Shown piece by piece: positions 1 through 64,000 of a stretch of DNA of 64,000 nt. The notes under the pieces are model-generated. The model worked only from the letters and a program-made list of their open reading frames with translations. It did not search any database and had not been told where the DNA came from. This DNA comes from Planctomycetota bacterium (lineage in GTDB: Bacteria > Planctomycetota > Planctomycetia > Pirellulales > Pirellulaceae): the NCBI GenBank assembly GCA_026692905.1, contig JAPLNL010000046.1, forward strand, positions 1 to 64,000, written 5' to 3'. Position 1 is the stretch's first letter. Each line of letters starts with the position of its first letter. The translations under genes were made by a program, and so were the position numbers.

Positions 1-166
1 GCGAACTCGGTTCGTCCTCATTCGCATCGTTGATTTGCGTTTTTGAAACGGTTTGCTTGCTGTTGGTTCCGTTGTTGGAAGATTGATTGCGGAGCGCTAA
101 GGCAGCGATCGTACCAGCCAAGAGGCCGACTACAATTCCCGAAACTCGAATGGCGTTGCGATTCAC
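1..166 (-). CDS. Membrane-anchored or secreted protein, N-terminal fragment
   Basis: A GTG codon at 164-166 opens a reading frame that runs off the left edge of the window, leaving about 55 codons. The product begins MNRNAIRVSGIVVGLLAGTI, a positively charged start followed by a single hydrophobic segment, and then a polar Ser/Asn/Gln-rich stretch. This suggests a signal anchor or signal peptide. The GTG lies two bases after the stop of the upstream ACT-domain gene on the same strand, so the two are probably co-transcribed. The body of the protein is outside the window and its function cannot be assigned. The alternative is that the frame is not translated; the tight spacing and the hydrophobic segment argue otherwise. 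Confidence 0.55.
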   Translation of the reverse strand, partial: MNRNAIRVSGIVVGLLAGTIAALALRNQSSNNGTNSKQTVSKTQINDANEDEPSS

Positions 167-168
167 AA

Positions 169-663
169 TTACACCGTACCGTCCAAAAGATCCCCTTCGG
201 TAATCATTCGAAAGCCTTTATGGGCCAGGGTTTCGAGCGCGTGTTCAGTGTTGTCAACCATGATCGCGACTGCAGGCTCTCCGTTAGGACGAAAGAGCAG
301 GGGGTAAGCCTGGATGATATTGATTTCTGCTTGAAGCAGAGCGGTACAAATCTGCAAAAGAGGTTGTGAGCTTTTAGGCAGCTCCACGCCTATCAAATCG
401 CTTTCGATGATGGCCAGGCCAGCCCGTTCCAAGATTTCGCGGCCACGTTCTGCATGGCTGAGCAAAAAACGAACGAAAGCGCATTCTGCGGAATCGTTGA
501 TTGATAGGGCAACGATACGGATGCCGGTCCCCTCGAATCGTCGAACTACCTCCAACAATTGTCCAACCCGATTTTCCAGAAAAACCGTGAACTGGCGAAT
601 GGTTGGATAATTGCGACCATGGATGGTCTCAAAAGACGTGGAGGATCCCTCTCCCGTGCTCAT
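169..663 (-). CDS. Tandem ACT-domain protein
   Basis: 164 residues. The first half (about residues 22-90, IRQFTVFLENRVGQLLEVVR) has the beta-alpha-beta opening of an ACT domain with the Gly-Gln/Leu turn that usually contacts an amino-acid ligand. The second half (about 95-160) resembles a second ACT unit with the pattern LLQICTALLQAEINIIQAYPL. Stand-alone tandem ACT proteins are usually amino-acid-sensing regulatory subunits; no catalytic domain is present, and the ligand cannot be read from sequence. It starts at an ATG at 661-663 and is followed two bases after its stop by a membrane-anchored gene on the same strand. Family placement is fairly sure; its role is not. Confidence 0.8.
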   Translation of the reverse strand: MSTGEGSSTSFETIHGRNYPTIRQFTVFLENRVGQLLEVVRRFEGTGIRIVALSINDSAECAFVRFLLSHAERGREILERAGLAIIESDLIGVELPKSSQPLLQICTALLQAEINIIQAYPLLFRPNGEPAVAIMVDNTEHALETLAHKGFRMITEGDLLDGTV

Positions 664-755
664 GATTCGATGCTTTCTAAAAACGGGTCATAGATGCGAC
701 GATACAGTCCGTGGTAGTGTACCAGAAAGATTGGAAACTGCGAAAAGGTCAGCTT

Positions 756-1973
756 CTATCGGTACTTTCGGTTGAAGACATCCGGGTCAAACGGGTCTTT
801 TTTGGCTTGTGTGGTGCCAGAACCGCTTTGCTTCTCAAATTTCTCGATGGCTGCTTCAAGGTCGGAGATCTCGGACATGGACAGAAATTCCGTAGGTGTC
901 GCCGATTTCGCTGGCTTTGAGAGTTTCGCGTTCCTGTCTTGTTCGACATCATTGAGGCGCTTCGAATTTCGGACAGGCGGTGTGCTTGCATGAAGGTTTG
1001 CCGAAGCTGCAGTAACACCGGAATCAACGGGTGGTACGGATGGGTATTGGTTGGGCATGTTGGAGGCCGGCTTTTGGGAAAGGGCAAGCGATTTGACCCA
1101 AAAATTGATGTGTTCGATCAATTGACGCTCCTCGGCTTTAGCTTGATTCAAGCTAGGGTTGCGTTGGATGCCGTGCGCCTTGGTAGCATACGCCATCAAT
1201 GGACTATCTTGAATATGTTCTCGATTGATGTACTTCAACACTTCGTCGAGATCGCGGGCAAGGATGACTGCGGATTGGTCGCCGACAGGTTGGTAAAGAT
1301 GGAATTCGGATTTACCCATCATTCCATGACATCCGGACTGGCCACAGCGTGAAACAAGAATCGGCAAGATTCTGCTGTGAAACGTCTTGCGAATGTAACC
1401 TGGAATTTCATGCTTGGTCCATGAGTCAGCGATTTGCTCTTTATCGGGCGCCGTGTCTTCGGTTTTTGATTGGGGAGTTTCCGTGTTGGCTCGAGAAACG
1501 GGATTAGGCTCGGCTTGAAGGTGAACGGCCTGTTTAACGCTCTCGTCTGCCATCAACGCTTGCCGAAGAAGATGCTCCAACTGTTTAAAGCGTGGGGAAT
1601 CGGAAGCGTTTTTTTCTAAAACTTCGTAATGTTCGACAGCGCGATCGATGAGTCCCTGCTGGATGCACCAATAGGCGAGTTGCCAATGTTCGCCAGTCCC
1701 CCATTGTTTTACGTTCGAACGCTGGTGTTGGTAAAGCGATTCCAGGGTTGGGCCAACAAAAGCAATTTGCTTGGTTTCAACGAATACATTGCTAGAACCG
1801 TCTGCAATCGAGATCCGGTCTTTCTCTGCGCGAACAGAGCCTTTGAGGACGTTTCCGTTTTTGAGAAGAACGAAGCTGCGTTCGGCCGGACGAGGTTGAT
1901 CGGCGGTTAAGTTTGCGAGGACCAAGGAGGAAGCAATGAGCAAACTGGCGATGCAGAGTTTTTGAGAAACCAT
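756..1973 (-). CDS. Secreted planctomycete protein with degenerate cytochrome-like motif
   Basis: About 405 residues from the ATG at 1971-1973, chosen over an upstream in-frame codon at 2066 because it begins with a good signal peptide (MVSQKLCIASLLIASSLVLA). Residues 35-80 (FVLLKNGNVLKGSVRAE) look like the small beta domain common at the start of secreted planctomycete proteins, followed by a helical region (YWCIQQGLIDRAVEHYEVLE) reminiscent of a TPR unit. The middle contains HSRILPILVSRCGQSGCHG, a heme-c-like CxxxxCH site with two extra residues between the cysteines. The C-terminal third is polar, low complexity and probably disordered. No enzyme function is evident; periplasmic location is inferred. 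Confidence 0.75.
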   Translation of the reverse strand: MVSQKLCIASLLIASSLVLANLTADQPRPAERSFVLLKNGNVLKGSVRAEKDRISIADGSSNVFVETKQIAFVGPTLESLYQHQRSNVKQWGTGEHWQLAYWCIQQGLIDRAVEHYEVLEKNASDSPRFKQLEHLLRQALMADESVKQAVHLQAEPNPVSRANTETPQSKTEDTAPDKEQIADSWTKHEIPGYIRKTFHSRILPILVSRCGQSGCHGMMGKSEFHLYQPVGDQSAVILARDLDEVLKYINREHIQDSPLMAYATKAHGIQRNPSLNQAKAEERQLIEHINFWVKSLALSQKPASNMPNQYPSVPPVDSGVTAASANLHASTPPVRNSKRLNDVEQDRNAKLSKPAKSATPTEFLSMSEISDLEAAIEKFEKQSGSGTTQAKKDPFDPDVFNRKYR

Positions 1974-2088
1974 GGCAGCTCGACGCAATAAACGGAGTGA
2001 GCAAAAAAGGCTATGCTCGCCATGATTCGAAAACCGCGTGCGAACAGCCACGCGGGAGAGTATCAAAACGTTGTGCGCCGTAGCAAGA

Positions 2089-3105
2089 CTATGCGTTCAC
2101 AAATTTCTTGTCGTGTTTTTCGCGTTGAGCTAGCTCTAAATCATGCTCCACCATGATCTTCGCTAATTGACGCACATCGGTCTCAGGGACCCAGCCAAGT
2201 TTCTCTTTGGCTTTGCTTGCGTCACCAAGCAACAAGTCCACCTCGGCTGGTCGGAGGTAACGCGGATCGATTTCAACGTACTTGTTCCAATCTAAGTCCA
2301 GTTGACCAAAGACCATGTCCAAGAATTCGCGAATCGTGCGGGTCTCGCCTGTCGCGATCACAAAATCGTCCGGCTCTGTGTGTTGTAGCATTCTCCACAT
2401 GGCGTCGACGTAGTCTTTGGCAAAGCCCCAATCCCGCTTCGAATCCAGGTTGCCTAGATACAATTTATCTTGGAGACCTAATTTGATTCGGGTGGCGGCG
2501 CGCGTGATTTTGCGAGTCACGAACGTTTCACCGCGGCGCGGCGATTCGTGGTTAAAGAGAATGCCATTGCAAGCAAACATTCCATAGCTACGACGATAAT
2601 TTACCGTTTGGAAGAAAGCGTAGACCTTCGCACAAGCGTAGGGCGATTGCGGATTGAAGGGCGTCTTTTCGGTTTGAGGCGTTTCCAAAACCATACCGTA
2701 CATTTCGGAACTGCTCGCCTGGTAGACGCGAACCTCTTTTCGCTTGTTCAGCAACCGAGCGGCTTCCAAAACATTTAATGAGCCAACCCCGTCACTCATG
2801 AGCGTATAAACAGGTTGGTCAAAAGAAACCCGAACGTGGCTTTGAGCACCCAAATTGTAAATTTCGTCTGGTTCTACTTCTTGGACCAAATTGGTCAGCG
2901 ATTGGCCGTCCGTTAGATCACCATAGTGAAGCAGCAACTTTGGTTTTTCGTGGATATCACGGTAGAGGTGATCAATTCTACCTGTCGAAAAACTACTCGA
3001 CCGACGTACCAAACCGTGTACGGTATATCCTTTTTGGAGAAGCAATTCTGCGAGGTAGGAACCATCCTGTCCGGTGATTCCTGTAATGAGTGCTGATCGT
3101 GCCAT
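2089..3105 (-). CDS. gmd: GDP-mannose 4,6-dehydratase
   Basis: About 338 residues from the ATG at 3103-3105; a TTG at 3129 would add eight residues ahead of the Rossmann fold and is less likely. The protein opens with the NADP-binding motif [10 protein letters not shown]. It carries the catalytic SSSEMYG segment and the YACAK (YxxxK) motif, then the family signature [19 protein letters not shown] and [14 protein letters not shown]. This extended-SDR enzyme converts GDP-mannose to GDP-4-keto-6-deoxymannose, the precursor of GDP-fucose, GDP-rhamnose or GDP-perosamine in cell-surface glycans. It sits alone here, without an adjacent fucose synthase. A divergent paralogue lies at 19858-20847. Confidence 0.95.
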
Positions 3106-3277
3106 TTGGAAAATTGACTTCCCCTTCAAGTGTTGAAAAAGTAGCTGAGCTTGAGAGCCAGACCCATCAAATCGAGTTAGAACAGTAGTTTACCCAATTG
3201 GGCGCATTTTTACATAGTCCAGATTGCGGTCCTTGGATGGTAATTCATGTTCATTCAATACAAGATTGGCATAAAAA

Positions 3278-3304
3278 AACCCTCGCCATTTTCTGGCGAG
3301 GGTT
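3278..3304 (-). terminator. Rho-independent terminator
   Basis: An 11-bp perfect stem (AACCCTCGCCA at 3278-3288 with its complement at 3294-3304) closes a 5-nt loop. On the minus strand it is followed by a run of eight T, interrupted only after the run, exactly as expected for an intrinsic terminator. It lies 23 bases after the stop codon of the Ser/Gly-rich TIGR03000 gene. Confidence 0.9.
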
Positions 3305-3327
3305 CCAAATAGAGAAGTCGTGATGAA

Positions 3328-4545
3328 CTATTTCACCGCAACTTTGCTGGCCGAATCTGAATCTTCAAAGTTGAAGGAGAGTTCGAGGTTGTCGCCAGCG
3401 ATCAAACGAATCGTCTTTTCTTTGGTAACACCTTCATGGGTAACTTGGATCTTGTAGTCGTCCCAAGAATGGCCTTGTTGAAGCTGCTTGGTTCGGAATA
3501 CTCGCGAAGTACCTTCACTTTTGGTTCCGTTTTGAGCCAAAACCACGTTCGCTTTTTCCGGAACGTTGAGTGTCAAAATGGTCTCGATCGGAGCGTCCGA
3601 CTTGAGCGATTCGAAATTCAGTTCTTCGCCGTTGCCGCTTTCGACCACGACGGTTTTGCTTTGAACGACTTCAGTACCGTCAGCGTTGTTCATCACCGCT
3701 TTGACTTCGAATCGGTAAGCATCGTTCGCTTTAAGGTCACGACTGACGAAGTGACGTTTGGTTCCGGTTGTGGTCGTCGCATTGCCATTCACAAAAACTT
3801 TTGCAGATTCGGGCAAATTGACGGTCAAATGGATTTCGTTTGGCAGGATATTGCTGGAGGAAGCCAGCTTATTAGCGGTTTGCGAGTTCGAGATAGAACC
3901 CGAGTTGCCAAGTCCGTCCGCTGGCGCTGCGTAGGTCTCGTACGACGGCGAGTAGGTTTCGTAACTTCCGTATTGCATGGTCGAGCTAGTGCTACCGGCG
4001 CCGAACGAACCAGTGCTGCTACCGCCGTAGGATGGAGCATAACCTCCTGTGGAATGGGTGTAATGAGAACCGCCCGAAGAACCACCCCCCGAAGAACCAC
4101 CGCCCGAAGAACCACCGCCCGAAGAACCAGAACTTCGAGTTGCATATCCGCCATGCGATCCACCCGAGCTACCATAGGAGGTCGTGTAGGCACCCCCCGA
4201 TGAGCCACCGGACGATCCGTAGGAAGCTCGATACGCTGCTTTTGCATGAATATGATCATGGATTCGGGCGCCTAACCGGCGTAGAGGGCCGACATGCCCA
4301 CCCGAAGAACCACCGCTGGATGCTCCGCCTGACGAGCCGTAGCCGCCACTGGAACCATAGCCACCACTGGAACCATAGCCGCCGCTGGAGCCATTGCCAC
4401 CGCTGGAGCCATAACCCGAAGCATAGGCGCCACCGCTGGAGCCATATCCGCTGCTACCGTAACCCGCTTCAACCGGGTTGGAAACTACGAATGCCAACGC
4501 AACAAGCGTTGTAGCCGAAAGCCAATTCTTCAGGGTATTTCTCAT
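3328..4545 (-). CDS. Secreted Ser/Gly-rich protein with two TIGR03000 domains
   Basis: 405 residues with a signal peptide ending near GYG. Residues about 28-190 are dominated by repeats of GYGSSGG and GSSGG, interrupted by a short basic segment (LRRLGARIHDHIHAKA). After a Tyr/Ser linker come two copies of the planctomycete TIGR03000 domain, about residues 245-320 (beginning HLTVNLPESAKVFVNG) and 325-398 (beginning LTLNVPEKANVVL). TIGR03000 has no assigned biochemical role; it is found almost only in planctomycetes, usually once or twice behind a low-complexity segment. A surface or periplasmic structural role is inferred. The gene is monocistronic: it has its own terminator at 3278-3304. Confidence 0.88.
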   Translation of the reverse strand: MRNTLKNWLSATTLVALAFVVSNPVEAGYGSSGYGSSGGAYASGYGSSGGNGSSGGYGSSGGYGSSGGYGSSGGASSGGSSGGHVGPLRRLGARIHDHIHAKAAYRASYGSSGGSSGGAYTTSYGSSGGSHGGYATRSSGSSGGGSSGGGSSGGGSSGGSHYTHSTGGYAPSYGGSSTGSFGAGSTSSTMQYGSYETYSPSYETYAAPADGLGNSGSISNSQTANKLASSSNILPNEIHLTVNLPESAKVFVNGNATTTTGTKRHFVSRDLKANDAYRFEVKAVMNNADGTEVVQSKTVVVESGNGEELNFESLKSDAPIETILTLNVPEKANVVLAQNGTKSEGTSRVFRTKQLQQGHSWDDYKIQVTHEGVTKEKTIRLIAGDNLELSFNFEDSDSASKVAVK

Positions 4546-4713
4546 GACGCTCCTCCAGGACCAGACAAAAAACTGCTACCTCGCAGTCCGTTTTCGTACC
4601 TTTTGAGAATACCCGGAATCGCACGTAATTCAAGCAGGCTGGGTGGTATTTAGGGAATAGGCAATTTGGGAGGTGTGTGCGGAAGTAGGTGTCGTTCAAC
4701 GCTTTTCTGTCGA

Positions 4714-4780
4714 CTCGGGAGGGTGAGGTTCCTGCCGAACCTTGTCGTCGCAAGCACAGCCGGAGCCTCGCTCTCTCGAG
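4714..4780. repeat. Dispersed palindromic repeat, GAGG family (copy 1)
   Basis: Imperfect inverted repeat with arms of the form GGGAGGGTGAGGTTCCTGCC and its approximate complement near 4760-4780. Three further copies lie at 31494-31554, 34342-34403 and 56373-56436. This copy is the most degenerate of the four. It occupies most of the 308-bp gap 4546-4853, which otherwise holds nothing recognisable apart from upstream sequence of the TIGR03000 gene. Confidence 0.8.
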
Positions 4781-4853
4781 GAAAACTTGTTTGCCCACGG
4801 TCAGACGAGCACCCATCGGCTTGTGTACTATTGAGAAGGTGTCGAACTGTTGA

Positions 4854-5123
4854 CTAAAAATCGCTTATGATTTTGTTAAAAGACCACCAGCAAATTGCTG
4901 CACAGATTGCGATCAAACCGCAGGTATAGAGAATGTTGACAACCGACCAAAAGCACTTTTCCATTTTGGAAAACGACGGGCTGATCCAAAGAATGGGTAA
5001 GCCCAAAAAACCGGTCACGCCAAACAACATCACGAAGATTAGCGTGCGCGAGTGCAGGAATTTTTCCTGTCCATTTTTTTGCGAGTTCAGGTCGCTGCTT
5101 TTCAGTGATTTCGTCGTGTCCAT
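4854..5123 (-). CDS. Small two-helix membrane protein
   Basis: About 89 residues from the ATG at 5121-5123 (MDTTKSLKSS...). The N-terminal third is polar and charged. Two hydrophobic segments follow, about residues 30-50 (TLIFVMLFGVTGFLGLPILW) and 60-82 (SVVNILYTCGLIAICAAICW). The polypeptide is not one I can place in a family. It starts 17 bases after the stop of the MBL-fold hydrolase on the same strand, so it is probably the second gene of a two-gene operon. The start is uncertain by a longer in-frame extension that overlaps the hydrolase, which I disfavour. Confidence 0.7.
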   Translation of the reverse strand: MDTTKSLKSSDLNSQKNGQEKFLHSRTLIFVMLFGVTGFLGLPILWISPSFSKMEKCFWSVVNILYTCGLIAICAAICWWSFNKIISDF

Positions 5124-5140
5124 AACAAATTGTGTTTTGT

Positions 5141-5923
5141 CTAGCCCGGAAGTCGGCCCTCCGCAATTTCTTGCTCCCATTGTTTGATCAAGGGCCAATC
5201 GATCGCACATGTGCCGAAATCCGAGAGGTGTAAGTAGCTATTTAGTCGTTCCAACACCTTGTTGATCATAGCTGGGTCTTTTCGAAAATAAGGACCATGG
5301 CTAGGCAAAAGCCATTCGATATCCGAATCCCGAATTCGCTCCAAAGACCGAATGAACGAGGGGATATCGCTACCGTGATGAGCGTCGATCGCTCCTACAC
5401 CACCATCTCGATAAATGTTATCACCACTTAGCAACAGATTATTTAGCCGGAAGGCGAGTTGGCTATCGGCATGGCCCGGTGTTGACCATACCTCGAGCTT
5501 GAGATTTCCCACCGTGATCACATCACCATCGTTGACGTGTTTTTCGACCGATACTGGTGGCATTGGCTCGCTGATTCCCTGGGCATGGATTTCAGCGAAC
5601 GTCTGTAAGCGGTCGCCAGCCTCAAGCAATGCTGCAGCGTTGGGGTGAGCGGTTACCGTCGTCTTCAAAAGCTGTTTTGCCTTAGCAAATCCTTGACTGT
5701 GATCAACATCCGCGTGTGTCGCAATCAATGATTTGCATTTTGACAACGGAAAATCCAGTTCTCGAATCAGATCGATGACTTCTTCGACGGAATCCTCGTA
5801 GCCAATGTCAATCAACACCCATTCATCGGCATCGTGAATTAAATACACGTTGCAACCGATCAAGTGACCAGCCTGAACGTTGAGTTCGATAACATTCGGG
5901 AAAATGGGTTTGCGTTGAAGCAT
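5141..5923 (-). CDS. MBL-fold metallo-hydrolase
   Basis: 260 residues. Metallo-beta-lactamase motifs appear in order: THADVDHSQG (about residue 69, an HxDxDH variant in which the second His of the usual HxHxDH is Asp), STPGHADSQLAF (about 148), LLSGDNIYRDGG (about 168) and LPSHGPYF (about 215). These supply the ligands for a binuclear metal site typical of hydrolases acting on esters, thioesters or lactones; the substrate cannot be read. The HADVDH variant is known in several subgroups of the superfamily and need not mean loss of activity. It is followed by a small membrane protein gene, suggesting co-expression. Confidence 0.88.
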   Translation of the reverse strand: MLQRKPIFPNVIELNVQAGHLIGCNVYLIHDADEWVLIDIGYEDSVEEVIDLIRELDFPLSKCKSLIATHADVDHSQGFAKAKQLLKTTVTAHPNAAALLEAGDRLQTFAEIHAQGISEPMPPVSVEKHVNDGDVITVGNLKLEVWSTPGHADSQLAFRLNNLLLSGDNIYRDGGVGAIDAHHGSDIPSFIRSLERIRDSDIEWLLPSHGPYFRKDPAMINKVLERLNSYLHLSDFGTCAIDWPLIKQWEQEIAEGRLPG

Positions 5924-6049
5924 CTAAATCTTTGATCTGAAGGGGGCTACGGCCTAGGAGCGAGATTTTAGGCTGCAATCTCGTTTGAGGGCAACGGTCT
6001 TCGAATATATTTAATGAATTGTCCGGGGACTGAATTTTGGCGAATCCAG

Positions 6050-7000
6050 CTACGAATCGTCCTGTATTCTGTCCCGACGCTCGCCTAACAGAGCCGTCAG
6101 CCCTTCGCGGTAGCTTGGGAAATCCCATTCCATTCCTAACTCAGTCTGGAGCCGATGGTTTCGGACCCGCTTGTTGCCATCGCTCCGTAAACTCGCTTCG
6201 CCAGGTTCTTTGGGTTTCACGGCCTCGAAAACGGGAGGCGGCCAACCTCCAAGTTTCGCAATGAACTCGTAATAGTCTCGCCTTCGTACAGGCTCGCCAT
6301 CGCTGATGCAGTACAACGAAGACTTCATGCTTGTGCTTGAAACCTTCACGATGGAAGTTGCCAAATCCTCCACATGAATCAAGTTCAAATAACTTTCAGG
6401 ATCAACCTGCAAAGGAACTTGGTCTCGTATCGATTGCCATCGTGGAACTCGGCCCGGACCGTAAATACCAACGGGTCGCAATGAAATTCGTTGATTGCCG
6501 GGAATATGGGAAGCGATCCATTGTTCACCGGCCCAAGCTGCGATGGAACCGGGTCTTTCTGGTGAGACCTTGGATTCTTCGGTCACCCAGTCGCCCGGCG
6601 TAGCCGCTCCGAAAACCCCCGTCGTGGATAAATAAATCCACTTGGTTTCGTTCCCAACCATTTGATGCCAACCCTCGCTTTTCAGGAGCCTGTCAAGGTT
6701 GTCGAGACCTCGAGTGTGCGTTTCTGCATATGGTATGTCGGGTTGCGACGCGTGCGAAACGGCAATCAAAATGGTTGCAAATGCATTGATGGGTTGCTCT
6801 AGGTTTTGCAACGTCTCTGCCAAAATGGGAAGTCGACCGTTCAGCCAGTCCCAAACAATTGGCTTGATACCCAACTGACTTAACTGCGCTGCACGGTCGT
6901 TTGAGCGAGTGATAGCAAAGACAGGCTCTCCAATTTGCAACCACTTGCGTGCAACCTGACTTCCTACGTAACCACAGCCAACAATGAGCCTAGGAGCCAT
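6050..7000 (-). CDS. NAD(P)-dependent epimerase/dehydratase (extended SDR)
   Basis: 316 residues. The Rossmann motif is at the extreme N-terminus (LIVGCGYVGSQVARKW), a GxGxxG variant as in YeeZ-like atypical extended SDRs. Further landmarks are YLSTTGVFGA near residue 130 and SLRPVGIYGPGRVP near 180, followed by an LIHVEDLATSIV segment near 212. The canonical YxxxK pair is not evident, which fits the atypical subgroup. The substrate is unknown. It is divergently transcribed from the HtrA-like protease gene starting at 7193, with a 192-bp shared upstream region. Confidence 0.82.
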   Translation of the reverse strand: MAPRLIVGCGYVGSQVARKWLQIGEPVFAITRSNDRAAQLSQLGIKPIVWDWLNGRLPILAETLQNLEQPINAFATILIAVSHASQPDIPYAETHTRGLDNLDRLLKSEGWHQMVGNETKWIYLSTTGVFGAATPGDWVTEESKVSPERPGSIAAWAGEQWIASHIPGNQRISLRPVGIYGPGRVPRWQSIRDQVPLQVDPESYLNLIHVEDLATSIVKVSSTSMKSSLYCISDGEPVRRRDYYEFIAKLGGWPPPVFEAVKPKEPGEASLRSDGNKRVRNHRLQTELGMEWDFPSYREGLTALLGERRDRIQDDS

Positions 7001-7180
7001 GTCCTGATCTTTCGGTTAAATCGTCACAATCGCTATGGAACCGTGGCATTGGAGGTGTCCCCCGGCTGCTTTCTTGAGTTTCTTGAGTCAAATGGGTTTC
7101 ATTTTCGAGATAGTTAGCGAATAATCGAACCCGCGTAATCAATTTGCGGATTTTCCCTAGTTTGCTTGCAACCACAGCTT

Positions 7181-7186
7181 ACGGAG
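7181..7186 (+). promoter_or_regulatory. Ribosome binding site for the HtrA-like protease
   Basis: ACGGAG six bases before the GTG at 7193 supports that codon over the in-frame TTG at 7166. Confidence 0.6.
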
Positions 7187-7192
7187 TCTGAC

Positions 7193-8407
7193 GTGCCCAG
7201 TAAATGCTGCAATATCGACCGCCTTTTTCTTCGGCAACGCAATTTCGTGCTAAGAGCGTCGACATGGCATGCTTTCCTTCTCGTTTTGTTGATTGCTAGC
7301 GGGGTGGTCGGCAATTGGAATTCGTCCGCCATTGCTCAAGAGCCGTCTACGGTTGTGCCGCCAACGAAATTACCCGCGACGAACACGCGACAAGACAGAA
7401 CGGCATTTCGTCCGTCATTGCCTGAGCCCAAGTTCACCAAGACCCCAAAAACCAACGGAATCACTTCGGTCGAACTGGAACCAGGACTCAGTCGAATTCT
7501 GCGTGGCGATGAACCTCGCAACCAAGCAGAACTGATCGCGCTCGAAAAGCAACAGACCAAAGTTGCGGAGAAGGTCAATTTGGTCACAGTGAATCTTCAG
7601 CACGACAATACACAAGGAAGTGGCGTTATCATTACTGGCGAAGGATACGTCCTCACCGCGGCCCACGTCGCAGGTCGCCCTGGCAAAAAGATCAATATCA
7701 TTTTGCATGATGGCACTCGTGTTGAGGGTGTCAGCATGGGTGTAAATCGAGATATGGACGCTGGCTTGGTCCGAATCACGAAGCCACGCGACACCAAAGC
7801 TGATCCATGGCCACATGCAACTCTTGGAGCTTCCTCGGATTTACAAACGGGACAATGGGTCATTGCAACTGGCCACCCAGGCGGTTGGATGGCAGACCGT
7901 CCAGCGGTCGTTCGAATCGGTCGACTGCTGCGTATCCTTCGCTCGACCTTGGTAACCGACTGTTCGTTGATTGGAGGCGATAGTGGTGGCCCCCTCTTCG
8001 ATCTTGAGGGAAGGCTTATTGGAATCCATAGCCGAATCGGCATTGACGTGGACGACAACATGCATGTGCCAGTCGATGTTTTCGACGAAAGTTGGGCGCG
8101 CCTCGTGAAGAACGATGAGTGGGGCAGTTTGCCAGGTTTCAAACCAGCCATCGGAGTGCGAGGAACTTCGGATGCAGCGAGTGAAACCATGTGCAAAATC
8201 TCTTTTGTCGAACCGATTGGGCCTGCAGCCAAAGCAGGAATACGCGTGGGCGATGTCATCACCAAATTCGATAACCAGCCTATTGGTGTTTTCGATGATC
8301 TCAAGACAGCGGTCGACTCGCTCACCCCGGGTGAACGGGTCATTGTGGAACTTCAGCGGGACGGCAAGACCATGTCCCTGTCGTTGATCGTGGGTGTAAA
8401 AGAATAA
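7193..8407 (+). CDS. HtrA/DegP-like serine protease with C-terminal PDZ domain
   Basis: About 404 residues from a GTG start preceded by ACGGAG. A hydrophobic segment near residues 25-48 is a signal peptide or anchor. The trypsin-like domain has an intact triad: His in YVLTAAHVAG (about residue 158), Asp in NRDMDAGLVRI (about 189) and Ser in GGDSGGPLF (about 264). A PDZ domain follows (about 325-400, with AKAGIRVGDVITKFDN). The layout matches periplasmic HtrA proteases that degrade or hold misfolded envelope proteins. The next gene, 79 bp downstream on the same strand, is a related but degenerate protease, so the pair probably works together. Confidence 0.93.
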   Translation: MPSKCCNIDRLFLRQRNFVLRASTWHAFLLVLLIASGVVGNWNSSAIAQEPSTVVPPTKLPATNTRQDRTAFRPSLPEPKFTKTPKTNGITSVELEPGLSRILRGDEPRNQAELIALEKQQTKVAEKVNLVTVNLQHDNTQGSGVIITGEGYVLTAAHVAGRPGKKINIILHDGTRVEGVSMGVNRDMDAGLVRITKPRDTKADPWPHATLGASSDLQTGQWVIATGHPGGWMADRPAVVRIGRLLRILRSTLVTDCSLIGGDSGGPLFDLEGRLIGIHSRIGIDVDDNMHVPVDVFDESWARLVKNDEWGSLPGFKPAIGVRGTSDAASETMCKISFVEPIGPAAKAGIRVGDVITKFDNQPIGVFDDLKTAVDSLTPGERVIVELQRDGKTMSLSLIVGVKE

Positions 8408-8486
8408 TTTCGTACCGCGCTCAGTCGGTCATTGTTATAATAATATTCGGAACATTTTGAATCGAAGCAACCTGAGGCAACTCCCG

Positions 8487-9812
8487 ATGAAGAATAGGCT
8501 TACTTGGATTGTTCGCGGAACTGTCGCCGCGATGATTGTCGCCTATGCGACTTTGGGCGACCCACTTCTTGACGCCCTGGTTGCGGTTCAAGTCTATGAA
8601 CAATCAGTTGACTCAGAAGCCAAACTGGGCGATGAACCGTCTTCGGACGAGCAAACAGAGGTCCAAAACACAGGTGCTGTTTGGAAGTCCCGGTTGGTGC
8701 AACAGGGTGGACGTTTTGGAAAAGAGCTTCAAAACGATGGCGGCCGTTCGCATCAACGTAGCCATCACAAAACGTTGCTCGCCTTTCGCGACTCGGTCGG
8801 CGACAAATGGAAATCAACGGTTCAAATTCTAGACCGAAACCGACAAGTTGCCTTAGGCGCGATCGTATCCGGCGATGGCTGGATCGTCTCCAAATCGAGC
8901 GAAATTCCAGATCGCAAGATCGAGGTCCGACTCTTCGACAATTCAAAAGCCGAGGGGACTGTCAAATCCCGAAGAGCCGATCTCGACATGGCTCTTATTA
9001 AAATAGAGCGAAGCAACTTGACCAGCATCCAATGGGACACCACCACTGTTGCACGTGTTGGTAGCTGGTTAGCCACTACCGATATCCGCAGCCTACCTGT
9101 CACCATTGGTGTCGTCAGTGTCGTGAATCGCAACATTCGGCGGGAAAGAGCAGTCCTAGGTGTCGAACTCGGAATCCCCAGGGGCGAAAAAGGTGCGCTC
9201 GTCGAGAAAGTAACAATGGGCAGTGGTGCGGATCGTGCAGGTCTTCAAGCGGGCGACGTGATTACAACCATCGACGGTGACCAATTGAATTCTCAACCGG
9301 ATGTGATGGCGAGACTCAAGGGCTTGATGGCTGGCCAACGTGTCGATGTTGGTATTCTGCGAGACGGAAAGAAATCGCTCGTAACCGCTCAAATGATGGA
9401 CTTGAACTATGCCTTGTTAGTCGATCCAACCGAGATGGAAGTCAACGGCGAAATCAGCTCGCGATCGACCGGTTTTCAAAACGTTTTGCAGCACGATTCG
9501 GTCATTGCTCCTCATCAATGCGGAGGGCCTATTGTTGATGTCTATGGAAACGCGGTCGGACTCAATATTGCTCGGGCCGGACGAGTTTGTTCCTATGCGA
9601 TTCCAGCGAATATCGCGAGTGCTGCCATCACCGAAATGATCGCATCGGCCGGGGGTACAAAATCGCCGTTCGAAGATAATGTTGCTCAATCGCCTACGAA
9701 GTCTGCTTCGACGATGACCGCTGTCGAATTGCCAACATCCATACCCAATGGCATTCAAGTCGAAGCTTTGAAGCCCGAAGTAACCGTCCCTAGTACGTTA
9801 AACCGGCCGTAG
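8487..9812 (+). CDS. HtrA-like pseudoprotease with PDZ inserted in the protease fold
   Basis: About 441 residues from the ATG at 8487; a TTG at 8457 would add ten. The N-terminus has one hydrophobic segment. The protease barrel is recognisable but the catalytic His position is Ser (GWIVSKSSE, about residue 138). The Asp is kept (ADLDMALIKI, about 167), and the nucleophile motif reads HQCGGPIVD, with Cys (about 345) in place of Ser. Unusually, the PDZ domain (about 220-305, GADRAGLQAGDVITTIDGD) sits between GVVSVVNR and the CGGP motif rather than after the barrel. The C-terminus AIPANIA matches the closing strand of HtrA proteases. It is probably inactive as a serine protease and may be a regulatory or substrate-binding partner of the preceding gene product; activity through Cys cannot be excluded. 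Confidence 0.85.
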   Translation: MKNRLTWIVRGTVAAMIVAYATLGDPLLDALVAVQVYEQSVDSEAKLGDEPSSDEQTEVQNTGAVWKSRLVQQGGRFGKELQNDGGRSHQRSHHKTLLAFRDSVGDKWKSTVQILDRNRQVALGAIVSGDGWIVSKSSEIPDRKIEVRLFDNSKAEGTVKSRRADLDMALIKIERSNLTSIQWDTTTVARVGSWLATTDIRSLPVTIGVVSVVNRNIRRERAVLGVELGIPRGEKGALVEKVTMGSGADRAGLQAGDVITTIDGDQLNSQPDVMARLKGLMAGQRVDVGILRDGKKSLVTAQMMDLNYALLVDPTEMEVNGEISSRSTGFQNVLQHDSVIAPHQCGGPIVDVYGNAVGLNIARAGRVCSYAIPANIASAAITEMIASAGGTKSPFEDNVAQSPTKSASTMTAVELPTSIPNGIQVEALKPEVTVPSTLNRP

Positions 9813-9851
9813 TCCAAAACTCAATGACATTGCCTCACTCGAATTGCCCTT

Positions 9852-9856
9852 GGGAG
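9852..9856 (+). promoter_or_regulatory. Ribosome binding site for the PQQ-propeller gene
   Basis: GGGAG five bases before the ATG at 9862. It supports initiation at the signal-peptide frame rather than at downstream codons in the propeller frame. Confidence 0.65.
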
Positions 9857-9861
9857 TTCTC

Positions 9862-11174
9862 ATGCGGATCGGTATTTGCTATCTCCTGACTATCTCGTTG
9901 CTGCTGCTAGGCAGTACAACGACCCTTGCGCAGGAAAAAAAAAGCACTCATCTAACCCGATAACGGAGTCTAGCGATCCAGTTCGTCTACTGAAAACCGG
10001 ATCGTTTTGGTCGCAGTGGCGTGGTGCTTTTGGAGATGGACATGTTTCTGGTCTTCCTCAAAAATGGTCGCAGCCAAAACGATTATGGCGACATGAATTG
10101 CCTGCTGAAGGGATCGGAGGGGTTGCGGCTACCGATGAATTAGTGGTCGTTTCCTCTCGCGAAGCCAACGACAAAGCGGATCTTTTTGAGGTGCTTGATG
10201 TCGAAACGGGCCTCTCTTTGTTCAAGTTGTCGTACGCCTCCGAGATGGAACTGGACTATGGTAACTCACCTCGCGTGACGCCGGTTATTTACGATGGTTG
10301 CGTCTATTGCGTGGGAGCTCAGGGGCAACTGAATTGCTTGAACATGGAAACCGGCGATGTGCTATGGAAGCTGCATCTCGTTGACGACCTCGGGGGTAAG
10401 ATGCCGCAATGGGGATACTCAGTCTCACCGGTGTTTGTAGAGGATCAATTGATTGTGCAGCCAGGTGGACTGGAAGCTAGTTGGGTTTCATTGAACCCTA
10501 AAAACGGAAAGGTTCTTTGGCGAACCAAGGGGCGACCTGCCGCATACGCATCGCCGATCGTAATCGAATATCGAGGCCAAAAGCAATTGGTTTGCTACGA
10601 CGCCATCTCGCTCGGTGGTTGGTCAACCTCGGACGGAAAGCGGATTTGGGAAATGAAGCCGGAGGTCTCAAAAGACTTCAACGTACCCACTCCTGTTTTT
10701 GTCGAAAACAAAATCGTTTTGGTGACCGAGAACAATGGGGCTCGCGTCTTTTCGATGGTGGCTGACCAAGCGGACGAACCAATCTCGTTGAAACTCGAAG
10801 CGAGTTCCGACCTCCTCAGCGGTGATGCCCATTCCCCCGTTCGTGTTGGCAATTGGATTGTCGGAGTCGATCGGGATTTAGTCGTTCTCGACCCGCTGGA
10901 TCAACTGAAAGAGGTTGCCCGATTTTCAGATGTGGCTTTGCAAAAGCACTGTTCCTTGATTGTGGACGAAGACCGAGTTTGGGTTTGCACCGGCAATGGA
11001 ACGCAAATCCTTCTTCGGATCGACTCAAAAGGAATTTCGGAACTTGGTCGGTTCCAACCCCTGGAAAAATCAGGCGAGATTTTTTCCCATCCCGCGTTTT
11101 GCAACGGTGTGCTCTACTTGCGAGGCCCAACATGGCTAGATGCATATTCCATTGGCGGCAATAATCACGATTGA
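9862..11174 (+). CDS. PQQ-like beta-propeller protein, frameshifted after signal peptide
   Basis: The ATG at 9862, behind a good GGGAG, encodes a classic signal peptide (MRIGICYLLTISLLLLGSTT then TLAQE). This frame stops at 9961-9963 (TAA). The mature domain is read from the -1 frame: after an A9 run at 9944-9952 the propeller frame continues KKHSSNPITESSD and stays open to 11174. One extra A would join them. The body has repeated PQQ-type blades such as GVYCVGAQGQLNCLNMETG-like strands and WSQWRGAFGDGHVSG, typical of BamB-like or quinoprotein-type planctomycete proteins exported to the periplasm. Possible causes are a sequencing error in the homopolymer, phase variation, or programmed -1 slippage. 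Function beyond scaffold or sugar/alcohol dehydrogenase-like fold is unknown. Confidence 0.8.
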
Positions 11175-11213
11175 GTTTGGGGGTTCAAAGACCTGTCGAA
11201 AGGATGCGTATTC

Positions 11214-11987
11214 ATGTTTGTTCGAAAGGGTGTAAAACGAGTCGAATCGATCGAGTCCGATGAAGCGGAAGCGGTTGCAAATGAGGGGTTCTCTCTCGAG
11301 GAGCTCGGGACTGCGTATGCTGTCGCGATCGAGCAAGCGTCCGGGGAAACTCGCATCTCCCAATTATCGGAGCAAGAAAAGGGGCCATCGGTCGACTCAG
11401 TAGGAGACTCCCATCACGAGGAAATGCTGGCGGCACCCGATGCAACCGAAACGGACGGCGTCCCCGTTACGCCTGAGAGTATCCTCGAAGCGATGTTGTT
11501 CTTAGGTTCAAGCAACAATCGACCGATCGCTATCAACAAACTGCTCGAGCTGTTTCGTGGTGTCACTGCGGAAGAGTTAGAGGACTCGGTCGACTCGCTC
11601 AACGCTCTTTATCGACAACACAATCGAGCCATGGTGATTGTTCGGGCGTCGGGGGGGTACCATATGCAACTAGCTCCTGAACTGAATTTAGTTCGAGACA
11701 GGTTTTACGGTAAAGTCAAAGAGACACAGCTTACTCAGGCGGCTATCGATTGCTTGTCTTTGGTCGCATATCAACCTGGAGCGACCCGTGATTCCATCGA
11801 AAAGCAATGGAATCAGCCCGCAGCCGGCATGCTCAGCACCTTGGTTCGCAAGGGGCTTTTGAGAATTGAGAAGCGTCCAGCAGGAGACGGTTCCGGTGAA
11901 GGGTCGCACTACTTCACCACCGATCGGTTTCTCGAAATCATTGGACTAGAATCGCTTGAGGATTTGCCTTCTTCAGAAGACATTTGA
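11214..11987 (+). CDS. scpB: Segregation and condensation protein B
   Basis: 257 residues. The ScpB core covers about residues 83-245: PESILEAMLFLGSSNNRPI, then a winged helix ending in GGYHMQLAPE, and a second winged helix with TQAAIDCLSLVAYQPGATRD and STLVRKGLLRI. ScpB bridges ScpA and the SMC ATPase in the complex that condenses and segregates the chromosome. About 80 extra acidic residues precede the core, longer than in most homologues; the ATG at 11214 is the only clear start, but a later start is possible. scpA is not adjacent. The end of the gene overlaps no other start; the next gene begins 110 bp downstream. Confidence 0.92.
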   Translation: MFVRKGVKRVESIESDEAEAVANEGFSLEELGTAYAVAIEQASGETRISQLSEQEKGPSVDSVGDSHHEEMLAAPDATETDGVPVTPESILEAMLFLGSSNNRPIAINKLLELFRGVTAEELEDSVDSLNALYRQHNRAMVIVRASGGYHMQLAPELNLVRDRFYGKVKETQLTQAAIDCLSLVAYQPGATRDSIEKQWNQPAAGMLSTLVRKGLLRIEKRPAGDGSGEGSHYFTTDRFLEIIGLESLEDLPSSEDI

Positions 11988-12096
11988 GTGCGTCTCGGGT
12001 TATATTGGTGTCGAACCGCACCAAAGTGCAGGCACTTTCAACGTGCTGTCCGCATCTCAGTGCTCCCGCGTTTACCCTCTCAAGAATGGACCCTCC

Positions 12097-13125
12097 ATGC
12101 GCATCCGATTTACCCTCCTCGCAACATTCTTTTTCCTGTTTCATATGGCAAGTAACAGTTTGACTTCCCAGGCCCAAACCATCAAACGAACGCTTGGTAA
12201 GATCGAGCGATTCGATAGTCAGCTCGATGGTCTCTTAGGACCAGAAGCTCAGTTGGAAATCCTGGCAGATGGATTCACATGGACCGAAGGCCCAGTCTGG
12301 ATGGGGGACGCAGCAACCGGACATCTACTCTTCTCTGATATCCCTCGCAATACCACGTTTAAGTGGACGGCTAAGGATGGAATTCAGTTGTTCATGAATC
12401 CATCGGGCTATACAGGGGTAACCTACTATGGTTTGGAGCCAGGCAGCAACGGATTGTTAAAAGACATCGACGGCAATTTGGTCTCATGTGAACACGGTGA
12501 CCGACGTGTAAGCGTATTAACGCCGGGTGGTGGGAAGAAAACGCTTGCTGATAACTATCAAGGCAAACGACTCAACAGTCCAAACGATGGTGTCCTCAAA
12601 AGCAACGGTGACATCTATTTTACCGATCCGCCGTACGGGCTTCCAATGCGAGAGAACGACCCACGGCGTGAGCTCGAGCATTTTGGCGTCTACCGCATCT
12701 CGAAAAAAGATGGTTCGCTAACTCTGATTACCACGGAACTGCAACGCCCAAACGGGATCGGCTTTTCTCCTGATGAAAAGACTCTTTACGTTGCTCAGAG
12801 TGATCCCAAGAAAGCCATTTGGATGAGCTTTCCCGTGGCAGCCGATGGAACCGTGGGCAAAGGAACTTTGTTCTATGATGCGACCGCTGAAGTTGGCAAA
12901 ATGCCAGGCTTACCCGATGGCTTGTCGGTCGATACACAAGGGAACTTGTGGGCAAGCGGGCCAGGTGGGATTTGGATCTTCAGCAAAGACGCAAAACTGC
13001 TCGGTCGAATCAATACCGGCGAGCGCACGAGCAACTGCGGCTTCGGTGAAGACGGCAGCACCCTTTTCGTGACCGCAGACAGTTACCTCTGCAAAATCAA
13101 AACCAAAGCAAAGGGTGTTCAATAG
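12097..13125 (+). CDS. SMP-30/gluconolactonase-family hydrolase, secreted
   Basis: About 342 residues from the ATG at 12097, which begins a signal peptide (MRIRFTLLATFFFLFHMASN); the frame is open farther upstream into scpB but those codons are unlikely to be used. Family motifs include DGFTWTEGPVWMG (the metal-binding Glu), NRNSPNDGVLK-like LNSPNDGVLKSNGDIYFTDP near residue 150, RPNGIGFSPDEKTLYVAQ near 220 and PGLPDGLSVDTQGNLWASG near 270. These are blades of a six-bladed propeller that hydrolyses lactones with a divalent metal. Exported gluconolactonase-like enzymes are abundant in planctomycetes and are linked to sugar acid catabolism. Confidence 0.9.
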   Translation: MRIRFTLLATFFFLFHMASNSLTSQAQTIKRTLGKIERFDSQLDGLLGPEAQLEILADGFTWTEGPVWMGDAATGHLLFSDIPRNTTFKWTAKDGIQLFMNPSGYTGVTYYGLEPGSNGLLKDIDGNLVSCEHGDRRVSVLTPGGGKKTLADNYQGKRLNSPNDGVLKSNGDIYFTDPPYGLPMRENDPRRELEHFGVYRISKKDGSLTLITTELQRPNGIGFSPDEKTLYVAQSDPKKAIWMSFPVAADGTVGKGTLFYDATAEVGKMPGLPDGLSVDTQGNLWASGPGGIWIFSKDAKLLGRINTGERTSNCGFGEDGSTLFVTADSYLCKIKTKAKGVQ

Positions 13126-13140
13126 TGTAGAACGATTATC

Positions 13141-13203
13141 GGTGTCGAACAATTATCCCCAATTGTTCCTGTGTCAGTGTCGAACAATTGTCCTCAATTG
13201 TTC
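13141..13203. repeat. Tandem AATTGTTC hairpins between convergent genes
   Basis: Two hairpins sit in tandem: GAACAATT 13147-13154 with AATTGTTC 13161-13168, and GAACAATTG 13182-13190 with CAATTGTTC 13195-13203. The units share GTGTCGAACAATT and are 36 bp apart; a partial third unit (GTGTAGAACGATTATC) precedes them at 13125-13140. They lie between the convergent stops of the SMP-30 gene and the STN-like gene. A terminator role is possible but there is no T run. Confidence 0.7.
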
Positions 13204-13230
13204 TCGCATGGAAATTCGCATTCCCACAAA

Positions 13231-13989
13231 TCACCGTTGCAATTGCATTGGCTCCGAAAAACTGCGAGGCCTCAAATTCGCAGACGCCTGTTTGCTGATG
13301 CATAGAAGAAATCGCTGTACTTCTCGTTGCACTTCATCCGGTGCATTGATGACCAGCATCGAGCCGAGCATGGAGATCGAGTTAGTACCGCCGCTGCTTT
13401 CCCAGTTCCGAGGGGCGATGATTAACTCGATGGCATCGAGAAGCTCGGCCAAGAGTGCATTGTCGACGAATACCTGACTCAAGTCGTAGTGGCGAACAAT
13501 CTTTGCACCTGCGAAGTCCGTAATTCGCAATGCATTGGATTCAACCACGTAAGTGAGATCGTATGGTTGCAGGATCAAGATGAGAAGGTTTCGTACGCTG
13601 GTACGAATTCGCGGCAACATTACGATTTGATCCGGAGAAACCTTGTTTTCTTCGAAGGCATTGGTATCGATCGATATCGGGATATCAAGTTTGCCACGCA
13701 GGATCTTGAATATCCTGTTCATGGATAAGTTGTCAAAGTCGATGTCGAGCTCTTCGTCGAGCGTCTTCTGGATTTTAGCTTCGACTGGACCAGCCTGATA
13801 ATGATCTGTAAGCCAATTGGGAGTAGCGGCAGGTTTATCCCACTCGACGACCAATTCCTGTCGCTTGGTCTGAGCCAAACCGCCAAATGGATTCGCCCCA
13901 GCGGAAACTAGCCCCAACAAACCTAGCCCGAAAACAACCACCGCTACATGGAGCGTTTTCGGGATGGTGTGTGTTGGCGGCTTCATCAT
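13231..13989 (-). CDS. Secreted STN-like protein (paralogue A)
   Basis: 252 residues with a signal peptide at the N-terminus. The body resembles the secretin/TonB short N-terminal fold: LDIPISIDTNAFEENKVSPD, then RTSVRNLLILILQPYDLTYV and NALRITDFAGAKIVRHYDLS. The C-terminal part (ELIIAPRNWESSGGTNSISM, then GSMLVINAPDEVQREVQRFL) looks like the N1/secretin-type subdomain seen in secretins, but no membrane-forming secretin domain follows. A clear paralogue lies at 49183-50052, with the same order of motifs. The start overlaps the stop of the PIG-L gene by ATGA, so the two are translationally coupled. No function is assigned. Confidence 0.8.
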   Translation of the reverse strand: MMKPPTHTIPKTLHVAVVVFGLGLLGLVSAGANPFGGLAQTKRQELVVEWDKPAATPNWLTDHYQAGPVEAKIQKTLDEELDIDFDNLSMNRIFKILRGKLDIPISIDTNAFEENKVSPDQIVMLPRIRTSVRNLLILILQPYDLTYVVESNALRITDFAGAKIVRHYDLSQVFVDNALLAELLDAIELIIAPRNWESSGGTNSISMLGSMLVINAPDEVQREVQRFLLCISKQASANLRPRSFSEPMQLQR

Positions 13990-14795
13990 TTGTTGTCGGT
14001 CGAATGCCTTTTTCCGGGAAACAGTTTTTCCAGAGTTTCAACAGAGGGTTTACCTGCATACTCGGAGATCTCGTACGCTTCGAGCAGCTTGGGTTTCGAA
14101 CCCCATGCCGATTGCCAAAACCGAGCAGTTCTCGCTTGTGTTTTTTCTGAGTACCAAGCTTCTAGCCAGGCCCGTCGGGCTTCCCGATCCTGCGGGACGG
14201 ACTCCAATATCCCATCAATCCACGGCATCCACTCGTAAAACTGAGACTCATGACTATCCATCATACTTATGACCGTTTCCCAATGCTCAGAAACATCCAA
14301 AATCACGTCACCGCGAAATGGACAGGGGCGAGTAAATAGATCGATCATGTAGGCGACGATCGGTTCGATTCTCGGTGGCGCTAGATCGGGCAGAATCTTT
14401 GGCACAAGAACCATATAGGAAGCGTCTTGGACTGCTTGGCCAACTGCTCGGTGGTCCGGATGGTAGTCAAAAGGCCTATGTGTCAAAACCAAATCGGGCC
14501 GAAAGGATCGAATTTCGCGAATGATCGCCAATCGAAGTTCCAGTGTGGGCTGAAGCGAACCGTCCGGAAAATCCCAGGTGACATAGTCTGCATCAATCAC
14601 GCGCCCCGCTTTGGCCGCTTCTGTTCGGCGGCGCAGTACGAGCTCCGGCGATGGAACCGATTGATGCCCAGACTGCCCATTGGTCACACTGACCAGCTTG
14701 AGCGTCGAACCTGCCTTGCGATGCGATGCGAGAAGTCCACCTGCGAAAAACTCAGCATCATCCGGATGCGCGCCTAATACCAAAACACGTGTCAT
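13986..14795 (-). CDS. PIG-L family deacetylase (BshB-like)
   Basis: About 270 residues from the ATG at 14793-14795 (MTRVLVLGAHPDDAE); an upstream codon at 14837 would add 14. Zinc ligands are visible: AHPDDAEFF near residue 10 and HPDHRAVG near 113. LVSVTNGQSGH and DLVLTHRPFDYHPDH match the family that de-N-acetylates sugars, such as BshB of bacillithiol synthesis and MshB. The overall pattern with DASYMVLVPKILPD and IDLFTRP is closest to the BshB1-like branch, but the bacillithiol pathway cannot be confirmed here. The stop overlaps the start of the STN-like gene by four bases. Confidence 0.85.
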   Translation of the reverse strand: MTRVLVLGAHPDDAEFFAGGLLASHRKAGSTLKLVSVTNGQSGHQSVPSPELVLRRRTEAAKAGRVIDADYVTWDFPDGSLQPTLELRLAIIREIRSFRPDLVLTHRPFDYHPDHRAVGQAVQDASYMVLVPKILPDLAPPRIEPIVAYMIDLFTRPCPFRGDVILDVSEHWETVISMMDSHESQFYEWMPWIDGILESVPQDREARRAWLEAWYSEKTQARTARFWQSAWGSKPKLLEAYEISEYAGKPSVETLEKLFPGKRHSTDNK

Positions 14796-14982
14796 TGCAG
14801 TAAAGCCAATCCATAACGTCTTTAAAGACCATCCCAAAACAAGGTCGGTTAAAATCGACTACGACGTGCCGAATTACCTTGCCGAATTGCTGATGGTAGC
14901 GTCTTTTGCGATCCAGCGAAATACGCTTGGTATTGTCAATCGAACTCTTTTCTTAGCACAAACACGGGCTATTGCTCAAGAC

Positions 14983-15045
14983 GTTTAACAGTCAGCCGAG
15001 CGTACTTTCAAGTGCGTCGAGGACACCTACGGCTGACCGTTAAAC
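14983..15045. repeat. Inverted repeat downstream of methyltransferase gene
   Basis: GTTTAACAGTCAGCCG at 14983-14998 pairs with CGGCTGACCGTTAAAC at 15030-15045 (15 of 16). It sits 10 bases beyond the 3' end of the minus-strand methyltransferase gene, where a terminator would be, but lacks a T tract. Confidence 0.65.
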
Positions 15046-15054
15046 GAAACACAT

Positions 15055-15702
15055 TTAGCCGAAGCTCTTACGAAATAGCTCGATCTCGTACGGGCCAAGG
15101 AACATAAGCATCAGCGCGCCATCGCCAGCGTAATTTCGGAAGACCTCTTGTAGAAAGTAATGTTCGCCCGGCCATGGGTATGCAAAAACGAGCGAGTAGT
15201 CATCAAACTCAAGATCGTGCTGCTCGTAGGCATTCTCAACTTGGTGGAAAAGCGAGGCGTGGTTCGATTGTGAGCCTGCAAGCCGCTCGCTGCCGCGGGG
15301 AAGAAAATTTCCGTGCAGTATTTCTCCATGCAGTCGATTACGTGCCAGAAATCGGTTCGCTTGGTCGACCAAGAACGATTCCGCTTCGATCCCGATCGCT
15401 TCCCAGCCGAGTTGTGACGCCAGCCCGGTTACAATTCCAAAGCCGCATCCCCATTCACAAAACGTGTTCCCTTTTGCTAACTTGCTTGCGGTGAGTTGCG
15501 ACAAGGCTCGGTAGACATCGCGGAAATCGCAAGCAACGTATTGTTCAATCGGCTTCTTGGTCCATTGATCCCAATACGCTTGAAGCACCTGATCGGCGTC
15601 CTCAAGAATCTTTGCTGTGTCGGCAGGGATTTCGGCGGAATCGTCCCATTCAAACTCGAGGCGTTCTAAAACTGGGGAACTGGTGTTTCGGGCTCGTTTC
15701 AT
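15055..15702 (-). CDS. Class I SAM-dependent methyltransferase
   Basis: 215 residues. The SAM-binding glycine motif is CEWGCGFGIVTGLASQLGWE (about residues 83-102), followed by the acidic residue of strand beta-2 in IGIEAESFLVDQA and a motif II-like segment DDYSLVFAYPWPGEHYF. The N-terminal 80 residues are helical and variable. The substrate is not readable. It overlaps the end of the alpha/beta hydrolase gene by four bases (ATGA), so the two are probably one operon. Confidence 0.82.
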   Translation of the reverse strand: MKRARNTSSPVLERLEFEWDDSAEIPADTAKILEDADQVLQAYWDQWTKKPIEQYVACDFRDVYRALSQLTASKLAKGNTFCEWGCGFGIVTGLASQLGWEAIGIEAESFLVDQANRFLARNRLHGEILHGNFLPRGSERLAGSQSNHASLFHQVENAYEQHDLEFDDYSLVFAYPWPGEHYFLQEVFRNYAGDGALMLMFLGPYEIELFRKSFG

Positions 15703-16550
15703 TTTGTTTCTATGTCACTGATGAATTTTTTGCCTGCATCCCAGAACTCTTCTGGCCAAGGATCGTTGTGATAGAGGCCTTGCACAGAAAGGAGATGCTT
15801 TCGCTCACTGATACAGGCATCGAAGAGTTTTTTTCCGAATCGATACGGGATCAACTCGTCGACGTCACCGTGCATCTGCAAGAGCGGTCCAGTATAGCCG
15901 GGCAGCTTTTCGATCGACCGAAACTGATTTCGCATCACCCATCGAATCGGAAAGATTGGATAGCGATCGGCAGCGATATCGACGATCGAAGAAAAAGTTC
16001 TATCGAGAATCATACCATCCACTTTGGTTTTGGTGGCAATTTCGATTGCCGCAGCGCCGCCCAAGGAGCGTCCCATGGCAACTCGCTTTTGGTCGGCAAA
16101 TCGCGGATTCGATTCGACCCATTTGGCCACGGCGAGAGAATCTACCAAGATGGCGTTTTCGCTCGCAAGTCCACCGGTTTTTCCATAGCCCCGAAAATCG
16201 AAAGCTACTACGTTGACCTTCCACCGCTCTCGAATCTCAACGAGTTCCTCACCCATGAAACCAAGCGTCTCGCCATTCCCGTGCGCGAAGATCAGCGTTG
16301 TCTGGCAGCCAGGCTTCGCCAAAAGCCAAACGTGGACTCTTGTCGTGCCGTCGCTGTCAACAAAGAACTCCTCGGCATCAAACTTCGTTGCGTCCCATTC
16401 GCCTGCTTCTGCCGGTGGCGCCGGGAACAGAAGACTGCGTTCGAAAAACATCAGCACAGCAAGGGCTCCCAAGTAAATCGATATTGCAAACAGCGAAAAA
16501 GGCTTCCAGAGGCTGCGTTGTCGTTTGGGTTCCAGTTTGGTTTCATTCAT
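15699..16550 (-). CDS. Membrane-anchored alpha/beta hydrolase
   Basis: 283 residues. An N-terminal helix (about 18-38, FSLFAISIYLGALAVLMFFE) anchors the protein. The hydrolase fold follows with the oxyanion motif FAHGNGETLGF, strand-turn DFRGYGKTGG and the nucleophile elbow GRSLGGAAAIE (Ser about residue 165). A catalytic Asp is likely in HGDVDELIPY and the His in LYHNDPWPEEF. This resembles the BEM46/YtmA-like branch found in many bacteria; substrates are unknown. The gene starts 21 bp after the SulP stop and overlaps the methyltransferase start. Confidence 0.85.
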   Translation of the reverse strand: MNETKLEPKRQRSLWKPFSLFAISIYLGALAVLMFFERSLLFPAPPAEAGEWDATKFDAEEFFVDSDGTTRVHVWLLAKPGCQTTLIFAHGNGETLGFMGEELVEIRERWKVNVVAFDFRGYGKTGGLASENAILVDSLAVAKWVESNPRFADQKRVAMGRSLGGAAAIEIATKTKVDGMILDRTFSSIVDIAADRYPIFPIRWVMRNQFRSIEKLPGYTGPLLQMHGDVDELIPYRFGKKLFDACISERKHLLSVQGLYHNDPWPEEFWDAGKKFISDIETK

Positions 16551-16571
16551 GCCATTATGGAGTGGCTAACG

Positions 16572-18380
16572 CTAGATCATATAAGACCAGTCGGTGCGTT
16601 GCTCTCGGGCAATCGCTCGGTTCGGGCAGTGTTGGCAGTGGCTATTCCCCAACAATGAGTAGCCCTTTTTCATGGCGGTGACAGTGCTGGCCCAAATCTC
16701 GGACTCTTCGCGGTATACGTTATCCTCGCCAACCAGTCGAGTTATACCGACATTTTTCAGCGTCTGAGCCATTGACTCCCGAATCCCTGACAGCAGTACA
16801 ACCACCTTTCGCTCATGCATCTTTTCTACAAACCTTTGCAAAACGTCCATGCAAACTGCGTCGGGGTTGTTCACTCGTTTGAGCCGAAGGACGATCACTT
16901 TTAAGCTATCAGGTGAGTCTTCGAAGATCGTATCCAAATACCGTTCTAATTCTGGAGCACAGCCAAAAAACATCTCCCCTTCGAAATTGAATACCCGAAT
17001 GTAGGAGCACGGCAAATCGGACGAGACGACTTCTCGGATCACACGGTCGCTGGTTACCGTCAGTTCATTGACTTTGATTTTTGCTGCGCGAGGGACATAG
17101 AACGCGAACGAAAGGAAAATACCAATCAATATGCAAAACTCGACTGAAATCAGAATCGAGGACGAAGCGGTCGCGATGAGAATCCATCGATCGAATTTAG
17201 TAGCTTGCAAATAATACGCCAGTGTTTTTAAATCGTTCATACGAGCTGCCGTTAGAATCAGAACTCCGGCCAACGCGGCTTTCGGGACATAGCGTGCAAA
17301 CGGGGCCAAAACCAAAATCGTAGCAGCGACTCCCAACGCACTAATGACGCCGGACCATTGGGTCGCAGCCCCTGAGGTATGATTAATGTAGGATCGAGTT
17401 AGCGAACCAGAGCCCGGAAAGCATCGAAAGAAACTGCCGGCGATATTCGCTAACCCCTCGCTGAGGCATTGCTGGTTCATGTCCAGTTTTTGTCCCGTTT
17501 TGGTAGCGATGGATTTAGCCATCGCCACCGCTTCCAGTAGTCCCAGAAAAGCAATGGCGGCAGCGCTGCTGGATAGATTGCGAGCAAGTGTCCAGTCAAT
17601 CTCGGGGACATGAAACGAAGGGAGCTCTGCATTGACGATCGGCCCTCGTACGGTCCCGTCGGACTGATTGGGATCCAGCGCGAACAACACGGCCCCTGCC
17701 AACGCAATAGCTAACAACAACTCTGGCAGCCCAAGCTTAAATCGGTTGTTGAGGTACCGAAACCCAATCGCCGCCACAATTGTTAGGCCGGCGATTCCGA
17801 CCGAATTCCAGTGGACGCTCCCACCCTGTGTCATATCCGTCCAAAAGCGGACAAGAAAGTGATCGTGAGGGTCACTTGCTCCTTTCAGACGAAAAACATT
17901 CTTAAGCTGGTCCAAAAAGAGCAGGATAGATGCTCCGAGTGTAAAGCCGACCACAACCGCATGGGAAACAAAACGAGACAGGTCGCCAAATCGCAGTAAA
18001 GCAATGATCGTTTGAATCAATCCGATGAAAAACGCCATCATGATCGCCGCCGAAACCTGGGCTTCTTTGGGAACGATCGACAAGGCACTCAGCATGGCAA
18101 TCGAAATCGCATTGGTCGGTCCGTTGATCAGTTGCTTCGAGGAATCGAGTAATGCCCCAACTGCTGTCATCACAATTGCCGTATACAGTCCCATTTCGAC
18201 CGGCATTCCAAAAATGCTGGCGTACGCCATTGCTTGGGGGACAGCGACCGCTGCTACCGTCAATCCTGCAAAAACATCTCGCTTGAGATAGCCGAGGCTA
18301 TAGGTGCGCAGCGAATCAATGGCAGGGACAAACTGGTATATCGCGTTTGCGAACGGTGAGGGCATTCGAATTGAAATCAA
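16572..18380 (-). CDS. SulP-family anion transporter with STAS domain
   Basis: 602 residues. Roughly residues 30-440 are a SulP membrane domain with many hydrophobic helices; RDVFAGLTVAAVAVPQAMAYA and GPTNAISIAM are hallmark helices 1 and 3. The last 150 residues form a STAS domain (SYIRVFNFEGEMFFGCAPEL, then DSLKVIVLRLKRVNNPDAVC). The family carries sulfate, bicarbonate or other inorganic anions; the substrate is not readable. The C-terminal tail contains SHCQHCPNRAIARE, a CxxC pair that is unusual for the family. Divergent from the Gly/Tyr-rich gene, with about 350 bp of spacing. Confidence 0.93.
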   Translation of the reverse strand: MISIRMPSPFANAIYQFVPAIDSLRTYSLGYLKRDVFAGLTVAAVAVPQAMAYASIFGMPVEMGLYTAIVMTAVGALLDSSKQLINGPTNAISIAMLSALSIVPKEAQVSAAIMMAFFIGLIQTIIALLRFGDLSRFVSHAVVVGFTLGASILLFLDQLKNVFRLKGASDPHDHFLVRFWTDMTQGGSVHWNSVGIAGLTIVAAIGFRYLNNRFKLGLPELLLAIALAGAVLFALDPNQSDGTVRGPIVNAELPSFHVPEIDWTLARNLSSSAAAIAFLGLLEAVAMAKSIATKTGQKLDMNQQCLSEGLANIAGSFFRCFPGSGSLTRSYINHTSGAATQWSGVISALGVAATILVLAPFARYVPKAALAGVLILTAARMNDLKTLAYYLQATKFDRWILIATASSSILISVEFCILIGIFLSFAFYVPRAAKIKVNELTVTSDRVIREVVSSDLPCSYIRVFNFEGEMFFGCAPELERYLDTIFEDSPDSLKVIVLRLKRVNNPDAVCMDVLQRFVEKMHERKVVVLLSGIRESMAQTLKNVGITRLVGEDNVYREESEIWASTVTAMKKGYSLLGNSHCQHCPNRAIAREQRTDWSYMI

Positions 18381-18731
18381 AGAGATAATGATGGAAAAGG
18401 TACAAGTGAGACTGGATTATAGCGTTTTGAGTGAAAAACGGTTTCGAGGAGAAATTGCGTCATCAAAGCGAATCACTTGCCAACAAATTGACGACACCCT
18501 AGTTCGAGAACCAAAGCACTAGCCCCATGGGAAGGTGAGGCCACCTGGCGACGGTGTCTACTACTCTCCGAAGAGAATATGTTGAAAGCATTGGGATCGA
18601 AGCCAATCACACCGAGTTTGGCACGGTATTTGTACTTCATTTGTTTCGCACGCGTGAGAAACAAGATTGATGCAGCCAAACATCGCGTCGCTGACTGCAT
18701 GTGCGAAAGTCTTTTGTTTTGGGGGATAGAG
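18381..18731. other. Divergent intergenic region
   Basis: About 350 bp between the SulP start and the Gly/Tyr-rich gene start. It presumably holds two promoters; I see no clear repeat, hairpin or protein-coding frame with a ribosome binding site. Confidence 0.5.
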
Positions 18732-19133
18732 ATGATGAAACCAAATTGGATTAGAAAAATCGGAACGGGCGCGCTAGTAACGGCTGCATGCTTAGGTGCC
18801 TCCGGCGCAGCGCGAGCAGATGGCTACAATCACCATCGCCACGGCTGTGCCCCACATGCTCAGACGTACAACTATGGATACCGACCCATCGTCGTCCAGC
18901 CCTACTACGGTAACGGCTATTATGGAGGTGGATATTCGAGCAACTATGGAAGCTATTCCAGCAACTACGGAAGTTACAACAACTTCGGTGGTGGTTACGG
19001 CATGGGTGGATTTCCGCGACAAGGTTCTTACGGTGGCGGAGCGTGGCCAATCGGTGGCTCCTATGGTGGCGGAGCATATCCTCGAGGTGGATCGTATGGT
19101 GGCGGCGGCTTTTCGCTTTACATCGGACGCTAG
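18732..19133 (+). CDS. Small secreted Gly/Tyr/Ser-rich protein
   Basis: About 134 residues from the ATG at 18732 (a second ATG follows directly at 18735), preceded by GGGGATAGAG as a likely ribosome binding site. A signal peptide (KIGTGALVTAACLGASGAAR) is cut before a His/Tyr segment. The rest consists of GYGGYS, YSSNYGS and, at the end, three GGSYGGGA units. Low-complexity Gly/Tyr proteins of this kind are often exported structural or biofilm proteins in planctomycetes; no catalytic feature is present. It is separate from the TIGR03000 protein at 3328-4545, although both carry glycine-rich repeats. Confidence 0.75.
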   Translation: MMKPNWIRKIGTGALVTAACLGASGAARADGYNHHRHGCAPHAQTYNYGYRPIVVQPYYGNGYYGGGYSSNYGSYSSNYGSYNNFGGGYGMGGFPRQGSYGGGAWPIGGSYGGGAYPRGGSYGGGGFSLYIGR

Positions 19134-19159
19134 ACCGAGATGCAACATGAAAACGGACT

Positions 19160-19175
19160 TAGCACGACGCGCAAG
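19160..19175. repeat. Partial copy of TAGCACGACGCGC repeat
   Basis: TAGCACGACGCGCAAG, matching the first 16 bases of the 27-bp tandem unit at 29334 and the left arm at 49042. Confidence 0.7.
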
Positions 19176-19268
19176 TTTTGAAGTTGCGATATTTGTTTGA
19201 GGGCCGAAGGCTCGACACACCCTCTGCCGGTGCCGAGAGGCACCGGATTGCTATTCCCCGGGGATTTC

Positions 19269-19319
19269 AAGGCCTGAAGGGCCGACACACTCGTTCATGT
19301 GTCGCCGCCTTCGGGGCTT
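19269..19319. repeat. Inverted repeat, GCCCGGAGGGCGACA-like family
   Basis: AAGGCCTGAAGGGCCGACACA (19269-19289, given in full as left arm) pairs imperfectly with the segment 19298-19319 ending in GGGGCTTG. A related copy is at 50301-50349 and a single arm at 19200-19220. Confidence 0.6.
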
Positions 19320-19857
19320 GTCTCCCGATTGGTCTTCGCACCGTGGCTTATCAGCCACCGGCAACCAAAATCGAAGATGCGGTAAAAATCTTCGGGAGCT
19401 GGTCGATTTCAGACTCGCTCGGAAGTGCATGGCGATTCAACCGACCTGGATCGCATTCTGTTGGCGAACCCGTCTTCTGGCCATCTCTGGATCCTCCATT
19501 CCGGGCTGTGACAAAGCCAAGGACGTAAGTATGGTCGGTATCAAAAAGGGCAAACTCCAAGCTGCGATCGTTTTGCTCATCCGTCTAAACATGTCCAACT
19601 CACACGTCGCTTGATTTAGGAAGCCAACTCAGGGTTGCACGACAGATGCCAACAGCCTTGTCATGCAAATATAGCTGTGCTCGATTGCCCAGAACACAGG
19701 ATTTGCCTGTTTTTTACCATGTTGACACTGGCAGTCAATTTCGTCGAGCCTTTACCCAGTGGAATCCCCAGCTTAATCTGTATGGTATCGACAACTGTTC
19801 GAACTATCGCCTTACCATTTCGTTCAGCATTTCGCTCTATTCTCTGACTACAACAGC

Positions 19858-20847
19858 ATGCCAACCGCACTGATTACTGGAATTACCGGCCAAGACGGCT
19901 CATACCTATGCGAGCTGCTTTTGGAAAAAGGCTATACCGTCCATGGTATTGTTCGACGAAGTAGTTCTTTGGACAGACCTCGCTTAATCGGACAGTACAA
20001 CGATCCGTCGATTTATGGCAAACGACTTTTCCTCCATTATGCGGATCTGTCGGACACAACGTCCATTCGACGAATATTGGCCAATACGAAACCTTCCGAG
20101 TTTTACCATCTTGCGGGACAGTCGCACGTTGGCCTCAGTTTTGAAATCCCTGAAAGCACGTGCGAGTTGACTGCAATGGGGACTTTGCGAATCATGGAGA
20201 TTCTCCGGGACCAACCCAATCAGCCCAAGTTTCTTCACGCCAGCAGTCGCGAGATTTTTGGAACTCCGAAGATTAGCCCTCAAGATGAGTCCACTCCATT
20301 GAATCCAAATTCTCCGTATGGTTGCGCAAAGTCGTTTGCAACCCAAATGGTGCGCATTTACCGCGAATCGCATGGTCTCTTTTTCTGCAATGCGATCTTA
20401 TACAACCACGAAAGCCCACGCCGAGCTGAGAATTTCGTTACTCGAAAAATCACGCTTGCGGCAGCCCGAATCAAGTTGGGGCTGCAGTCCAAATTGATGT
20501 TAGGCTCCATCGATTCAGCGCGAGATTGGGGCTTTGCAAAGGAATACGCGGAAGCGATGTGGCTTATTCTTCAACATGACCAACCTGACGACTACTTGCT
20601 CGCGACCGGTACGAGCTACACTGTCCGCGAATTTACCCAAGCTGCGTTTGAGCATGTGGGACTCGACTGGGAAAAGCATGTAGAGCTCGATCCACGTTTT
20701 GTTCGACCTGCGGACCCTGAATGCTTGTTGGGGGACGCCTCCAAAGCCGATCGAATCCTGGGGTGGAGGGCTACAACGAAAATGCCGGAGCTCGTCAAGA
20801 TGATGGTTGACCATGACCTTAAGTCACTCGCTCAAGCAAACAAATAG
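19858..20847 (+). CDS. GDP-mannose 4,6-dehydratase-like epimerase
   Basis: 329 residues. It opens with [18 protein letters not shown] and keeps the YGCAK (YxxxK) site, NHESPRRAENFVTRKITLA, RDWGFAKEYAEAMW and a C-terminal [14 protein letters not shown]. It is a clear relative of gmd at 2089-3105. It differs around the catalytic loop, where the sequence is ASSREIFG instead of ASSSEMYG; the Ser and Glu of the catalytic group are retained but Arg is placed between them. It probably acts on a nucleotide-linked hexose, possibly GDP-mannose, in surface glycan synthesis. Its end overlaps the ATG-proximal region of the P-type ATPase gene. Confidence 0.85.
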   Translation: MPTALITGITGQDGSYLCELLLEKGYTVHGIVRRSSSLDRPRLIGQYNDPSIYGKRLFLHYADLSDTTSIRRILANTKPSEFYHLAGQSHVGLSFEIPESTCELTAMGTLRIMEILRDQPNQPKFLHASSREIFGTPKISPQDESTPLNPNSPYGCAKSFATQMVRIYRESHGLFFCNAILYNHESPRRAENFVTRKITLAAARIKLGLQSKLMLGSIDSARDWGFAKEYAEAMWLILQHDQPDDYLLATGTSYTVREFTQAAFEHVGLDWEKHVELDPRFVRPADPECLLGDASKADRILGWRATTKMPELVKMMVDHDLKSLAQANK

Positions 20848-23044
20848 GTGCGGATTGATCGAATTGCCGGTAATATCCTCTACCAAGAATACTCCAGAGC
20901 AAAGGGCTTCTTTGCCAAAGAGTGGTGCCATTCGACTTCGAGTTACCGGCATGACCTGCACTGGATGCGCTGCAGGAATTCAGCGCGCACTCGAAACGAG
21001 ACCTGAGGTTACCGCTGCTAGTGTGAGTTTCGCTTCAGGAACCGCAGAAATAGAAGGGGACAATCTTAGCGCTGACGCGTTGATCGCGGCTGTCGAGGGA
21101 CGCGGTTTTGCGGCAGAACGGATCGAAGTTGACAGCAAAGCCGATGCTCAGAGCGATATCGAAAAGCAGCAGTTGGCAAACGAAAAAACTTGGCGTTATC
21201 GCGCAATTGTCGGGATGAGTCTTTGGGCTCCGCTCGAATTGCTGCATTGGACATCCAAAGCCATGCATTGGCACGGACCTTGGATGCCATGGACCATGTT
21301 TCTTGGCTCAATGGTTATTATACTCTTTGCTGGGTTCGAGTTCTATAAATCGGCTTGGCGAGCAGCCGTTCGTGGCACAACGAACATGGACACACTCATT
21401 TCGATTGGAGCAACAACGGCTTTTGTCTACTCAACCATCGTAATGTTGGGTGGACTGGATTTGCCAATCTATTTTGCCGAAGCGTCCGGTCTGTTAGGGA
21501 TTGTTAGCTTGGGCCATTGGTTTGAAGCTAGGGCGAGCACCAATGCTAGTAGCTCCGTTCGCGATCTCTTACGGATGCAGCCGGAAACCGCAGAAATTCT
21601 TGAAACCGACGGCTCCACAAAAATCATCCCAAGCGCCGACGTCCAGAAGGGCTGGAAACTGATTGTTCGCCCCGGAGGACGTATCGCCGTGGATGGCGTT
21701 GTACTAGAAGGTGAATCGGCCGTCGACCAGTCAATCGTGACGGGCGAGTCGATTCCAGTCGATCGACGACCTGGCGACTTGGTTGTTGCAGGCTCGATGA
21801 ACACAACTGGGCGGCTCATCGTCGAGACAACCTGCGACGGTCGACACACAACGGTTTCTAGAATCGCTCAACTCGTTCAAAAAGCACAGACCAGCCGCGC
21901 GCCCATCCAGCGTCTTGCTGATCAAGTCTCCTCGTATTTTGTTCCGACCGTTTTACTGATCGCATTGCTGACGCTCATCGGTTGGTGGCTGGCGGGCGAT
22001 TTTGCAAAGGGGATCATTGCAGCGGTCACGGTTTTGATTATCTCGTGCCCCTGTGCGCTCGGGTTAGCCACGCCTATGGCGGTCATGGTCGGTACTGGAT
22101 CCGCAAGTCAACGCGGAATCCTGATTCGCAACGCCGAATCACTGGAACGCATCGGAAGAGCCACCCAAATTGTATTTGACAAGACTGGCACACTCACTGT
22201 CGGAAGACCGGTCCTCACCGAGATCCAAGCCTTGGCAGGTTACACCGAAGAGTCTCTGTTGCAACTCGCTGCATCGGTAGAGTCACCTAGCGAGCATCCC
22301 ATCGCCAAAGCCATAATAAGGGAAGCCAAAGCGCGCGGGCTCAGTTTATCGTCCGTTAGCAATTTCGTTGCTACCCCCGGCCGCGGCGTCCGAGGAGAAG
22401 TGGATGGGAAAAGCGTTGTTGTGGATAGAGACGAACAAGCTACCTCACGTGTCATTGTCGAGGGAATTGGTATCGGTACCCTGACGCTAAACGACCGATT
22501 GCGCGACGATGCCGAGGAGGCAATGCAGTCGCTGATGCGTCTTGGGATTAAAGTCTCGATGCTATCCGGTGACAAACGATCAGCAACTCAAGATATTGCC
22601 GAGCGGCTCGGGCTTGGACAGGAATACGTCATTTTTGAAGCGACACCGGAATCGAAAGCGGCTACGATTCGTTCGCTTGGAAAAGACGTTATTATGGTGG
22701 GAGACGGCTTAAACGACGCGGCCGCATTGGCTCAGTCGGGGCTTGGTGTGGCTCTCGCCTCGGGCACCAACGTGGCCATGGAAGCCGCCGCGGTTGTCAT
22801 ACCTGGCGATCGCGTTTGTGCCGTACCAGAACTGATCCAATTGTCTCGCATGACGCTTCGAACGATCAAGCAGAGTCTGTTCTTCGCATTCTTTTACAAT
22901 GCTTTGGCGATTCCCCTAGCTGCGTTTGGAATGCTCGGAGAACACGGCCCCTTGTGGGCTGCTTTCGCGATGGGAGCTAGCGACATCACGGTCGTTGGAA
23001 ACGCCCTTTGGCTTAAGGCAAAGCTGAGTTCGGTCAAGTCTTAG
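20813..23044 (+). CDS. Copper-type P1B ATPase
   Basis: About 743 residues from the ATG at 20813, overlapping the previous gene by 35 bp; a TTG at 20855 after AGGTGCGGA would remove the overlap and is a real alternative. A heavy-metal-binding domain with GMTCTGCAAGIQ lies near residue 48. Eight membrane helices follow. Other motifs are TGES (VTGESIPVD), the CPC metal-translocation motif (ISCPCALGLATPMAV), the phosphorylation site DKTGTLTVG, the HP dipeptide (SEHPIAKAI) and GDGLNDAAAL. CPC, together with MGASDITVVGNALWL near the end, points to a CopA-type Cu(I) exporter. Its stop overlaps the stop of the convergent calpain-like gene by four bases. Confidence 0.92.
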   Translation: MTLSHSLKQTNRCGLIELPVISSTKNTPEQRASLPKSGAIRLRVTGMTCTGCAAGIQRALETRPEVTAASVSFASGTAEIEGDNLSADALIAAVEGRGFAAERIEVDSKADAQSDIEKQQLANEKTWRYRAIVGMSLWAPLELLHWTSKAMHWHGPWMPWTMFLGSMVIILFAGFEFYKSAWRAAVRGTTNMDTLISIGATTAFVYSTIVMLGGLDLPIYFAEASGLLGIVSLGHWFEARASTNASSSVRDLLRMQPETAEILETDGSTKIIPSADVQKGWKLIVRPGGRIAVDGVVLEGESAVDQSIVTGESIPVDRRPGDLVVAGSMNTTGRLIVETTCDGRHTTVSRIAQLVQKAQTSRAPIQRLADQVSSYFVPTVLLIALLTLIGWWLAGDFAKGIIAAVTVLIISCPCALGLATPMAVMVGTGSASQRGILIRNAESLERIGRATQIVFDKTGTLTVGRPVLTEIQALAGYTEESLLQLAASVESPSEHPIAKAIIREAKARGLSLSSVSNFVATPGRGVRGEVDGKSVVVDRDEQATSRVIVEGIGIGTLTLNDRLRDDAEEAMQSLMRLGIKVSMLSGDKRSATQDIAERLGLGQEYVIFEATPESKAATIRSLGKDVIMVGDGLNDAAALAQSGLGVALASGTNVAMEAAAVVIPGDRVCAVPELIQLSRMTLRTIKQSLFFAFFYNALAIPLAAFGMLGEHGPLWAAFAMGASDITVVGNALWLKAKLSSVKS

Positions 23045-26000
23045 ACCATACTGAGTTCACTCATGGCCAAGTCGACCAAGTTGGCGGCTAGGGGAGTTGT
23101 TGACAGTTCGTTTGCCGATTGAGACTCTTGGGTGAACGCTTGCGAATGATCGAAAGTGATATCGCTTGCTGTATCGGCAGTTTCTGTGAACAAGCTAACT
23201 AGGATGGCAAGAATGGGCTCAGCGGAATCGGCTTTTTCAATGGATAGATTTTCATCGCTGGACATTTCTGTTTGCACTGCGATGACCGTCGTCCAGTTTC
23301 CAATGAAGGTTTCACTCATCGAGTTCTTAACATTGGACAGGTTGATTGCGGTGGACCCGCTTGGATCTGTTACCGTAAACGCGGAACAGTTCGACTGCAG
23401 TTGGGCCCATGTGAGTGGTCCTGGGTGTGAGTTGCCCCACGGATTGTATGCCGAAAACGTATCCGTGGTCGCGTTGTATCCCGTGACGATATAGGCATGG
23501 CCACCGTAGAATCCGTCCTTGGCTCCAGTTATGGTGCCGAGAGTAATGGACTTGCCCGAAGTGATAGCGCTCACCAGGGTCTGCTTTTGCGAGGTCGCAA
23601 ACGCGTAGTTCGTGGAATTGTAGCCTAGTACCTGCGCGTTGACGTAGGACATCCAACCGCCTTCAATAGCCGAGTAGCGATTGGTACCATCCCGGCCTTC
23701 ATTGCCTGTTTCATTCCATTGGGCATAGGCCTTTTCAGCCAATGCGATCCAAAGTGTGGTTGCTGTGCTCGTAATACTTTGGCCGTACCCGGAGTAGGCA
23801 AGTTGACCATTCGAGTAGGCAGGAAGGCGTCGATTGACGGTAACATAGTCGGCTTTCATAGCTGCATCGTAGTATCGCACCGAATAGGTCCCGTCACCAT
23901 TGTCGATAAAGAGATTGCGAACGGCATCTGGATTTTTGTCTGCAATGGCGGAAATCGCTGCGATGAAGTAGCAATCTCCCAGTTGACCTTGTTTGGCGTC
24001 GCTTCGGGAAGGAGTTGCATTAAAGAGATTGCCAACTACCGTTTGGTAGCTTAGGCCGGAACCCTTCAAGACGGGTTCATCCGCTCCCAGAAACCACTTG
24101 TCCACAAGGTTATTTAGCAACGTGGATGTGCTTCCAACCCGTAAGTCTCCTGCTGTCTGCCCTTTGAAGGAGCGATTGGCTGGATTGGAGTTGACGACAT
24201 CCTTGGCGAGCTCTCTGACGTAGACGGGCATTGCGTAAACGGAAGTACTTGACGAGATGTATCGGAGGTCTTCCAACTCGGATTGATCGACAATACCGTC
24301 GGTGCCTGCGCTACGTAGAACTTGGATTACTTCTGCCCGAGTCAATTGGCTGTCCGCGTACAGTGTGCTGACTAGATTGGAGATCGCAGCGTTTCGAAGT
24401 TGGTTTTGAGGCGTGGGGTTTGGCGTAGGTGTTGGTGAGGGAGTAGGTGTCGGAGTAGGTGTAGGAGCAGGATCGGTCACTTCCACGCTGGCGGTACCAA
24501 GGACATTTCCCACTCTCGCTGTCACCGTGAATGAGCCAGCACGGGCGCCTGCGTTAAGAACACCTAGGGCAGTGATAATACCCCCGTTCGTGGTCCACGT
24601 GGCGACTGGTTGATTGACGAGGGAATCGCCAAATTGGTCCGCGACTTGATAGCGAAATTGTTGCACTGCGTTCGTCTTGAGAGTCGAGGTGCCTGGTGTT
24701 ACGGTGAGGCTTGAGATCGTCTGCATCACATTGATCGAAATCGATTGCGAAACTGCGCCCACGGATAAGCGGAAGGTATAGCGTCCAGCGCGTTGGAAGG
24801 AAAACGTGGCTAATGTCTCTTTCGATGTCACGGAGGCCGTTGCTTTTGAAGAGCTAAAAACGCCAGTCCATTCCAGGGGTTGCTCGTTTGCTATGAGCAA
24901 GCCGAATTGATCAAAGTTGTGGCTCGTGAGCTTTAAGTCTCGGCCGTAAACAGAGACAGTTGTGTTGGCACCTACCTGTTTGTTGTCCGCCGTATAGGCT
25001 GCAACGCTGGTCAAGACACTGGCAACTTCGAACGATATGTTTTGCGTGATTTTGCCAATTTTCGCGCTGAGCATGTAACTCCCAGCTCGATTGAAGGTTA
25101 TTGTCGAGACGCGGGAAATCATCCCTACGTTTGCGAGGCCATTCGTTGGCGCGGAAACGGTAGACCAGGATACTCCGGGCAGGGTTGTTATGGAATCGCC
25201 AAATTGATCGAAGCCTCGCACTACGAGTTGTTGCGATTTGGTAGAAACGCGAACGGCTTGAACCGGATCGATTGCGACCCCCGAAGTCGTTGCAAAGTCA
25301 AAAAAAGTAAGGCTTTGCATGACATTGACAGAGAAGTTCGTCCGGACCGAGCCTGACTGAACTCGCAATCCGTAGGCACCCGCACGATTGAAAGCCACGG
25401 TCATTGTGCCGGAATCCTGGGTCAATGTCGCCGAGCCCTGGGACGGAGTGCTTACGGTTTGCCAATTTACATCGGGTTGCGTTTTCATAGCAAAACCGAA
25501 TTGGTCCAACCCTTGTACATTGAAGGTGCGTTTGAGGTCGATGGAGTTAAGTGTTCCGCCTGGCGCGATCGATTTTCCGTCAGTCGTTTTTACGACCAGG
25601 GCATTAAGGGTTTGATCCACGCGGACTTCCAATGACGAAGTCGACGTGAGCCCTTGAGAGTCGACGATTGTAACCATGACTTGATACGAACCGGACTTAT
25701 TGAAAGTCAGCGTGTTGGTTTTTGCCGCATTTGATCTATTCAAGGCAAACGTCACGGTACCTCCTGTTGGGGCACTCGCGACCGACCAAATGTACCTTAG
25801 CTGTGTTTCACCCGCATTGTCGGCCCCTAGGACTGACAATATCGCTGTTCTGCCAACTACCGACGTTCCGCTTGTCAGTTTCAGAGTGCTTGCTACGGTC
25901 GGTGGAGTGTTCGTGTCCGGTGGGGTTGCATGCATGGAACCTGAGTTCGATGTTGCTCCGTTGGAAACGATCTGAGTTGCTCCGAACAAACCAGGTGCAT

Positions 26001-26130
26001 TGAGAAGCTGGAGGCCGGACTCCAATGTATCGATCGAATTCATCAACCTCGATTCGAGTTGCTCGATCCCAAGTTTCGTCGTTTTGCGCTTGCCGTTTTT
26101 TGGATTGGAACGCGTGGATCGAATGGACAT
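23041..26130 (-). CDS. Calpain-like exoprotein with DQFG repeats
   Basis: About 1029 residues from the ATG at 26128-26130, chosen over an upstream frame beginning at 26373 because the former has GAGG upstream and begins MSIRSTRSNPKNGKRKTTK. The next residues, LGIEQLESRLMNSID, match the LEPRxLM-like motif at the start of many planctomycete exported giants. Then come about five Ig-like/cadherin-like repeats, four of which contain DQFG (about residues 208, 307, 417 and 498 of this start), a Pro-Thr linker (TPTPTPTPSPTPTP) and a C2-family cysteine peptidase domain. In that domain QLGDCYF (Cys about 720), YGGHAYIV (His about 878) and AYNPWG (Asn about 896) make the complete calpain triad. A polar tail follows. 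Extracellular or surface proteolysis is inferred. Confidence 0.85.
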   Translation of the reverse strand: MSIRSTRSNPKNGKRKTTKLGIEQLESRLMNSIDTLESGLQLLNAPGLFGATQIVSNGATSNSGSMHATPPDTNTPPTVASTLKLTSGTSVVGRTAILSVLGADNAGETQLRYIWSVASAPTGGTVTFALNRSNAAKTNTLTFNKSGSYQVMVTIVDSQGLTSTSSLEVRVDQTLNALVVKTTDGKSIAPGGTLNSIDLKRTFNVQGLDQFGFAMKTQPDVNWQTVSTPSQGSATLTQDSGTMTVAFNRAGAYGLRVQSGSVRTNFSVNVMQSLTFFDFATTSGVAIDPVQAVRVSTKSQQLVVRGFDQFGDSITTLPGVSWSTVSAPTNGLANVGMISRVSTITFNRAGSYMLSAKIGKITQNISFEVASVLTSVAAYTADNKQVGANTTVSVYGRDLKLTSHNFDQFGLLIANEQPLEWTGVFSSSKATASVTSKETLATFSFQRAGRYTFRLSVGAVSQSISINVMQTISSLTVTPGTSTLKTNAVQQFRYQVADQFGDSLVNQPVATWTTNGGIITALGVLNAGARAGSFTVTARVGNVLGTASVEVTDPAPTPTPTPTPSPTPTPNPTPQNQLRNAAISNLVSTLYADSQLTRAEVIQVLRSAGTDGIVDQSELEDLRYISSSTSVYAMPVYVRELAKDVVNSNPANRSFKGQTAGDLRVGSTSTLLNNLVDKWFLGADEPVLKGSGLSYQTVVGNLFNATPSRSDAKQGQLGDCYFIAAISAIADKNPDAVRNLFIDNGDGTYSVRYYDAAMKADYVTVNRRLPAYSNGQLAYSGYGQSITSTATTLWIALAEKAYAQWNETGNEGRDGTNRYSAIEGGWMSYVNAQVLGYNSTNYAFATSQKQTLVSAITSGKSITLGTITGAKDGFYGGHAYIVTGYNATTDTFSAYNPWGNSHPGPLTWAQLQSNCSAFTVTDPSGSTAINLSNVKNSMSETFIGNWTTVIAVQTEMSSDENLSIEKADSAEPILAILVSLFTETADTASDITFDHSQAFTQESQSANELSTTPLAANLVDLAMSELSMV

Positions 26131-26465
26131 AGTTGGCTTAACCTCGCTGCTGCCTGGACAATGGTGGAACATCGAGAAGCGTAGTTCGAAATCGGACCAT
26201 GGGCAAATTCGAGATTTTATTGGTTGATCGAACTGCTTATCACCTGCAGAATTTCTTTGTGTCTTTACTACAACCGGCACAATCGTTCTATTTGGCGCTT
26301 TGGAGAAGATTTGGCTGCGAAGAGAACAATTCGGTTCTCGGACTGATTTGTTGCGAACGAGCCTGAATTCCACACGTAGGACGACTACGGAATATCTTCC
26401 TTTTCTGGTAAAACGATAAGTAAGGAAATTGCGAACTAAAAAAATCTCTTACAGACTGCGCAGCG
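26131..26465. other. Divergent intergenic region
   Basis: 335 bp between the calpain-like gene and the Nudix gene. An in-frame extension of the calpain-like frame runs to 26373 but lacks a good ribosome binding site and looks unlike the gene. I see no other motif. Confidence 0.4.
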
Positions 26466-27050
26466 ATGCCTCAACCGGCCGACGGTGACCTAAATCCGGA
26501 AAAACATGGACCTTGGACGATCGTCCAAAGAAACGAAGTATACCGCGATGCTTGGTTGTCCGTTCGAATGGACAACGTTCTTAGACCGGATGGACTCCCG
26601 GGAACCTACTCGACGGTACGGATCAAGCCCGGAGTCTGCGTGATTCCCGTGGCTGAAGATGGCACTTGCTATATGACCAAGGAGTTTCACTACGCCGTGG
26701 GGCGGGATACGATCGAGGGGATTAGCGGCGGAATCGAGGATGGAGAGACGCCCGAACTGGCAGCGTCGCGTGAGCTTGTGGAAGAGGTCGGAATCGTGGC
26801 TGGTAAACTGGTGGATTTGGGAATCGTCGACCCCTTGACCGCTGCCCTTCGCTCTCCGACACAAATGTTCCTCGCGACCGATCTGAGATTCACCCAGTCC
26901 AATCCGGAGAGTACCGAGTGTATCGAACGCGTTGAATTTCCATTCGCAAAAGTCTTGCGAATGGTCATTGAAAATGAGATTACGCACGCTCCATCCTGCG
27001 TCGCGATTTTGAAAGCCAACCTGATCCTCAATACGTTGCGCCAGGCCTAA
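26466..27050 (+). CDS. Nudix hydrolase (ADP-ribose pyrophosphatase-like)
   Basis: 194 residues. The Nudix box is complete: the first Gly of GGIEDGETPELAASRELVEE, five residues, Glu, seven residues, then RELVEEVGI, matching GX5EX7REUXEEXGU. The N-terminal VQRNEVYRDAWLSVRMDN and the TVRIKPGVCVIPVAEDG strand resemble NudF-type ADP-ribose or nucleoside-diphosphate-sugar pyrophosphatases. The enzyme would hydrolyse a pyrophosphate bond in a nucleoside-diphosphate derivative using Mg2+. It ends 17 bp before CorA on the same strand, so the two probably form an operon. Confidence 0.9.
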   Translation: MPQPADGDLNPEKHGPWTIVQRNEVYRDAWLSVRMDNVLRPDGLPGTYSTVRIKPGVCVIPVAEDGTCYMTKEFHYAVGRDTIEGISGGIEDGETPELAASRELVEEVGIVAGKLVDLGIVDPLTAALRSPTQMFLATDLRFTQSNPESTECIERVEFPFAKVLRMVIENEITHAPSCVAILKANLILNTLRQA

Positions 27051-27067
27051 CAACCTCGAATAAAAAA

Positions 27068-28156
27068 ATGGCACGAAAGCAATCGCGAAATCCAAAATCG
27101 CAAAATCAGCGAAGACGTTTTCGGCCAGGCACGGCTCCAGGTTCGATGATTGTCGACCCAAACGCGAACCCGACCAGCATTCGCGTCATGGCCTTTGGCG
27201 GTACCGAGTTTCTCGAACGCGAGGTTCAAGACATCGCCGAGATTCGATCGATCATGGTTGCTTACCGAAGTGTTTGGATTGACGTCATTGGGCTTGGCAG
27301 CCAAGAAAATCTTGCTTCGCTCGCACAGCTTTTGCAATTGCACCCCCTGGCCATGGAAGATGTCGTCAACGTTCATCAGCGAGCCAAAGTAGACGAATTC
27401 GAAGACTCCATTTTCGTGGTGTCTCGTATGGTCGATGGCGAGGACGCTCTTCAGACGGAGCAGCTGTCTTTCTTCCTTACCAAGCGAGTGCTGTTATCCT
27501 TCCAAGAACGCCCTGGAGATTGTTGGGAGCCGCTCAGGCAACGCATTCGGACACATAGGGGCAAAGTCTGTGACTCCGGGGTCGACCACCTTCTCTATGC
27601 ACTGCTCGACGCGGTAATCGATAGCTACTTCCCTGTGATGGAACGCTTGGCGGAACAAGTGGATTTGATCGAGGCTGAGATCATCCAAAGTTTGGATCCG
27701 TCTCAAATGCACAAAATCCATCAATTGCGAGGGCAACTGTTGGCGCTCCGAAGAGCGATCCGCCCGCACCGCGAAATGATCAACGAACTGATTCGCGACA
27801 CGGTGCCGCACATCAGCCCCGACACTCGTATTCACTTGCGAGATTGCTACGATCACGTGGTTCAAGTCGTGGATGCCGTCGATACCTACCGGGAACTCAC
27901 CTCGGATATGCGCGATTTTTATCTGTCGAGCGTCAGCAACAGCATGAACGAGGTGATGAAGGTCTTGACGATTATCTCGACCATTTTCATACCGCTCTCG
28001 TTTATCGCTGGCGTTTACGGAATGAATTTCGAGGGAACTTCTCCGTTGAACATGCCGGAGTTGAAATGGTACTATGGCTATCCGTTTTCACTGGGCCTAA
28101 TGGGGCTAGTTGCCTTCGGCTTGCTCATTTATTTCCGAGGCCGTCGCTGGCTGTAG
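27068..28156 (+). CDS. corA: CorA-family Mg2+/Co2+ transporter
   Basis: 362 residues. A soluble N-terminal alpha/beta domain (about 1-250) and long helices lead to two transmembrane segments near the C-terminus. The GMN signature sits at the end of the first (IAGVYGMNFEGT, about residue 317), which forms the pore mouth in CorA. Conserved PLAMEDVVNVHQRAKVDEF near residue 94 is typical of the family. CorA forms a homopentamer that imports Mg2+ and, in some cases, Co2+. The Nudix gene precedes it by 17 bp. Confidence 0.92.
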   Translation: MARKQSRNPKSQNQRRRFRPGTAPGSMIVDPNANPTSIRVMAFGGTEFLEREVQDIAEIRSIMVAYRSVWIDVIGLGSQENLASLAQLLQLHPLAMEDVVNVHQRAKVDEFEDSIFVVSRMVDGEDALQTEQLSFFLTKRVLLSFQERPGDCWEPLRQRIRTHRGKVCDSGVDHLLYALLDAVIDSYFPVMERLAEQVDLIEAEIIQSLDPSQMHKIHQLRGQLLALRRAIRPHREMINELIRDTVPHISPDTRIHLRDCYDHVVQVVDAVDTYRELTSDMRDFYLSSVSNSMNEVMKVLTIISTIFIPLSFIAGVYGMNFEGTSPLNMPELKWYYGYPFSLGLMGLVAFGLLIYFRGRRWL

Positions 28157-28181
28157 CCTAGATTATTCTCGGCGCTCGATT

Positions 28182-28256
28182 TGAGCCGCAGGCGCTAGCC
28201 GTGACCACAACATTTTCCAGGGAAACCGTATCGCGGCTGGTGCCCGCGGCTCAGTA
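28182..28256. repeat. Imperfect palindrome, GGGCGCTAGCC family
   Basis: GAGCCGCAGGCGCTAGCC-like left arm (28183-28204) matches the reverse complement of 28236-28256 in about 17 of 22 positions. It lies just after corA and shares GGCGCTAGCC with the elements at 35358, 36297 and 36366. Confidence 0.6.
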
Positions 28257-28295
28257 TGAATAATCCGGGCTGGGGCGATGGCACTCACTTTTGCA

Positions 28296-29195
28296 TCAAC
28301 TGGCCGCCACCGATGCCAAAGGGACTTTCGCTCCCGCTTCTTTGGCGATGGACTTCGCAGGACCGCTGGTCAAGTTAGCAAATGGGTCGGCCCAATCGCC
28401 CCACTTGTCGAGATAGCTTCGATAAGCTGGATGCACGTCCGCTTGATTCTCAAGCATCTGTTTGGTCGCATCCGTTAAATGTCGTTCCTGCTCCAGCGTC
28501 AGTCGGCCCATCATGACTTGGACTCGCAAGAAGACGAAGTAGGTATCGAGCACATCGCAGCGACAGTACTCGCTGATCTCGGCGGTTTTGCCCGCCGAAT
28601 AGAGATCTTGAACCATGCTGCCTTGGACGTCGAGCTTGCCGGGCTTGTTGAGTAGACTTGCAGCTAGATTGAGTCCGCCACGGAACCAACTGCTTCCGAA
28701 GTTGGTCAAGATTTCATGCAAGTCAAAATGCGAATGTACGTTGTAGCGATTGCGATATTGCTCGAAGGACTTGTCGTGGATATTGAACCACGAAGGGACG
28801 CTGATCCCATATCGGAAAGCAGACAGTTCCATGAGTGGCACGTCAAAGGATCTGCCATTGAACGTAACGAGGGTGGGTCGGGCGTAACGTTCCCAGCCCA
28901 TCCAAAAATAGCGAGTGATGACCGCGGGGCGAAAATGCGGTTCGTCGAGCGAGACGATCTCCATCAAGCTGAAGTCTTCGCGAATCTTGGCCGCCACGAC
29001 GGCGATCGGAGTGTGGTACGTGTAGGGAATAAAATCCCGGCCACTTTCGATGATGAGATCCTGCCGAAAGGCATCGATCGCTTGTTTGGCAGAGTAGTTG
29101 CGATGCGAGTACCGAGTTTTGGCGATGGCTTCACCGTCAGCAACACTTTCGACATCAAAAAGTAGGTATTTGACTTCGTTGGTGGCGGCAGACAT
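28296..29195 (-). CDS. PolB-like 3'-5' exonuclease (PF10108-type)
   Basis: 299 residues. The DEDD-type active site is visible: FDVESVADG near the N-terminus (Exo I), TLVTFNGRSFDVPLMEL near residue 108 (Exo II) and EYCRCDVLDTYFVF near 208 (Exo III, YxxxD). This is the pattern of the predicted 3'-5' exonuclease related to the exonuclease domain of DNA polymerase B (PF10108). It presumably degrades single-stranded nucleic acid during repair or RNA turnover, in the cytoplasm; the substrate is not settled. Its 5' end faces the repeat array at 29334. Confidence 0.85.
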   Translation of the reverse strand: MSAATNEVKYLLFDVESVADGEAIAKTRYSHRNYSAKQAIDAFRQDLIIESGRDFIPYTYHTPIAVVAAKIREDFSLMEIVSLDEPHFRPAVITRYFWMGWERYARPTLVTFNGRSFDVPLMELSAFRYGISVPSWFNIHDKSFEQYRNRYNVHSHFDLHEILTNFGSSWFRGGLNLAASLLNKPGKLDVQGSMVQDLYSAGKTAEISEYCRCDVLDTYFVFLRVQVMMGRLTLEQERHLTDATKQMLENQADVHPAYRSYLDKWGDWADPFANLTSGPAKSIAKEAGAKVPLASVAAS

Positions 29196-29586
29196 GGAAC
29201 ATTGCTCGGTGAGTGATGGCAGTTTTGGTAGCTAGATGAATATTTTACCAAAATTGCGATCGATTCGCATTGGGATCGGCCAGAATATGATTTTCGCATT
29301 CCAATTAGCCGAGACGTGCATGAAGTGAGAGCTTAGCACGACGCGCAAGCTAGTGAAGAATAGCACGACGCGCAAGCTAGTGAAGAATAGCACGACGCGC
29401 AAGCTAGTGAATTAGGGTATTGATTCACTAGCTTGCGCGTGGTGCTAGGAATATCGGAACCCACCACGCTGCTACTAGACTCAGGGGTTGCGAATCCTAC
29501 AATGAAGTTTCCAAGTTGAATTTTGGTTGTAGTTTGGCCAGGATTGGGAGACAATGTAACACGTAGATCGGAACGGATTCCTTCCA
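29196..29586. other. Intergenic region with repeat array
   Basis: 391 bp between the exonuclease and the antiporter. The only recognised content is the TAGCACGACGCGC array at 29334-29447. Confidence 0.5.
29334..29447. repeat. Three 27-bp tandem repeats plus inverted copy
   Basis: Units TAGCACGACGCGCAAGCTAG followed by TGAAGAA begin at 29334 and 29361; a third unit with a different tail begins at 29388 and ends at 29412. An inverted copy at 29423-29447 differs from it at one position (GTGG for GTCG). The same sequence occurs once as a palindrome at 49042-49101 and as a fragment at 19160. Confidence 0.9.
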
Positions 29587-31413
29587 ATGAACGGTGATTT
29601 GGGACTCCTCACCAATTTGTCGATCAGTCTCGTCCTGGCGTTAGTGCTCGGCTTGATCACGCAGAAACTGCGGCTTTCCCCGATCGTGGGATATCTTTTG
29701 GCTGGAATCGTTATAGGCCCACAAACACCTGGTTTTGTTGGCGACATCAAGATAGCGTCCGAGCTTGCCGAGATCGGTGTCATTCTTTTGATGTTTGGCG
29801 TTGGTCTCCATTTTGACATTAAAGATCTGCTTGCGGTAAAGCGGATCGCATTGCCAGGTGCGATAGGTCAGATCCTGATCGCAACGATGGTGGGGCTGTT
29901 GGTGTCCTGGATTGCTGGAATGGGAACCGTGACCGGCATCATCATCGGCTTTTCTGTTTCGGTAGCCAGTACCGTCGTTGTTGTTCGTGTGCTGATGGAC
30001 AATGACATCCTGCATTCTACTCAAGGGCATATTGCCGTCGGTTGGCTCATTGTTCAAGACATCTTCACGGTTCTCGTGCTCGTCGTAATGCCCGCGCTGG
30101 CAGATGCGGTGAATGAACAACCAAGTGTCGACCAAAATATCTTTTTTTCTCTGGGTTCTGCTGTCGTCAAAGTTATTTCATTGGGGCTCATCGTCGTCGT
30201 CGGCGGAAGACGAGTCATCCCCTGGTTGCTTCGGCAAGTAGCCAGAACCCGTTCCCGAGAGCTGTTCACGTTGACGATTCTTGCGATAGCCTTAGCGATT
30301 GCCACTGGCTCCGCAGTTCTGTTTGGCGTCTCGATGGCCTTGGGCGCGTTTCTTGCGGGCATGGTTGTCGGCCAGACGGAAATGAGTCATCAAGCGGCAG
30401 CGGATGCATTGCCGATGCGGGACGCGTTTGCGGTTTTGTTTTTCGTTTCGGTAGGCATGCTTTTTGATCCGCAAGTCATCCTGAATCGTCCTGGGATGCT
30501 TCTGGCGATGCTAGCCATCGTTCTTCTTGCCAATCCAATTGTCGCTTTTGTGATCACTTGGACCATGCGATATTCATTTCGAACCGCTCTCACGGTCGCG
30601 ATCGCATTGTCGCAGATTGGCGAGTTCTCTTTCCTGTTGGCCGATGAGGCGATGAAGACCAAGCTGATGCCGGTCGAAGGACAAAGCCTCTTGGTCGCTT
30701 GCGCTATTCTCACGATTGCGATCAATCCCATCTTGTTTCTTGGTATTGTCCCTTTTGAAAAATGGCTCCGCAGCAAGCCATGGTTGTGGCGAAAATTGAA
30801 CGAACGGGCCGAAGCAAGTGGCGCGGAGCTTAACAAGGCGACACACGTTGCACTTCTCGGCATGGAGCAGTCCAACGAATCGCCTGAGTCCGCAGTCATC
30901 ATCGGCTACGGACCAGTAGGGCAGACCGCCTGCAGGATTCTCCGTGAGTTTGGTGTGCGACCTGTGGTCATCGACTTGAACTTAGATACCGTTAAGGGAT
31001 TATCGGAATCGGGCAAGTTTGGCGTCTACGGCGATGCAACACGCCCAGATATTTTGGAGGCTGCAGGAATTCGGAAGGCGAAATACCTTTTGGTTACCGT
31101 ACCTGAAGTGCTAGTTCGAACGGTTGTCATTCTAACTGCGAAGGACCTCAATCCTGAGTTGCGAGTCTTTGCCCGAGCTCGGTACATTCAAGAGCGAGCA
31201 TGGCTGGAAGAAGTTGGCGCGACGGGAGTGGTAACCGAAGAGGCAGAGACAGCGTTGGGGCTGGCCGTTTTGCTCTTGCGAGAAATGCATGCAGACGAAG
31301 ATCGAATCGAAAAAGAGATTCGCAAGATACAGGAAGAGCTGCATCCTCGAGCGGAAAGTGCGTCCGAAGACACACTCCCTCTGGGAGGGTCGGCCAGAGG
31401 CCGGGGAGGGTGA
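29587..31413 (+). CDS. CPA2-family cation:proton antiporter with TrkA-N domain (KefB/YbaL-like)
   Basis: 608 residues. The first 400 are a monovalent cation:proton antiporter membrane domain with about a dozen helices (for example TLTILAIALAIATGSAVLFG and SMALGAFLAGMVVG). Residues about 435-560 form an NAD-binding TrkA-N domain (SAVIIGYGPVGQTACRILRE, then FGVYGDATRPDILEAAGI). The architecture matches KefB/KefC/YbaL, in which the Rossmann domain gates K+/H+ exchange. The final residues LGGSARGRGG are read from the inverted end of a repeat element at 31372-31414, which also supplies the stop codon; a natural C-terminus may have ended slightly earlier. Confidence 0.9.
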   Translation: MNGDLGLLTNLSISLVLALVLGLITQKLRLSPIVGYLLAGIVIGPQTPGFVGDIKIASELAEIGVILLMFGVGLHFDIKDLLAVKRIALPGAIGQILIATMVGLLVSWIAGMGTVTGIIIGFSVSVASTVVVVRVLMDNDILHSTQGHIAVGWLIVQDIFTVLVLVVMPALADAVNEQPSVDQNIFFSLGSAVVKVISLGLIVVVGGRRVIPWLLRQVARTRSRELFTLTILAIALAIATGSAVLFGVSMALGAFLAGMVVGQTEMSHQAAADALPMRDAFAVLFFVSVGMLFDPQVILNRPGMLLAMLAIVLLANPIVAFVITWTMRYSFRTALTVAIALSQIGEFSFLLADEAMKTKLMPVEGQSLLVACAILTIAINPILFLGIVPFEKWLRSKPWLWRKLNERAEASGAELNKATHVALLGMEQSNESPESAVIIGYGPVGQTACRILREFGVRPVVIDLNLDTVKGLSESGKFGVYGDATRPDILEAAGIRKAKYLLVTVPEVLVRTVVILTAKDLNPELRVFARARYIQERAWLEEVGATGVVTEEAETALGLAVLLLREMHADEDRIEKEIRKIQEELHPRAESASEDTLPLGGSARGRGG

Positions 31414-31652
31414 ACTGACTTGTGCGATTGCGGGTGGCACTTCACCCCACCGCTCTAAACATCTTTGCAAAGTCAATTCCGTTGAAGACCTTAGGGAGGG
31501 CGAGGCTCCTGCCGAGCCAACGGTGCAAAGGTTCGGCAGGGGCCTCACCCTCCCGAGCAATAAATTGCTTAGGTAAACTCGTTGGAGACATGTTTACAGC
31601 GGTGACTTCACCCTCCCCTCGCTACGCTCGACCCTCCCAGAGGAAGGGTGAC
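31372..31652. repeat. MITE-like element with inverted ends
   Basis: The left end 31372-31414 and the right end 31607-31652 are inverted relatives: both contain CTCTGGGAGGGTCG and GGAGGGTGAA on the same strand after inversion. Between them lies a GAGG-family palindrome (31494-31554). No transposase frame is present. Confidence 0.6.
31494..31554. repeat. Dispersed palindromic repeat, GAGG family (copy 2)
   Basis: Left arm GGGAGGGCGAGGCTCCTGCC then GAGCC, right arm beginning GTTCGGCAGG and ending CACCCTCCC. It matches copies at 4714, 34342 and 56373. Confidence 0.85.
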
Positions 31653-31692
31653 AGAGGCGGGGCGGCCAGAGGGAGGGTGACTGGTTAGTTAT

Positions 31693-33276
31693 CTACCCAA
31701 TGGAACCATTGGTCCAGTTCCCATCAACAAGCCGCCAGGCTTTGCATGCGTTTGCATTCTGCAAAACGGCGGGGATTCGATTTTCTCGCACGCTATCGAA
31801 GCATGTTAGCTTGGCAAATCGAATCAAGCTGGCTGGGATTCCAACTGCCGTGAAACCTGGATGTCCGGTCGCCGGGAACGGACCGCCATGGTTCATGGCT
31901 GGACTCACTGCAACTCCTGTAGGCATCTTGTCATTGAGCATTCGTCCTACTCTTTGTGTTAACGATGCAGCGATCTTTGCGTAGTCCGCGTCGTCGCTCC
32001 CTTGCGAGTCCGAATAAATCGCTCCTGTCAGGTTTCCCTCCAACTGCTCGATCACATGTCCAAGTTCCGCGACATTGGAACAGACCACCATTAGCACCGC
32101 GTTTCCGAAGGCTTCGGTTTGAAACACATGTGGATTAGTTAGAAACTGCATGCCTGAAATTTTGAGAACCGTGTTGGCAACCGCGCATCGGCTCCCTTCG
32201 ACCTTGGTTCCGCCTGCGAGCAACTCCGCTCCAGCGTCTTTGAGGATCCCGATGCTTTTGACCAGTGAAGTCTCAACGCTTCGCGACAGCAAAGTGCCAG
32301 CGTTGTTCGATTGATACTTGGCCGTAACGGCTTCGACGAACTTCGTCGTGTCCGAGTTATCGATCATCAGCAGCATGCCTGGGTTGGTACAGAACTGGCC
32401 GGTACCCATGAGACCGCTCATAACATATTCGTCGATCAGTTTTTCGAGCCGTTCTCGAAAAGCGCCGGGCAGAAAGACAACAGGGTTGACGCTCGAAAGC
32501 TCTGCGTAAAACGGTTTGCCCACACGATCGGCAATGGACTTCAATTGCAAGCCAGCGGACCGCGCACCTGTATAACCGATCGCCGCCAATCTTGGGTCCG
32601 CAACCAAACGTTCGCCATCGGCATGCGAGGTTCGATAAATCAGTTGGACCAATCCCGCTGGCATGTTTGTTTCTTTTGCCGCTTGAGCAGCAAGAACGCC
32701 GAATCGCATCGTCGTTGCGGGGTGCGAGGAGTTGGCCTTGGCGATAACTGGGTTACCGGCAGCAATGGCCGCTGCGAAATCGCCCCCGGCGATGCTATTG
32801 AATGCAAATGGGAAATTGTTCGGGCCAAACACGCAGACTGGCCCGATGGCTTGGTAGCAAGATCGAATGTTGGCTTTGGTGTCGATCGTGGGCACAGCCC
32901 AGCTTTGTTGTCTGGCAGCAGCCGCGGCCAATTTCAATTGATTGATGGTTCGAGGTAATTCGACATCGGCCAATCGCGGCGACTTCGGTAGGCCAGATTC
33001 CTGGTGAGCTATCTCGACCAAACCTTCCTTGTCCGCTTCGATCAAGGCTGCGTACTTTTCGAGAAACGTTGCGATCGCTTCGGGAGATTTGGTTCGGAGT
33101 TGAACGAATGCGTCATACGCTGCCGTGAGTGCTTCGTCGCAATCGGACCATTGGCTAACAGGAAACGCCAACTCGATCGATTGACCGAGCGTGGGATTGA
33201 CAGGAGAGAATACGGCCGATTGCGAACTAGCTCGCCATTGGCCGTTGATCAGAACATGTTGTGATGAGATTGTCAT
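31693..33276 (-). CDS. Alpha-ketoglutarate semialdehyde dehydrogenase
   Basis: 527 residues of the aldehyde dehydrogenase superfamily. The catalytic Cys is in MGTGQFCTNPGMLL (about residue 298) and the general base Glu in AELSSVNPVVFLP (about 260). FGPNNFPFAFN near residue 155 is the NADP-binding turn. GQFCTNPG and length are characteristic of the type III ketoglutarate semialdehyde dehydrogenases (2,5-dioxovalerate dehydrogenase) that finish non-phosphorylative pentose or uronate oxidation, feeding 2-oxoglutarate to the TCA cycle. The FAH-family gene 37 bp upstream on the same strand fits this role. Confidence 0.88.
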   Translation of the reverse strand: MTISSQHVLINGQWRASSQSAVFSPVNPTLGQSIELAFPVSQWSDCDEALTAAYDAFVQLRTKSPEAIATFLEKYAALIEADKEGLVEIAHQESGLPKSPRLADVELPRTINQLKLAAAAARQQSWAVPTIDTKANIRSCYQAIGPVCVFGPNNFPFAFNSIAGGDFAAAIAAGNPVIAKANSSHPATTMRFGVLAAQAAKETNMPAGLVQLIYRTSHADGERLVADPRLAAIGYTGARSAGLQLKSIADRVGKPFYAELSSVNPVVFLPGAFRERLEKLIDEYVMSGLMGTGQFCTNPGMLLMIDNSDTTKFVEAVTAKYQSNNAGTLLSRSVETSLVKSIGILKDAGAELLAGGTKVEGSRCAVANTVLKISGMQFLTNPHVFQTEAFGNAVLMVVCSNVAELGHVIEQLEGNLTGAIYSDSQGSDDADYAKIAASLTQRVGRMLNDKMPTGVAVSPAMNHGGPFPATGHPGFTAVGIPASLIRFAKLTCFDSVRENRIPAVLQNANACKAWRLVDGNWTNGSIG

Positions 33277-33313
33277 TGCTTAGTACTATAGGTCTATGAA
33301 ACGAAAGCGAAAT

Positions 33314-34168
33314 TTAGCCTTGGACGATGGTATTGGTCAGAGTGCCAATCCCATCGATAGAAATATGGACGACATCTTCTTTGGCGAGCGTAAAACTACT
33401 GTCTGGAACGACTCCTGTTCCGGTCAACATAAATGCGCCGTTGGGTAGGTCGTTATCGCGGATGAGCCACTGGACCAAGTCCTCAAGATTGCGGGCCATC
33501 TGCGAGACACCTGTTTCGCCCGAGAAAACCGTTTCGTTGTTCCGAACGATCTTGAGGTAGATGCCGATCTTGTCGCGAGGTGGCATGGAGTCGGCCAGAG
33601 CGATCCACGGTCCGATGCCGCAGCATTGATTGTAGACTTTAGCTTGGGGCAGATAGAGTGGATTGTCCCCTTCGATATCGCGGCTGCTCATGTCGTTACC
33701 GACTGTGTACCCGACGATCTTGCCTTGATTGGAAAGGACCAGTGTGAATTCGGGTTCGGGAACATTCCAAGTTGCGTCGGTGCGGATGCGTAATTTTCCA
33801 AGATGTCCACTGCAGCGATTCGGAGTGGCTTTAAAAAACAGTTCGGGTCTAGCTGCGGTGTACACGCGGTCATAGCAGCTGGCGGCGGCCTCGCTTTCTT
33901 CCATTCGGGCGGTTTGGGAACGTTTGTAAGTGACACCGGCGGCCCAGACTTCTTGATCGTCGATAGGAGGCAGCCATTGGACATTTTCTAAAGGAATGGA
34001 CGGGGCAGCGGCAGGTAGATCGCGAGCCAGTTCGACCAGTCGGTCGCTAGAAAGCATTTGGCTGAGGGTTTGGACCCCCGAGCCAGACAAATCGAGAACG
34101 GTAGCGAATTGGTTCGCGATGCGCGCGACTGCAGGTCCTTGCTTGGTTTGAATTTTTGCCAAAAACAT
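33314..34168 (-). CDS. FAH-family 2-keto-3-deoxypentonate dehydratase
   Basis: About 284 residues from the ATG at 34166-34168, chosen over in-frame codons at 34195 and 34204 because GAAAGGGA stands four bases ahead. The FAH fold is marked by [12 protein letters not shown] (EPE metal ligands), [18 protein letters not shown] and [20 protein letters not shown], closest in pattern to KdaD/XylX-type dehydratases of 2-keto-3-deoxy-xylonate or -arabinonate. Together with the downstream KGSA dehydrogenase it makes the last two steps of a Weimberg-type pathway. The alternative, a fumarylpyruvate-type hydrolase, is less likely given the neighbour. Confidence 0.82.
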
Positions 34169-34172
34169 CGAG

Positions 34173-34180
34173 TCCCTTTC
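34173..34180 (-). promoter_or_regulatory. Ribosome binding site for the FAH gene
   Basis: GAAAGGGA, four bases before the ATG at 34166-34168; it decides the start in favour of that codon. Confidence 0.6.
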
Positions 34181-34341
34181 AAAAGGAGAGTTCATGTGAA
34201 GCAACTATTGAAGCATTGACCTAACTCATTGAATAGCCCAGCCAGCGGAATCGCCGAATAATCAGTGTATACTAGAGAAGATAGCTTGGAGCTCACACTC
34301 CTCGGGAGATCGTTCCTGTTTGAAATTGCAAGTTCTTTCTT

Positions 34342-34403
34342 CGGGAGGGCGAGGCTCCTGCCGAGCAGACGCGTCGTGGCTCCGCAGGAGCGTCGCCCTC
34401 CCG
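34342..34403. repeat. Dispersed palindromic repeat, GAGG family (copy 3)
   Basis: CGGGAGGGCGAGGCTCCTGC with GAGC, a 12-nt loop, then the inverted arm with one internal difference, ending CGCCCTCCCG. It lies between the FAH gene and the kinase gene, which are divergent. Confidence 0.85.
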
Positions 34404-34473
34404 GAATTGCGTGCAAAGACAAGACTAGGCGGCGATTTCGTTGGACCAGAACTTTTCACGCACGGCATAAACG

Positions 34474-35355
34474 ATGGGTTTTTTCGACAAATTATTTGGA
34501 AAAGGCGAGGACAACAAACGAGCTGACGTTGAGCTTCGTTTTGAACGCATCCGGTCCGCCATTTCCGGCACGATGAGCAACTTCTTTGTCGCAAAAGATC
34601 GACTCAATAACAACGCGATCGTCGGAGTGAAATTATGCGATATCGACAAAGTTGAGTTTTTCGAGAATCGTTTTAAGGGACTCAACAAACCATCCGAGGG
34701 TCAGATTGCGATGGGCATGGTCCACCCTAACATTGCCAAGACCTTGGAATACGGAATCTCCACCAAAGGCCAGCCCTATTTGGTTATGGAGTTCGTAGAC
34801 GGGCCGGGCCTGCAAGTGCTTATTCAAGAGCGAGCCGAGGACAAGCTCAAAGGACGTCGATTGAGCATGATCACACAGATGGCCGAGGCGCTTCGCTACG
34901 TGCATAAACGCGAGTTCATTCACCGCGACATTTGCCCTCGTAATTTCATGTGCACCCTGGATCTGGAGACGGTGAAGCTGATCGACTTCGGCTTGACTTT
35001 GCCCGCCACGAAGGCGTTTATGGTCCCGGGCAATCGCACAGGAACGCCGTTGTACATGGCGTCTGAAATCGTGCGGCGAAGAGCAACGGACCAACGCGTC
35101 GACATTTTTTCGTTTGGAGTGACTTGCTATCACTTGGTCACATTGGATTTGCCTTGGCAGATTTCGGACACAACGGGCAAAGCGGCCTTGCAACACGATA
35201 CAGCTCCACCTCAAGAAATCCTCGAGCTCTGTCCCGACTTGGACAAGACGTTAGCAAGTACCATCATGGCAGCGATCAAGCCCAATCCGGACGAACGAAC
35301 ACCGGACATGGACACGTTCATCCGACAACTGCGACAAGTAAAAAAATCGCCATAA
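34474..35355 (+). CDS. Serine/threonine protein kinase
   Basis: 293 residues forming a Hanks-type kinase domain with no membrane segment. Landmarks are the Lys in NAIVGVKLCDIDK (about residue 51), HRDICPRNFM (catalytic loop, Asp about 151), KLIDFGLTLPA (DFG) and TPLYMASE (activation segment end). The glycine loop is weakly conserved (ISGTMSNFFVAKD), and HRDICPRN has Cys-Pro-Arg instead of the usual Lys-Pro-Glu; the catalytic Asp and Asn are intact, so activity is likely. It probably acts as a soluble regulator. A palindromic element follows the stop by two bases. Confidence 0.9.
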   Translation: MGFFDKLFGKGEDNKRADVELRFERIRSAISGTMSNFFVAKDRLNNNAIVGVKLCDIDKVEFFENRFKGLNKPSEGQIAMGMVHPNIAKTLEYGISTKGQPYLVMEFVDGPGLQVLIQERAEDKLKGRRLSMITQMAEALRYVHKREFIHRDICPRNFMCTLDLETVKLIDFGLTLPATKAFMVPGNRTGTPLYMASEIVRRRATDQRVDIFSFGVTCYHLVTLDLPWQISDTTGKAALQHDTAPPQEILELCPDLDKTLASTIMAAIKPNPDERTPDMDTFIRQLRQVKKSP

Positions 35356-35357
35356 GC

Positions 35358-35426
35358 CGTTGGGCGCTAGCCCCGGTTTTCGTTAACGCTTCGCGTTTGA
35401 TTGAAAACCGGGGCTAGCGCCCAACG
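35358..35426. repeat. 24-bp inverted repeat, GGGCGCTAGCC family
   Basis: CGTTGGGCGCTAGCCCCGGT plus TTTC at 35358-35381 is matched exactly in inverse at 35403-35426, with a 21-nt loop. It begins two bases after the kinase stop and ends 11 bp before the end of bdhA; a bidirectional terminator role is possible. Confidence 0.9.
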
Positions 35427-35436
35427 CTAACACGAG

Positions 35437-36195
35437 TCACTGTGCCGTCCAGCCTCCGTCGATCGTGATGGTTTGTCCGGTCACGTTTTTGGCCGAGGGA
35501 CTGATCAGATACGAAACAGCAGCAGCGACTTCTTCACAGGTTACGAAGCATTTCTTGGGCATCGGGGCAAGCATCACTTGTTTGATGACATCTTCTTGCG
35601 AAATCCCCCGCGTTCTCGCTTGGTCTGCAATCTGAGCATCGACGAGAGGTGTACGAATATAGGCGGGGCAGATTAAATTGCTGGTGATGTCGTGGTCGGC
35701 TGTCTCCAGCGCCAATACTTTAGAAAGCCCGACCAATGCATGTTTCGCAGCCGTGTACGCTGATTTGTAAGGTGACGCGACGAGCGAGTGAATTGAGCCA
35801 ATGTGAATGATACGGCCAAATCCGTGAGACCTCATTTTTGAAAGTGCTGCCCGGCTAAGCAGAAAACTTCCTTTGACGATAATGTCCATGATCGCATCCC
35901 ATTTTTCCGTGGAGAATTCTTCCAACGAAGCGACATGCTGCAATCCTGCGTTGTTGATGAGAACATCAATAGTGGCGAGCTTTGAAATAATCTCCTTCAC
36001 GTTTGTTTCAGATGTTACGTCCAGTCCGAAAGATTGAGCGATCCCACCTTTTGATTGGATACTTGCTGCAGTTTCCGAAGCTCGCGCTGAGTCGATATCG
36101 GTGGCGATAATCGAGTGGCCTTGTTCGGCCAAGCAGTGTCCAAGCCCACGGCCCAGTCCACTTCCTGCGCCGGTTATCAAAATCGAGTGTTTCAT
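35437..36195 (-). CDS. bdhA: 3-hydroxybutyrate dehydrogenase (SDR)
   Basis: 252 residues. Short-chain dehydrogenase motifs are GAGSGLGRGLG (cofactor), NNAGLQHVASLEEF, a catalytic Ser in IGSIHSLVASP and YTAAK (YxxxK). LQHVASLEEFSTEKWD, SIHSLVASPYKSAYTAAKHA and LICPAYIRTPLV are those of D-3-hydroxybutyrate dehydrogenases, which oxidise 3-hydroxybutyrate to acetoacetate using NAD+. This would serve poly-hydroxybutyrate breakdown or ketone body use. It is monocistronic and converges on the kinase gene, with a palindromic element between them. Confidence 0.88.
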   Translation of the reverse strand: MKHSILITGAGSGLGRGLGHCLAEQGHSIIATDIDSARASETAASIQSKGGIAQSFGLDVTSETNVKEIISKLATIDVLINNAGLQHVASLEEFSTEKWDAIMDIIVKGSFLLSRAALSKMRSHGFGRIIHIGSIHSLVASPYKSAYTAAKHALVGLSKVLALETADHDITSNLICPAYIRTPLVDAQIADQARTRGISQEDVIKQVMLAPMPKKCFVTCEEVAAAVSYLISPSAKNVTGQTITIDGGWTAQ

Positions 36196-36296
36196 GAGAT
36201 AAGTTCAAACAGGGTTTAATGATTGCTGATTCAAAAAAGGGAAGAGCGAGGTGTTCGCCAAATGGCGCACTCTTTAACTTACGCTTTATTCAAATT

Positions 36297-36328
36297 GAGT
36301 CGCGGGCGCTAGCTAGCGCCCGCGACTC
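36297..36328. repeat. Perfect 32-bp palindrome
   Basis: GAGTCGCGGGCGCTAG is followed directly by its inverse, with no loop. It shares GGGCGCTAGC with the flanking elements at 35358 and 36366. Confidence 0.9.
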
Positions 36329-36365
36329 ACTAATTTGCCTTCACCGATTGCAAAGTGAGAGCAAT

Positions 36366-36434
36366 TGGGCGTTAGCCGCGGTTCGCGACGAGCCTCGAGA
36401 ACTTAGGAAACCGAGGCTAGCGCCCAACGGCTAA
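36366..36434. repeat. Inverted repeat, GGGCGCTAGCC family
   Basis: Left arm TTGGGCGTTAGCCGCGGTT, right arm the inverse of ACCGAGGCTAGCGCCCAAC; it is a degenerate relative of the element at 35358-35426. Confidence 0.8.
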
Positions 36435-36521
36435 TGTACCGGCAAACGCATGGAGATGTGCTTATCAGACGTTGGCAAAACGAAGGGGGGCGTGGTACAA
36501 TCGTGCAACATTAGACCTTGA

Positions 36522-36527
36522 AAAGGA
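36522..36527 (+). promoter_or_regulatory. Ribosome binding site for the ABC-2 permease
   Basis: AAAGGA nine bases before the ATG at 36537, supporting it over the in-frame TTG at 36528. Confidence 0.6.
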
Positions 36528-36536
36528 TTGCTTGCT

Positions 36537-37772
36537 ATGATTTGGACGGTCATTCAGACCAGTTGGCGTCGACTTCGGAATAACCGGTCCGAATTGCTCT
36601 TAACCTTTATCGTTCCGATGGTGTTTTTTAGCATCTTCGCGTTGATTTTTGGCTCTCGCGATTCATCCTCCTCCACCCCCAAAATCAAAGTTGCCATCAG
36701 CAACGAATTCCCAAACGAACTTTCGAACCGCGCAATCGCCCTCCTTCAAGAACAAAAGTCACTGCGACTCACCGACCGGTCTACCAAATCGACCGGGCAA
36801 GGGACTCACTCCATTTCCGTCAGTCGGGAATCTGCCGAAGATCTCGTACGCCGCGGTATGGTCTCGGCCGCCGTTGTCTTCGCCAAAGCCGAACCGCAAT
36901 CGGGCGGTCCGCCTGAAATCCAAATCCTAACCGATTCGTTCGACCAAGTGGCCTCGCAAGTCTTAACAGCTGTCGTCCAAAAGGCAGTGATGACCGCCAA
37001 TGCCGAGATCACAAAATCGCATCCGACACAATACAACCCGACACAATTCAACCCGGTAACCCAAGCCACTTTCAACAACACCCCGTCACTCGCGAGCACT
37101 ACGCCTACGCCCCATTTTCCGCAGCCTCCTTCGATTGCAACCGTCGATATCATCGGTGGCAAGAAAACCAACCCAGTCATCGCCATGTATGCAGCCGGAA
37201 TCGCCGTTATGTTCTTGCTCTTCAGCGCAACCACGGCCAGCGGCTCATTGCTCGAAGAACGCGAAAACTCCACACTCGATCGATTGCTCTGCAGTCGACT
37301 CACGATGGACCAGTTGCTGCTAGGCAAGTGGGCGTTTCTTACCATCATCGGCTCCATCCAAATGACATTGATGTTCACCTTCGGCGCGATCGTCTTTGGA
37401 ATCGATCTTCAGCATCACGTCGAAGGCTTTGTGGCCATGACGCTGGTTACTGCCGGGGCCGCTTCTAGCTTTGCTTTGATGTTGGCTGCACTTTGCAAAT
37501 CTCGTATGCAGTTGGGCTGGGTCTCGACGATTGTGATTCTCACGATGAGTGCCCTTGGAGGAAGTATGGTTCCACGATACCTGATGAGCGACACGATTCA
37601 GAAGGCAGGACTTTGGACATTTAACGCTTGGGCGCTCGATGGCTACAACAAGATCTTCTGGCGTGAGCTGCCACTAAAAGAAGTCGGTATGGAGCTCGCC
37701 GTGTTGACGGCAAGTGGCTTTGTGTTCATCGTCGCCGCTCGCGTATTCGCTATCCGCTGGGAACGTTCATGA
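36537..37772 (+). CDS. ABC-2 type transporter permease
   Basis: About 411 residues from the ATG at 36537. An N-terminal helix (about 20-40, LLLTFIVPMVFFSIFALIFG) is followed by a large polar exported domain (about 45-210), then five to six more helices (PVIAMYAAGIAVMFLLFSAT, then others) ending with a C-terminal basic residue stretch. LLEERENSTLDRLLCSRLTM is the ABC-2 EREN-type coupling motif (ERE after the first core helix). The cognate ATPase is not in this window. The stop overlaps the start of hrpA by four bases (ATGA), which couples their translation. Confidence 0.88.
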   Translation: MIWTVIQTSWRRLRNNRSELLLTFIVPMVFFSIFALIFGSRDSSSSTPKIKVAISNEFPNELSNRAIALLQEQKSLRLTDRSTKSTGQGTHSISVSRESAEDLVRRGMVSAAVVFAKAEPQSGGPPEIQILTDSFDQVASQVLTAVVQKAVMTANAEITKSHPTQYNPTQFNPVTQATFNNTPSLASTTPTPHFPQPPSIATVDIIGGKKTNPVIAMYAAGIAVMFLLFSATTASGSLLEERENSTLDRLLCSRLTMDQLLLGKWAFLTIIGSIQMTLMFTFGAIVFGIDLQHHVEGFVAMTLVTAGAASSFALMLAALCKSRMQLGWVSTIVILTMSALGGSMVPRYLMSDTIQKAGLWTFNAWALDGYNKIFWRELPLKEVGMELAVLTASGFVFIVAARVFAIRWERS

Positions 37773-40700
37773 GTGCTCCTGGCATGCGTGGCACCGGCCC
37801 CTCTGAGTCGATGGCTCTGAACGCAAACCCGATCGAATCCTTGAACGCAAACGAAGTGCTTCGTCGCCATTTTTTCCGGCTGCGCAGTCAGCGCCAACGC
37901 ATCGATCGATTGCCAAACAATATCCGCAAAGACGCCGACTTAAAGCGATGGAATTCGGCCGCACTTCAAGCTCGCGAGCAGTTCGCTGCCCGCAGTGCCG
38001 CACGCTATACGCTCCAATACGATGCGGAGCTGCCGATCACCGCTTACCGCGAGAAGATCATCGATCTCCTCGTTCATCGACAAGTGCTTGTGCTATGCGG
38101 CGAGACCGGTTCCGGCAAGAGTACGCAGTTGCCAAAATTCTGCTTGGAAGCCGGCTTGGGCAAGTTCGGTTGGATCGGGCACACGCAACCTCGACGAATC
38201 GCAGCTCGATCGATCTCGCATCGATTGGCCGAAGAAATGGAGACCAAAGGTGGCGATGTCGTCGGCTACAAAGTTCGATTCAATGACCAAACTCAACCGA
38301 CCAGCCGCATCAAACTTATGACGGACGGCGTGCTCCTGGCCGAAATCCAACGCGATCGCTTTCTTGACGCTTACGATTGCATTATCCTCGATGAAGCCCA
38401 CGAGCGTTCGCTCAATATCGATCTGCTCATGGCATATCTGCAACGTTTGTTGCCCAAGCGACCCGATCTGAGAGTGGTCATTACGAGCGCTACGATCGAT
38501 GCCGAGCAGTACGCTAATCACTTCACCGACGCGATTGGGCCAGCTCCGATTGTGCTGGTCGAAGGACGCAGTTTCCCCGTCGATGTTCGCTACCGCGGTG
38601 CGATGAGTGCTCGCGAAGGCCAAGGTGGCGTCGATTACGATTTCGATTCGATGACGCAGCGATTCTGCGATGCGATCGATGAGCTGCTCGGTGAAGGCCG
38701 CGGCGATATCTTGGCCTTCTTTGCGACCGAGCGCGATATTCGCGACGCCGCCAAACAGCTTCGCGGTCATTTGACCGACCGTGGACAGCAAAACGCAATT
38801 GAGGTTTTGCCGCTGTATGCGAGACTCACCGAGGCTGAACAGCAACGGGTTTTCCAACCGCACCGCAATCAACGCATCATCTTGGCCACCAACGTCGCGG
38901 AAAGTTCGCTGACCGTGCCTGGCATTCGCTACGTGATCGACACAGGTACCGCACGCATCTCCCGTTTTGCCGCGAAGAGCAAAGTTCAGCGACTCCCTAT
39001 TGAGCCGATCTCACAAGCGTCAGCCAACCAGCGTTCTGGCCGCTGCGGTCGACTCGGCCCTGGTATCGCCATCCGACTCTACGACGAAGCGGACTTCCTT
39101 TCGCGAGCAGCCTTTGCAACGCCTGAGATACGTCGAAGCGATTTAGCCTCCACGATTGTTCACATCAAATCATTGGGCATCGACGATATCGAGTCGTTGC
39201 CATGGCTCGATCCGCCGCGCCCCGAAGCGGTCCGCGAGGGGATGAACGTTTTACGCGAACTCAGCGCCGTCGATGAAGCGGGTCACTTAACAGAAATAGG
39301 TCGCAAGATCGCGAGATGGCCCGTTGACCCTCGCGTGGGTCGGATTCTCATTGAAGCAGAACGAAACGGCTGTCTCAATGATGCCTTGATTGTGGCTGCA
39401 GCGATTGAGACGCAGGACCCTCGCGTGCGTCCACCCGAAAAAGCATCTGCGGCTGACGAAGCCCATTTCAAATTCCGCGATCCAAACAGCGACTTCCTCA
39501 GTTACGTTCGCATTTGGGACTTTTATCAGAAGTTGCGTGAAGAGCTAGGGCGTTCGCGGCTCGAAAAGGCATGTCGTGAAAATTTCTTGTCGCTCGTTCG
39601 ATTGCGAGAATGGGCAGATGTGCATCGTCAGTTATTGGAGCAGTGCAAAGAACTGAACCTATCGCTTGGCAAACGCAAGCTGGTCCTGGCCGATTTGCCT
39701 GCGGCCGGTGAAGAAGCCATTCCCAAGCACAAGCAGCGATTCTTGCCCCAAGCTCAGCAGCAACAGCCGCAAGCACCGCAACCAACCGGGTTGCCTGACG
39801 GTTACGAATCGCTCCATCGCGCGTTGCTCTCTGGCTTGCTCTCAAGTGTTGCCATGCTTGAGGATACCGGCAAGTACAAAGGTGCTCAGAACCTGGATGT
39901 CACCATATGGCCAGGATCGGGCTTGAAGCAGAGTCGCTCGAAATGGATCGTAGCGGGTGAGTTTATCGAAACGACGCAGCGTTATGCACGCGTGGTCGCC
40001 AAGATCGAGGTCGAATGGATTGAGCAATTAGCTTATCACTTGATCAAATATAGTTTCGACGAACCGCACTTCGGCAAGAAACAAGGAAGTGCACTGGTGA
40101 TGCGACGTGGCACGCTTTATGGGATGCTGGTTTCGCCCCGTCTCGCTGTCCCTCTCGCCCCCATCGATCCCGTTCTCGCTCGCAAGATTCTCATTGAGCA
40201 GGGGCTGGCGGAGGACCAGTTCATCTCTCGCGCCCGTTTTTGGCAACACAATCAGGCCTTTTTGGCGACCGTGAAGGAGTTTGGCGACAAGACCCGGCGT
40301 CGCGATCTCGTCGTCGATCCCTATGTGCTAACCGATTTTTATCGAGCGCGCATCCCTGAGTTTGTGGTTGATCGTGTGACACTTGAGAAATGGGATCGGA
40401 CGGTTCAGCCTCCTAATCAACCAGCAAAGCCACCGGCTAACGCAGCGTCCAAGTCTGGTGCGTTAACACCTTATCTGACGTGGGATGACATCGTCGTCGA
40501 GCTGGACCGCGACGAGATCCAAGAACGCTTCCCCTCCAAGCTCGAAATCGGGGTAAGCCAGCTACCGGTAAAGTATCTTTATGAGCCCGGCGATCAGGCG
40601 GACGGAGTGAGTCTCGTCGTCCCACAAGCGATCGTACACCAACTGCACAACGAACGGTTGGAGTGGCTGGTGCCTGGCTTGCTGGAGGAGAAGCTGACTT

Positions 40701-41983
40701 GTCTAATCAAATCGCTTCCGAAGCGACTTCGGCGGCAGTTGGTGCCGGTACCTGACACGGTGAAGCAACTCTTGCCCAAAGTCATCGAACGACAAGGCCA
40801 GCAGGCTCCATTTTGGAAATCGATATGCGATGTTTTAAGCAGTTTTCTCGGCGAATCCGTCAAGCAAAGTGACTTCGATTTGACGGGGGTGCCTGAGCAC
40901 TTACGGATGCGCATTGAAATCGTTGATGAGAAAGGGGTAGCTGTTCAGTCCAGTCGCGACCTATCGGAATTGCAGCAGACACAACGAACGGCGGCCGTCC
41001 AAGCATTGCCAACGAGCACGCCAGGCAAACCAGTCGTATATGACTGGGCCCGTACCTCGATGGATACTTGGGATATCGAGACGTTGCCTAAGAGTGTTGT
41101 TGAACTGCGAGGTGGTGTTCGGATGAATATGTATCCGACGTTGATTGTCGGCAAAGAGAAGATCGCAACTGGGTTGGTAGACCACGAGATTTTTGCAGAG
41201 CAATTGTTTCGGCGAGGCATGACGTCGTTGTTTAGCAAAATCGAGCGGCGAGAAATTCGAAGTCAGATCCAGTTCCTGCCGCAATGGACCACGTCGTCGT
41301 TGTGGTTGTCGGATCGCTATGCAGGGGACCGACTCAGAGATTTGGTGAGCGATCTCATCGCTAGGCTCTCGTTTATTGACACGAACTGGGCGAGCGAGCA
41401 AGTTGCACCGGTCTTTCGAACGAAGGTGGAGTTTGAGATTTGTCGCATCAAACGAATTGAGCGAATCGCGGGTGCGGCAGCCGAGATCGGCCGATGGTTG
41501 CCCAAGTTTGCCGAAGCGAATCATAAAGTTCGTGCCTTGCTCGAGAAGACGCCTGCAACGTGGTCCGAGAATGTTCGGTCAATACGCGAACAATTGACTG
41601 CGCTGTTTCACGATTCCCTGTCGTACCATGTCCCATGGTGTTACGTTCGAGAGCTTCCGCGATATTTGCAGGCGATCGCAGTACGGCTGGACCGTCTCAA
41701 GTCGGTTGGTCCAATCAAGGACTTGGCAACGGACGCAACGGCAACGCTTTATTGGAAGGACTGTGCCGCTCAACTAGTGGGATTGCAGCCATCGCCAACC
41801 ACGCTGCAATCGATTCCAGACGGAGCAACTCAAAAACTCGAGCCGACCGGGCCGTTGCTCGAGTACCGCTGGCTGATCGAAGAGCTTCGCGTCTCGATGT
41901 TTGCACAGCAGCTAGGCACCCGTGTAAGTGTATCGCCGAAGCGGTTGGACAAACTCAAAGAACAACTTCGGTCATCTAACTGA
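37769..41983 (+). CDS. hrpA: ATP-dependent RNA helicase HrpA
   Basis: 1404 residues, somewhat longer than the usual 1300. The DEAH helicase core begins near residue 100: Walker A CGETGSGKSTQLPKF (about 113), DEAH (ILDEAHERSLN, about 206), SATIDAEQY (motif III), then the second RecA-like domain with QRSGRCGRLGPG (motif VI). A HA2/OB region follows around residues 490-640 and the long DUF3418-type C-terminal part covers the rest, as in HrpA rather than HrpB. The enzyme unwinds RNA and is linked to mRNA processing and ribosome rescue. Between residues about 655 and 675 there is a Gln/Pro-rich linker. Start overlaps the ABC permease stop. Confidence 0.92.
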   Translation: MSAPGMRGTGPSESMALNANPIESLNANEVLRRHFFRLRSQRQRIDRLPNNIRKDADLKRWNSAALQAREQFAARSAARYTLQYDAELPITAYREKIIDLLVHRQVLVLCGETGSGKSTQLPKFCLEAGLGKFGWIGHTQPRRIAARSISHRLAEEMETKGGDVVGYKVRFNDQTQPTSRIKLMTDGVLLAEIQRDRFLDAYDCIILDEAHERSLNIDLLMAYLQRLLPKRPDLRVVITSATIDAEQYANHFTDAIGPAPIVLVEGRSFPVDVRYRGAMSAREGQGGVDYDFDSMTQRFCDAIDELLGEGRGDILAFFATERDIRDAAKQLRGHLTDRGQQNAIEVLPLYARLTEAEQQRVFQPHRNQRIILATNVAESSLTVPGIRYVIDTGTARISRFAAKSKVQRLPIEPISQASANQRSGRCGRLGPGIAIRLYDEADFLSRAAFATPEIRRSDLASTIVHIKSLGIDDIESLPWLDPPRPEAVREGMNVLRELSAVDEAGHLTEIGRKIARWPVDPRVGRILIEAERNGCLNDALIVAAAIETQDPRVRPPEKASAADEAHFKFRDPNSDFLSYVRIWDFYQKLREELGRSRLEKACRENFLSLVRLREWADVHRQLLEQCKELNLSLGKRKLVLADLPAAGEEAIPKHKQRFLPQAQQQQPQAPQPTGLPDGYESLHRALLSGLLSSVAMLEDTGKYKGAQNLDVTIWPGSGLKQSRSKWIVAGEFIETTQRYARVVAKIEVEWIEQLAYHLIKYSFDEPHFGKKQGSALVMRRGTLYGMLVSPRLAVPLAPIDPVLARKILIEQGLAEDQFISRARFWQHNQAFLATVKEFGDKTRRRDLVVDPYVLTDFYRARIPEFVVDRVTLEKWDRTVQPPNQPAKPPANAASKSGALTPYLTWDDIVVELDRDEIQERFPSKLEIGVSQLPVKYLYEPGDQADGVSLVVPQAIVHQLHNERLEWLVPGLLEEKLTCLIKSLPKRLRRQLVPVPDTVKQLLPKVIERQGQQAPFWKSICDVLSSFLGESVKQSDFDLTGVPEHLRMRIEIVDEKGVAVQSSRDLSELQQTQRTAAVQALPTSTPGKPVVYDWARTSMDTWDIETLPKSVVELRGGVRMNMYPTLIVGKEKIATGLVDHEIFAEQLFRRGMTSLFSKIERREIRSQIQFLPQWTTSSLWLSDRYAGDRLRDLVSDLIARLSFIDTNWASEQVAPVFRTKVEFEICRIKRIERIAGAAAEIGRWLPKFAEANHKVRALLEKTPATWSENVRSIREQLTALFHDSLSYHVPWCYVRELPRYLQAIAVRLDRLKSVGPIKDLATDATATLYWKDCAAQLVGLQPSPTTLQSIPDGATQKLEPTGPLLEYRWLIEELRVSMFAQQLGTRVSVSPKRLDKLKEQLRSSN

Positions 41984-42286
41984 CATTGAAACTTGCCAAA
42001 GTGGGTCGCATCTAAAGTGGGTCGCATCTGCCGGATACGACTCCCCTCACAACCTGCCAAGCCAATGGTGTCGTCGGATTGAACCGATCGACTTCAAATC
42101 GATGACGTCGCAACGGTGCTTACCGCTGCTTGATAGCAGGATAATCCTAAAAGCCCTGACATTTTGATCCCGCGTCACCAAAGAGCTTTTTCGGCACAGA
42201 CTTTGCGTACTTGGAAAAATCGCTGCATGGAACGAGGCTCAAGGGGAGCGCTCGTCGTTCGCAGGTTCGTTTAAGGGAATAGAGCA
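41984..42286. other. Intergenic region after hrpA
   Basis: 303 bp. It contains two tandem copies of the 16-bp unit AAAGTGGGTCGCATCT (41998-42029) and, at about 42094-42110, a perfect ATCGA/TCGAT stem with loop CTTCAAA that resembles an anticodon arm but is not part of a credible tRNA. Otherwise unassigned. Confidence 0.6.
41998..42029 (+). repeat. Two tandem 16-bp repeats
   Basis: AAAGTGGGTCGCATCT occurs at 41998-42013 and again at 42014-42029, directly adjacent. Confidence 0.9.
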
Positions 42287-42703
42287 ATGCTTCGAAGTAC
42301 TTTGTGCACACTGTTGGCTGGTTTGGGCTTGATGGGCTTGGGGAATTCCGCACACGCCCAACACTATGTGCCTCACACATCCACACATATCGATTACGTC
42401 CCGCATACCACGACTCACTTCGATGAAGTCCGGCATGGGAATCACTACGACTTTGTCCCGCACACGACGACCCATCTGGATGTTGTGACACACACAACCA
42501 CTCATTTGGATGCCGTCCCTTACACGTCGCATCGCATGAGTGTTGGTGGATACTCCGCGTATCAATCGCATCGCCCCGTTGTTGTGGTGCCACAATACTC
42601 GTACCGACCATCGGTGCGTCACACGACGACCCATTTGGATGTGGTTCCACACCACGGACATGTCCATATCGTGCCGCACACGACAACGCGCCGATATCAT
42701 TGA
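42287..42703 (+). CDS. Secreted His-rich decapeptide-repeat protein
   Basis: 138 residues. A signal peptide (LAGLGLMGLGNSAHAQ) precedes a mature part rich in His and Thr. The body is made of units of about ten residues of the form VPHTTTHLD, for example VPHTSTHIDY, VPHTTTHFD, VPHTTTHLD and VTHTTTHLD, with a short Ser/Tyr insert and a final VPHTTTRRYH. The repeat spacing puts His at regular intervals, a pattern seen in metal-binding or silica/metal-templating proteins. No homologue is recognised. It is bracketed by its own spacing and converges on pyruvate kinase 62 bp away; regulation is not visible. Confidence 0.75.
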   Translation: MLRSTLCTLLAGLGLMGLGNSAHAQHYVPHTSTHIDYVPHTTTHFDEVRHGNHYDFVPHTTTHLDVVTHTTTHLDAVPYTSHRMSVGGYSAYQSHRPVVVVPQYSYRPSVRHTTTHLDVVPHHGHVHIVPHTTTRRYH

Positions 42704-42765
42704 CAATCGCGTCGGCATTGCGTTCCTAGGCCCTTGGCTGGGCGGAGGCTACCATTGGCATTCGC

Positions 42766-44211
42766 CTACACGTTTTTCGGCACTTCGTGTACAACGAGCA
42801 GGTTGTGCGTGTTGTTGATCAAGCCGGTGCCGGTAACATAAACCACTCGGTCGCCAGGAGCTAGCATGCCTCGTTCGACCGCCCATTTGGTAACTTCGTC
42901 GAATAACACTTCGGGACTGTCTAAGTTCGTCACTTTGTGTGGCATGATTCCCCAGAACAAGCACATTCGCCGAAGTGTGTGATCCGAATCGCTGACACCG
43001 AGTGTCGGGATGTAGTTGCGTTGCTTGGATTTGACCCAGGCTGTACCGCCGGTGCGGCTGGCCACAACGACCAGTTTGGCATCGATGGCCTCTGCGATAT
43101 TTGCGGCATTGTGAGTCACGGCAGCAGTAATTGGATGGACGCGAGAAAAGAATCGTGTTTTGGAGTCCTGAGGCTGTGCCTTGAGCATTTTTTCGGTGCT
43201 CAACATAATCCGGTTCATGGTATCGACGGTGATGACAGGGAAGTCGCCGATAGCCGTCTCGCCGCTGAGCATGCAGGCGTCGGCACCGTCCAGGATCGCA
43301 TTGGCTACATCGCTCGCTTCGGCCCGCGTTGGCCTTCGATTGTGGTGCATGCTTTCCAGCATTTGTGTCGCCACGATGACTGGCTTGAGTCGTTCGCGGC
43401 AAACTTGAATGATCCGTTTTTGCGCGACGGGCGTGTCGGCCACATCGATTTCAACGCCCAAGTCGCCACGGGCAACCATGACACCGTCTGCGGCATCGAC
43501 GATGTCTTCCAAGCATTCGAGTGCTTCACGCTTTTCAATCTTGGCAATCACTAAGGCTTGCGCGTCCATCGAGGCAAGGAGATTCTTGAGCGAAGAAACG
43601 TCCTGTGCTGATCGTACGAAGGACAAACTGATGAAGTCCACGTCGTTTTGTGCGGCCCACAACGCGTTGGACACGTCCTCAGGACGCATTGAGGAAACGG
43701 ACAGAGAGGTACCGGGCAGATTGATCCCTTGTTTGGACCGGATGGTTCCCCGCACAGAAACGATGCATTTTACGCTGTCTCGCTGCTTGTCGACCACATG
43801 CATGGAAATCATGCCGTCCGCCAACATCACAGGATCGCCGATCCCGAGTTCATCGATCAATTTGGTGTAATTGCTGGTCAATTCGGTGGGAGAGCTGGGT
43901 GTCTCGCCTCGAATGAATGTTAGTTCGGATCCTACGTCCACTTCGAGTGGATCCTGCAGAAGTTTTCCGAGCCGAATTTTGGGGCCAGCCAAGTCGAGCA
44001 ACACACCCACGGGGAATCCAGTCACCTCTCGAACGCGTTGGATTTTGGCCATAACGCGAGCAAAGTCGGTTTGCGTTCCGTGTGCTGCATTGATACGAAA
44101 GATGTCTACGCCGCGAACAACGAGTTCGGCCAAGATGGCTTCGTCTTCACAGGCGGGGCCGACCGTTGCCACAATCTTGGTTCGAGCTTCGCTTAACGTA
44201 TTTCGTGGCAT
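42766..44211 (-). CDS. pyk: Pyruvate kinase
   Basis: 481 residues. It opens with the TIM-barrel strand TKIVATVGPACED. Other family motifs are FRINAAHGTQ (near the start), MVARGDLGVEI (active-site loop), LKPVIVATQMLESM and ARTGGTAWVKSKQRN-like ASRTGGTAW at the C-terminal domain. In many pyruvate kinases SHG or S/N-HG is used; here it is INAAHG, which retains the Asn/Gly scaffold. The enzyme transfers phosphate from phosphoenolpyruvate to ADP, the last glycolytic step. A C-terminal allosteric domain (SLALAR-like ending) is present. Monocistronic. Confidence 0.95.
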   Translation of the reverse strand: MPRNTLSEARTKIVATVGPACEDEAILAELVVRGVDIFRINAAHGTQTDFARVMAKIQRVREVTGFPVGVLLDLAGPKIRLGKLLQDPLEVDVGSELTFIRGETPSSPTELTSNYTKLIDELGIGDPVMLADGMISMHVVDKQRDSVKCIVSVRGTIRSKQGINLPGTSLSVSSMRPEDVSNALWAAQNDVDFISLSFVRSAQDVSSLKNLLASMDAQALVIAKIEKREALECLEDIVDAADGVMVARGDLGVEIDVADTPVAQKRIIQVCRERLKPVIVATQMLESMHHNRRPTRAEASDVANAILDGADACMLSGETAIGDFPVITVDTMNRIMLSTEKMLKAQPQDSKTRFFSRVHPITAAVTHNAANIAEAIDAKLVVVASRTGGTAWVKSKQRNYIPTLGVSDSDHTLRRMCLFWGIMPHKVTNLDSPEVLFDEVTKWAVERGMLAPGDRVVYVTGTGLINNTHNLLVVHEVPKNV

Positions 44212-44468
44212 AGGGAATCGAACCTTTGAAAAGAGGGCTGGTGCCGCGATCCATTCGCGGACTTTGAAGATTGATATTGTGCAGATTTCGGTCTTTTTTT
44301 GCTATGGCAGTAGAGTGATTTGATTTATCCCTGGGGATGGTAAACTTTGGGGGCGTGATCGGGTCCGAATGGCCGATTTGCTTGCAAGATCGCTGTTTTG
44401 CGGTGCGGTGGGCAGGCGATCTACAGTCAATTTCACCAAACTTAATTGCTTCAACGAGGATTTTTTGA

Positions 44469-45329
44469 ATGGAAAATGTCGGACCGTGGACTCAGCGCTG
44501 GGTCGTAGTCTGCGGCGGCACGTCTGGCCTTGGCCTTGAACTGGTCATTGCAGCAGCTCAACAACGAGCTAATCTTATCATCGTTGGACGGGACCCGACG
44601 CGACTTGAGAATGCCAAGGCTATGGCGTTGGAACAGGGAGCCAATTCCGCCACAACCTATTCCATTGATTTGGCGATGAAGAAATCCGATTCTTCGGCGA
44701 ACTCTCAATCAAGGGATGAAACGCAATTGCGATTATGGTTGGAAATGAACCAAGTCGACTTGTTGCTCAACGCCATTGGCAGATCAGACCGCGGGCCATT
44801 AGAGCAGTTGTCGGATACGGACCTTCACTCGATGCTCAACGACAATGTCCTTTGCACCTGGAACATGACTCGCATGACGCTCGCTTCTCTCAAAAGAGCT
44901 CGAGGAACCATTGTAAACATCGGATCGCTAGCGGGGCTTGTACCAGCGCCAGGAATGGGCGGCTACTCTGTTGCCAAAACGGCACTTACGGCCATGTCTC
45001 GCCAGTTGCGTGTCGAGCTCGCGGATGTCGGTGTCCATGTCATGCTGGTTTGCCCCGGGCCTATAGCGAGGCATGATAGTGGATCGCGTTACGATCAATT
45101 AGCAGTGCAGCGTGGACTAGCCGATGGTGCTTCAACCGCACCGGGAGGTGGCGTTAAACTCAAAGCCCTTGATCCTAAAATTTTATGTCGAAAAATCCTC
45201 CTTGCCGCGCATCGGCGAAAATACGAGTTGGTAACTCCAGTGAAGGCGTCCTTGTTGGCGGGAATAAGCAACCTGTGGCCGCGTCTGTCGGACTGGATAT
45301 TGAAAAAGTACATGCGAAAGCAATCGTAG
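44469..45329 (+). CDS. Short-chain dehydrogenase
   Basis: 286 residues. The SDR cofactor motif is CGGTSGLGLEL near residue 17 and the active site is YSVAK (YxxxK) near residue 168, followed by the classic VELADVGVHVMLVCPGPI. GAGG lies ahead of the ATG. The sequence resembles the DHRS7/retinol-dehydrogenase-like branch, with a C-terminal basic tail (SDWILKKYMRKQS). The substrate is not known. The cytidine deaminase gene starts about 120 bp downstream. Confidence 0.85.
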   Translation: MENVGPWTQRWVVVCGGTSGLGLELVIAAAQQRANLIIVGRDPTRLENAKAMALEQGANSATTYSIDLAMKKSDSSANSQSRDETQLRLWLEMNQVDLLLNAIGRSDRGPLEQLSDTDLHSMLNDNVLCTWNMTRMTLASLKRARGTIVNIGSLAGLVPAPGMGGYSVAKTALTAMSRQLRVELADVGVHVMLVCPGPIARHDSGSRYDQLAVQRGLADGASTAPGGGVKLKALDPKILCRKILLAAHRRKYELVTPVKASLLAGISNLWPRLSDWILKKYMRKQS

Positions 45330-45450
45330 CAAGCACATTCCATGTGCCGTCCGCCCCTGCTACTTTGAACGAATCTAGTAGAATCACATGCCGTCCTACA
45401 CTAGCCATGCACAAGCCCTTTTGACCTTTGCATCATACGAAGCTGAACCG

Positions 45451-45855
45451 ATGGAAAACACAAAACTGCTTGAACTTGTTGCTGCAGCTCAGAACGCAGC
45501 CCTTTCGGCTTACAATCCTTACAGCAAGTTTTCGGTCGGCTGTGCTTTGTTGTCCAAGAGTGGAAAAATCTACTGCGGCTGCAACATCGAAAACGCATCC
45601 TATTCTGTTACGATATGTGCCGAACGGGTCGCCGCGTCACAGGCCATCCTCCATAAAGATATGGATTGGGACGCGATCGTGGTTGTCTCCCCTGAAAGAG
45701 TGACTATGTGCGGTGTCTGCCGTCAATTCCTTCACGAGTTCGCGCCTGAGCTACGCGTTTGGAGCGGCTACTTAGACAACACAGATCTCGTGGGACCAGT
45801 ATTATTGCATGATATGCTCCCAGCAGCCATGACTCTAGCCCGCAAAAAAGAGTAA
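45451..45855 (+). CDS. cdd: Cytidine deaminase
   Basis: About 134 residues from the ATG at 45451; an upstream in-frame codon at 45388 would add 21. Motifs are FSVGCALLSKSGKIYCGCNI, the zinc-binding CAER (ICAERVAAS) and MCGVCRQFLHEF, giving three cysteines that hold the catalytic Zn in the tetrameric form. It deaminates cytidine and deoxycytidine to uridine for pyrimidine salvage. The Hsp70 homologue follows, about 130 bp downstream, on the same strand. Confidence 0.93.
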   Translation: MENTKLLELVAAAQNAALSAYNPYSKFSVGCALLSKSGKIYCGCNIENASYSVTICAERVAASQAILHKDMDWDAIVVVSPERVTMCGVCRQFLHEFAPELRVWSGYLDNTDLVGPVLLHDMLPAAMTLARKKE

Positions 45856-45904
45856 CAAGGCTTCCTGATCTATGACCATTCGAAGTACTGCGACGAAAAG
45901 TAGT

Positions 45905-45940
45905 ACTTGGCTACGGCACACGGAGTGTGCCCGCTACTTT
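45905..45940. repeat. Short palindrome GGCACAC-GGA-GTGTGCC
   Basis: GGCACAC at 45915-45921 and GTGTGCC at 45925-45931 form a perfect 7-bp hairpin. A run of related (A)ACTCACAACT units follows at 45950-45981. Confidence 0.6.
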
Positions 45941-45985
45941 GGCAACTTATAACTCACAACTCACAACTGACAACCGACAACTCCT

Positions 45986-48900
45986 GTGCCCGAAGCCACA
46001 TCAGAACCTCTATCGCAACTCGATGCCGCGTTTGAACGACGCGTAAGCCGTTACGTTGTTGGAATCGATCTCGGAACAACCAACTGCGCAGTTGCGTTCA
46101 TGGATACCCAACGAAGTGAGCCGACGTTGGAGATCTTTCGCATCGAGCAAATGGTTGATTTTCAGACCAGTCAGTTTTCGGACACTCTTCCATCGTTTCA
46201 CTACGAGTTAACGGCGGCCGAATCCTCGCAGATCCACTCGCGATTTCAGTTTTCCGAAGGTTCGCATTTGAGTGTCGTCGGAGTTTTTGCTAGGCAGCGA
46301 GGCGTCCAAATGCCTGGTCGAAGTATCGCGTCGGCTAAGAGTTGGCTTTGCCATACGCTGGTCGATCGAACTTCGGAATTGCTCCCTTGGAGCGCGGACG
46401 ACGGAGTTCAATTGCTTTCGCCCGTCCAGGCGAGTCGCCGTTATCTTGAACACATTCGTCGGATGTGGGATCGCGACCACCCCGCCGAGCCGCTTGAGCA
46501 ACAGGATGTTATCGTTACGCTTCCAGCGTCCTTTGATGAGGTCGCTAGGCGACTGACCATCCAAGCGGCAACCGAAGCTGGATTGCCCAATGTGATCTTG
46601 ATCGAAGAACCGCAAGCCGCTTTCTATGCTTGGCTGCATCGCAATCAGGACACATGGACTCAAACGATGCGTCCTGGTCAGAGCATTCTCGTTTGCGACA
46701 TCGGTGGCGGCACAACGGACTTTACGCTGATCCGTGTCGTTGAAACGAAACCGACCGTTTCGGCAGTAGACTCACTTGATTCAAACAAAGCCAAGCAAAC
46801 CGCTTCGGCTGACACCGCAGTCGCAGTGGACCTGAGCCAAGCGGTCGGCGAAACGCTGCAAGCGACCTTTGGATTGCATCGCGTTGCGGTGGGTGAGCAT
46901 TTAATGCTTGGGGGTGACAATCTTGATTTGGCTCTCGCGAGGTCACTGGAGCAGCAGTTGCTTGCCGACTCGCCCGGACAAGATCGATTGCGTCCGCGGC
47001 AATGGGACGCGCTCAAGGCTCAATGCCGAGCGGCCAAAGAGTCGTTGCTCGGTCCTGAGCCACCAAGCACCTACAAAATGGCGTTGCCCGGCAGCGGCTC
47101 GAAGCTGATCGAGAACACCAAGACCCTCTCGATCGATTTGGCATGGGCTAAAGAGCTTTTGGTCGATGGTTTTTTTGGACGCGTGACCATCCACGATCGG
47201 CCTGACAAAGCGGGTGAAGGTTTTCAAGAGTTCGGACTACCGTATGCCGCGGATCCGAATGTGAACAAGCACTTGGCTGCCTTCTTATGGGAACATCGAT
47301 GGGCGGGCCGGGACGAAGAGACTCGAGAACAACTGAGCGAATTACAAGCGGCACGCCCTGACTGGGTACTGTTCAACGGTGGCGTTCTTGAGTCGACACA
47401 AATCCAAAAAGCGATCCTTGATCAAATTGCGGATTGGTTTCAAGCTGACGATAAATGGCAACCTGGGATTCTCGAAGGGAATCGTTTGGACTTGGCGGTA
47501 GCTCAGGGGGCTGCTTACTTCGGTCAAGTTCGACGAGGCCAAGGTGTGCGCATTGATGCAAGGCTTGCGCGAGCCTATTATCTGCTCGTCGAACAATCAC
47601 CGGCCAAGGCCATGTGTGTGATGCCAGCCAATGCAATGCCACTGGATCGCTTTCGAATCGATGAGCACCCGTTTCACTTGATGATTGGCCAGCCAGTGCA
47701 GTTTCCGTTGTTTCATAGCAGCACGAATCTGATTCATGCTATTGGTCAGATTGTTTCAGTGGACGCTGAGACGATGACTGCGATGCCTCCGATTCGGACC
47801 GTTTTGGAAATGGGAAATCGAAAGCAACAGCAGCTGGTGCCGGTCGTTCTCGAATCGGAACTGAGCGAGATCGGCACTTTAGCTATGAACTTGGTCATTG
47901 CTCAACAAGGCGAAGCTGAACCTGCGACGTCGTCACGCGATGTTGACGCGAGTTGGAAATTGGAGTTTGACGTTCGCATGTCGACGCCCCAAATTGCCGG
48001 CAATGGTTCGCAGCAATCGGCCTTGATCGAAACGGCTCAGTCGTCGGTCGTTCAGTCTGCCATGGAGGCAATGGAAAGTGTTTTTGGAGATGTTCCGACC
48101 ATTTCGCCGCGACAAGGAATTGCTTATCTGAACGAAAAGATTGGCGTATCAAGGAGAGATTGGAGCCCATCGCTTTTGCGAGAGATGTGGCGATTTCTGA
48201 TGGGCCATCAAGCGTATCGCAAATTTTCCGCGGAACACGAATCGCGTTGGCTCAATCTGGTCGGATGGTGCTTGCGGCCAGGTTTCGGGTTGGCTGCGGA
48301 TGATTGGCGAGTCAATACCACATGGCGTGGAGTTCATAACAAGCTGCTGCACCGATCCGCAGCGAATGCATCGGAAACGATCGTTTTGTGGCGGCGCATT
48401 GCGGGCGGTTTCACCCCTGGGCAACAGCGAGCCTTGTTTCAGGACTGCTGGCCGAGAGTGCGTCCCATGTTGGCGGGAGGCTCGCAATCGCAAGCAACGA
48501 ATACCAACGTAACGATCGAGCTAATGCGACTAGTGGGTTCGTTAGAGTGGTTGTCCTCGGAAGAGAAGTCGACCGTCGCAGAGCAGATTATTCAATCGTT
48601 TGATCGAAAGAAGCTCGAGCCTGTTCATGGACCGTTGCTGTGGACGCTTGGCCGATTGGGTAGTCGAACGCCTGTTTACGCAACGCTTCAGCAGGTGGTT
48701 AGCGCTTCGCGTGTCCAAGCGTGGGTCGAGAAGTTGCTGAAGCTGGAGCCCGAGTGGATTGCGAAGAACTCAGGCATGTTCTCGTTGTGTCTGATGCAAT
48801 TGACACGCCGCACGGACGATCGCTATCGCGATGTAGCGATGGCACTGCGAGATCGGGTTGCCGCCAAACTGACTGAGCTAGGGGCACCGAAGCTGCATAT

Positions 48901-48994
48901 CGATTTGGTGTTGCAGGGAGGTGGTCTCGATCAAGAGAGCGAAGATTCGATCGTTGGCGAATCACTGCCGCTTGGATTTCGACTTTCGCTTTGA
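45986..48994 (+). CDS. Long Hsp70-family chaperone
   Basis: 1002 residues, well above the 640 of DnaK. It starts at a GTG. The ATPase domain has RYVVGIDLGTTNCAVAF (phosphate 1, about residue 24), VCDIGGGTTDFTLI (phosphate 2, about 236) and the linker EAGLPNVILIEEPQAAFYAW. A long insert lies in the middle (about 250-310), and after the nucleotide-binding domain comes a C-terminal half of about 350 residues, largely helical, matching the bacterial Hsp70 C-terminal DUF3731-type extension rather than a DnaK substrate domain. The client is unknown; it may act as a cytoplasmic chaperone. Confidence 0.9.
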   Translation: MPEATSEPLSQLDAAFERRVSRYVVGIDLGTTNCAVAFMDTQRSEPTLEIFRIEQMVDFQTSQFSDTLPSFHYELTAAESSQIHSRFQFSEGSHLSVVGVFARQRGVQMPGRSIASAKSWLCHTLVDRTSELLPWSADDGVQLLSPVQASRRYLEHIRRMWDRDHPAEPLEQQDVIVTLPASFDEVARRLTIQAATEAGLPNVILIEEPQAAFYAWLHRNQDTWTQTMRPGQSILVCDIGGGTTDFTLIRVVETKPTVSAVDSLDSNKAKQTASADTAVAVDLSQAVGETLQATFGLHRVAVGEHLMLGGDNLDLALARSLEQQLLADSPGQDRLRPRQWDALKAQCRAAKESLLGPEPPSTYKMALPGSGSKLIENTKTLSIDLAWAKELLVDGFFGRVTIHDRPDKAGEGFQEFGLPYAADPNVNKHLAAFLWEHRWAGRDEETREQLSELQAARPDWVLFNGGVLESTQIQKAILDQIADWFQADDKWQPGILEGNRLDLAVAQGAAYFGQVRRGQGVRIDARLARAYYLLVEQSPAKAMCVMPANAMPLDRFRIDEHPFHLMIGQPVQFPLFHSSTNLIHAIGQIVSVDAETMTAMPPIRTVLEMGNRKQQQLVPVVLESELSEIGTLAMNLVIAQQGEAEPATSSRDVDASWKLEFDVRMSTPQIAGNGSQQSALIETAQSSVVQSAMEAMESVFGDVPTISPRQGIAYLNEKIGVSRRDWSPSLLREMWRFLMGHQAYRKFSAEHESRWLNLVGWCLRPGFGLAADDWRVNTTWRGVHNKLLHRSAANASETIVLWRRIAGGFTPGQQRALFQDCWPRVRPMLAGGSQSQATNTNVTIELMRLVGSLEWLSSEEKSTVAEQIIQSFDRKKLEPVHGPLLWTLGRLGSRTPVYATLQQVVSASRVQAWVEKLLKLEPEWIAKNSGMFSLCLMQLTRRTDDRYRDVAMALRDRVAAKLTELGAPKLHIDLVLQGGGLDQESEDSIVGESLPLGFRLSL

Positions 48995-49041
48995 TTTGGG
49001 GCGTCGCCGCTCGCCTTAGGCGAGCAGCAACAAGAAAACCA

Positions 49042-49101
49042 TAGCACGACGCGCGAGCTAGTGAATTGGATAGTTCATTCACTAGCTTGCGCGTCGTGCT
49101 A
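49042..49101. repeat. Palindromic copy of the TAGCACGACGCGC repeat
   Basis: TAGCACGACGCGCGAGCTAG followed by TGAAT (49042-49066) and its inverse at 49077-49101, differing at one base, with a 10-nt loop. It is the same sequence as the 27-bp unit at 29334. Confidence 0.9.
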
Positions 49102-49182
49102 GGTATACTGCCCCCGCCTCTTGCCTTAAAACAATTCGACGTCAAAATCGTCGGAGGAGCTTGTGGCAGTGCTCGCGTCTTG

Positions 49183-50052
49183 CTAATTCGCTTTCGGTTT
49201 TTCAGCCGGTTTTTCGCCGTCTGAAAGCTTCGGCGTTGATCGTTCCACGAAGGCTCGCGGCTTCATGTTTCCGACTGGTTGCTTGCTCACTTCCTGCAAA
49301 AAACGCTCGATTTCGAGATGTGTTTCGTAGGGGGCACTCACCACTAACATGGAGCCGACGGTTCTCATGGCAGATGTTCCGCCCGCATCGATCCAACTGT
49401 CAGGTGCAATCATGTTTTGGACACCTGACAAAAGGTCCGTGATCAAACTGTTATCGGGCAGAAAGGAACTCAAGTCATAGAATCGCATTTCGTTTGCGCT
49501 GATCTTCTTGGACGTGATAACAACGGCTTCCAAGTGGATCCGATACGTAAGTTGGAGAGGCTCGAGGACTTGGACCAGAATGTCCCGGACCCTCGCATCC
49601 GATCGTTTGAAAGTGATGGGCTCGTCAGGCGTTATGTTTTCCTCTTCGAGTGCCTTGTCATCGATGATAACGGGAATGTCTAAGTGGTCGGCAATGAACT
49701 CCATAACAGCAGAAAGTGGAGCAGCATTTTCCTCGATGTCCATTCGGTCGTTTAGCTTGGATCGAAGAGCATCCTCTCTTTCGTTAGTGGTCTCTTTTGA
49801 TGCAAGCCACGATGGTGGTGGTCCCGCCGGCTTCTCCCACGGGATCACAATCTCCTTAGGCATGCTTCCGCTTGGTGCCCCACTACCCATTCCCATACCG
49901 CCTGCCATCATCGCTATGCCGCCGCCGGCTATGCCCATTGCACCTCCACCTTGTTGGTTACCCAATGCCGAGAGAAAGCCAACCGTGGCAATTGCACCAA
50001 GAACGAGAATGCCGCCTGCGAGACCAGTAATGGAACGAGAGAATGGTTTCAT
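49183..50052 (-). CDS. Secreted STN-like protein (paralogue B)
   Basis: 289 residues. Its N-terminus is a signal peptide or anchor (GLAGGILVLGAIATVGFLSA) followed by a Gly/Met-rich linker. The body has the same motifs in the same order as paralogue A at 13231-13989: WEKPAGPPPSWL, IADHLDIPVIIDDKALEEEN, RVRDILVQVLEPLQLTYRI, VGSMLVVSAPYETHLEIERF and a C-terminal SKQPVGNMKPRAF. No secretin membrane domain follows. The shared fold suggests a conserved planctomycete envelope protein rather than a secretin remnant. A palindrome lies about 45 bp upstream of the start. Confidence 0.85.
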   Translation of the reverse strand: MKPFSRSITGLAGGILVLGAIATVGFLSALGNQQGGGAMGIAGGGIAMMAGGMGMGSGAPSGSMPKEIVIPWEKPAGPPPSWLASKETTNEREDALRSKLNDRMDIEENAAPLSAVMEFIADHLDIPVIIDDKALEEENITPDEPITFKRSDARVRDILVQVLEPLQLTYRIHLEAVVITSKKISANEMRFYDLSSFLPDNSLITDLLSGVQNMIAPDSWIDAGGTSAMRTVGSMLVVSAPYETHLEIERFLQEVSKQPVGNMKPRAFVERSTPKLSDGEKPAEKPKAN

Positions 50053-50096
50053 GATCAGCTCACGTTGGAAAAGGTTTTAGGCGTTGGGCAAGTATC

Positions 50097-50118
50097 GAAT
50101 TCATCAAAAGATGAATTC
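50097..50118 (-). promoter_or_regulatory. Palindrome upstream of STN-like gene
   Basis: GAATTCATC at 50097-50105, an AAAA loop, then GATGAATTC at 50110-50118; it sits about 45 bp ahead of the minus-strand start at 50052 and could be an operator or a 5' leader hairpin. Directly after it comes a second GATG-containing half unit. Role inferred from position only. Confidence 0.4.
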
Positions 50119-50300
50119 GGGTCCATCAAGAGATGAAGCAGAAAATTTGAGATAAGAGTTTTACGTCGAGTCACATTGTCACTAAATCGCGGCGCAATAG
50201 CTAGTATGCAAGGAGGAATTGTTAGCGATGGACGAAATGAATAAGTTAGAAAGCAAAATGCAGAGCAGTGAGAAGGGGAAGCCCGGAGGCCGAATGGGCT

Positions 50301-50349
50301 AGCCCGGAGGGCGACATATGAATAGCAAAATGTGTCGCCCTTCCGGGCT
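50301..50349. repeat. Inverted repeat, GCCCGGAGGGCGACA family
   Basis: AGCCCGGAGGGCGACA at 50301-50316 pairs with TGTCGCCCTTCCGGGCT at 50333-50349, with a one-base bulge. A related inverted pair is at 19269-19319; an extra half unit precedes at 50279-50300. Confidence 0.75.
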
Positions 50350-50602
50350 TGAAACGCATAGGCACATGATTCAGGAACATGCAAACACAATGGTTAAGGC
50401 ACCAAGGTATCTAAGTCACCGCCAGTAGCACGCCAAGCATTTGCGACGTAGGCGGGGCAAGCCCGCCCGTCGCTCCCTCGCTGCCGAATTTCATCAAAAA
50501 GTCATGTACTTAGGATCGTTTTCGGCTTTCTCTGAGTGCTTGCTCTCTGCGATAATGGGGACCGTCACAACTTTCACTAAGCCTATTTTTCGCAAAGATC
50601 TC

Positions 50603-52588
50603 ATGATAATCCACGAATGGTTTCGATCGCTTGGCTCTTTCCTTGTTCTTGGGGCGACCCTGTCCTTTGGCGCCCTAAATGGATTTGCCGATACGCCAGA
50701 TTCTGCATCTTCCGCCATACCCTCGATCGGATCGAAACTCGATGGCTTCGCTTTGATCGACTACCAAGGCAAACAATGGAAACAGGAAGAGTTCCAGTCC
50801 AAAAAAGCCATCGTGTTTGCCTTCGTTGGAACACAATGCCCTCTTGCTAAATTGTATTCCGCGAAATTGGTCGAGCTGGAAAAGCAATATCGCGACCAAG
50901 GGATCGCATTCGTCGCCGTCGATTCCAATGTACAGGATAGTTTGGCCGAAATGGCCGCTCATGCTCGCAAGTTTGGTTTCGAGTTTCCCTTTGTCAAAGA
51001 TCCTGCTCAAGAGCTTGCGAATCGAACAGGGGTTACGCGTACACCCGAAGTCTGCGTGATCGACGCAGAAAGCAAAATCCGTTATCGCGGTCGGGTCGAT
51101 GACCAGTACGGAATCGGATATTCCAAAGACAAAGTGTCGAGCAAAGAACTGGTCGCTGCGCTCGAATCGATTCTCAAAAACGAAGAAGTCGCAACCACCA
51201 CGACGGTTGCGTCAGGTTGCTTGATCGGACGCGGTCCCCGCGATTTAGAAAAAACGGATACCGTTGTGACTTATGCGGACCAAGTCAGTCGGATATTGCA
51301 GGAACGTTGCGTCAGTTGCCATCGGCCAGGCGAAATCGGCCCGATGGATTTGGGAAATTACGAAGATGCTTCTGCTTGGGCTGACATGATCGTCGAAGTC
51401 GTGAACGAAGGGCGCATGCCCCCGTGGCATGCAAGCGAATCGCACGGAGTCTTTAAGAACGACCGACGCATGCCATCCGAAGAGATCGAAACGATCAAGA
51501 GCTGGGCGCGAGCTGGAGCCATACGTGGCGATGCGAGCAACGAACCGGCACCACTGAAGTACGTCGCGGGTTGGCAATTGTCTCGTGAACCCGATTTGGT
51601 TGTCCCCATGGGAGAAAAACCATACGACGTTCCAGCCTCAGGAGAGGTTCGATATCAGTACTTCGTCGCAGATCCAAAGTTAACTCAAGACACCTGGGTC
51701 AATGGAATGGAAATTGTTCCCGGCAATAGCGCTGTGGTTCACCATATCCTTGTGTTTATTCGAGAGAAAGGGACCAAGAAACGAGGTTTGGATGGTGAAA
51801 GAGGTTTCTTAGCGGGTTACGTACCTGGTACACGCGTAGAGTGGATGCCAGCGGGAATGGCTAAGCGTATTCCGGCCAATAGTGAACTCGTGTTTCAAAT
51901 TCACTACACTCCAAACGGAACGGCGCAATCGGATTTGAGTAAGGTTGGGTTCTGGTTTGCCGATGCAAGTTCGATCACACACGAAGTGCAAACCACCAGT
52001 ACTGTGCAAACAAATTTCCGCATCCCGCCTCGCGACGGTAATTACAAGACTACGGCAATGCAGCCAGAGGAGCTACCAAACTGCGACTTGCTATCGATGA
52101 GCCCCCATATGCACGTTCGCGGCAAATCGTTTCGCTACACGGCGGTCCTTCCGGGCGGGGAACGTGAAGTGCTGCTGGATGTTCCCAAGTATGATTTCAA
52201 TTGGCAGACCGAGTATCGCTTGGCCAAACAGAAACCGCTTCCGGCCGGTACGCGGATCTTTTGCGAAGCCGCTTTTGATAACTCAGTGAACAACCTCAAC
52301 AATCCGAATCCAAACGCCTGGGTTCAATGGGGAGATCAGACTTACGAAGAGATGATGATTGGTTACTTCCATATCTCAGTTCCAATCGATGCAAAACTTG
52401 GCCGAGCTCAAGAAGTGAAGAAAGCAAAGCTCGCCGCGCCCACTCCCGCACAAATATTCGCGATGCTAGACACGGACAACGATGACAAGCTGTTGAGGGG
52501 AGAAGTGCCGAAACAGCTATTGCCAACGTTTGACAGGCTTGACAAGAACAAGGATGGTGTCTTGGAGAAAGCTGAGTTACCGAAGTAA
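50603..52588 (+). CDS. Redoxin / cytochrome c / copper monooxygenase-like / EF-hand fusion
   Basis: About 661 residues from the ATG at 50603, where a signal peptide begins (SFLVLGATLSFGALNGFAD); an open frame reaches upstream to 50441 but is not convincing. From N to C: a redoxin (TlpA/AhpC-like) domain, residues about 40-190, with a single Cys in FVGTQCPLAKLY; a heme-c motif CVSCHRPGEIGP, about 236; a copper type II monooxygenase-like (PHM-like) domain about 330-600; and two EF-hands DTDNDDKLLRGE and DKNKDGVLEKAE near the end. Copper ligands are HH in AVVHHILVF (about 380/381), H in QIHYTPN (about 434), HxH in PHMHVRG (about 502/504) and Met in YEEMMIGYF. Periplasmic. Overall reaction unknown; hydroxylation coupled to electron transfer is inferred. 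Confidence 0.88.
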   Translation: MIIHEWFRSLGSFLVLGATLSFGALNGFADTPDSASSAIPSIGSKLDGFALIDYQGKQWKQEEFQSKKAIVFAFVGTQCPLAKLYSAKLVELEKQYRDQGIAFVAVDSNVQDSLAEMAAHARKFGFEFPFVKDPAQELANRTGVTRTPEVCVIDAESKIRYRGRVDDQYGIGYSKDKVSSKELVAALESILKNEEVATTTTVASGCLIGRGPRDLEKTDTVVTYADQVSRILQERCVSCHRPGEIGPMDLGNYEDASAWADMIVEVVNEGRMPPWHASESHGVFKNDRRMPSEEIETIKSWARAGAIRGDASNEPAPLKYVAGWQLSREPDLVVPMGEKPYDVPASGEVRYQYFVADPKLTQDTWVNGMEIVPGNSAVVHHILVFIREKGTKKRGLDGERGFLAGYVPGTRVEWMPAGMAKRIPANSELVFQIHYTPNGTAQSDLSKVGFWFADASSITHEVQTTSTVQTNFRIPPRDGNYKTTAMQPEELPNCDLLSMSPHMHVRGKSFRYTAVLPGGEREVLLDVPKYDFNWQTEYRLAKQKPLPAGTRIFCEAAFDNSVNNLNNPNPNAWVQWGDQTYEEMMIGYFHISVPIDAKLGRAQEVKKAKLAAPTPAQIFAMLDTDNDDKLLRGEVPKQLLPTFDRLDKNKDGVLEKAELPK

Positions 52589-52735
52589 GCTTTAGGTTGT
52601 AAGTTGTGAGCTTGAAGACTACGAATGGCACACCGTGCAGGCCAGTTGGCAGTCTCAATTTCGTTTCGGAATTGCTCGCCCTCCCAAATCCCCCAGCGTT
52701 TTGTTGGGTTCCAGTCAATACGTCCTGTTCGCAAA

Positions 52736-53647
52736 CTACTTGCCGGTTGACTTAACAGGTTTTTGCGTCCTCGGTGTTTGCATCGCGGTCAATTGAGTTT
52801 CATCGACATCATTTGCAGCACCTGCCTCTGGGATTTCTATCCCTGCGGTCCAGAGGACACCATTGACGACGAGTTGCCTCATTCCCGGGAGCGACCAAGC
52901 TGAATGAGCATCCAGGCCAGTGAACGAGAATGAACGGCCACCCATGGGACGCTCGTAGGACCACGCAACGATATCCTTGTCCAATCCGGCCCTGCTGCCT
53001 GCGTATTCTTTTCCGGACCAAACCAGGGGCGTTACTCCTTTCATACCATCGACGAATCGAATCGCGTTGAGCCAACCGTCATTGATTTTCCATGGAGTTA
53101 CCCCGCGAGTGATCGGGTGCTTCGGGAAGTCCACGTGGTTGCTATCCCAATGTCCACGACCCGAATGGCTCTTTTCATAAACACCTCCGAGCCAGCCTTT
53201 GGCTTGTTCGGCGGCAGAATCAGGGAAGTCGATAGCTTGGTGGATCATTACGATGCCAACACCCGAGTCGACGAGCGATTGAAGCCTGGTCATGCGCGAG
53301 GGCTTTTCGAGGAAAGCTTGTTTGCCGCCGCCATCGGTATAGAAAACAATCGACTTGGCATTGTCGAATACTGTGTCGTCAGCGGGCCAGCCCTCTGACA
53401 CTTTCAGGGTATCCACGTTTTTGGTTTGTCGAAGCAAAACATCCAGGCAATCGCAGCCTGCTAGGTAATCATGGTGGCCAACGACATCAACCAAGGCCGT
53501 TTCGCCTGCGACAAGCACGATTTTGGTTTTTTTTAACGCTAAATCGCCATGGGCTGTATCGGATTGGGCATGAGCCTGACCAATCCATTGGACGATTCCG
53601 ACCAGTGTCAAAGTGAAAAGATGAGAGAGAGATCTTATCGCTGACAT
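52736..53647 (-). CDS. Secreted ThuA-like protein
   Basis: 303 residues with a signal peptide (HLFTLTLVGIVQWIGQAHAQ). The ThuA fold is visible: KIVLVAGETALVDVVGHHDY and DCLDVLLRQTKNVDTLKVSE near the start, DTVFDNAKSIVFYTDGGGKQ, GVGIVMIHQAIDFPDSAAEQ and the final PMGGRSFSFTGLDAHSAWSL. ThuA-domain proteins have a class I glutamine amidotransferase-like fold and are frequent in planctomycetes next to sugar-oxidation genes; their reactions are mostly undefined. It lies three kilobases from the redoxin fusion and beside fabI, without a clear operon link. Confidence 0.88.
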   Translation of the reverse strand: MSAIRSLSHLFTLTLVGIVQWIGQAHAQSDTAHGDLALKKTKIVLVAGETALVDVVGHHDYLAGCDCLDVLLRQTKNVDTLKVSEGWPADDTVFDNAKSIVFYTDGGGKQAFLEKPSRMTRLQSLVDSGVGIVMIHQAIDFPDSAAEQAKGWLGGVYEKSHSGRGHWDSNHVDFPKHPITRGVTPWKINDGWLNAIRFVDGMKGVTPLVWSGKEYAGSRAGLDKDIVAWSYERPMGGRSFSFTGLDAHSAWSLPGMRQLVVNGVLWTAGIEIPEAGAANDVDETQLTAMQTPRTQKPVKSTGK

Positions 53648-53666
53648 CGTGCTTTTCTTTCGGTTC

Positions 53667-54491
53667 TTACTTCTTCGCGAATTCGTGCAACAATCTACCT
53701 GGGCTACCCATGATATTGTAGCCTGCGTCGACGTGAAGGATTTCGCCCGTGATGCCGCCGCTGTATGGGCTCATGAGATAAGCACCCGATCGCCCCACTT
53801 CTTCGTGGGTGACGCAACGCCCCAGCGGCGCAACGTAGCCGTAATATTCTTGCATTTCGCCAACGCCAGCAGCCACCCCAGCCAGAGTTTTCAGAGGGCC
53901 AGCGCTCACTGCGTTGACGCGAATGCTCTTGGGGCCCATGTCGTAAGCGAGGTAACGCACCGTTGCATCGAGAGCTGCTTTGCAAATCCCCATAACGTTG
54001 TAGCCAGGAACGCATTTTTCACCGCCGAAGTAAGTCATGGCGAGAACAGAAGCTTCAGGGTTGAGGATAGGTCGAGCAGCGTTGGTTACTGAGATTAGGC
54101 TATAAACGCTAATATCCATCGCCAATTTAAAGCCGGCTCGGCTCGTTTCCACCGTATCGCGCGATAGGTCATCTCGGTCCGCAAATGCAATCGAGTGCAA
54201 GAGGAAGTCGATATTCCCCATTTTTTCGCCGGCCATCTTCATGAAAGCGTCGACTTGGACGTCATCCTGGACATCCAATGGCTCAAGAAAGGCCGTTTGG
54301 TCTGGAAACTCTGCGGTGCATTTCGAAACTCGCATCCGATTCTTTTTCTTCTCATCCTCGGGTTTGTCCGGAAGATGAGAAAAACCGCAAACTCCGCCGT
54401 GAGTCATGATTTCTCTAGCGATTGCCCATGCGATAGAACGATCGTTTGCAACCCCTAGAATCAATCCCTTCTTGCCTTCGAATAACTTCAT
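53667..54491 (-). CDS. fabI: Enoyl-[acyl-carrier-protein] reductase (NADH)
   Basis: About 274 residues from the ATG at 54489-54491 (MKLFEGKKGLILGVANDRSI); a codon at 54542 would add 17. FabI motifs are GVANDRSIAWAIAREI, HSIAFADRDDLSRD, MTYFGGEKCVPGYNVMGICK (Tyr...Lys, Y-x6-K) and NAVSAGPLKTLAGVAAG. The enzyme performs the last reduction of fatty acid elongation and is the target of triclosan-like inhibitors in other bacteria. It is divergent from pyrH, with about 380 bp in between. Confidence 0.95.
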   Translation of the reverse strand: MKLFEGKKGLILGVANDRSIAWAIAREIMTHGGVCGFSHLPDKPEDEKKKNRMRVSKCTAEFPDQTAFLEPLDVQDDVQVDAFMKMAGEKMGNIDFLLHSIAFADRDDLSRDTVETSRAGFKLAMDISVYSLISVTNAARPILNPEASVLAMTYFGGEKCVPGYNVMGICKAALDATVRYLAYDMGPKSIRVNAVSAGPLKTLAGVAAGVGEMQEYYGYVAPLGRCVTHEEVGRSGAYLMSPYSGGITGEILHVDAGYNIMGSPGRLLHEFAKK

Positions 54492-54870
54492 TGCGCCGAA
54501 CCTTAGCCAGTGAAAAGAGGAACGAGAAAACTTGACCACCACCGTAGCCTACCCGCCGATGGTGGCCAACGACAAGCCCCGCTTGGAAAGTGCTTGGCGA
54601 GCAGGGCAGCCGATTTTCGGCGGCTTTTCAGCCATCGGATCGCACAGATAGACTTTTCTGGACCTTTTTTACGCACAATCGCACCAAATACTCCCGTTGA
54701 GGCAACTTTAAGAGCAATTCGAGACATTTGTTCGGCACTCACAGCCGTCAAGACACAGATTTGGAGGAAGCCATGCCCGCTCGTGGCTAATCCGATTTCC
54801 GGTTATTATTGAGCTCAGTGTGTCGGGCCCATCGTCCGAACGCTTCATCCCTCGTAAAGCCAAGCCAAAC
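54492..54870. other. Divergent intergenic region
   Basis: About 380 bp between fabI and pyrH; both promoters should lie here. I see no repeat or hairpin of note. Confidence 0.45.
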
Positions 54871-55656
54871 ATGCCAGAGGATTCGTCTGAAAAACAGCGT
54901 CCACAATATCGTCGCGTCATCCTCAAACTCAGCGGAGAGAGTTTAGCCCACTCTGGCGAACGCGGGATCAGTATGGACGAGGTGACAGCGATCGCCAAGC
55001 AGATTCGCCAAGCCCACGAGCTTGGGTGCCAAATTGCGGTAGTGGTTGGCGGTGGCAACATTCTCCGAGGAGCCCAATTCAAAGGCTCGAGTGGAGAGAT
55101 GATTCAGGAAGCGACAGCGCACTACATGGGCATGCTCGCAACCGTCATCAATGCACTAGCTATGCAGGATGCACTTGAGAACATTGGTTGTACCACGCGT
55201 GTCATGTCCGCCATCAAAATGGACGGAGTGGCCGAACCCTTCATTCGCCGACGCGCTATCCGCCACTTGGAGAAAGGCCGAATCGTGATTCTCGCCGCAG
55301 GGACTGGTGCCCCTTTTGTGACCACTGATACTGCCGCTGCCAACCGAGGCCTCGAACTCGATGCCGACATCGTCCTCAAAGCGACACGTGTCGATGGTGT
55401 TTATAGCGAAGACCCTGAAAAGAACCCGCACGCGACCCTCTATCGAGAACTGGATTACGATACGGTCATCGAACGCAATCTTAAAGTCATGGATTCAACC
55501 GCGATTGCACAATGCCGAACACATCAGCTGCCTATTTTGATCTTCAATTTCAAAAAGGAAGGCAATATCGTCAAAGCCGTGAGCGGCCAAAAAGTCGGGA
55601 CTCGAATCAGTCCTCGAACGGCATCCGGCGAACGCATTCTCGTCAACGCAACTTAG
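54871..55656 (+). CDS. pyrH: UMP kinase
   Basis: About 261 residues from the ATG at 54871, which gives a length near the usual 240; an upstream GTG at 54820 would add 17 residues and is less likely. Family motifs are [72 protein letters not shown] and [19 protein letters not shown]. The enzyme phosphorylates UMP to UDP as a hexamer and is regulated by GTP and UTP. It is followed by frr 62 bp downstream, the common pyrH-frr order. Confidence 0.95.
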
Positions 55657-55718
55657 TCGAAACGACCTGAATTCCCACCCTAATCACATCCTCTTTTCCC
55701 ATTTAGGAGTAATGCATA

Positions 55719-56279
55719 ATGAGCGTAGAAGACATCTTGATGGATACTGAAGACCGCATGGACAAAGCGCTAGGCGTGCTCAAAAACAATTTGGCTGGCA
55801 TTCGCACTGGACGCGCTACGCCAGGATTGCTCGACTCCGTAAAGGTAACGATTTACGGTTCACAAACACCGTTGAAGCAGTTGGCGAGCGTTGGAGCCCC
55901 AGAGCCTCAACAATTGGTGATCCGGCCCTTCGATACCACCTCGATCAAGGAAATCGAAAAGGCGATTGTCGCAAGTGAACTTGGCCTCAACCCACAAAGC
56001 GACGGCAGAATCATTCGCATTAACATTCCACCGCTCAGCACCGACGTGCGAAAGAAACTTGTCGCACGCATCAAGGACTTGTCGGAAGAGAGCCGCGTCT
56101 CAATTCGAAATGTCCGACGCGATTCCAACAAGGCTATTGATACCGAAGAAAAGGAAAAGCTGATCAGCGAAGACGATCGTGACAAGGCCAAAGAAGCCAT
56201 CCAAGAGCTCACCAAGAAGTTTGAGAACTCGGTTACAGACCTGGCCCGCAGCCGCGAAGCGGATGTCATGGACCAGTAG
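55719..56279 (+). CDS. frr: Ribosome recycling factor
   Basis: 186 residues, the usual length. AGGAG stands eight bases ahead of the ATG. Motifs are RMDKALGVLKNNLAGIRTGR near the start, VTIYGSQTPLKQLASVGAPE, IRINIPPLSTDVRKKLVARI and the C-terminal helix with EEKEKLISEDDRDKAKEAIQ. RRF splits post-termination 70S ribosomes with EF-G. pyrH precedes it. A GAGG-family palindrome follows about 95 bp after the stop. Confidence 0.96.
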   Translation: MSVEDILMDTEDRMDKALGVLKNNLAGIRTGRATPGLLDSVKVTIYGSQTPLKQLASVGAPEPQQLVIRPFDTTSIKEIEKAIVASELGLNPQSDGRIIRINIPPLSTDVRKKLVARIKDLSEESRVSIRNVRRDSNKAIDTEEKEKLISEDDRDKAKEAIQELTKKFENSVTDLARSREADVMDQ

Positions 56280-56676
56280 CTTGGTCGTGGAAACATAGAT
56301 TTCAATTCAGAGTCGCCCCCCGCAGGTGCGAAGGCCGTCTCACTCTTGCCCCAAACAACGCTTGGGGGAAATTGGGAGGGCGAGGCTCCTGCCGAGCCAT
56401 TTACGCACCCAGTTCGGCAGGAGCCTCGCTCTCCCATTGAAATTGCAAGCAATTCCAAAAGGAAAGAGAGATGCGTAGCGAAAGTCATCAAGACTTTCGG
56501 ATTCTTCTGCAATACGACCGAAACTCTTGACGAGTTTCGCTACCAATCCCAACCCAGCGCTCGTCCTAAAGTTCACCGTAAAGCCGGTTGCTAATCTTTT
56601 TGAATCTACGGGTTTCTTTGAGTAAACTATCTGCCGCCGCACCATTTGCATTCCCTCCCTCATTCAGACAACTGCT
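56280..56676. other. Intergenic region with repeat
   Basis: 397 bp. Contains the GAGG-family copy at 56373-56436; otherwise no recognised element. It carries the upstream sequence of the large dehydrogenase gene. Confidence 0.5.
56373..56436. repeat. Dispersed palindromic repeat, GAGG family (copy 4)
   Basis: TGGGAGGGCGAGGCTCCTGC then CGAGC, a short loop, then the inverse arm GTTCGGCAGGAGCCTCGCTC then TCCCA. It is the best-preserved of the four copies. Confidence 0.88.
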
Positions 56677-59600
56677 ATGCCAAAACAGTTTCACTTCACA
56701 GCGATGAATACCTTGCTAAAAAACCGATTGCCTCTCGTATTACTCACGTTTGGGATTTTTTCCGGACTGCACTGTCTACAGGCCCAGGAAACGGAAGTGC
56801 CAGGCAAAGAGATCCTGAAATCCGCACCGCGTCCCAAACGACCTGAACTAAAGGCTGCGGCATTACCGCTGAGCTTTTTTGAGGGCGAACGCATTGCTTT
56901 GGTCGGTAACTCCACAGCAGAAAAAATGAATCTGTACGGGAACTTCGAAACCCGCCTCCACCTGAGATTCCCAGAGAAGAAACTTGTCGTTCGCAATTTT
57001 GCGAGACCGGCCGATGAAGTCGGCAACCGACAAAAGCCAGGCAATTACGACTTGCTCGATGATCCGCTTTATAGCTTTTCGCCTGACACTGTCCTCTGTT
57101 TCTTTGGTTCCAACGAATCGTATTCAGGCCCCGAGGGAGTTGACGGCTTCAAGCGCGGATACCTTTCGTTCCTTCAGCAGTTTTCGGAACGCTACACGCG
57201 TGACGACTCTGGCAGTAAAGTTCGATTCATCCTCGTGACCCCAGCCGCATTCGAAAACACCAACGATCCGCTCCTCCCCGATGCTGCTGCGATCAACAAA
57301 AACTTGTCGCTCTACGCCGATGCGGTGACGCAAATTGGCAAGGAAACCAAATGGCCAGTTGTGGACATTTTTATAGGGACCAAGCAGCAATACGATGCCG
57401 AACCAGAATGCCAATTCACTCTCGCTGGTTTTGCGATGAACGAACAAGGGGATGCTGTGATAGGCAAACTACTGGACGAAGGCCTCTTTGGCAAAGTCAC
57501 GGTAGCTCCATCGAAAGAGCTGTACGCCAAAGTAAAGGTTGCAGTCGTCGACAAGAGTTGGGTACACCTACAAGACTATCGCATGCTCAACGGATGGTAC
57601 GTTTACGGCGGTCGACGTACTTGGGACCACGAAACATTTCCCAACGAGTATCTCAAGATTCGCCAAATGGCCGCATTGCGAGATGCGTTTATCTGGGATC
57701 TGGCCAGCGGGAAAACGCCTGCTCCAATCGATGACGACAAAACCAACTCGCTCACCGTTCCTGCAACTCGATTTGGTGACCCACGTCAAAAGTACTCTGA
57801 GCCTCCAGAACTTAAGTACCTGAGTCCATCCGAGTTTATCGCCTCGACCGAGGTGGCAAAGGATCTTGAGATCAAACTCTTCGCAGATGAAACCAAGTTT
57901 CCTGAATTGGCCAAGCCGGTACAGCTCAATTTTGACAGCAAAGGTCGCCTTTGGGTCGCTTGCATGCCGACCTACCCACAGTGGCGACCAGGTGATAAGC
58001 ATCCGAACGATCGCTTGTTGATTTTCGAAGACACCGATGGCGATGGCACCGCTGATAAATGCAAGACGTTCTACGACAAATTGCACTGCCCAACCGGATT
58101 TGAGTTCTATAACGGCGGCGTACTTGTTGTCGATCAACCTCGAATGATTTGGCTTAAAGACACCGACGGCGATGACAAAGCCGATCAAATCGTGGAGATC
58201 ATGGACGGTTGGGGAACCGACGACACACACCATACCATCGGAGCATTCGAGTTTTCGCATGGTGGACTGCTGCATATGCTCGAGGGAGTTGCGATGAGCA
58301 CGACACTTGAGACACCTTGGGGACCAAAGCGATGGTCGGGTGCAGCCGGCTCGTTTGTTTTCGATCCCAAGACTTTTGAGATTAAACGTTTCACGACGCC
58401 GGGCTACGGCAATCCATGGTGCATGACCTTTGATCCCTGGGGGCAAGGCGTTGTTGGGGACGGAACCAATGCCCAACAACACTGGGCCACGGCTTTGTCG
58501 GGAAATCAAATCGGACCTCGCCGAGGCCTCGACGCGATCTTCGACAATCAAGGAATGCGACCGGCACTTGGAAATGAGTTCATTTTCTCCAAGCACTTAC
58601 CGGATTCTCTGCAAGGTCAGTTCACTTATGCGTGCGTAATCAACATGAACGGAATGCCTCGGTTCCGAGTTCGCGACGATGGTGCAGGCTTCGCCGGCGA
58701 ACGCATCATGAACGACGATGGGACACCAAACGATTTGATCCGCAGCAAGGACAAGAATTTCCGACCAGCCGATCCGCAAGTCGGTCCAGATGGGGCTCTT
58801 TGGTTCGGAGATTGGTGCAACGCATTGATCGGTCATATGCAGTACTCGCAGCGTGACCCAAACCGCGATCACGTTCGCGGCCGAGTCTATCGCCTTGTCG
58901 CGAAAGATCGAGCATTGGTCAAGCCAGTGATCCAATTTGGAAAAAGCGAATCAGAGCTGTTGGAACAATTGAGAGCCTATGAGCCTCGAACTCGCTATCG
59001 CGTTCGTCGTGAGCTCGAGGGAAGACCAAAGGACAAGGTCATTGCGGCAGTTGCCGCCTGGGTTGCCAAGCTCCCGGCTGACGACCCTGAGCGGGATCGA
59101 CTTTTGACCGAAGCTCTTTGGATTTGCCAGACTCACCATGCTGTCGACAATAGCCTAATCGCATCAGTTCTTGCGAGTTCTGACCCTCGTGCACGTGCGG
59201 CCGCCGTCCACGCGGTTTCTGACCTGATGCGATTGATTCCAAATGCGAGCGACATTTTTGTTAAGGCATCGACCGATGCTCATCCTCGTGTTCGAGCCGA
59301 GGCAGCCAGAGCCTTGAGCTTTGTACCAACCGAGGCCTCTGTCGATGCGCTGCTGAATATCGCTTCAACCGAGCAGGATAAATGGCTACGCTACATCGAA
59401 GAGCATTCGATCGGTGCCTTGCAGCAGACATGGGAACCGCTTTACAAAAGCGGTGCCTTGGCAGGCAAAAACCCAGCCGGTCTTGAGGCGATCGAAAAGT
59501 ATTTGTCGACGTCCGGGCCAGGGATTGCGGCCGAGAGGCAGCTTAAGGTGCTCTTGGCTGCACCTGAAGTCCGCCAACAGGTTGCACGCAACAATGCCTA

Positions 59601-60030
59601 TGCTGCCCTGGAAAATTTGAGAGGCAAGCCGGAGAACGGAAAAGCGGTCTTTGCTCGCGTCTGTGCCAATTGCCATCAGATCGATGGCAAGGGCTATACC
59701 TTTGGACCAGAGCTAACCAAAGTTGCAACACGTTTGAATCGACACGATTTGATTGAATCGATCGTTGAGCCGAGCGCCAAAATGGATCCCAAGTTTTTGA
59801 CCGAGATCATTCGTACGACCGACGAAGAGATCATCACCGGCTTCATCATGTCTGAAACCAAGACAGAAATTACGTTGGCACTGCCCGAAGGAAAGAAGCG
59901 AACGGTCAAGATTGAGGATATCGAAGAGCGAAAGGTGGCCAAGCAAAGCAGTATGCCTGAAAACCTGGGCGGCACGATTGCACCAGCCGAGTTTTTGGAC
60001 TTGATCGAATACATGACAAGCCTGAAGTAA
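56677..60030 (+). CDS. SGNH hydrolase / PVC-type dehydrogenase / HEAT / cytochrome c fusion
   Basis: 1117 residues. A signal peptide is at the N-terminus (PLVLLTFGIFSGLHCLQAQE, reached also from an ATG at 56704). Residues about 60-280 form an SGNH/GDSL-type domain (RIALVGNSTAEKMNLYGNFE, with GNS instead of GDS, then CFFGSNES). A glucose/sorbosone dehydrogenase-like propeller follows (about 380-740; LNFDSKGRLWVACMPTYPQ, DTDGDGTADKCKTFYDKL, GGLLHMLEGVAMST). HEAT-like helices come next (about 760-980), then a cytochrome c motif FARVCANCHQIDGKG and the TIGR02603-type heme-binding end. This is the PVC-type membrane-bound dehydrogenase architecture common in planctomycetes. Substrate unknown; sugar oxidation in the periplasm is inferred. 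Confidence 0.9.
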   Translation: MPKQFHFTAMNTLLKNRLPLVLLTFGIFSGLHCLQAQETEVPGKEILKSAPRPKRPELKAAALPLSFFEGERIALVGNSTAEKMNLYGNFETRLHLRFPEKKLVVRNFARPADEVGNRQKPGNYDLLDDPLYSFSPDTVLCFFGSNESYSGPEGVDGFKRGYLSFLQQFSERYTRDDSGSKVRFILVTPAAFENTNDPLLPDAAAINKNLSLYADAVTQIGKETKWPVVDIFIGTKQQYDAEPECQFTLAGFAMNEQGDAVIGKLLDEGLFGKVTVAPSKELYAKVKVAVVDKSWVHLQDYRMLNGWYVYGGRRTWDHETFPNEYLKIRQMAALRDAFIWDLASGKTPAPIDDDKTNSLTVPATRFGDPRQKYSEPPELKYLSPSEFIASTEVAKDLEIKLFADETKFPELAKPVQLNFDSKGRLWVACMPTYPQWRPGDKHPNDRLLIFEDTDGDGTADKCKTFYDKLHCPTGFEFYNGGVLVVDQPRMIWLKDTDGDDKADQIVEIMDGWGTDDTHHTIGAFEFSHGGLLHMLEGVAMSTTLETPWGPKRWSGAAGSFVFDPKTFEIKRFTTPGYGNPWCMTFDPWGQGVVGDGTNAQQHWATALSGNQIGPRRGLDAIFDNQGMRPALGNEFIFSKHLPDSLQGQFTYACVINMNGMPRFRVRDDGAGFAGERIMNDDGTPNDLIRSKDKNFRPADPQVGPDGALWFGDWCNALIGHMQYSQRDPNRDHVRGRVYRLVAKDRALVKPVIQFGKSESELLEQLRAYEPRTRYRVRRELEGRPKDKVIAAVAAWVAKLPADDPERDRLLTEALWICQTHHAVDNSLIASVLASSDPRARAAAVHAVSDLMRLIPNASDIFVKASTDAHPRVRAEAARALSFVPTEASVDALLNIASTEQDKWLRYIEEHSIGALQQTWEPLYKSGALAGKNPAGLEAIEKYLSTSGPGIAAERQLKVLLAAPEVRQQVARNNAYAALENLRGKPENGKAVFARVCANCHQIDGKGYTFGPELTKVATRLNRHDLIESIVEPSAKMDPKFLTEIIRTTDEEIITGFIMSETKTEITLALPEGKKRTVKIEDIEERKVAKQSSMPENLGGTIAPAEFLDLIEYMTSLK

Positions 60031-60373
60031 GTCATTAGTGCGACGCCTTAAACTCTAGCTCCCCTTCTCCTCCTCAGGAGGAGAAGGGGTAGGGGGATGA
60101 GGAGGTGTGCCCTTGTAGAGAACCATTGGGTTGGGCTGCAAGTTTCGATTTACCAACCGCGAACTCGAATGTAGTTTGGGTTCGCAACATTGGCATTCAC
60201 GAACTCTTGCCGCAGTTCGCGGCACGGGTTCGTCGTAGCTCAGTAAGGAAATCTAGGTAAGCAATTCTACAGTATCCGCCAACCTCCTCATCCCCCGTCC
60301 CCTTCTCCTCCAGAGGAAGAGAAGGGGAGGAAAAGCAATAAGTTTGGGCGCTTTTGTAGATAAGGAATGCCTC
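60031..60373. other. Intergenic region with MITE-like element
   Basis: 343 bp between convergent genes, mostly taken by the element at 60059-60329. Confidence 0.6.
60059..60329. repeat. MITE-like element with 49-bp inverted ends
   Basis: The ends 60059-60107 and 60281-60329 are inverted relatives (about 43 of 49 positions). Each end itself contains a nested palindrome built from CCCCTTCTCCTCCT and its inverse, with a perfect 14-bp stem in the left end (60061-60074 with 60076-60089). No coding frame lies in the 173 bp between them. Confidence 0.75.
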
Positions 60374-62158
60374 TCAGGGCTTCGGGCCGGCAGCCGTTGC
60401 TTCCAATGCCTTGCGTAATCGAATTCGAATGCGATTGCCTGCTTCCTGGGGCGAGTTTTCGAATTCGTATTCTTTGAACGACTCCGCTGTTTTTCCTTGC
60501 TCCTCGTAGTTGCGTCCGAGCAGATAGTGAGCATGCGCGTGCCATCGTTCTGTTCCGGCCGTCATAAGCAATCGCTTTTGTAACCAATCATTGGCTGTGT
60601 CCAGTTTCCCAAGATCGCAATTGAGCATCGCAAGAAAAATGGCAACGTCGAATTTAGATCGGCGGAAATACTGGCGTGCCTGAGCGACGCGAAACTGAAA
60701 GTTTTCCATGGGTTCGCCAGGCTGCTTGATAACTCCCAAGCTTGCTTGTATCTCTTTGTCGAACTCCATATCCTTGAGCGTTTGCTCGTCTACCCGCACA
60801 TCCATGTAAGAACGCAGCGCGCCCGTCGCTTCCACCGAGTTGTCGAACTGTCCTTTGAAATGAAGCGTTCGTGCACGGCAAATCGGCGTGTCCATAATGA
60901 ACGCCCCGAACGCTTCAATATAAGACATCGAGAATGGCGACTTGTCATTGAGCCGTTCCCGAACAGATTGGTTGTAAGCGTGAGCGATCCAAGGGACATT
61001 CCAAAGTCGAATCGATAGATTCGGCTCCATTTTCGTCAGTCTCTGCTCCAAGGCATCCGTATCCATGCTCAGCCGTACTCGGTTCTCACCGGTGATCGAA
61101 CGCTCCAACGTATGCATGGTCCGCCCCAATGCGAATGGCTCGGCGTCGATCAGTGCGAACAAGTTCTTAAGGTCAGCCTGAGTAACCGGATACTCTTCGA
61201 ATCGGCCAGGCAATTTGGCTCGGCGTAGAACGTCTGGATTCTCTTTGGCTTCTCGAAGAGTCGCGATCCCCTCCTTGGACTGAATCGGAATGGGAAGCCC
61301 CCACTGCGGTTCGAACAGATACAACTCGCCACCAATCGGAACCCCTATGCACCACAATCGCAAAGAAGCATTCTCGGTCGCACCGGACAGACTCGGCAGC
61401 GCTAGGACAACACAATCGATCCCTTGGATGAACGCAAGTTGCGTAAAGACTCGCGCTCGCTCCCATGTGTCGCCACGACCAAACATCATGGTCTGCCATG
61501 GCAACTGCCGATAAGTCGGAGCAGAATCGTTGTAGGGCAGTTCGGAATTGGTTACCAATCGCATCGCATCCTTCGATTGCCCCTCGATACCGACGTTGCA
61601 GACTGACCAGTCAAACAGCTTCAAGGTTGTCTCAAGCTGACTCCAATCGTCAGCCGCCAAAACGGTTTTCTGGCTCTCGAGCCAAGGTGTGAAAAGCGAA
61701 TCGCGGTAAGGTCGCTCGACGACCCATTTTCCTACGTCTTTCATCATCTGGCATTGCAATAGGAATTCACATTCTGGCTCGCCAAACTCCAGCTTGTTCA
61801 TGCGAGTTGAGAAATCGATCGTTCGAAGTTTGCCAGAAACCGACTCGAGCAATGCCGACGGCTTCCATGAATCCGATTCAACGACGTTTTTGGACCAATA
61901 GTTTAAATCCGTCCGAATACCCTTCATCGCTGTCGTGCGGTCTTGTCGAATCAATTGCGGCAGGTACCGAAACGCTTCTCGGATAGCATCGCGTTTCTCT
62001 TTGTTCTGTCCCAATTTGACTTGGATATCTTGCAGCCGCTTGGCGTTTTGGTCCTCGCACCCAACCCCACCGACGACCGAGGACAAGGCCATGCAGCCGA
62101 AAAAAAATTTCTGCAATGATCGAGATTTTAGATTTGGGAAAAGGTGTGTGCGGTTCAT
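60374..62158 (-). CDS. Lipoprotein with transglutaminase-like region and TPR tail
   Basis: 594 residues. The N-terminal signal sequence ends in VVGGVGCED, a plausible lipobox, so the protein is probably a lipoprotein. Around residues 230-300 a segment RGDTWERARVFTQLAFIQGIDCVVLALP and LWCIGVPIGGELYLFEPQWG resembles a transglutaminase-like core, but the catalytic Cys position appears to be Trp, so enzymatic activity is doubtful. The C-terminal 100 residues carry TPR-like helices (DVAIFLAMLNCDLGKLDTAN, then AHYLLGRNYEEQGKTAESFK). This pattern belongs to a family I recognise as recurrent in planctomycetes, without assigned function. Downstream it converges on the MITE-like element; a terminator for the neighbouring kdsA lies just upstream of its start. 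Confidence 0.78.
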   Translation of the reverse strand: MNRTHLFPNLKSRSLQKFFFGCMALSSVVGGVGCEDQNAKRLQDIQVKLGQNKEKRDAIREAFRYLPQLIRQDRTTAMKGIRTDLNYWSKNVVESDSWKPSALLESVSGKLRTIDFSTRMNKLEFGEPECEFLLQCQMMKDVGKWVVERPYRDSLFTPWLESQKTVLAADDWSQLETTLKLFDWSVCNVGIEGQSKDAMRLVTNSELPYNDSAPTYRQLPWQTMMFGRGDTWERARVFTQLAFIQGIDCVVLALPSLSGATENASLRLWCIGVPIGGELYLFEPQWGLPIPIQSKEGIATLREAKENPDVLRRAKLPGRFEEYPVTQADLKNLFALIDAEPFALGRTMHTLERSITGENRVRLSMDTDALEQRLTKMEPNLSIRLWNVPWIAHAYNQSVRERLNDKSPFSMSYIEAFGAFIMDTPICRARTLHFKGQFDNSVEATGALRSYMDVRVDEQTLKDMEFDKEIQASLGVIKQPGEPMENFQFRVAQARQYFRRSKFDVAIFLAMLNCDLGKLDTANDWLQKRLLMTAGTERWHAHAHYLLGRNYEEQGKTAESFKEYEFENSPQEAGNRIRIRLRKALEATAAGPKP

Positions 62159-62197
62159 GAATCGATTTTACCCAAGTCTTGCAAAACACAAAAACAA

Positions 62198-62230
62198 AAC
62201 GCCGCAGTCGCCATGCCAACCTGCGGCGTT
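62198..62230 (-). terminator. Rho-independent terminator downstream of kdsA
   Basis: AACGCCGCAG at 62198-62207 pairs with CTGCGGCGTT at 62221-62230, 13-nt loop, followed on the minus strand by a T-rich stretch (TTGTTTTTGTGTTTT). It lies 27 bases after the kdsA stop and 40 bases ahead of the lipoprotein start. Confidence 0.88.
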
Positions 62231-62256
62231 CGGAATTCGCCAATGATTTGTATGAA

Positions 62257-63120
62257 TTACGCGTTCCAAGCCGCCACGGTTCGCCAAATCGTGTGCACTC
62301 GCTCCAAAACTTTCTCGAATTGATCCAACGGTACCATATTCGGGCCATCGCTGGGGCTTTCGTTGGGCCGCGGGTGAGTCTCAAAGAACACCCCATCTAC
62401 CCCGACCGCAACGGCTGCCCTGGCGAGGGGCTCCACCATAGTCCGGTTGCCACCCGTGGCACCACCTAATCCGCCAGGCTGCTGAACCGAATGCGTAGCG
62501 TCAAAGATAACAGGCACTCCCATCGCTCGCATGATAGGTAAACCGCTCATGTCGTTGACGAGACGCCCATAGCCGAAAAAAGTCCCGCGTTCACATAACA
62601 TCAAACCGCCACAGCCACTTGATTTCACCTTCTCGACGACGTACTGCATGTCGCTCGGAGCCATGAACTGACCTTTTTTGACATTCAATGGCTTACCGGT
62701 AGCCGCGCATGCTGCCAGCAAATCGGTCTGCCTTGCTAAAAATGCCGGTATCTGCAACAAATCACAGACTTGCCCAACCGAATTCGCTTGCTCAGGCAAA
62801 TGCACATCCGTCGTCACAGGGCAGCCAATGCGCTGACGAACCCTTCCTAGAACATCCAAACCGTGGTCAAGGCCATGGCCTCGAAAACTACCACCACTAG
62901 TCCGGTTGGCTTTGTCGAAAGATGCTTTAAAAACATAATTAATACCAAGCCGATCACAGATTCCTTTTACCGTTTCTCCGATTTCGAGACAAAGCTCCAG
63001 CGACTCGATAACACAGGGCCCCGCAATCAAAAGCAACCTCTGCGAATCGCCGCAAACATGCGGTCCAATTTGGACTGGAGTTACGTCCTTGTTGGTCTTC
63101 GCACCGGACTCGTCTGACAT
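62257..63120 (-). CDS. kdsA: 3-deoxy-8-phosphooctulonate synthase
   Basis: 287 residues. The TIM-barrel motifs are [41 protein letters not shown]-like [12 protein letters not shown] (phosphoenolpyruvate binding), [53 protein letters not shown] and [12 protein letters not shown]. The enzyme condenses phosphoenolpyruvate with arabinose-5-phosphate to form Kdo-8-phosphate, a precursor of the inner core of lipopolysaccharide. Whether it is of the metal-dependent or independent class is not clear from CERGT alone. A Kdo pathway implies an LPS-like outer membrane in this planctomycete. fabG lies upstream on the same strand, about 190 bp away. Confidence 0.94.
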
Positions 63121-63313
63121 TCGCTTGGCCCTTAACGGTTGTTCTCACTCTTCGCCTTTTCGCAAAGGCTGCGGAGCGTTTTGGTAACGCTGTGAACCTT
63201 CTGCACACCCGGCAGGAGTGCCCCACCGTGCGTCACTCTTGCCGAGAGTGGGTTAGTACCAACAAAGAGACCTCAAAATCCTTTTGGCCTTGGGCCTCTC
63301 GCCAACTAGCCAA

Positions 63314-64000
63314 CTAGCCCGTCAAGCCGCCGTCGACCGTGATAACTTGTCCAGTAACATAACTAGCCGCCTTGCTCGCCAAAAACAAAACGCAAGCCGC
63401 AACATCATCTGCCGTACCAAGCCGATTGGCAGGAACACGCTTCTTGACTTCGTCCGTCACTGCAGGACCCAACGCTCGAGTCATATCGCTTTCGATAAAG
63501 CCTGGGGCAACTGCATTGACAGTGATCTTCCGCTTTGCCATCTCGCGAGAAAGCGATCGCGTGAAGCCGATCATGCCGGCCTTTGTGGCCGAATAATTGG
63601 TTTGTCCAGGGTTTCCGATCAGGCCGGATACGCTCGACATGTTGATAATACGTCCGTACCGCTGTCCCATCATGATACGGGTTGCGCCACGACAAAACAG
63701 GAAGCAGCTAGTTAGATTGGCTGCGATGATTTCATCCCAATGCTCGTCCGTCATCCGTGGCAGCAAAGTATCACGAGTGATCCCTGCGTTGTTGACGACA
63801 ATGTCCAGCCGTTTGTATTCGGTTTCAATCTGCTCAAACAATTTCTCAATCGAAGCTCGATCGGTCACGTCGCAGGCGATGGCTACCGCCTCGCCACCCG
63901 CGGCCTGAATTTGGGAAACCGTTTCAGCCAGTTTGTCCGCATTGCGAGCGATGCAAAGCACTTTGGCACCATTTTCGCCCAACCGCACTGCTACGGTTTG
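63314..64000 (-). CDS. fabG: 3-oxoacyl-[acyl-carrier-protein] reductase, N-terminally truncated
   Basis: About 229 codons are present; the N-terminus with the TGxxxGxG cofactor motif lies beyond the right edge. What remains has ALENxAKV-like VRLGENGAKVLCIARN, NNAGITRDTLLPRMTDEHWD, the Ser of MSSVSGLIGNPGQTNYSATK (YSATK, YxxxK) and NAVAPGFIESDMTRAL, followed by SYVTGQVITVDGGLTG. These are diagnostic of FabG, which reduces 3-oxoacyl-ACP during fatty acid synthesis with NADPH. A GTG at 63988 is not the start; the frame continues to the edge. Confidence 0.93.
   Translation of the reverse strand, partial: QTVAVRLGENGAKVLCIARNADKLAETVSQIQAAGGEAVAIACDVTDRASIEKLFEQIETEYKRLDIVVNNAGITRDTLLPRMTDEHWDEIIAANLTSCFLFCRGATRIMMGQRYGRIINMSSVSGLIGNPGQTNYSATKAGMIGFTRSLSREMAKRKITVNAVAPGFIESDMTRALGPAVTDEVKKRVPANRLGTADDVAACVLFLASKAASYVTGQVITVDGGLTG

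Follow-up and report, generated by a model that had tools for sequence, protein, structure and literature searches.

Nma111 is a tandem HtrA protein that holds an active and a degenerate half in one chain. AtDeg7 has the order PD-PDZ-PDZ-PDia-PDZ-PDZ, with PDZ domains placed after the barrels, and its dead domain is involved in trimerisation (PMC3473262). The MamE/MamO pair consists of two HtrA-type proteins from one gene cluster, one active and one degenerate, and MamO activates MamE without catalysis (PMC4794232). In DegP and DegQ, PDZ occupancy is relayed to the activation loops via PDZ1-L3-LD signalling (PMC3575494), and in the S41 C-terminal processing proteases Prc, CtpA and CtpB a regulatory PDZ sits within the protease domain (PMC6686036).

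The locus investigated here lies in a 64,000-nucleotide stretch of DNA from a Planctomycetota bacterium, hereafter the window, and encodes an HtrA-like pseudoprotease with a nested PDZ domain (8487-9812, + strand, 441 aa) behind an intact HtrA. The pair resembles MamE/MamO in combining an active and a degenerate HtrA-type protein in one gene cluster; in contrast, MamO has a C-terminal transporter domain as its activating part and binds metal, and a PDZ inside the protease fold, as found in the window protein, is not mentioned in the available part of that account (PMC4794232). The window protein scored 32.7 bits with the NCBIfam MamO model NF040961, whose cut-off is 800. Like Deg7, fused relatives of the window pair combine an active HtrA half with a degenerate one in a single chain. 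Unlike in the Deg7/Nma111 layout, where PDZs follow each barrel, the second barrel of these fused relatives is broken by a PDZ, and the module is mostly a separate gene, as it is in the window. With DegP, DegQ and DegS, the window protein has the barrel fold (Z about 25-26) and the PDZ family in common, and it differs from them in its domain order, the loss of His and Ser and the location of the PDZ in loop L3. Prc, CtpA and CtpB are active enzymes of an unrelated protease fold; the embedded PDZ is a common trait, and the hits of NCBIfam S41 models to the window protein cover its PDZ region.

Domain architecture of the pseudoprotease

The gene at 8487-9812 was delimited as an open reading frame, is recognised by Pfam and is conserved in relatives; it recurs at 94% identity in the closest relative record, a metagenome assembly labelled "Planctomycetaceae bacterium" (L037). 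All parts lie on the + strand. An N-terminal hydrophobic segment (8487-8552), read by eye from the sequence, is a putative signal peptide or membrane anchor. The N-terminal part of a trypsin-like fold spans residues 101-216 (8787-9134), up to GVVSVVNR, as placed by Pfam, profile alignment, and an AlphaFold2 (AF2) model with structure comparison. An insert of residues 218-329 follows (9138-9473); it comprises the PDZ domain, whose residues 222-300 are encoded at 9150-9386, plus a linker, and is supported by Pfam, the profile alignment and the AF2 model. The fold resumes with residues 330-390 (9474-9656), which contain the motif QHD...QCGGPxxDxxGxxxGxNIAR (profile alignment, AF2 model and structure comparison). 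Pfam assigned residues 124-196 to Trypsin_2 (E 9e-7) and 222-300 to PDZ_2 (E 5e-13), with the second protease stretch, including QCGGP and Cys345, C-terminal to the PDZ. The NCBIfam DegP and HhoA models matched the protein in three pieces, far under their cut-offs; for the Do family serine endopeptidase model TIGR02037 the score was 97.8 bits, in three separate stretches, with a cut-off of 416.2.

A profile of 33 relatives was aligned to solved HtrA sequences, including one DegP-like chain. Profile positions 32-133 corresponded to residues 95-200 of that chain and positions 243-300 to residues 202-264, and the PDZ (positions 134-223) corresponded to residues 269-370, i.e. to the PDZ that comes after the barrel in DegP. 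As aligned, the insertion falls between near-adjacent residues of the canonical barrel, at a point between GIVSALGR and FIQTD that we take to be loop L3 by DegP numbering. The order of barrel followed by C-terminal PDZ(s), typical of active HtrA/DegP (S1C) proteins, is thus replaced by a PDZ inside the barrel. Canonical HtrA barrels were split around the PDZ in 33/33 alignments, their catalytic His falling on Ser138 and their catalytic Ser on Cys345. The nested order is neither chance nor a sequencing accident, because it stays collinear down to about 30% identity.

The AF2 input alignment (A8) comprised L037 and 30 canonical HtrA barrels encoded on public viral contigs, the barrel-only rows having longer N-termini. 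In the resulting model, two stretches that lie apart in the sequence, about 100-220 and about 330-390, form one barrel (pLDDT about 75-95), and the PDZ region, folded without alignment support, stayed below pLDDT 50; identification of this region as a PDZ rests on Pfam. Compared with the DegS-type protease 5jd8, model residues 90-388 gave a Z score of 26.6 (rmsd 2.2, 179 aligned residues), and DegS, DegP, DegQ, HtrA1 and MucD gave Z near 25-26.6 over about 180 residues. In this model, for which canonical HtrA barrels were part of the input, the protein has the two-barrel HtrA-type trypsin fold, placing it in the S1C superfamily by descent and fold. As A8 presupposes that both halves are homologous to canonical barrels, the model is a consistency test and no independent proof; in it, the two halves are predicted to fold into a single HtrA barrel interrupted by the PDZ.

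A sequence-only reading of the window had proposed a PDZ between the two halves of the barrel and had named structure prediction as a check. The profile, Pfam and AF2 agree with the interrupted barrel, the predicted structure having one HtrA barrel (Z 26.6) whose sequence is split by the insert. The boundary drawn in that reading needs correction, since the supposed first half ending at GVVSVVNR already holds strands of the second barrel; rather than being domain-swapped, the PDZ is nested in loop L3, within the second half of the fold.

Distribution of the module

The gene was present in all 26 same-genus relatives except G018, whose contig stops about 380 bases past the partner gene; G003 has only a piece, cut by the contig end. 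Beyond the genus, the module was found in many families across the order at 30-40% identity, collinear over the full length, and the nested order is kept across the order and, further out, in the class and phylum. A clear module was detected in 41 of 246 planctomycete genomes sampled, and none was found in the viral contigs or in the plasmids scanned. In one lineage (f43), two PDZ domains are inserted in the dead module, which shares a chain with an active HtrA: the chains of about 960 aa at L148:1397-4285 and L149:1-2880 consist of an active HtrA (TAGHV...GDSGG), two PDZs and a dead module with two PDZs. At L059, L060, L061, L062 and L065, long divergent proteins end in or contain the module, and some of them have several degenerate protease units.

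Association with one HtrA subtype

The intact HtrA directly ahead of the pseudoprotease (7166-8407, + strand; ORF, Pfam and alignment), already recognised in the sequence-only reading, retains His167, Asp198 and Ser273 and has an ordinary C-terminal PDZ at residues 328-407; its true start codon may be further in. Partners of this subtype are marked by conserved GHPGG and TDCxLxGGDSGGP motifs. A GDSGG HtrA lies immediately upstream on the same strand at 54 of 82 module loci and is fused to the module at 16. The remaining 12 had neither arrangement in the stretch examined. Contig ends account for two of them and long fusions, degenerate or cut, for another five; the last five, which come from two f21 family genera, have a truly solo module. 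The genomes with solo modules encode the partner elsewhere (E 1e-98 to 1e-112), in each case with His-Asp-Ser intact, so that adjacency to the partner is not required. Two genomes of the same family without the module had ordinary HtrAs only and no partner subtype, and this contrast is the most telling sign of the pairing.

Among 60 relatives, 45 genomes have both module and partner, 13 have neither, and two are exceptions: G018, with the partner only at a contig end, and one genome with only the module, in a degenerate fusion. In the 246-genome planctomycete sample, 41 genomes have the module and the partner subtype and 205 have neither, the score range for the subtype having been set after the scores were seen. 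G105 was counted via its fused partner at a weaker E of 9e-46, inside the range of ordinary HtrAs, and the E of 1.4e-51 for G265, narrowly beyond the cut, belongs to an ordinary HtrA. Fisher tests gave p about 1e-47 for this sample and, in a further test of module and partner co-occurrence, p about 4e-11, both ignoring shared ancestry; the counts represent non-independent lineages, in which fused genes co-occur by construction.

In 9 of the 16 fusions, the stretch that links the active barrel to the module has no recognisable PDZ, as confirmed by Pfam for L052, L054, L056 and L057. The nested PDZ may therefore be the sole PDZ serving the active site in these chains, which suggests that it can serve an active protease. 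Parsimony on the fused state gave eight changes; as well-supported branches force only one, repeated independent fusion is not claimed.

The former active site

Conservation was assessed in 84 homologous rows, some of them near-copies. The catalytic His position (Ser138, 8898-8900) was occupied by Ser in 78 rows, Thr in five and Asp in one, and never by His, and the catalytic Asp (Asp167, 8985-8987) was invariant. At the nucleophile position (Cys345, 9519-9521), Cys was found in 74 rows, Val in three, Met and Ile in two each and Leu in one, with two gaps and no Ser in the 82 occupied rows; Gln is found there in L148 of lineage f43. Instead of the His-Asp-Ser triad of active HtrA/DegP (S1C), the window protein thus has Ser138, Asp167 and Cys345. 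The substitution of Ser for His, the retained Asp and the QCGGP motif described in the earlier reading all hold in the ORF, the 84 rows and the 33/33 canonical barrels, and the absence of the base His from 84/84 rows fits its proposal of a loss-of-function protease. Its suggested orthologue search likewise returned the inserted order throughout and no Ser nucleophile. Position 343 varies across the module rows, whereas in trypsin-like enzymes this residue, two ahead of the nucleophile, is the oxyanion-hole Gly. Lys136 and Ser138 (8892-8900), His336 (9492-9494) and Cys345 (9519-9521) make up a near-invariant set around the former active site, with Lys136 kept in 83 of 84 rows and His336 in 75.

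Possible functions of the module

A redesigned hydrolase or thiol enzyme, which the sequence-only reading had offered as an option, would pair Cys345 with a new base such as Lys136 or His336. The strong retention of both residues, together with that of Asp167 (84/84) and Cys345 (74/82), is what such an enzyme would call for, and yet eight rows have Val, Met, Ile or Leu in place of Cys345, and a further lineage has Gln, in members keeping the rest; with a variable position 343 and no base His in any row, we regard this reading as very unlikely. Most replacements being hydrophobic, a buried residue is a better fit for this position than a thiol active in catalysis. The loss of two catalytic positions could also point to a functionless, decaying, pseudogene-like duplicate, a proposal made highly improbable by open frames and invariant motifs throughout the phylum and by the co-inheritance and association with the partner.

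More credible, while still improbable in our view, is an independent scaffold, chaperone or binding protein, in which the PDZ and the collapsed pocket would hold peptides or ligands, the protein sharing a pathway with the active HtrA but making no contact with it. The separation of module and partner in five genomes is compatible with such a role, the highly conserved QHD and NIARAxR motifs could form a putative binding site, and MamO has a separate metal-binding role (PMC4794232). Against this, the 16 single-chain fusions and the near-perfect co-occurrence with one HtrA subtype favour a direct partnership.

The reading that we consider likely is that the window protein is a catalytically dead HtrA paralogue devoted to the neighbouring intact HtrA as its non-catalytic partner; near-constant co-occurrence, often with fusion, makes such a dedicated partnership of dead and live sister probable. 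The "dedicated regulator" of the earlier reading is in keeping with the same gene-content evidence of co-occurrence, adjacency and fusion with one subtype. By analogy with MamO/MamE, such a non-catalytic subunit would regulate or scaffold the active HtrA, a role included in the same judgement. Some findings count against the dedicated-partner reading: the five solo loci do without adjacency, Lys136, Ser138, Asp167, His336 and Cys345 are conserved beyond the needs of a bare scaffold, and the precedents (MamO/MamE, AtDeg7, DegP/DegQ) differ in domain order.

In a possible mechanism for the dedicated partner, the pseudoprotease barrel and the active HtrA barrel would assemble into a mixed periplasmic complex, in which the PDZ nested in L3 may bind exposed C-termini of substrates or signal peptides. 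Binding could be relayed via an L3-type interface to the active subunit, and the relay would switch on or target the partner's proteolysis. By comparison with the known systems, a dead barrel with a PDZ in L3 could do the sensing or recruiting for an active barrel beside it. Whether this amounts to a two-part HtrA machine, with the sensing PDZ in the allosteric L3 of the dead subunit and with sensing and cutting assigned to different subunits or chain halves, is a more tentative proposal, to which we give slightly less than even chances.

Across planctomycetes, a dead barrel with a PDZ inside L3 is kept together with one subtype of active HtrA. The open-access papers searched contained no account of such an arrangement, and no model describing it was found among the Pfam and NCBIfam families. 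If real, the mixed complex would be a natural separation of sensing from cutting, with a directly testable PDZ-to-L3 relay, and would add a phylum-wide example to the short list of bacterial pseudoproteases known to control a live relative.

Neighbouring genes

Downstream of the pseudoprotease, a gene for a BamB-like PQQ beta-propeller protein is found at 9876-11174, with its signal peptide MRIGICYLLTISLLLLGSTTTLAQEKK in another frame. Within 9862-9945 the frame is broken at a run of nine A, and the L037 equivalent is a single open frame; a one-base indel, real or from assembly, is likely. A conserved operon with the BamB-like gene was considered and rejected, as, of the loci compared, only that of the closest relative (L008/L037) has this gene beside the module, with a weak case in L010. 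At other loci, ScpB directly follows the module. Elsewhere in the window, a protein rich in GYGSSGG/SSGG repeats and with a signal-like start is encoded at 3328-4545 on the - strand.
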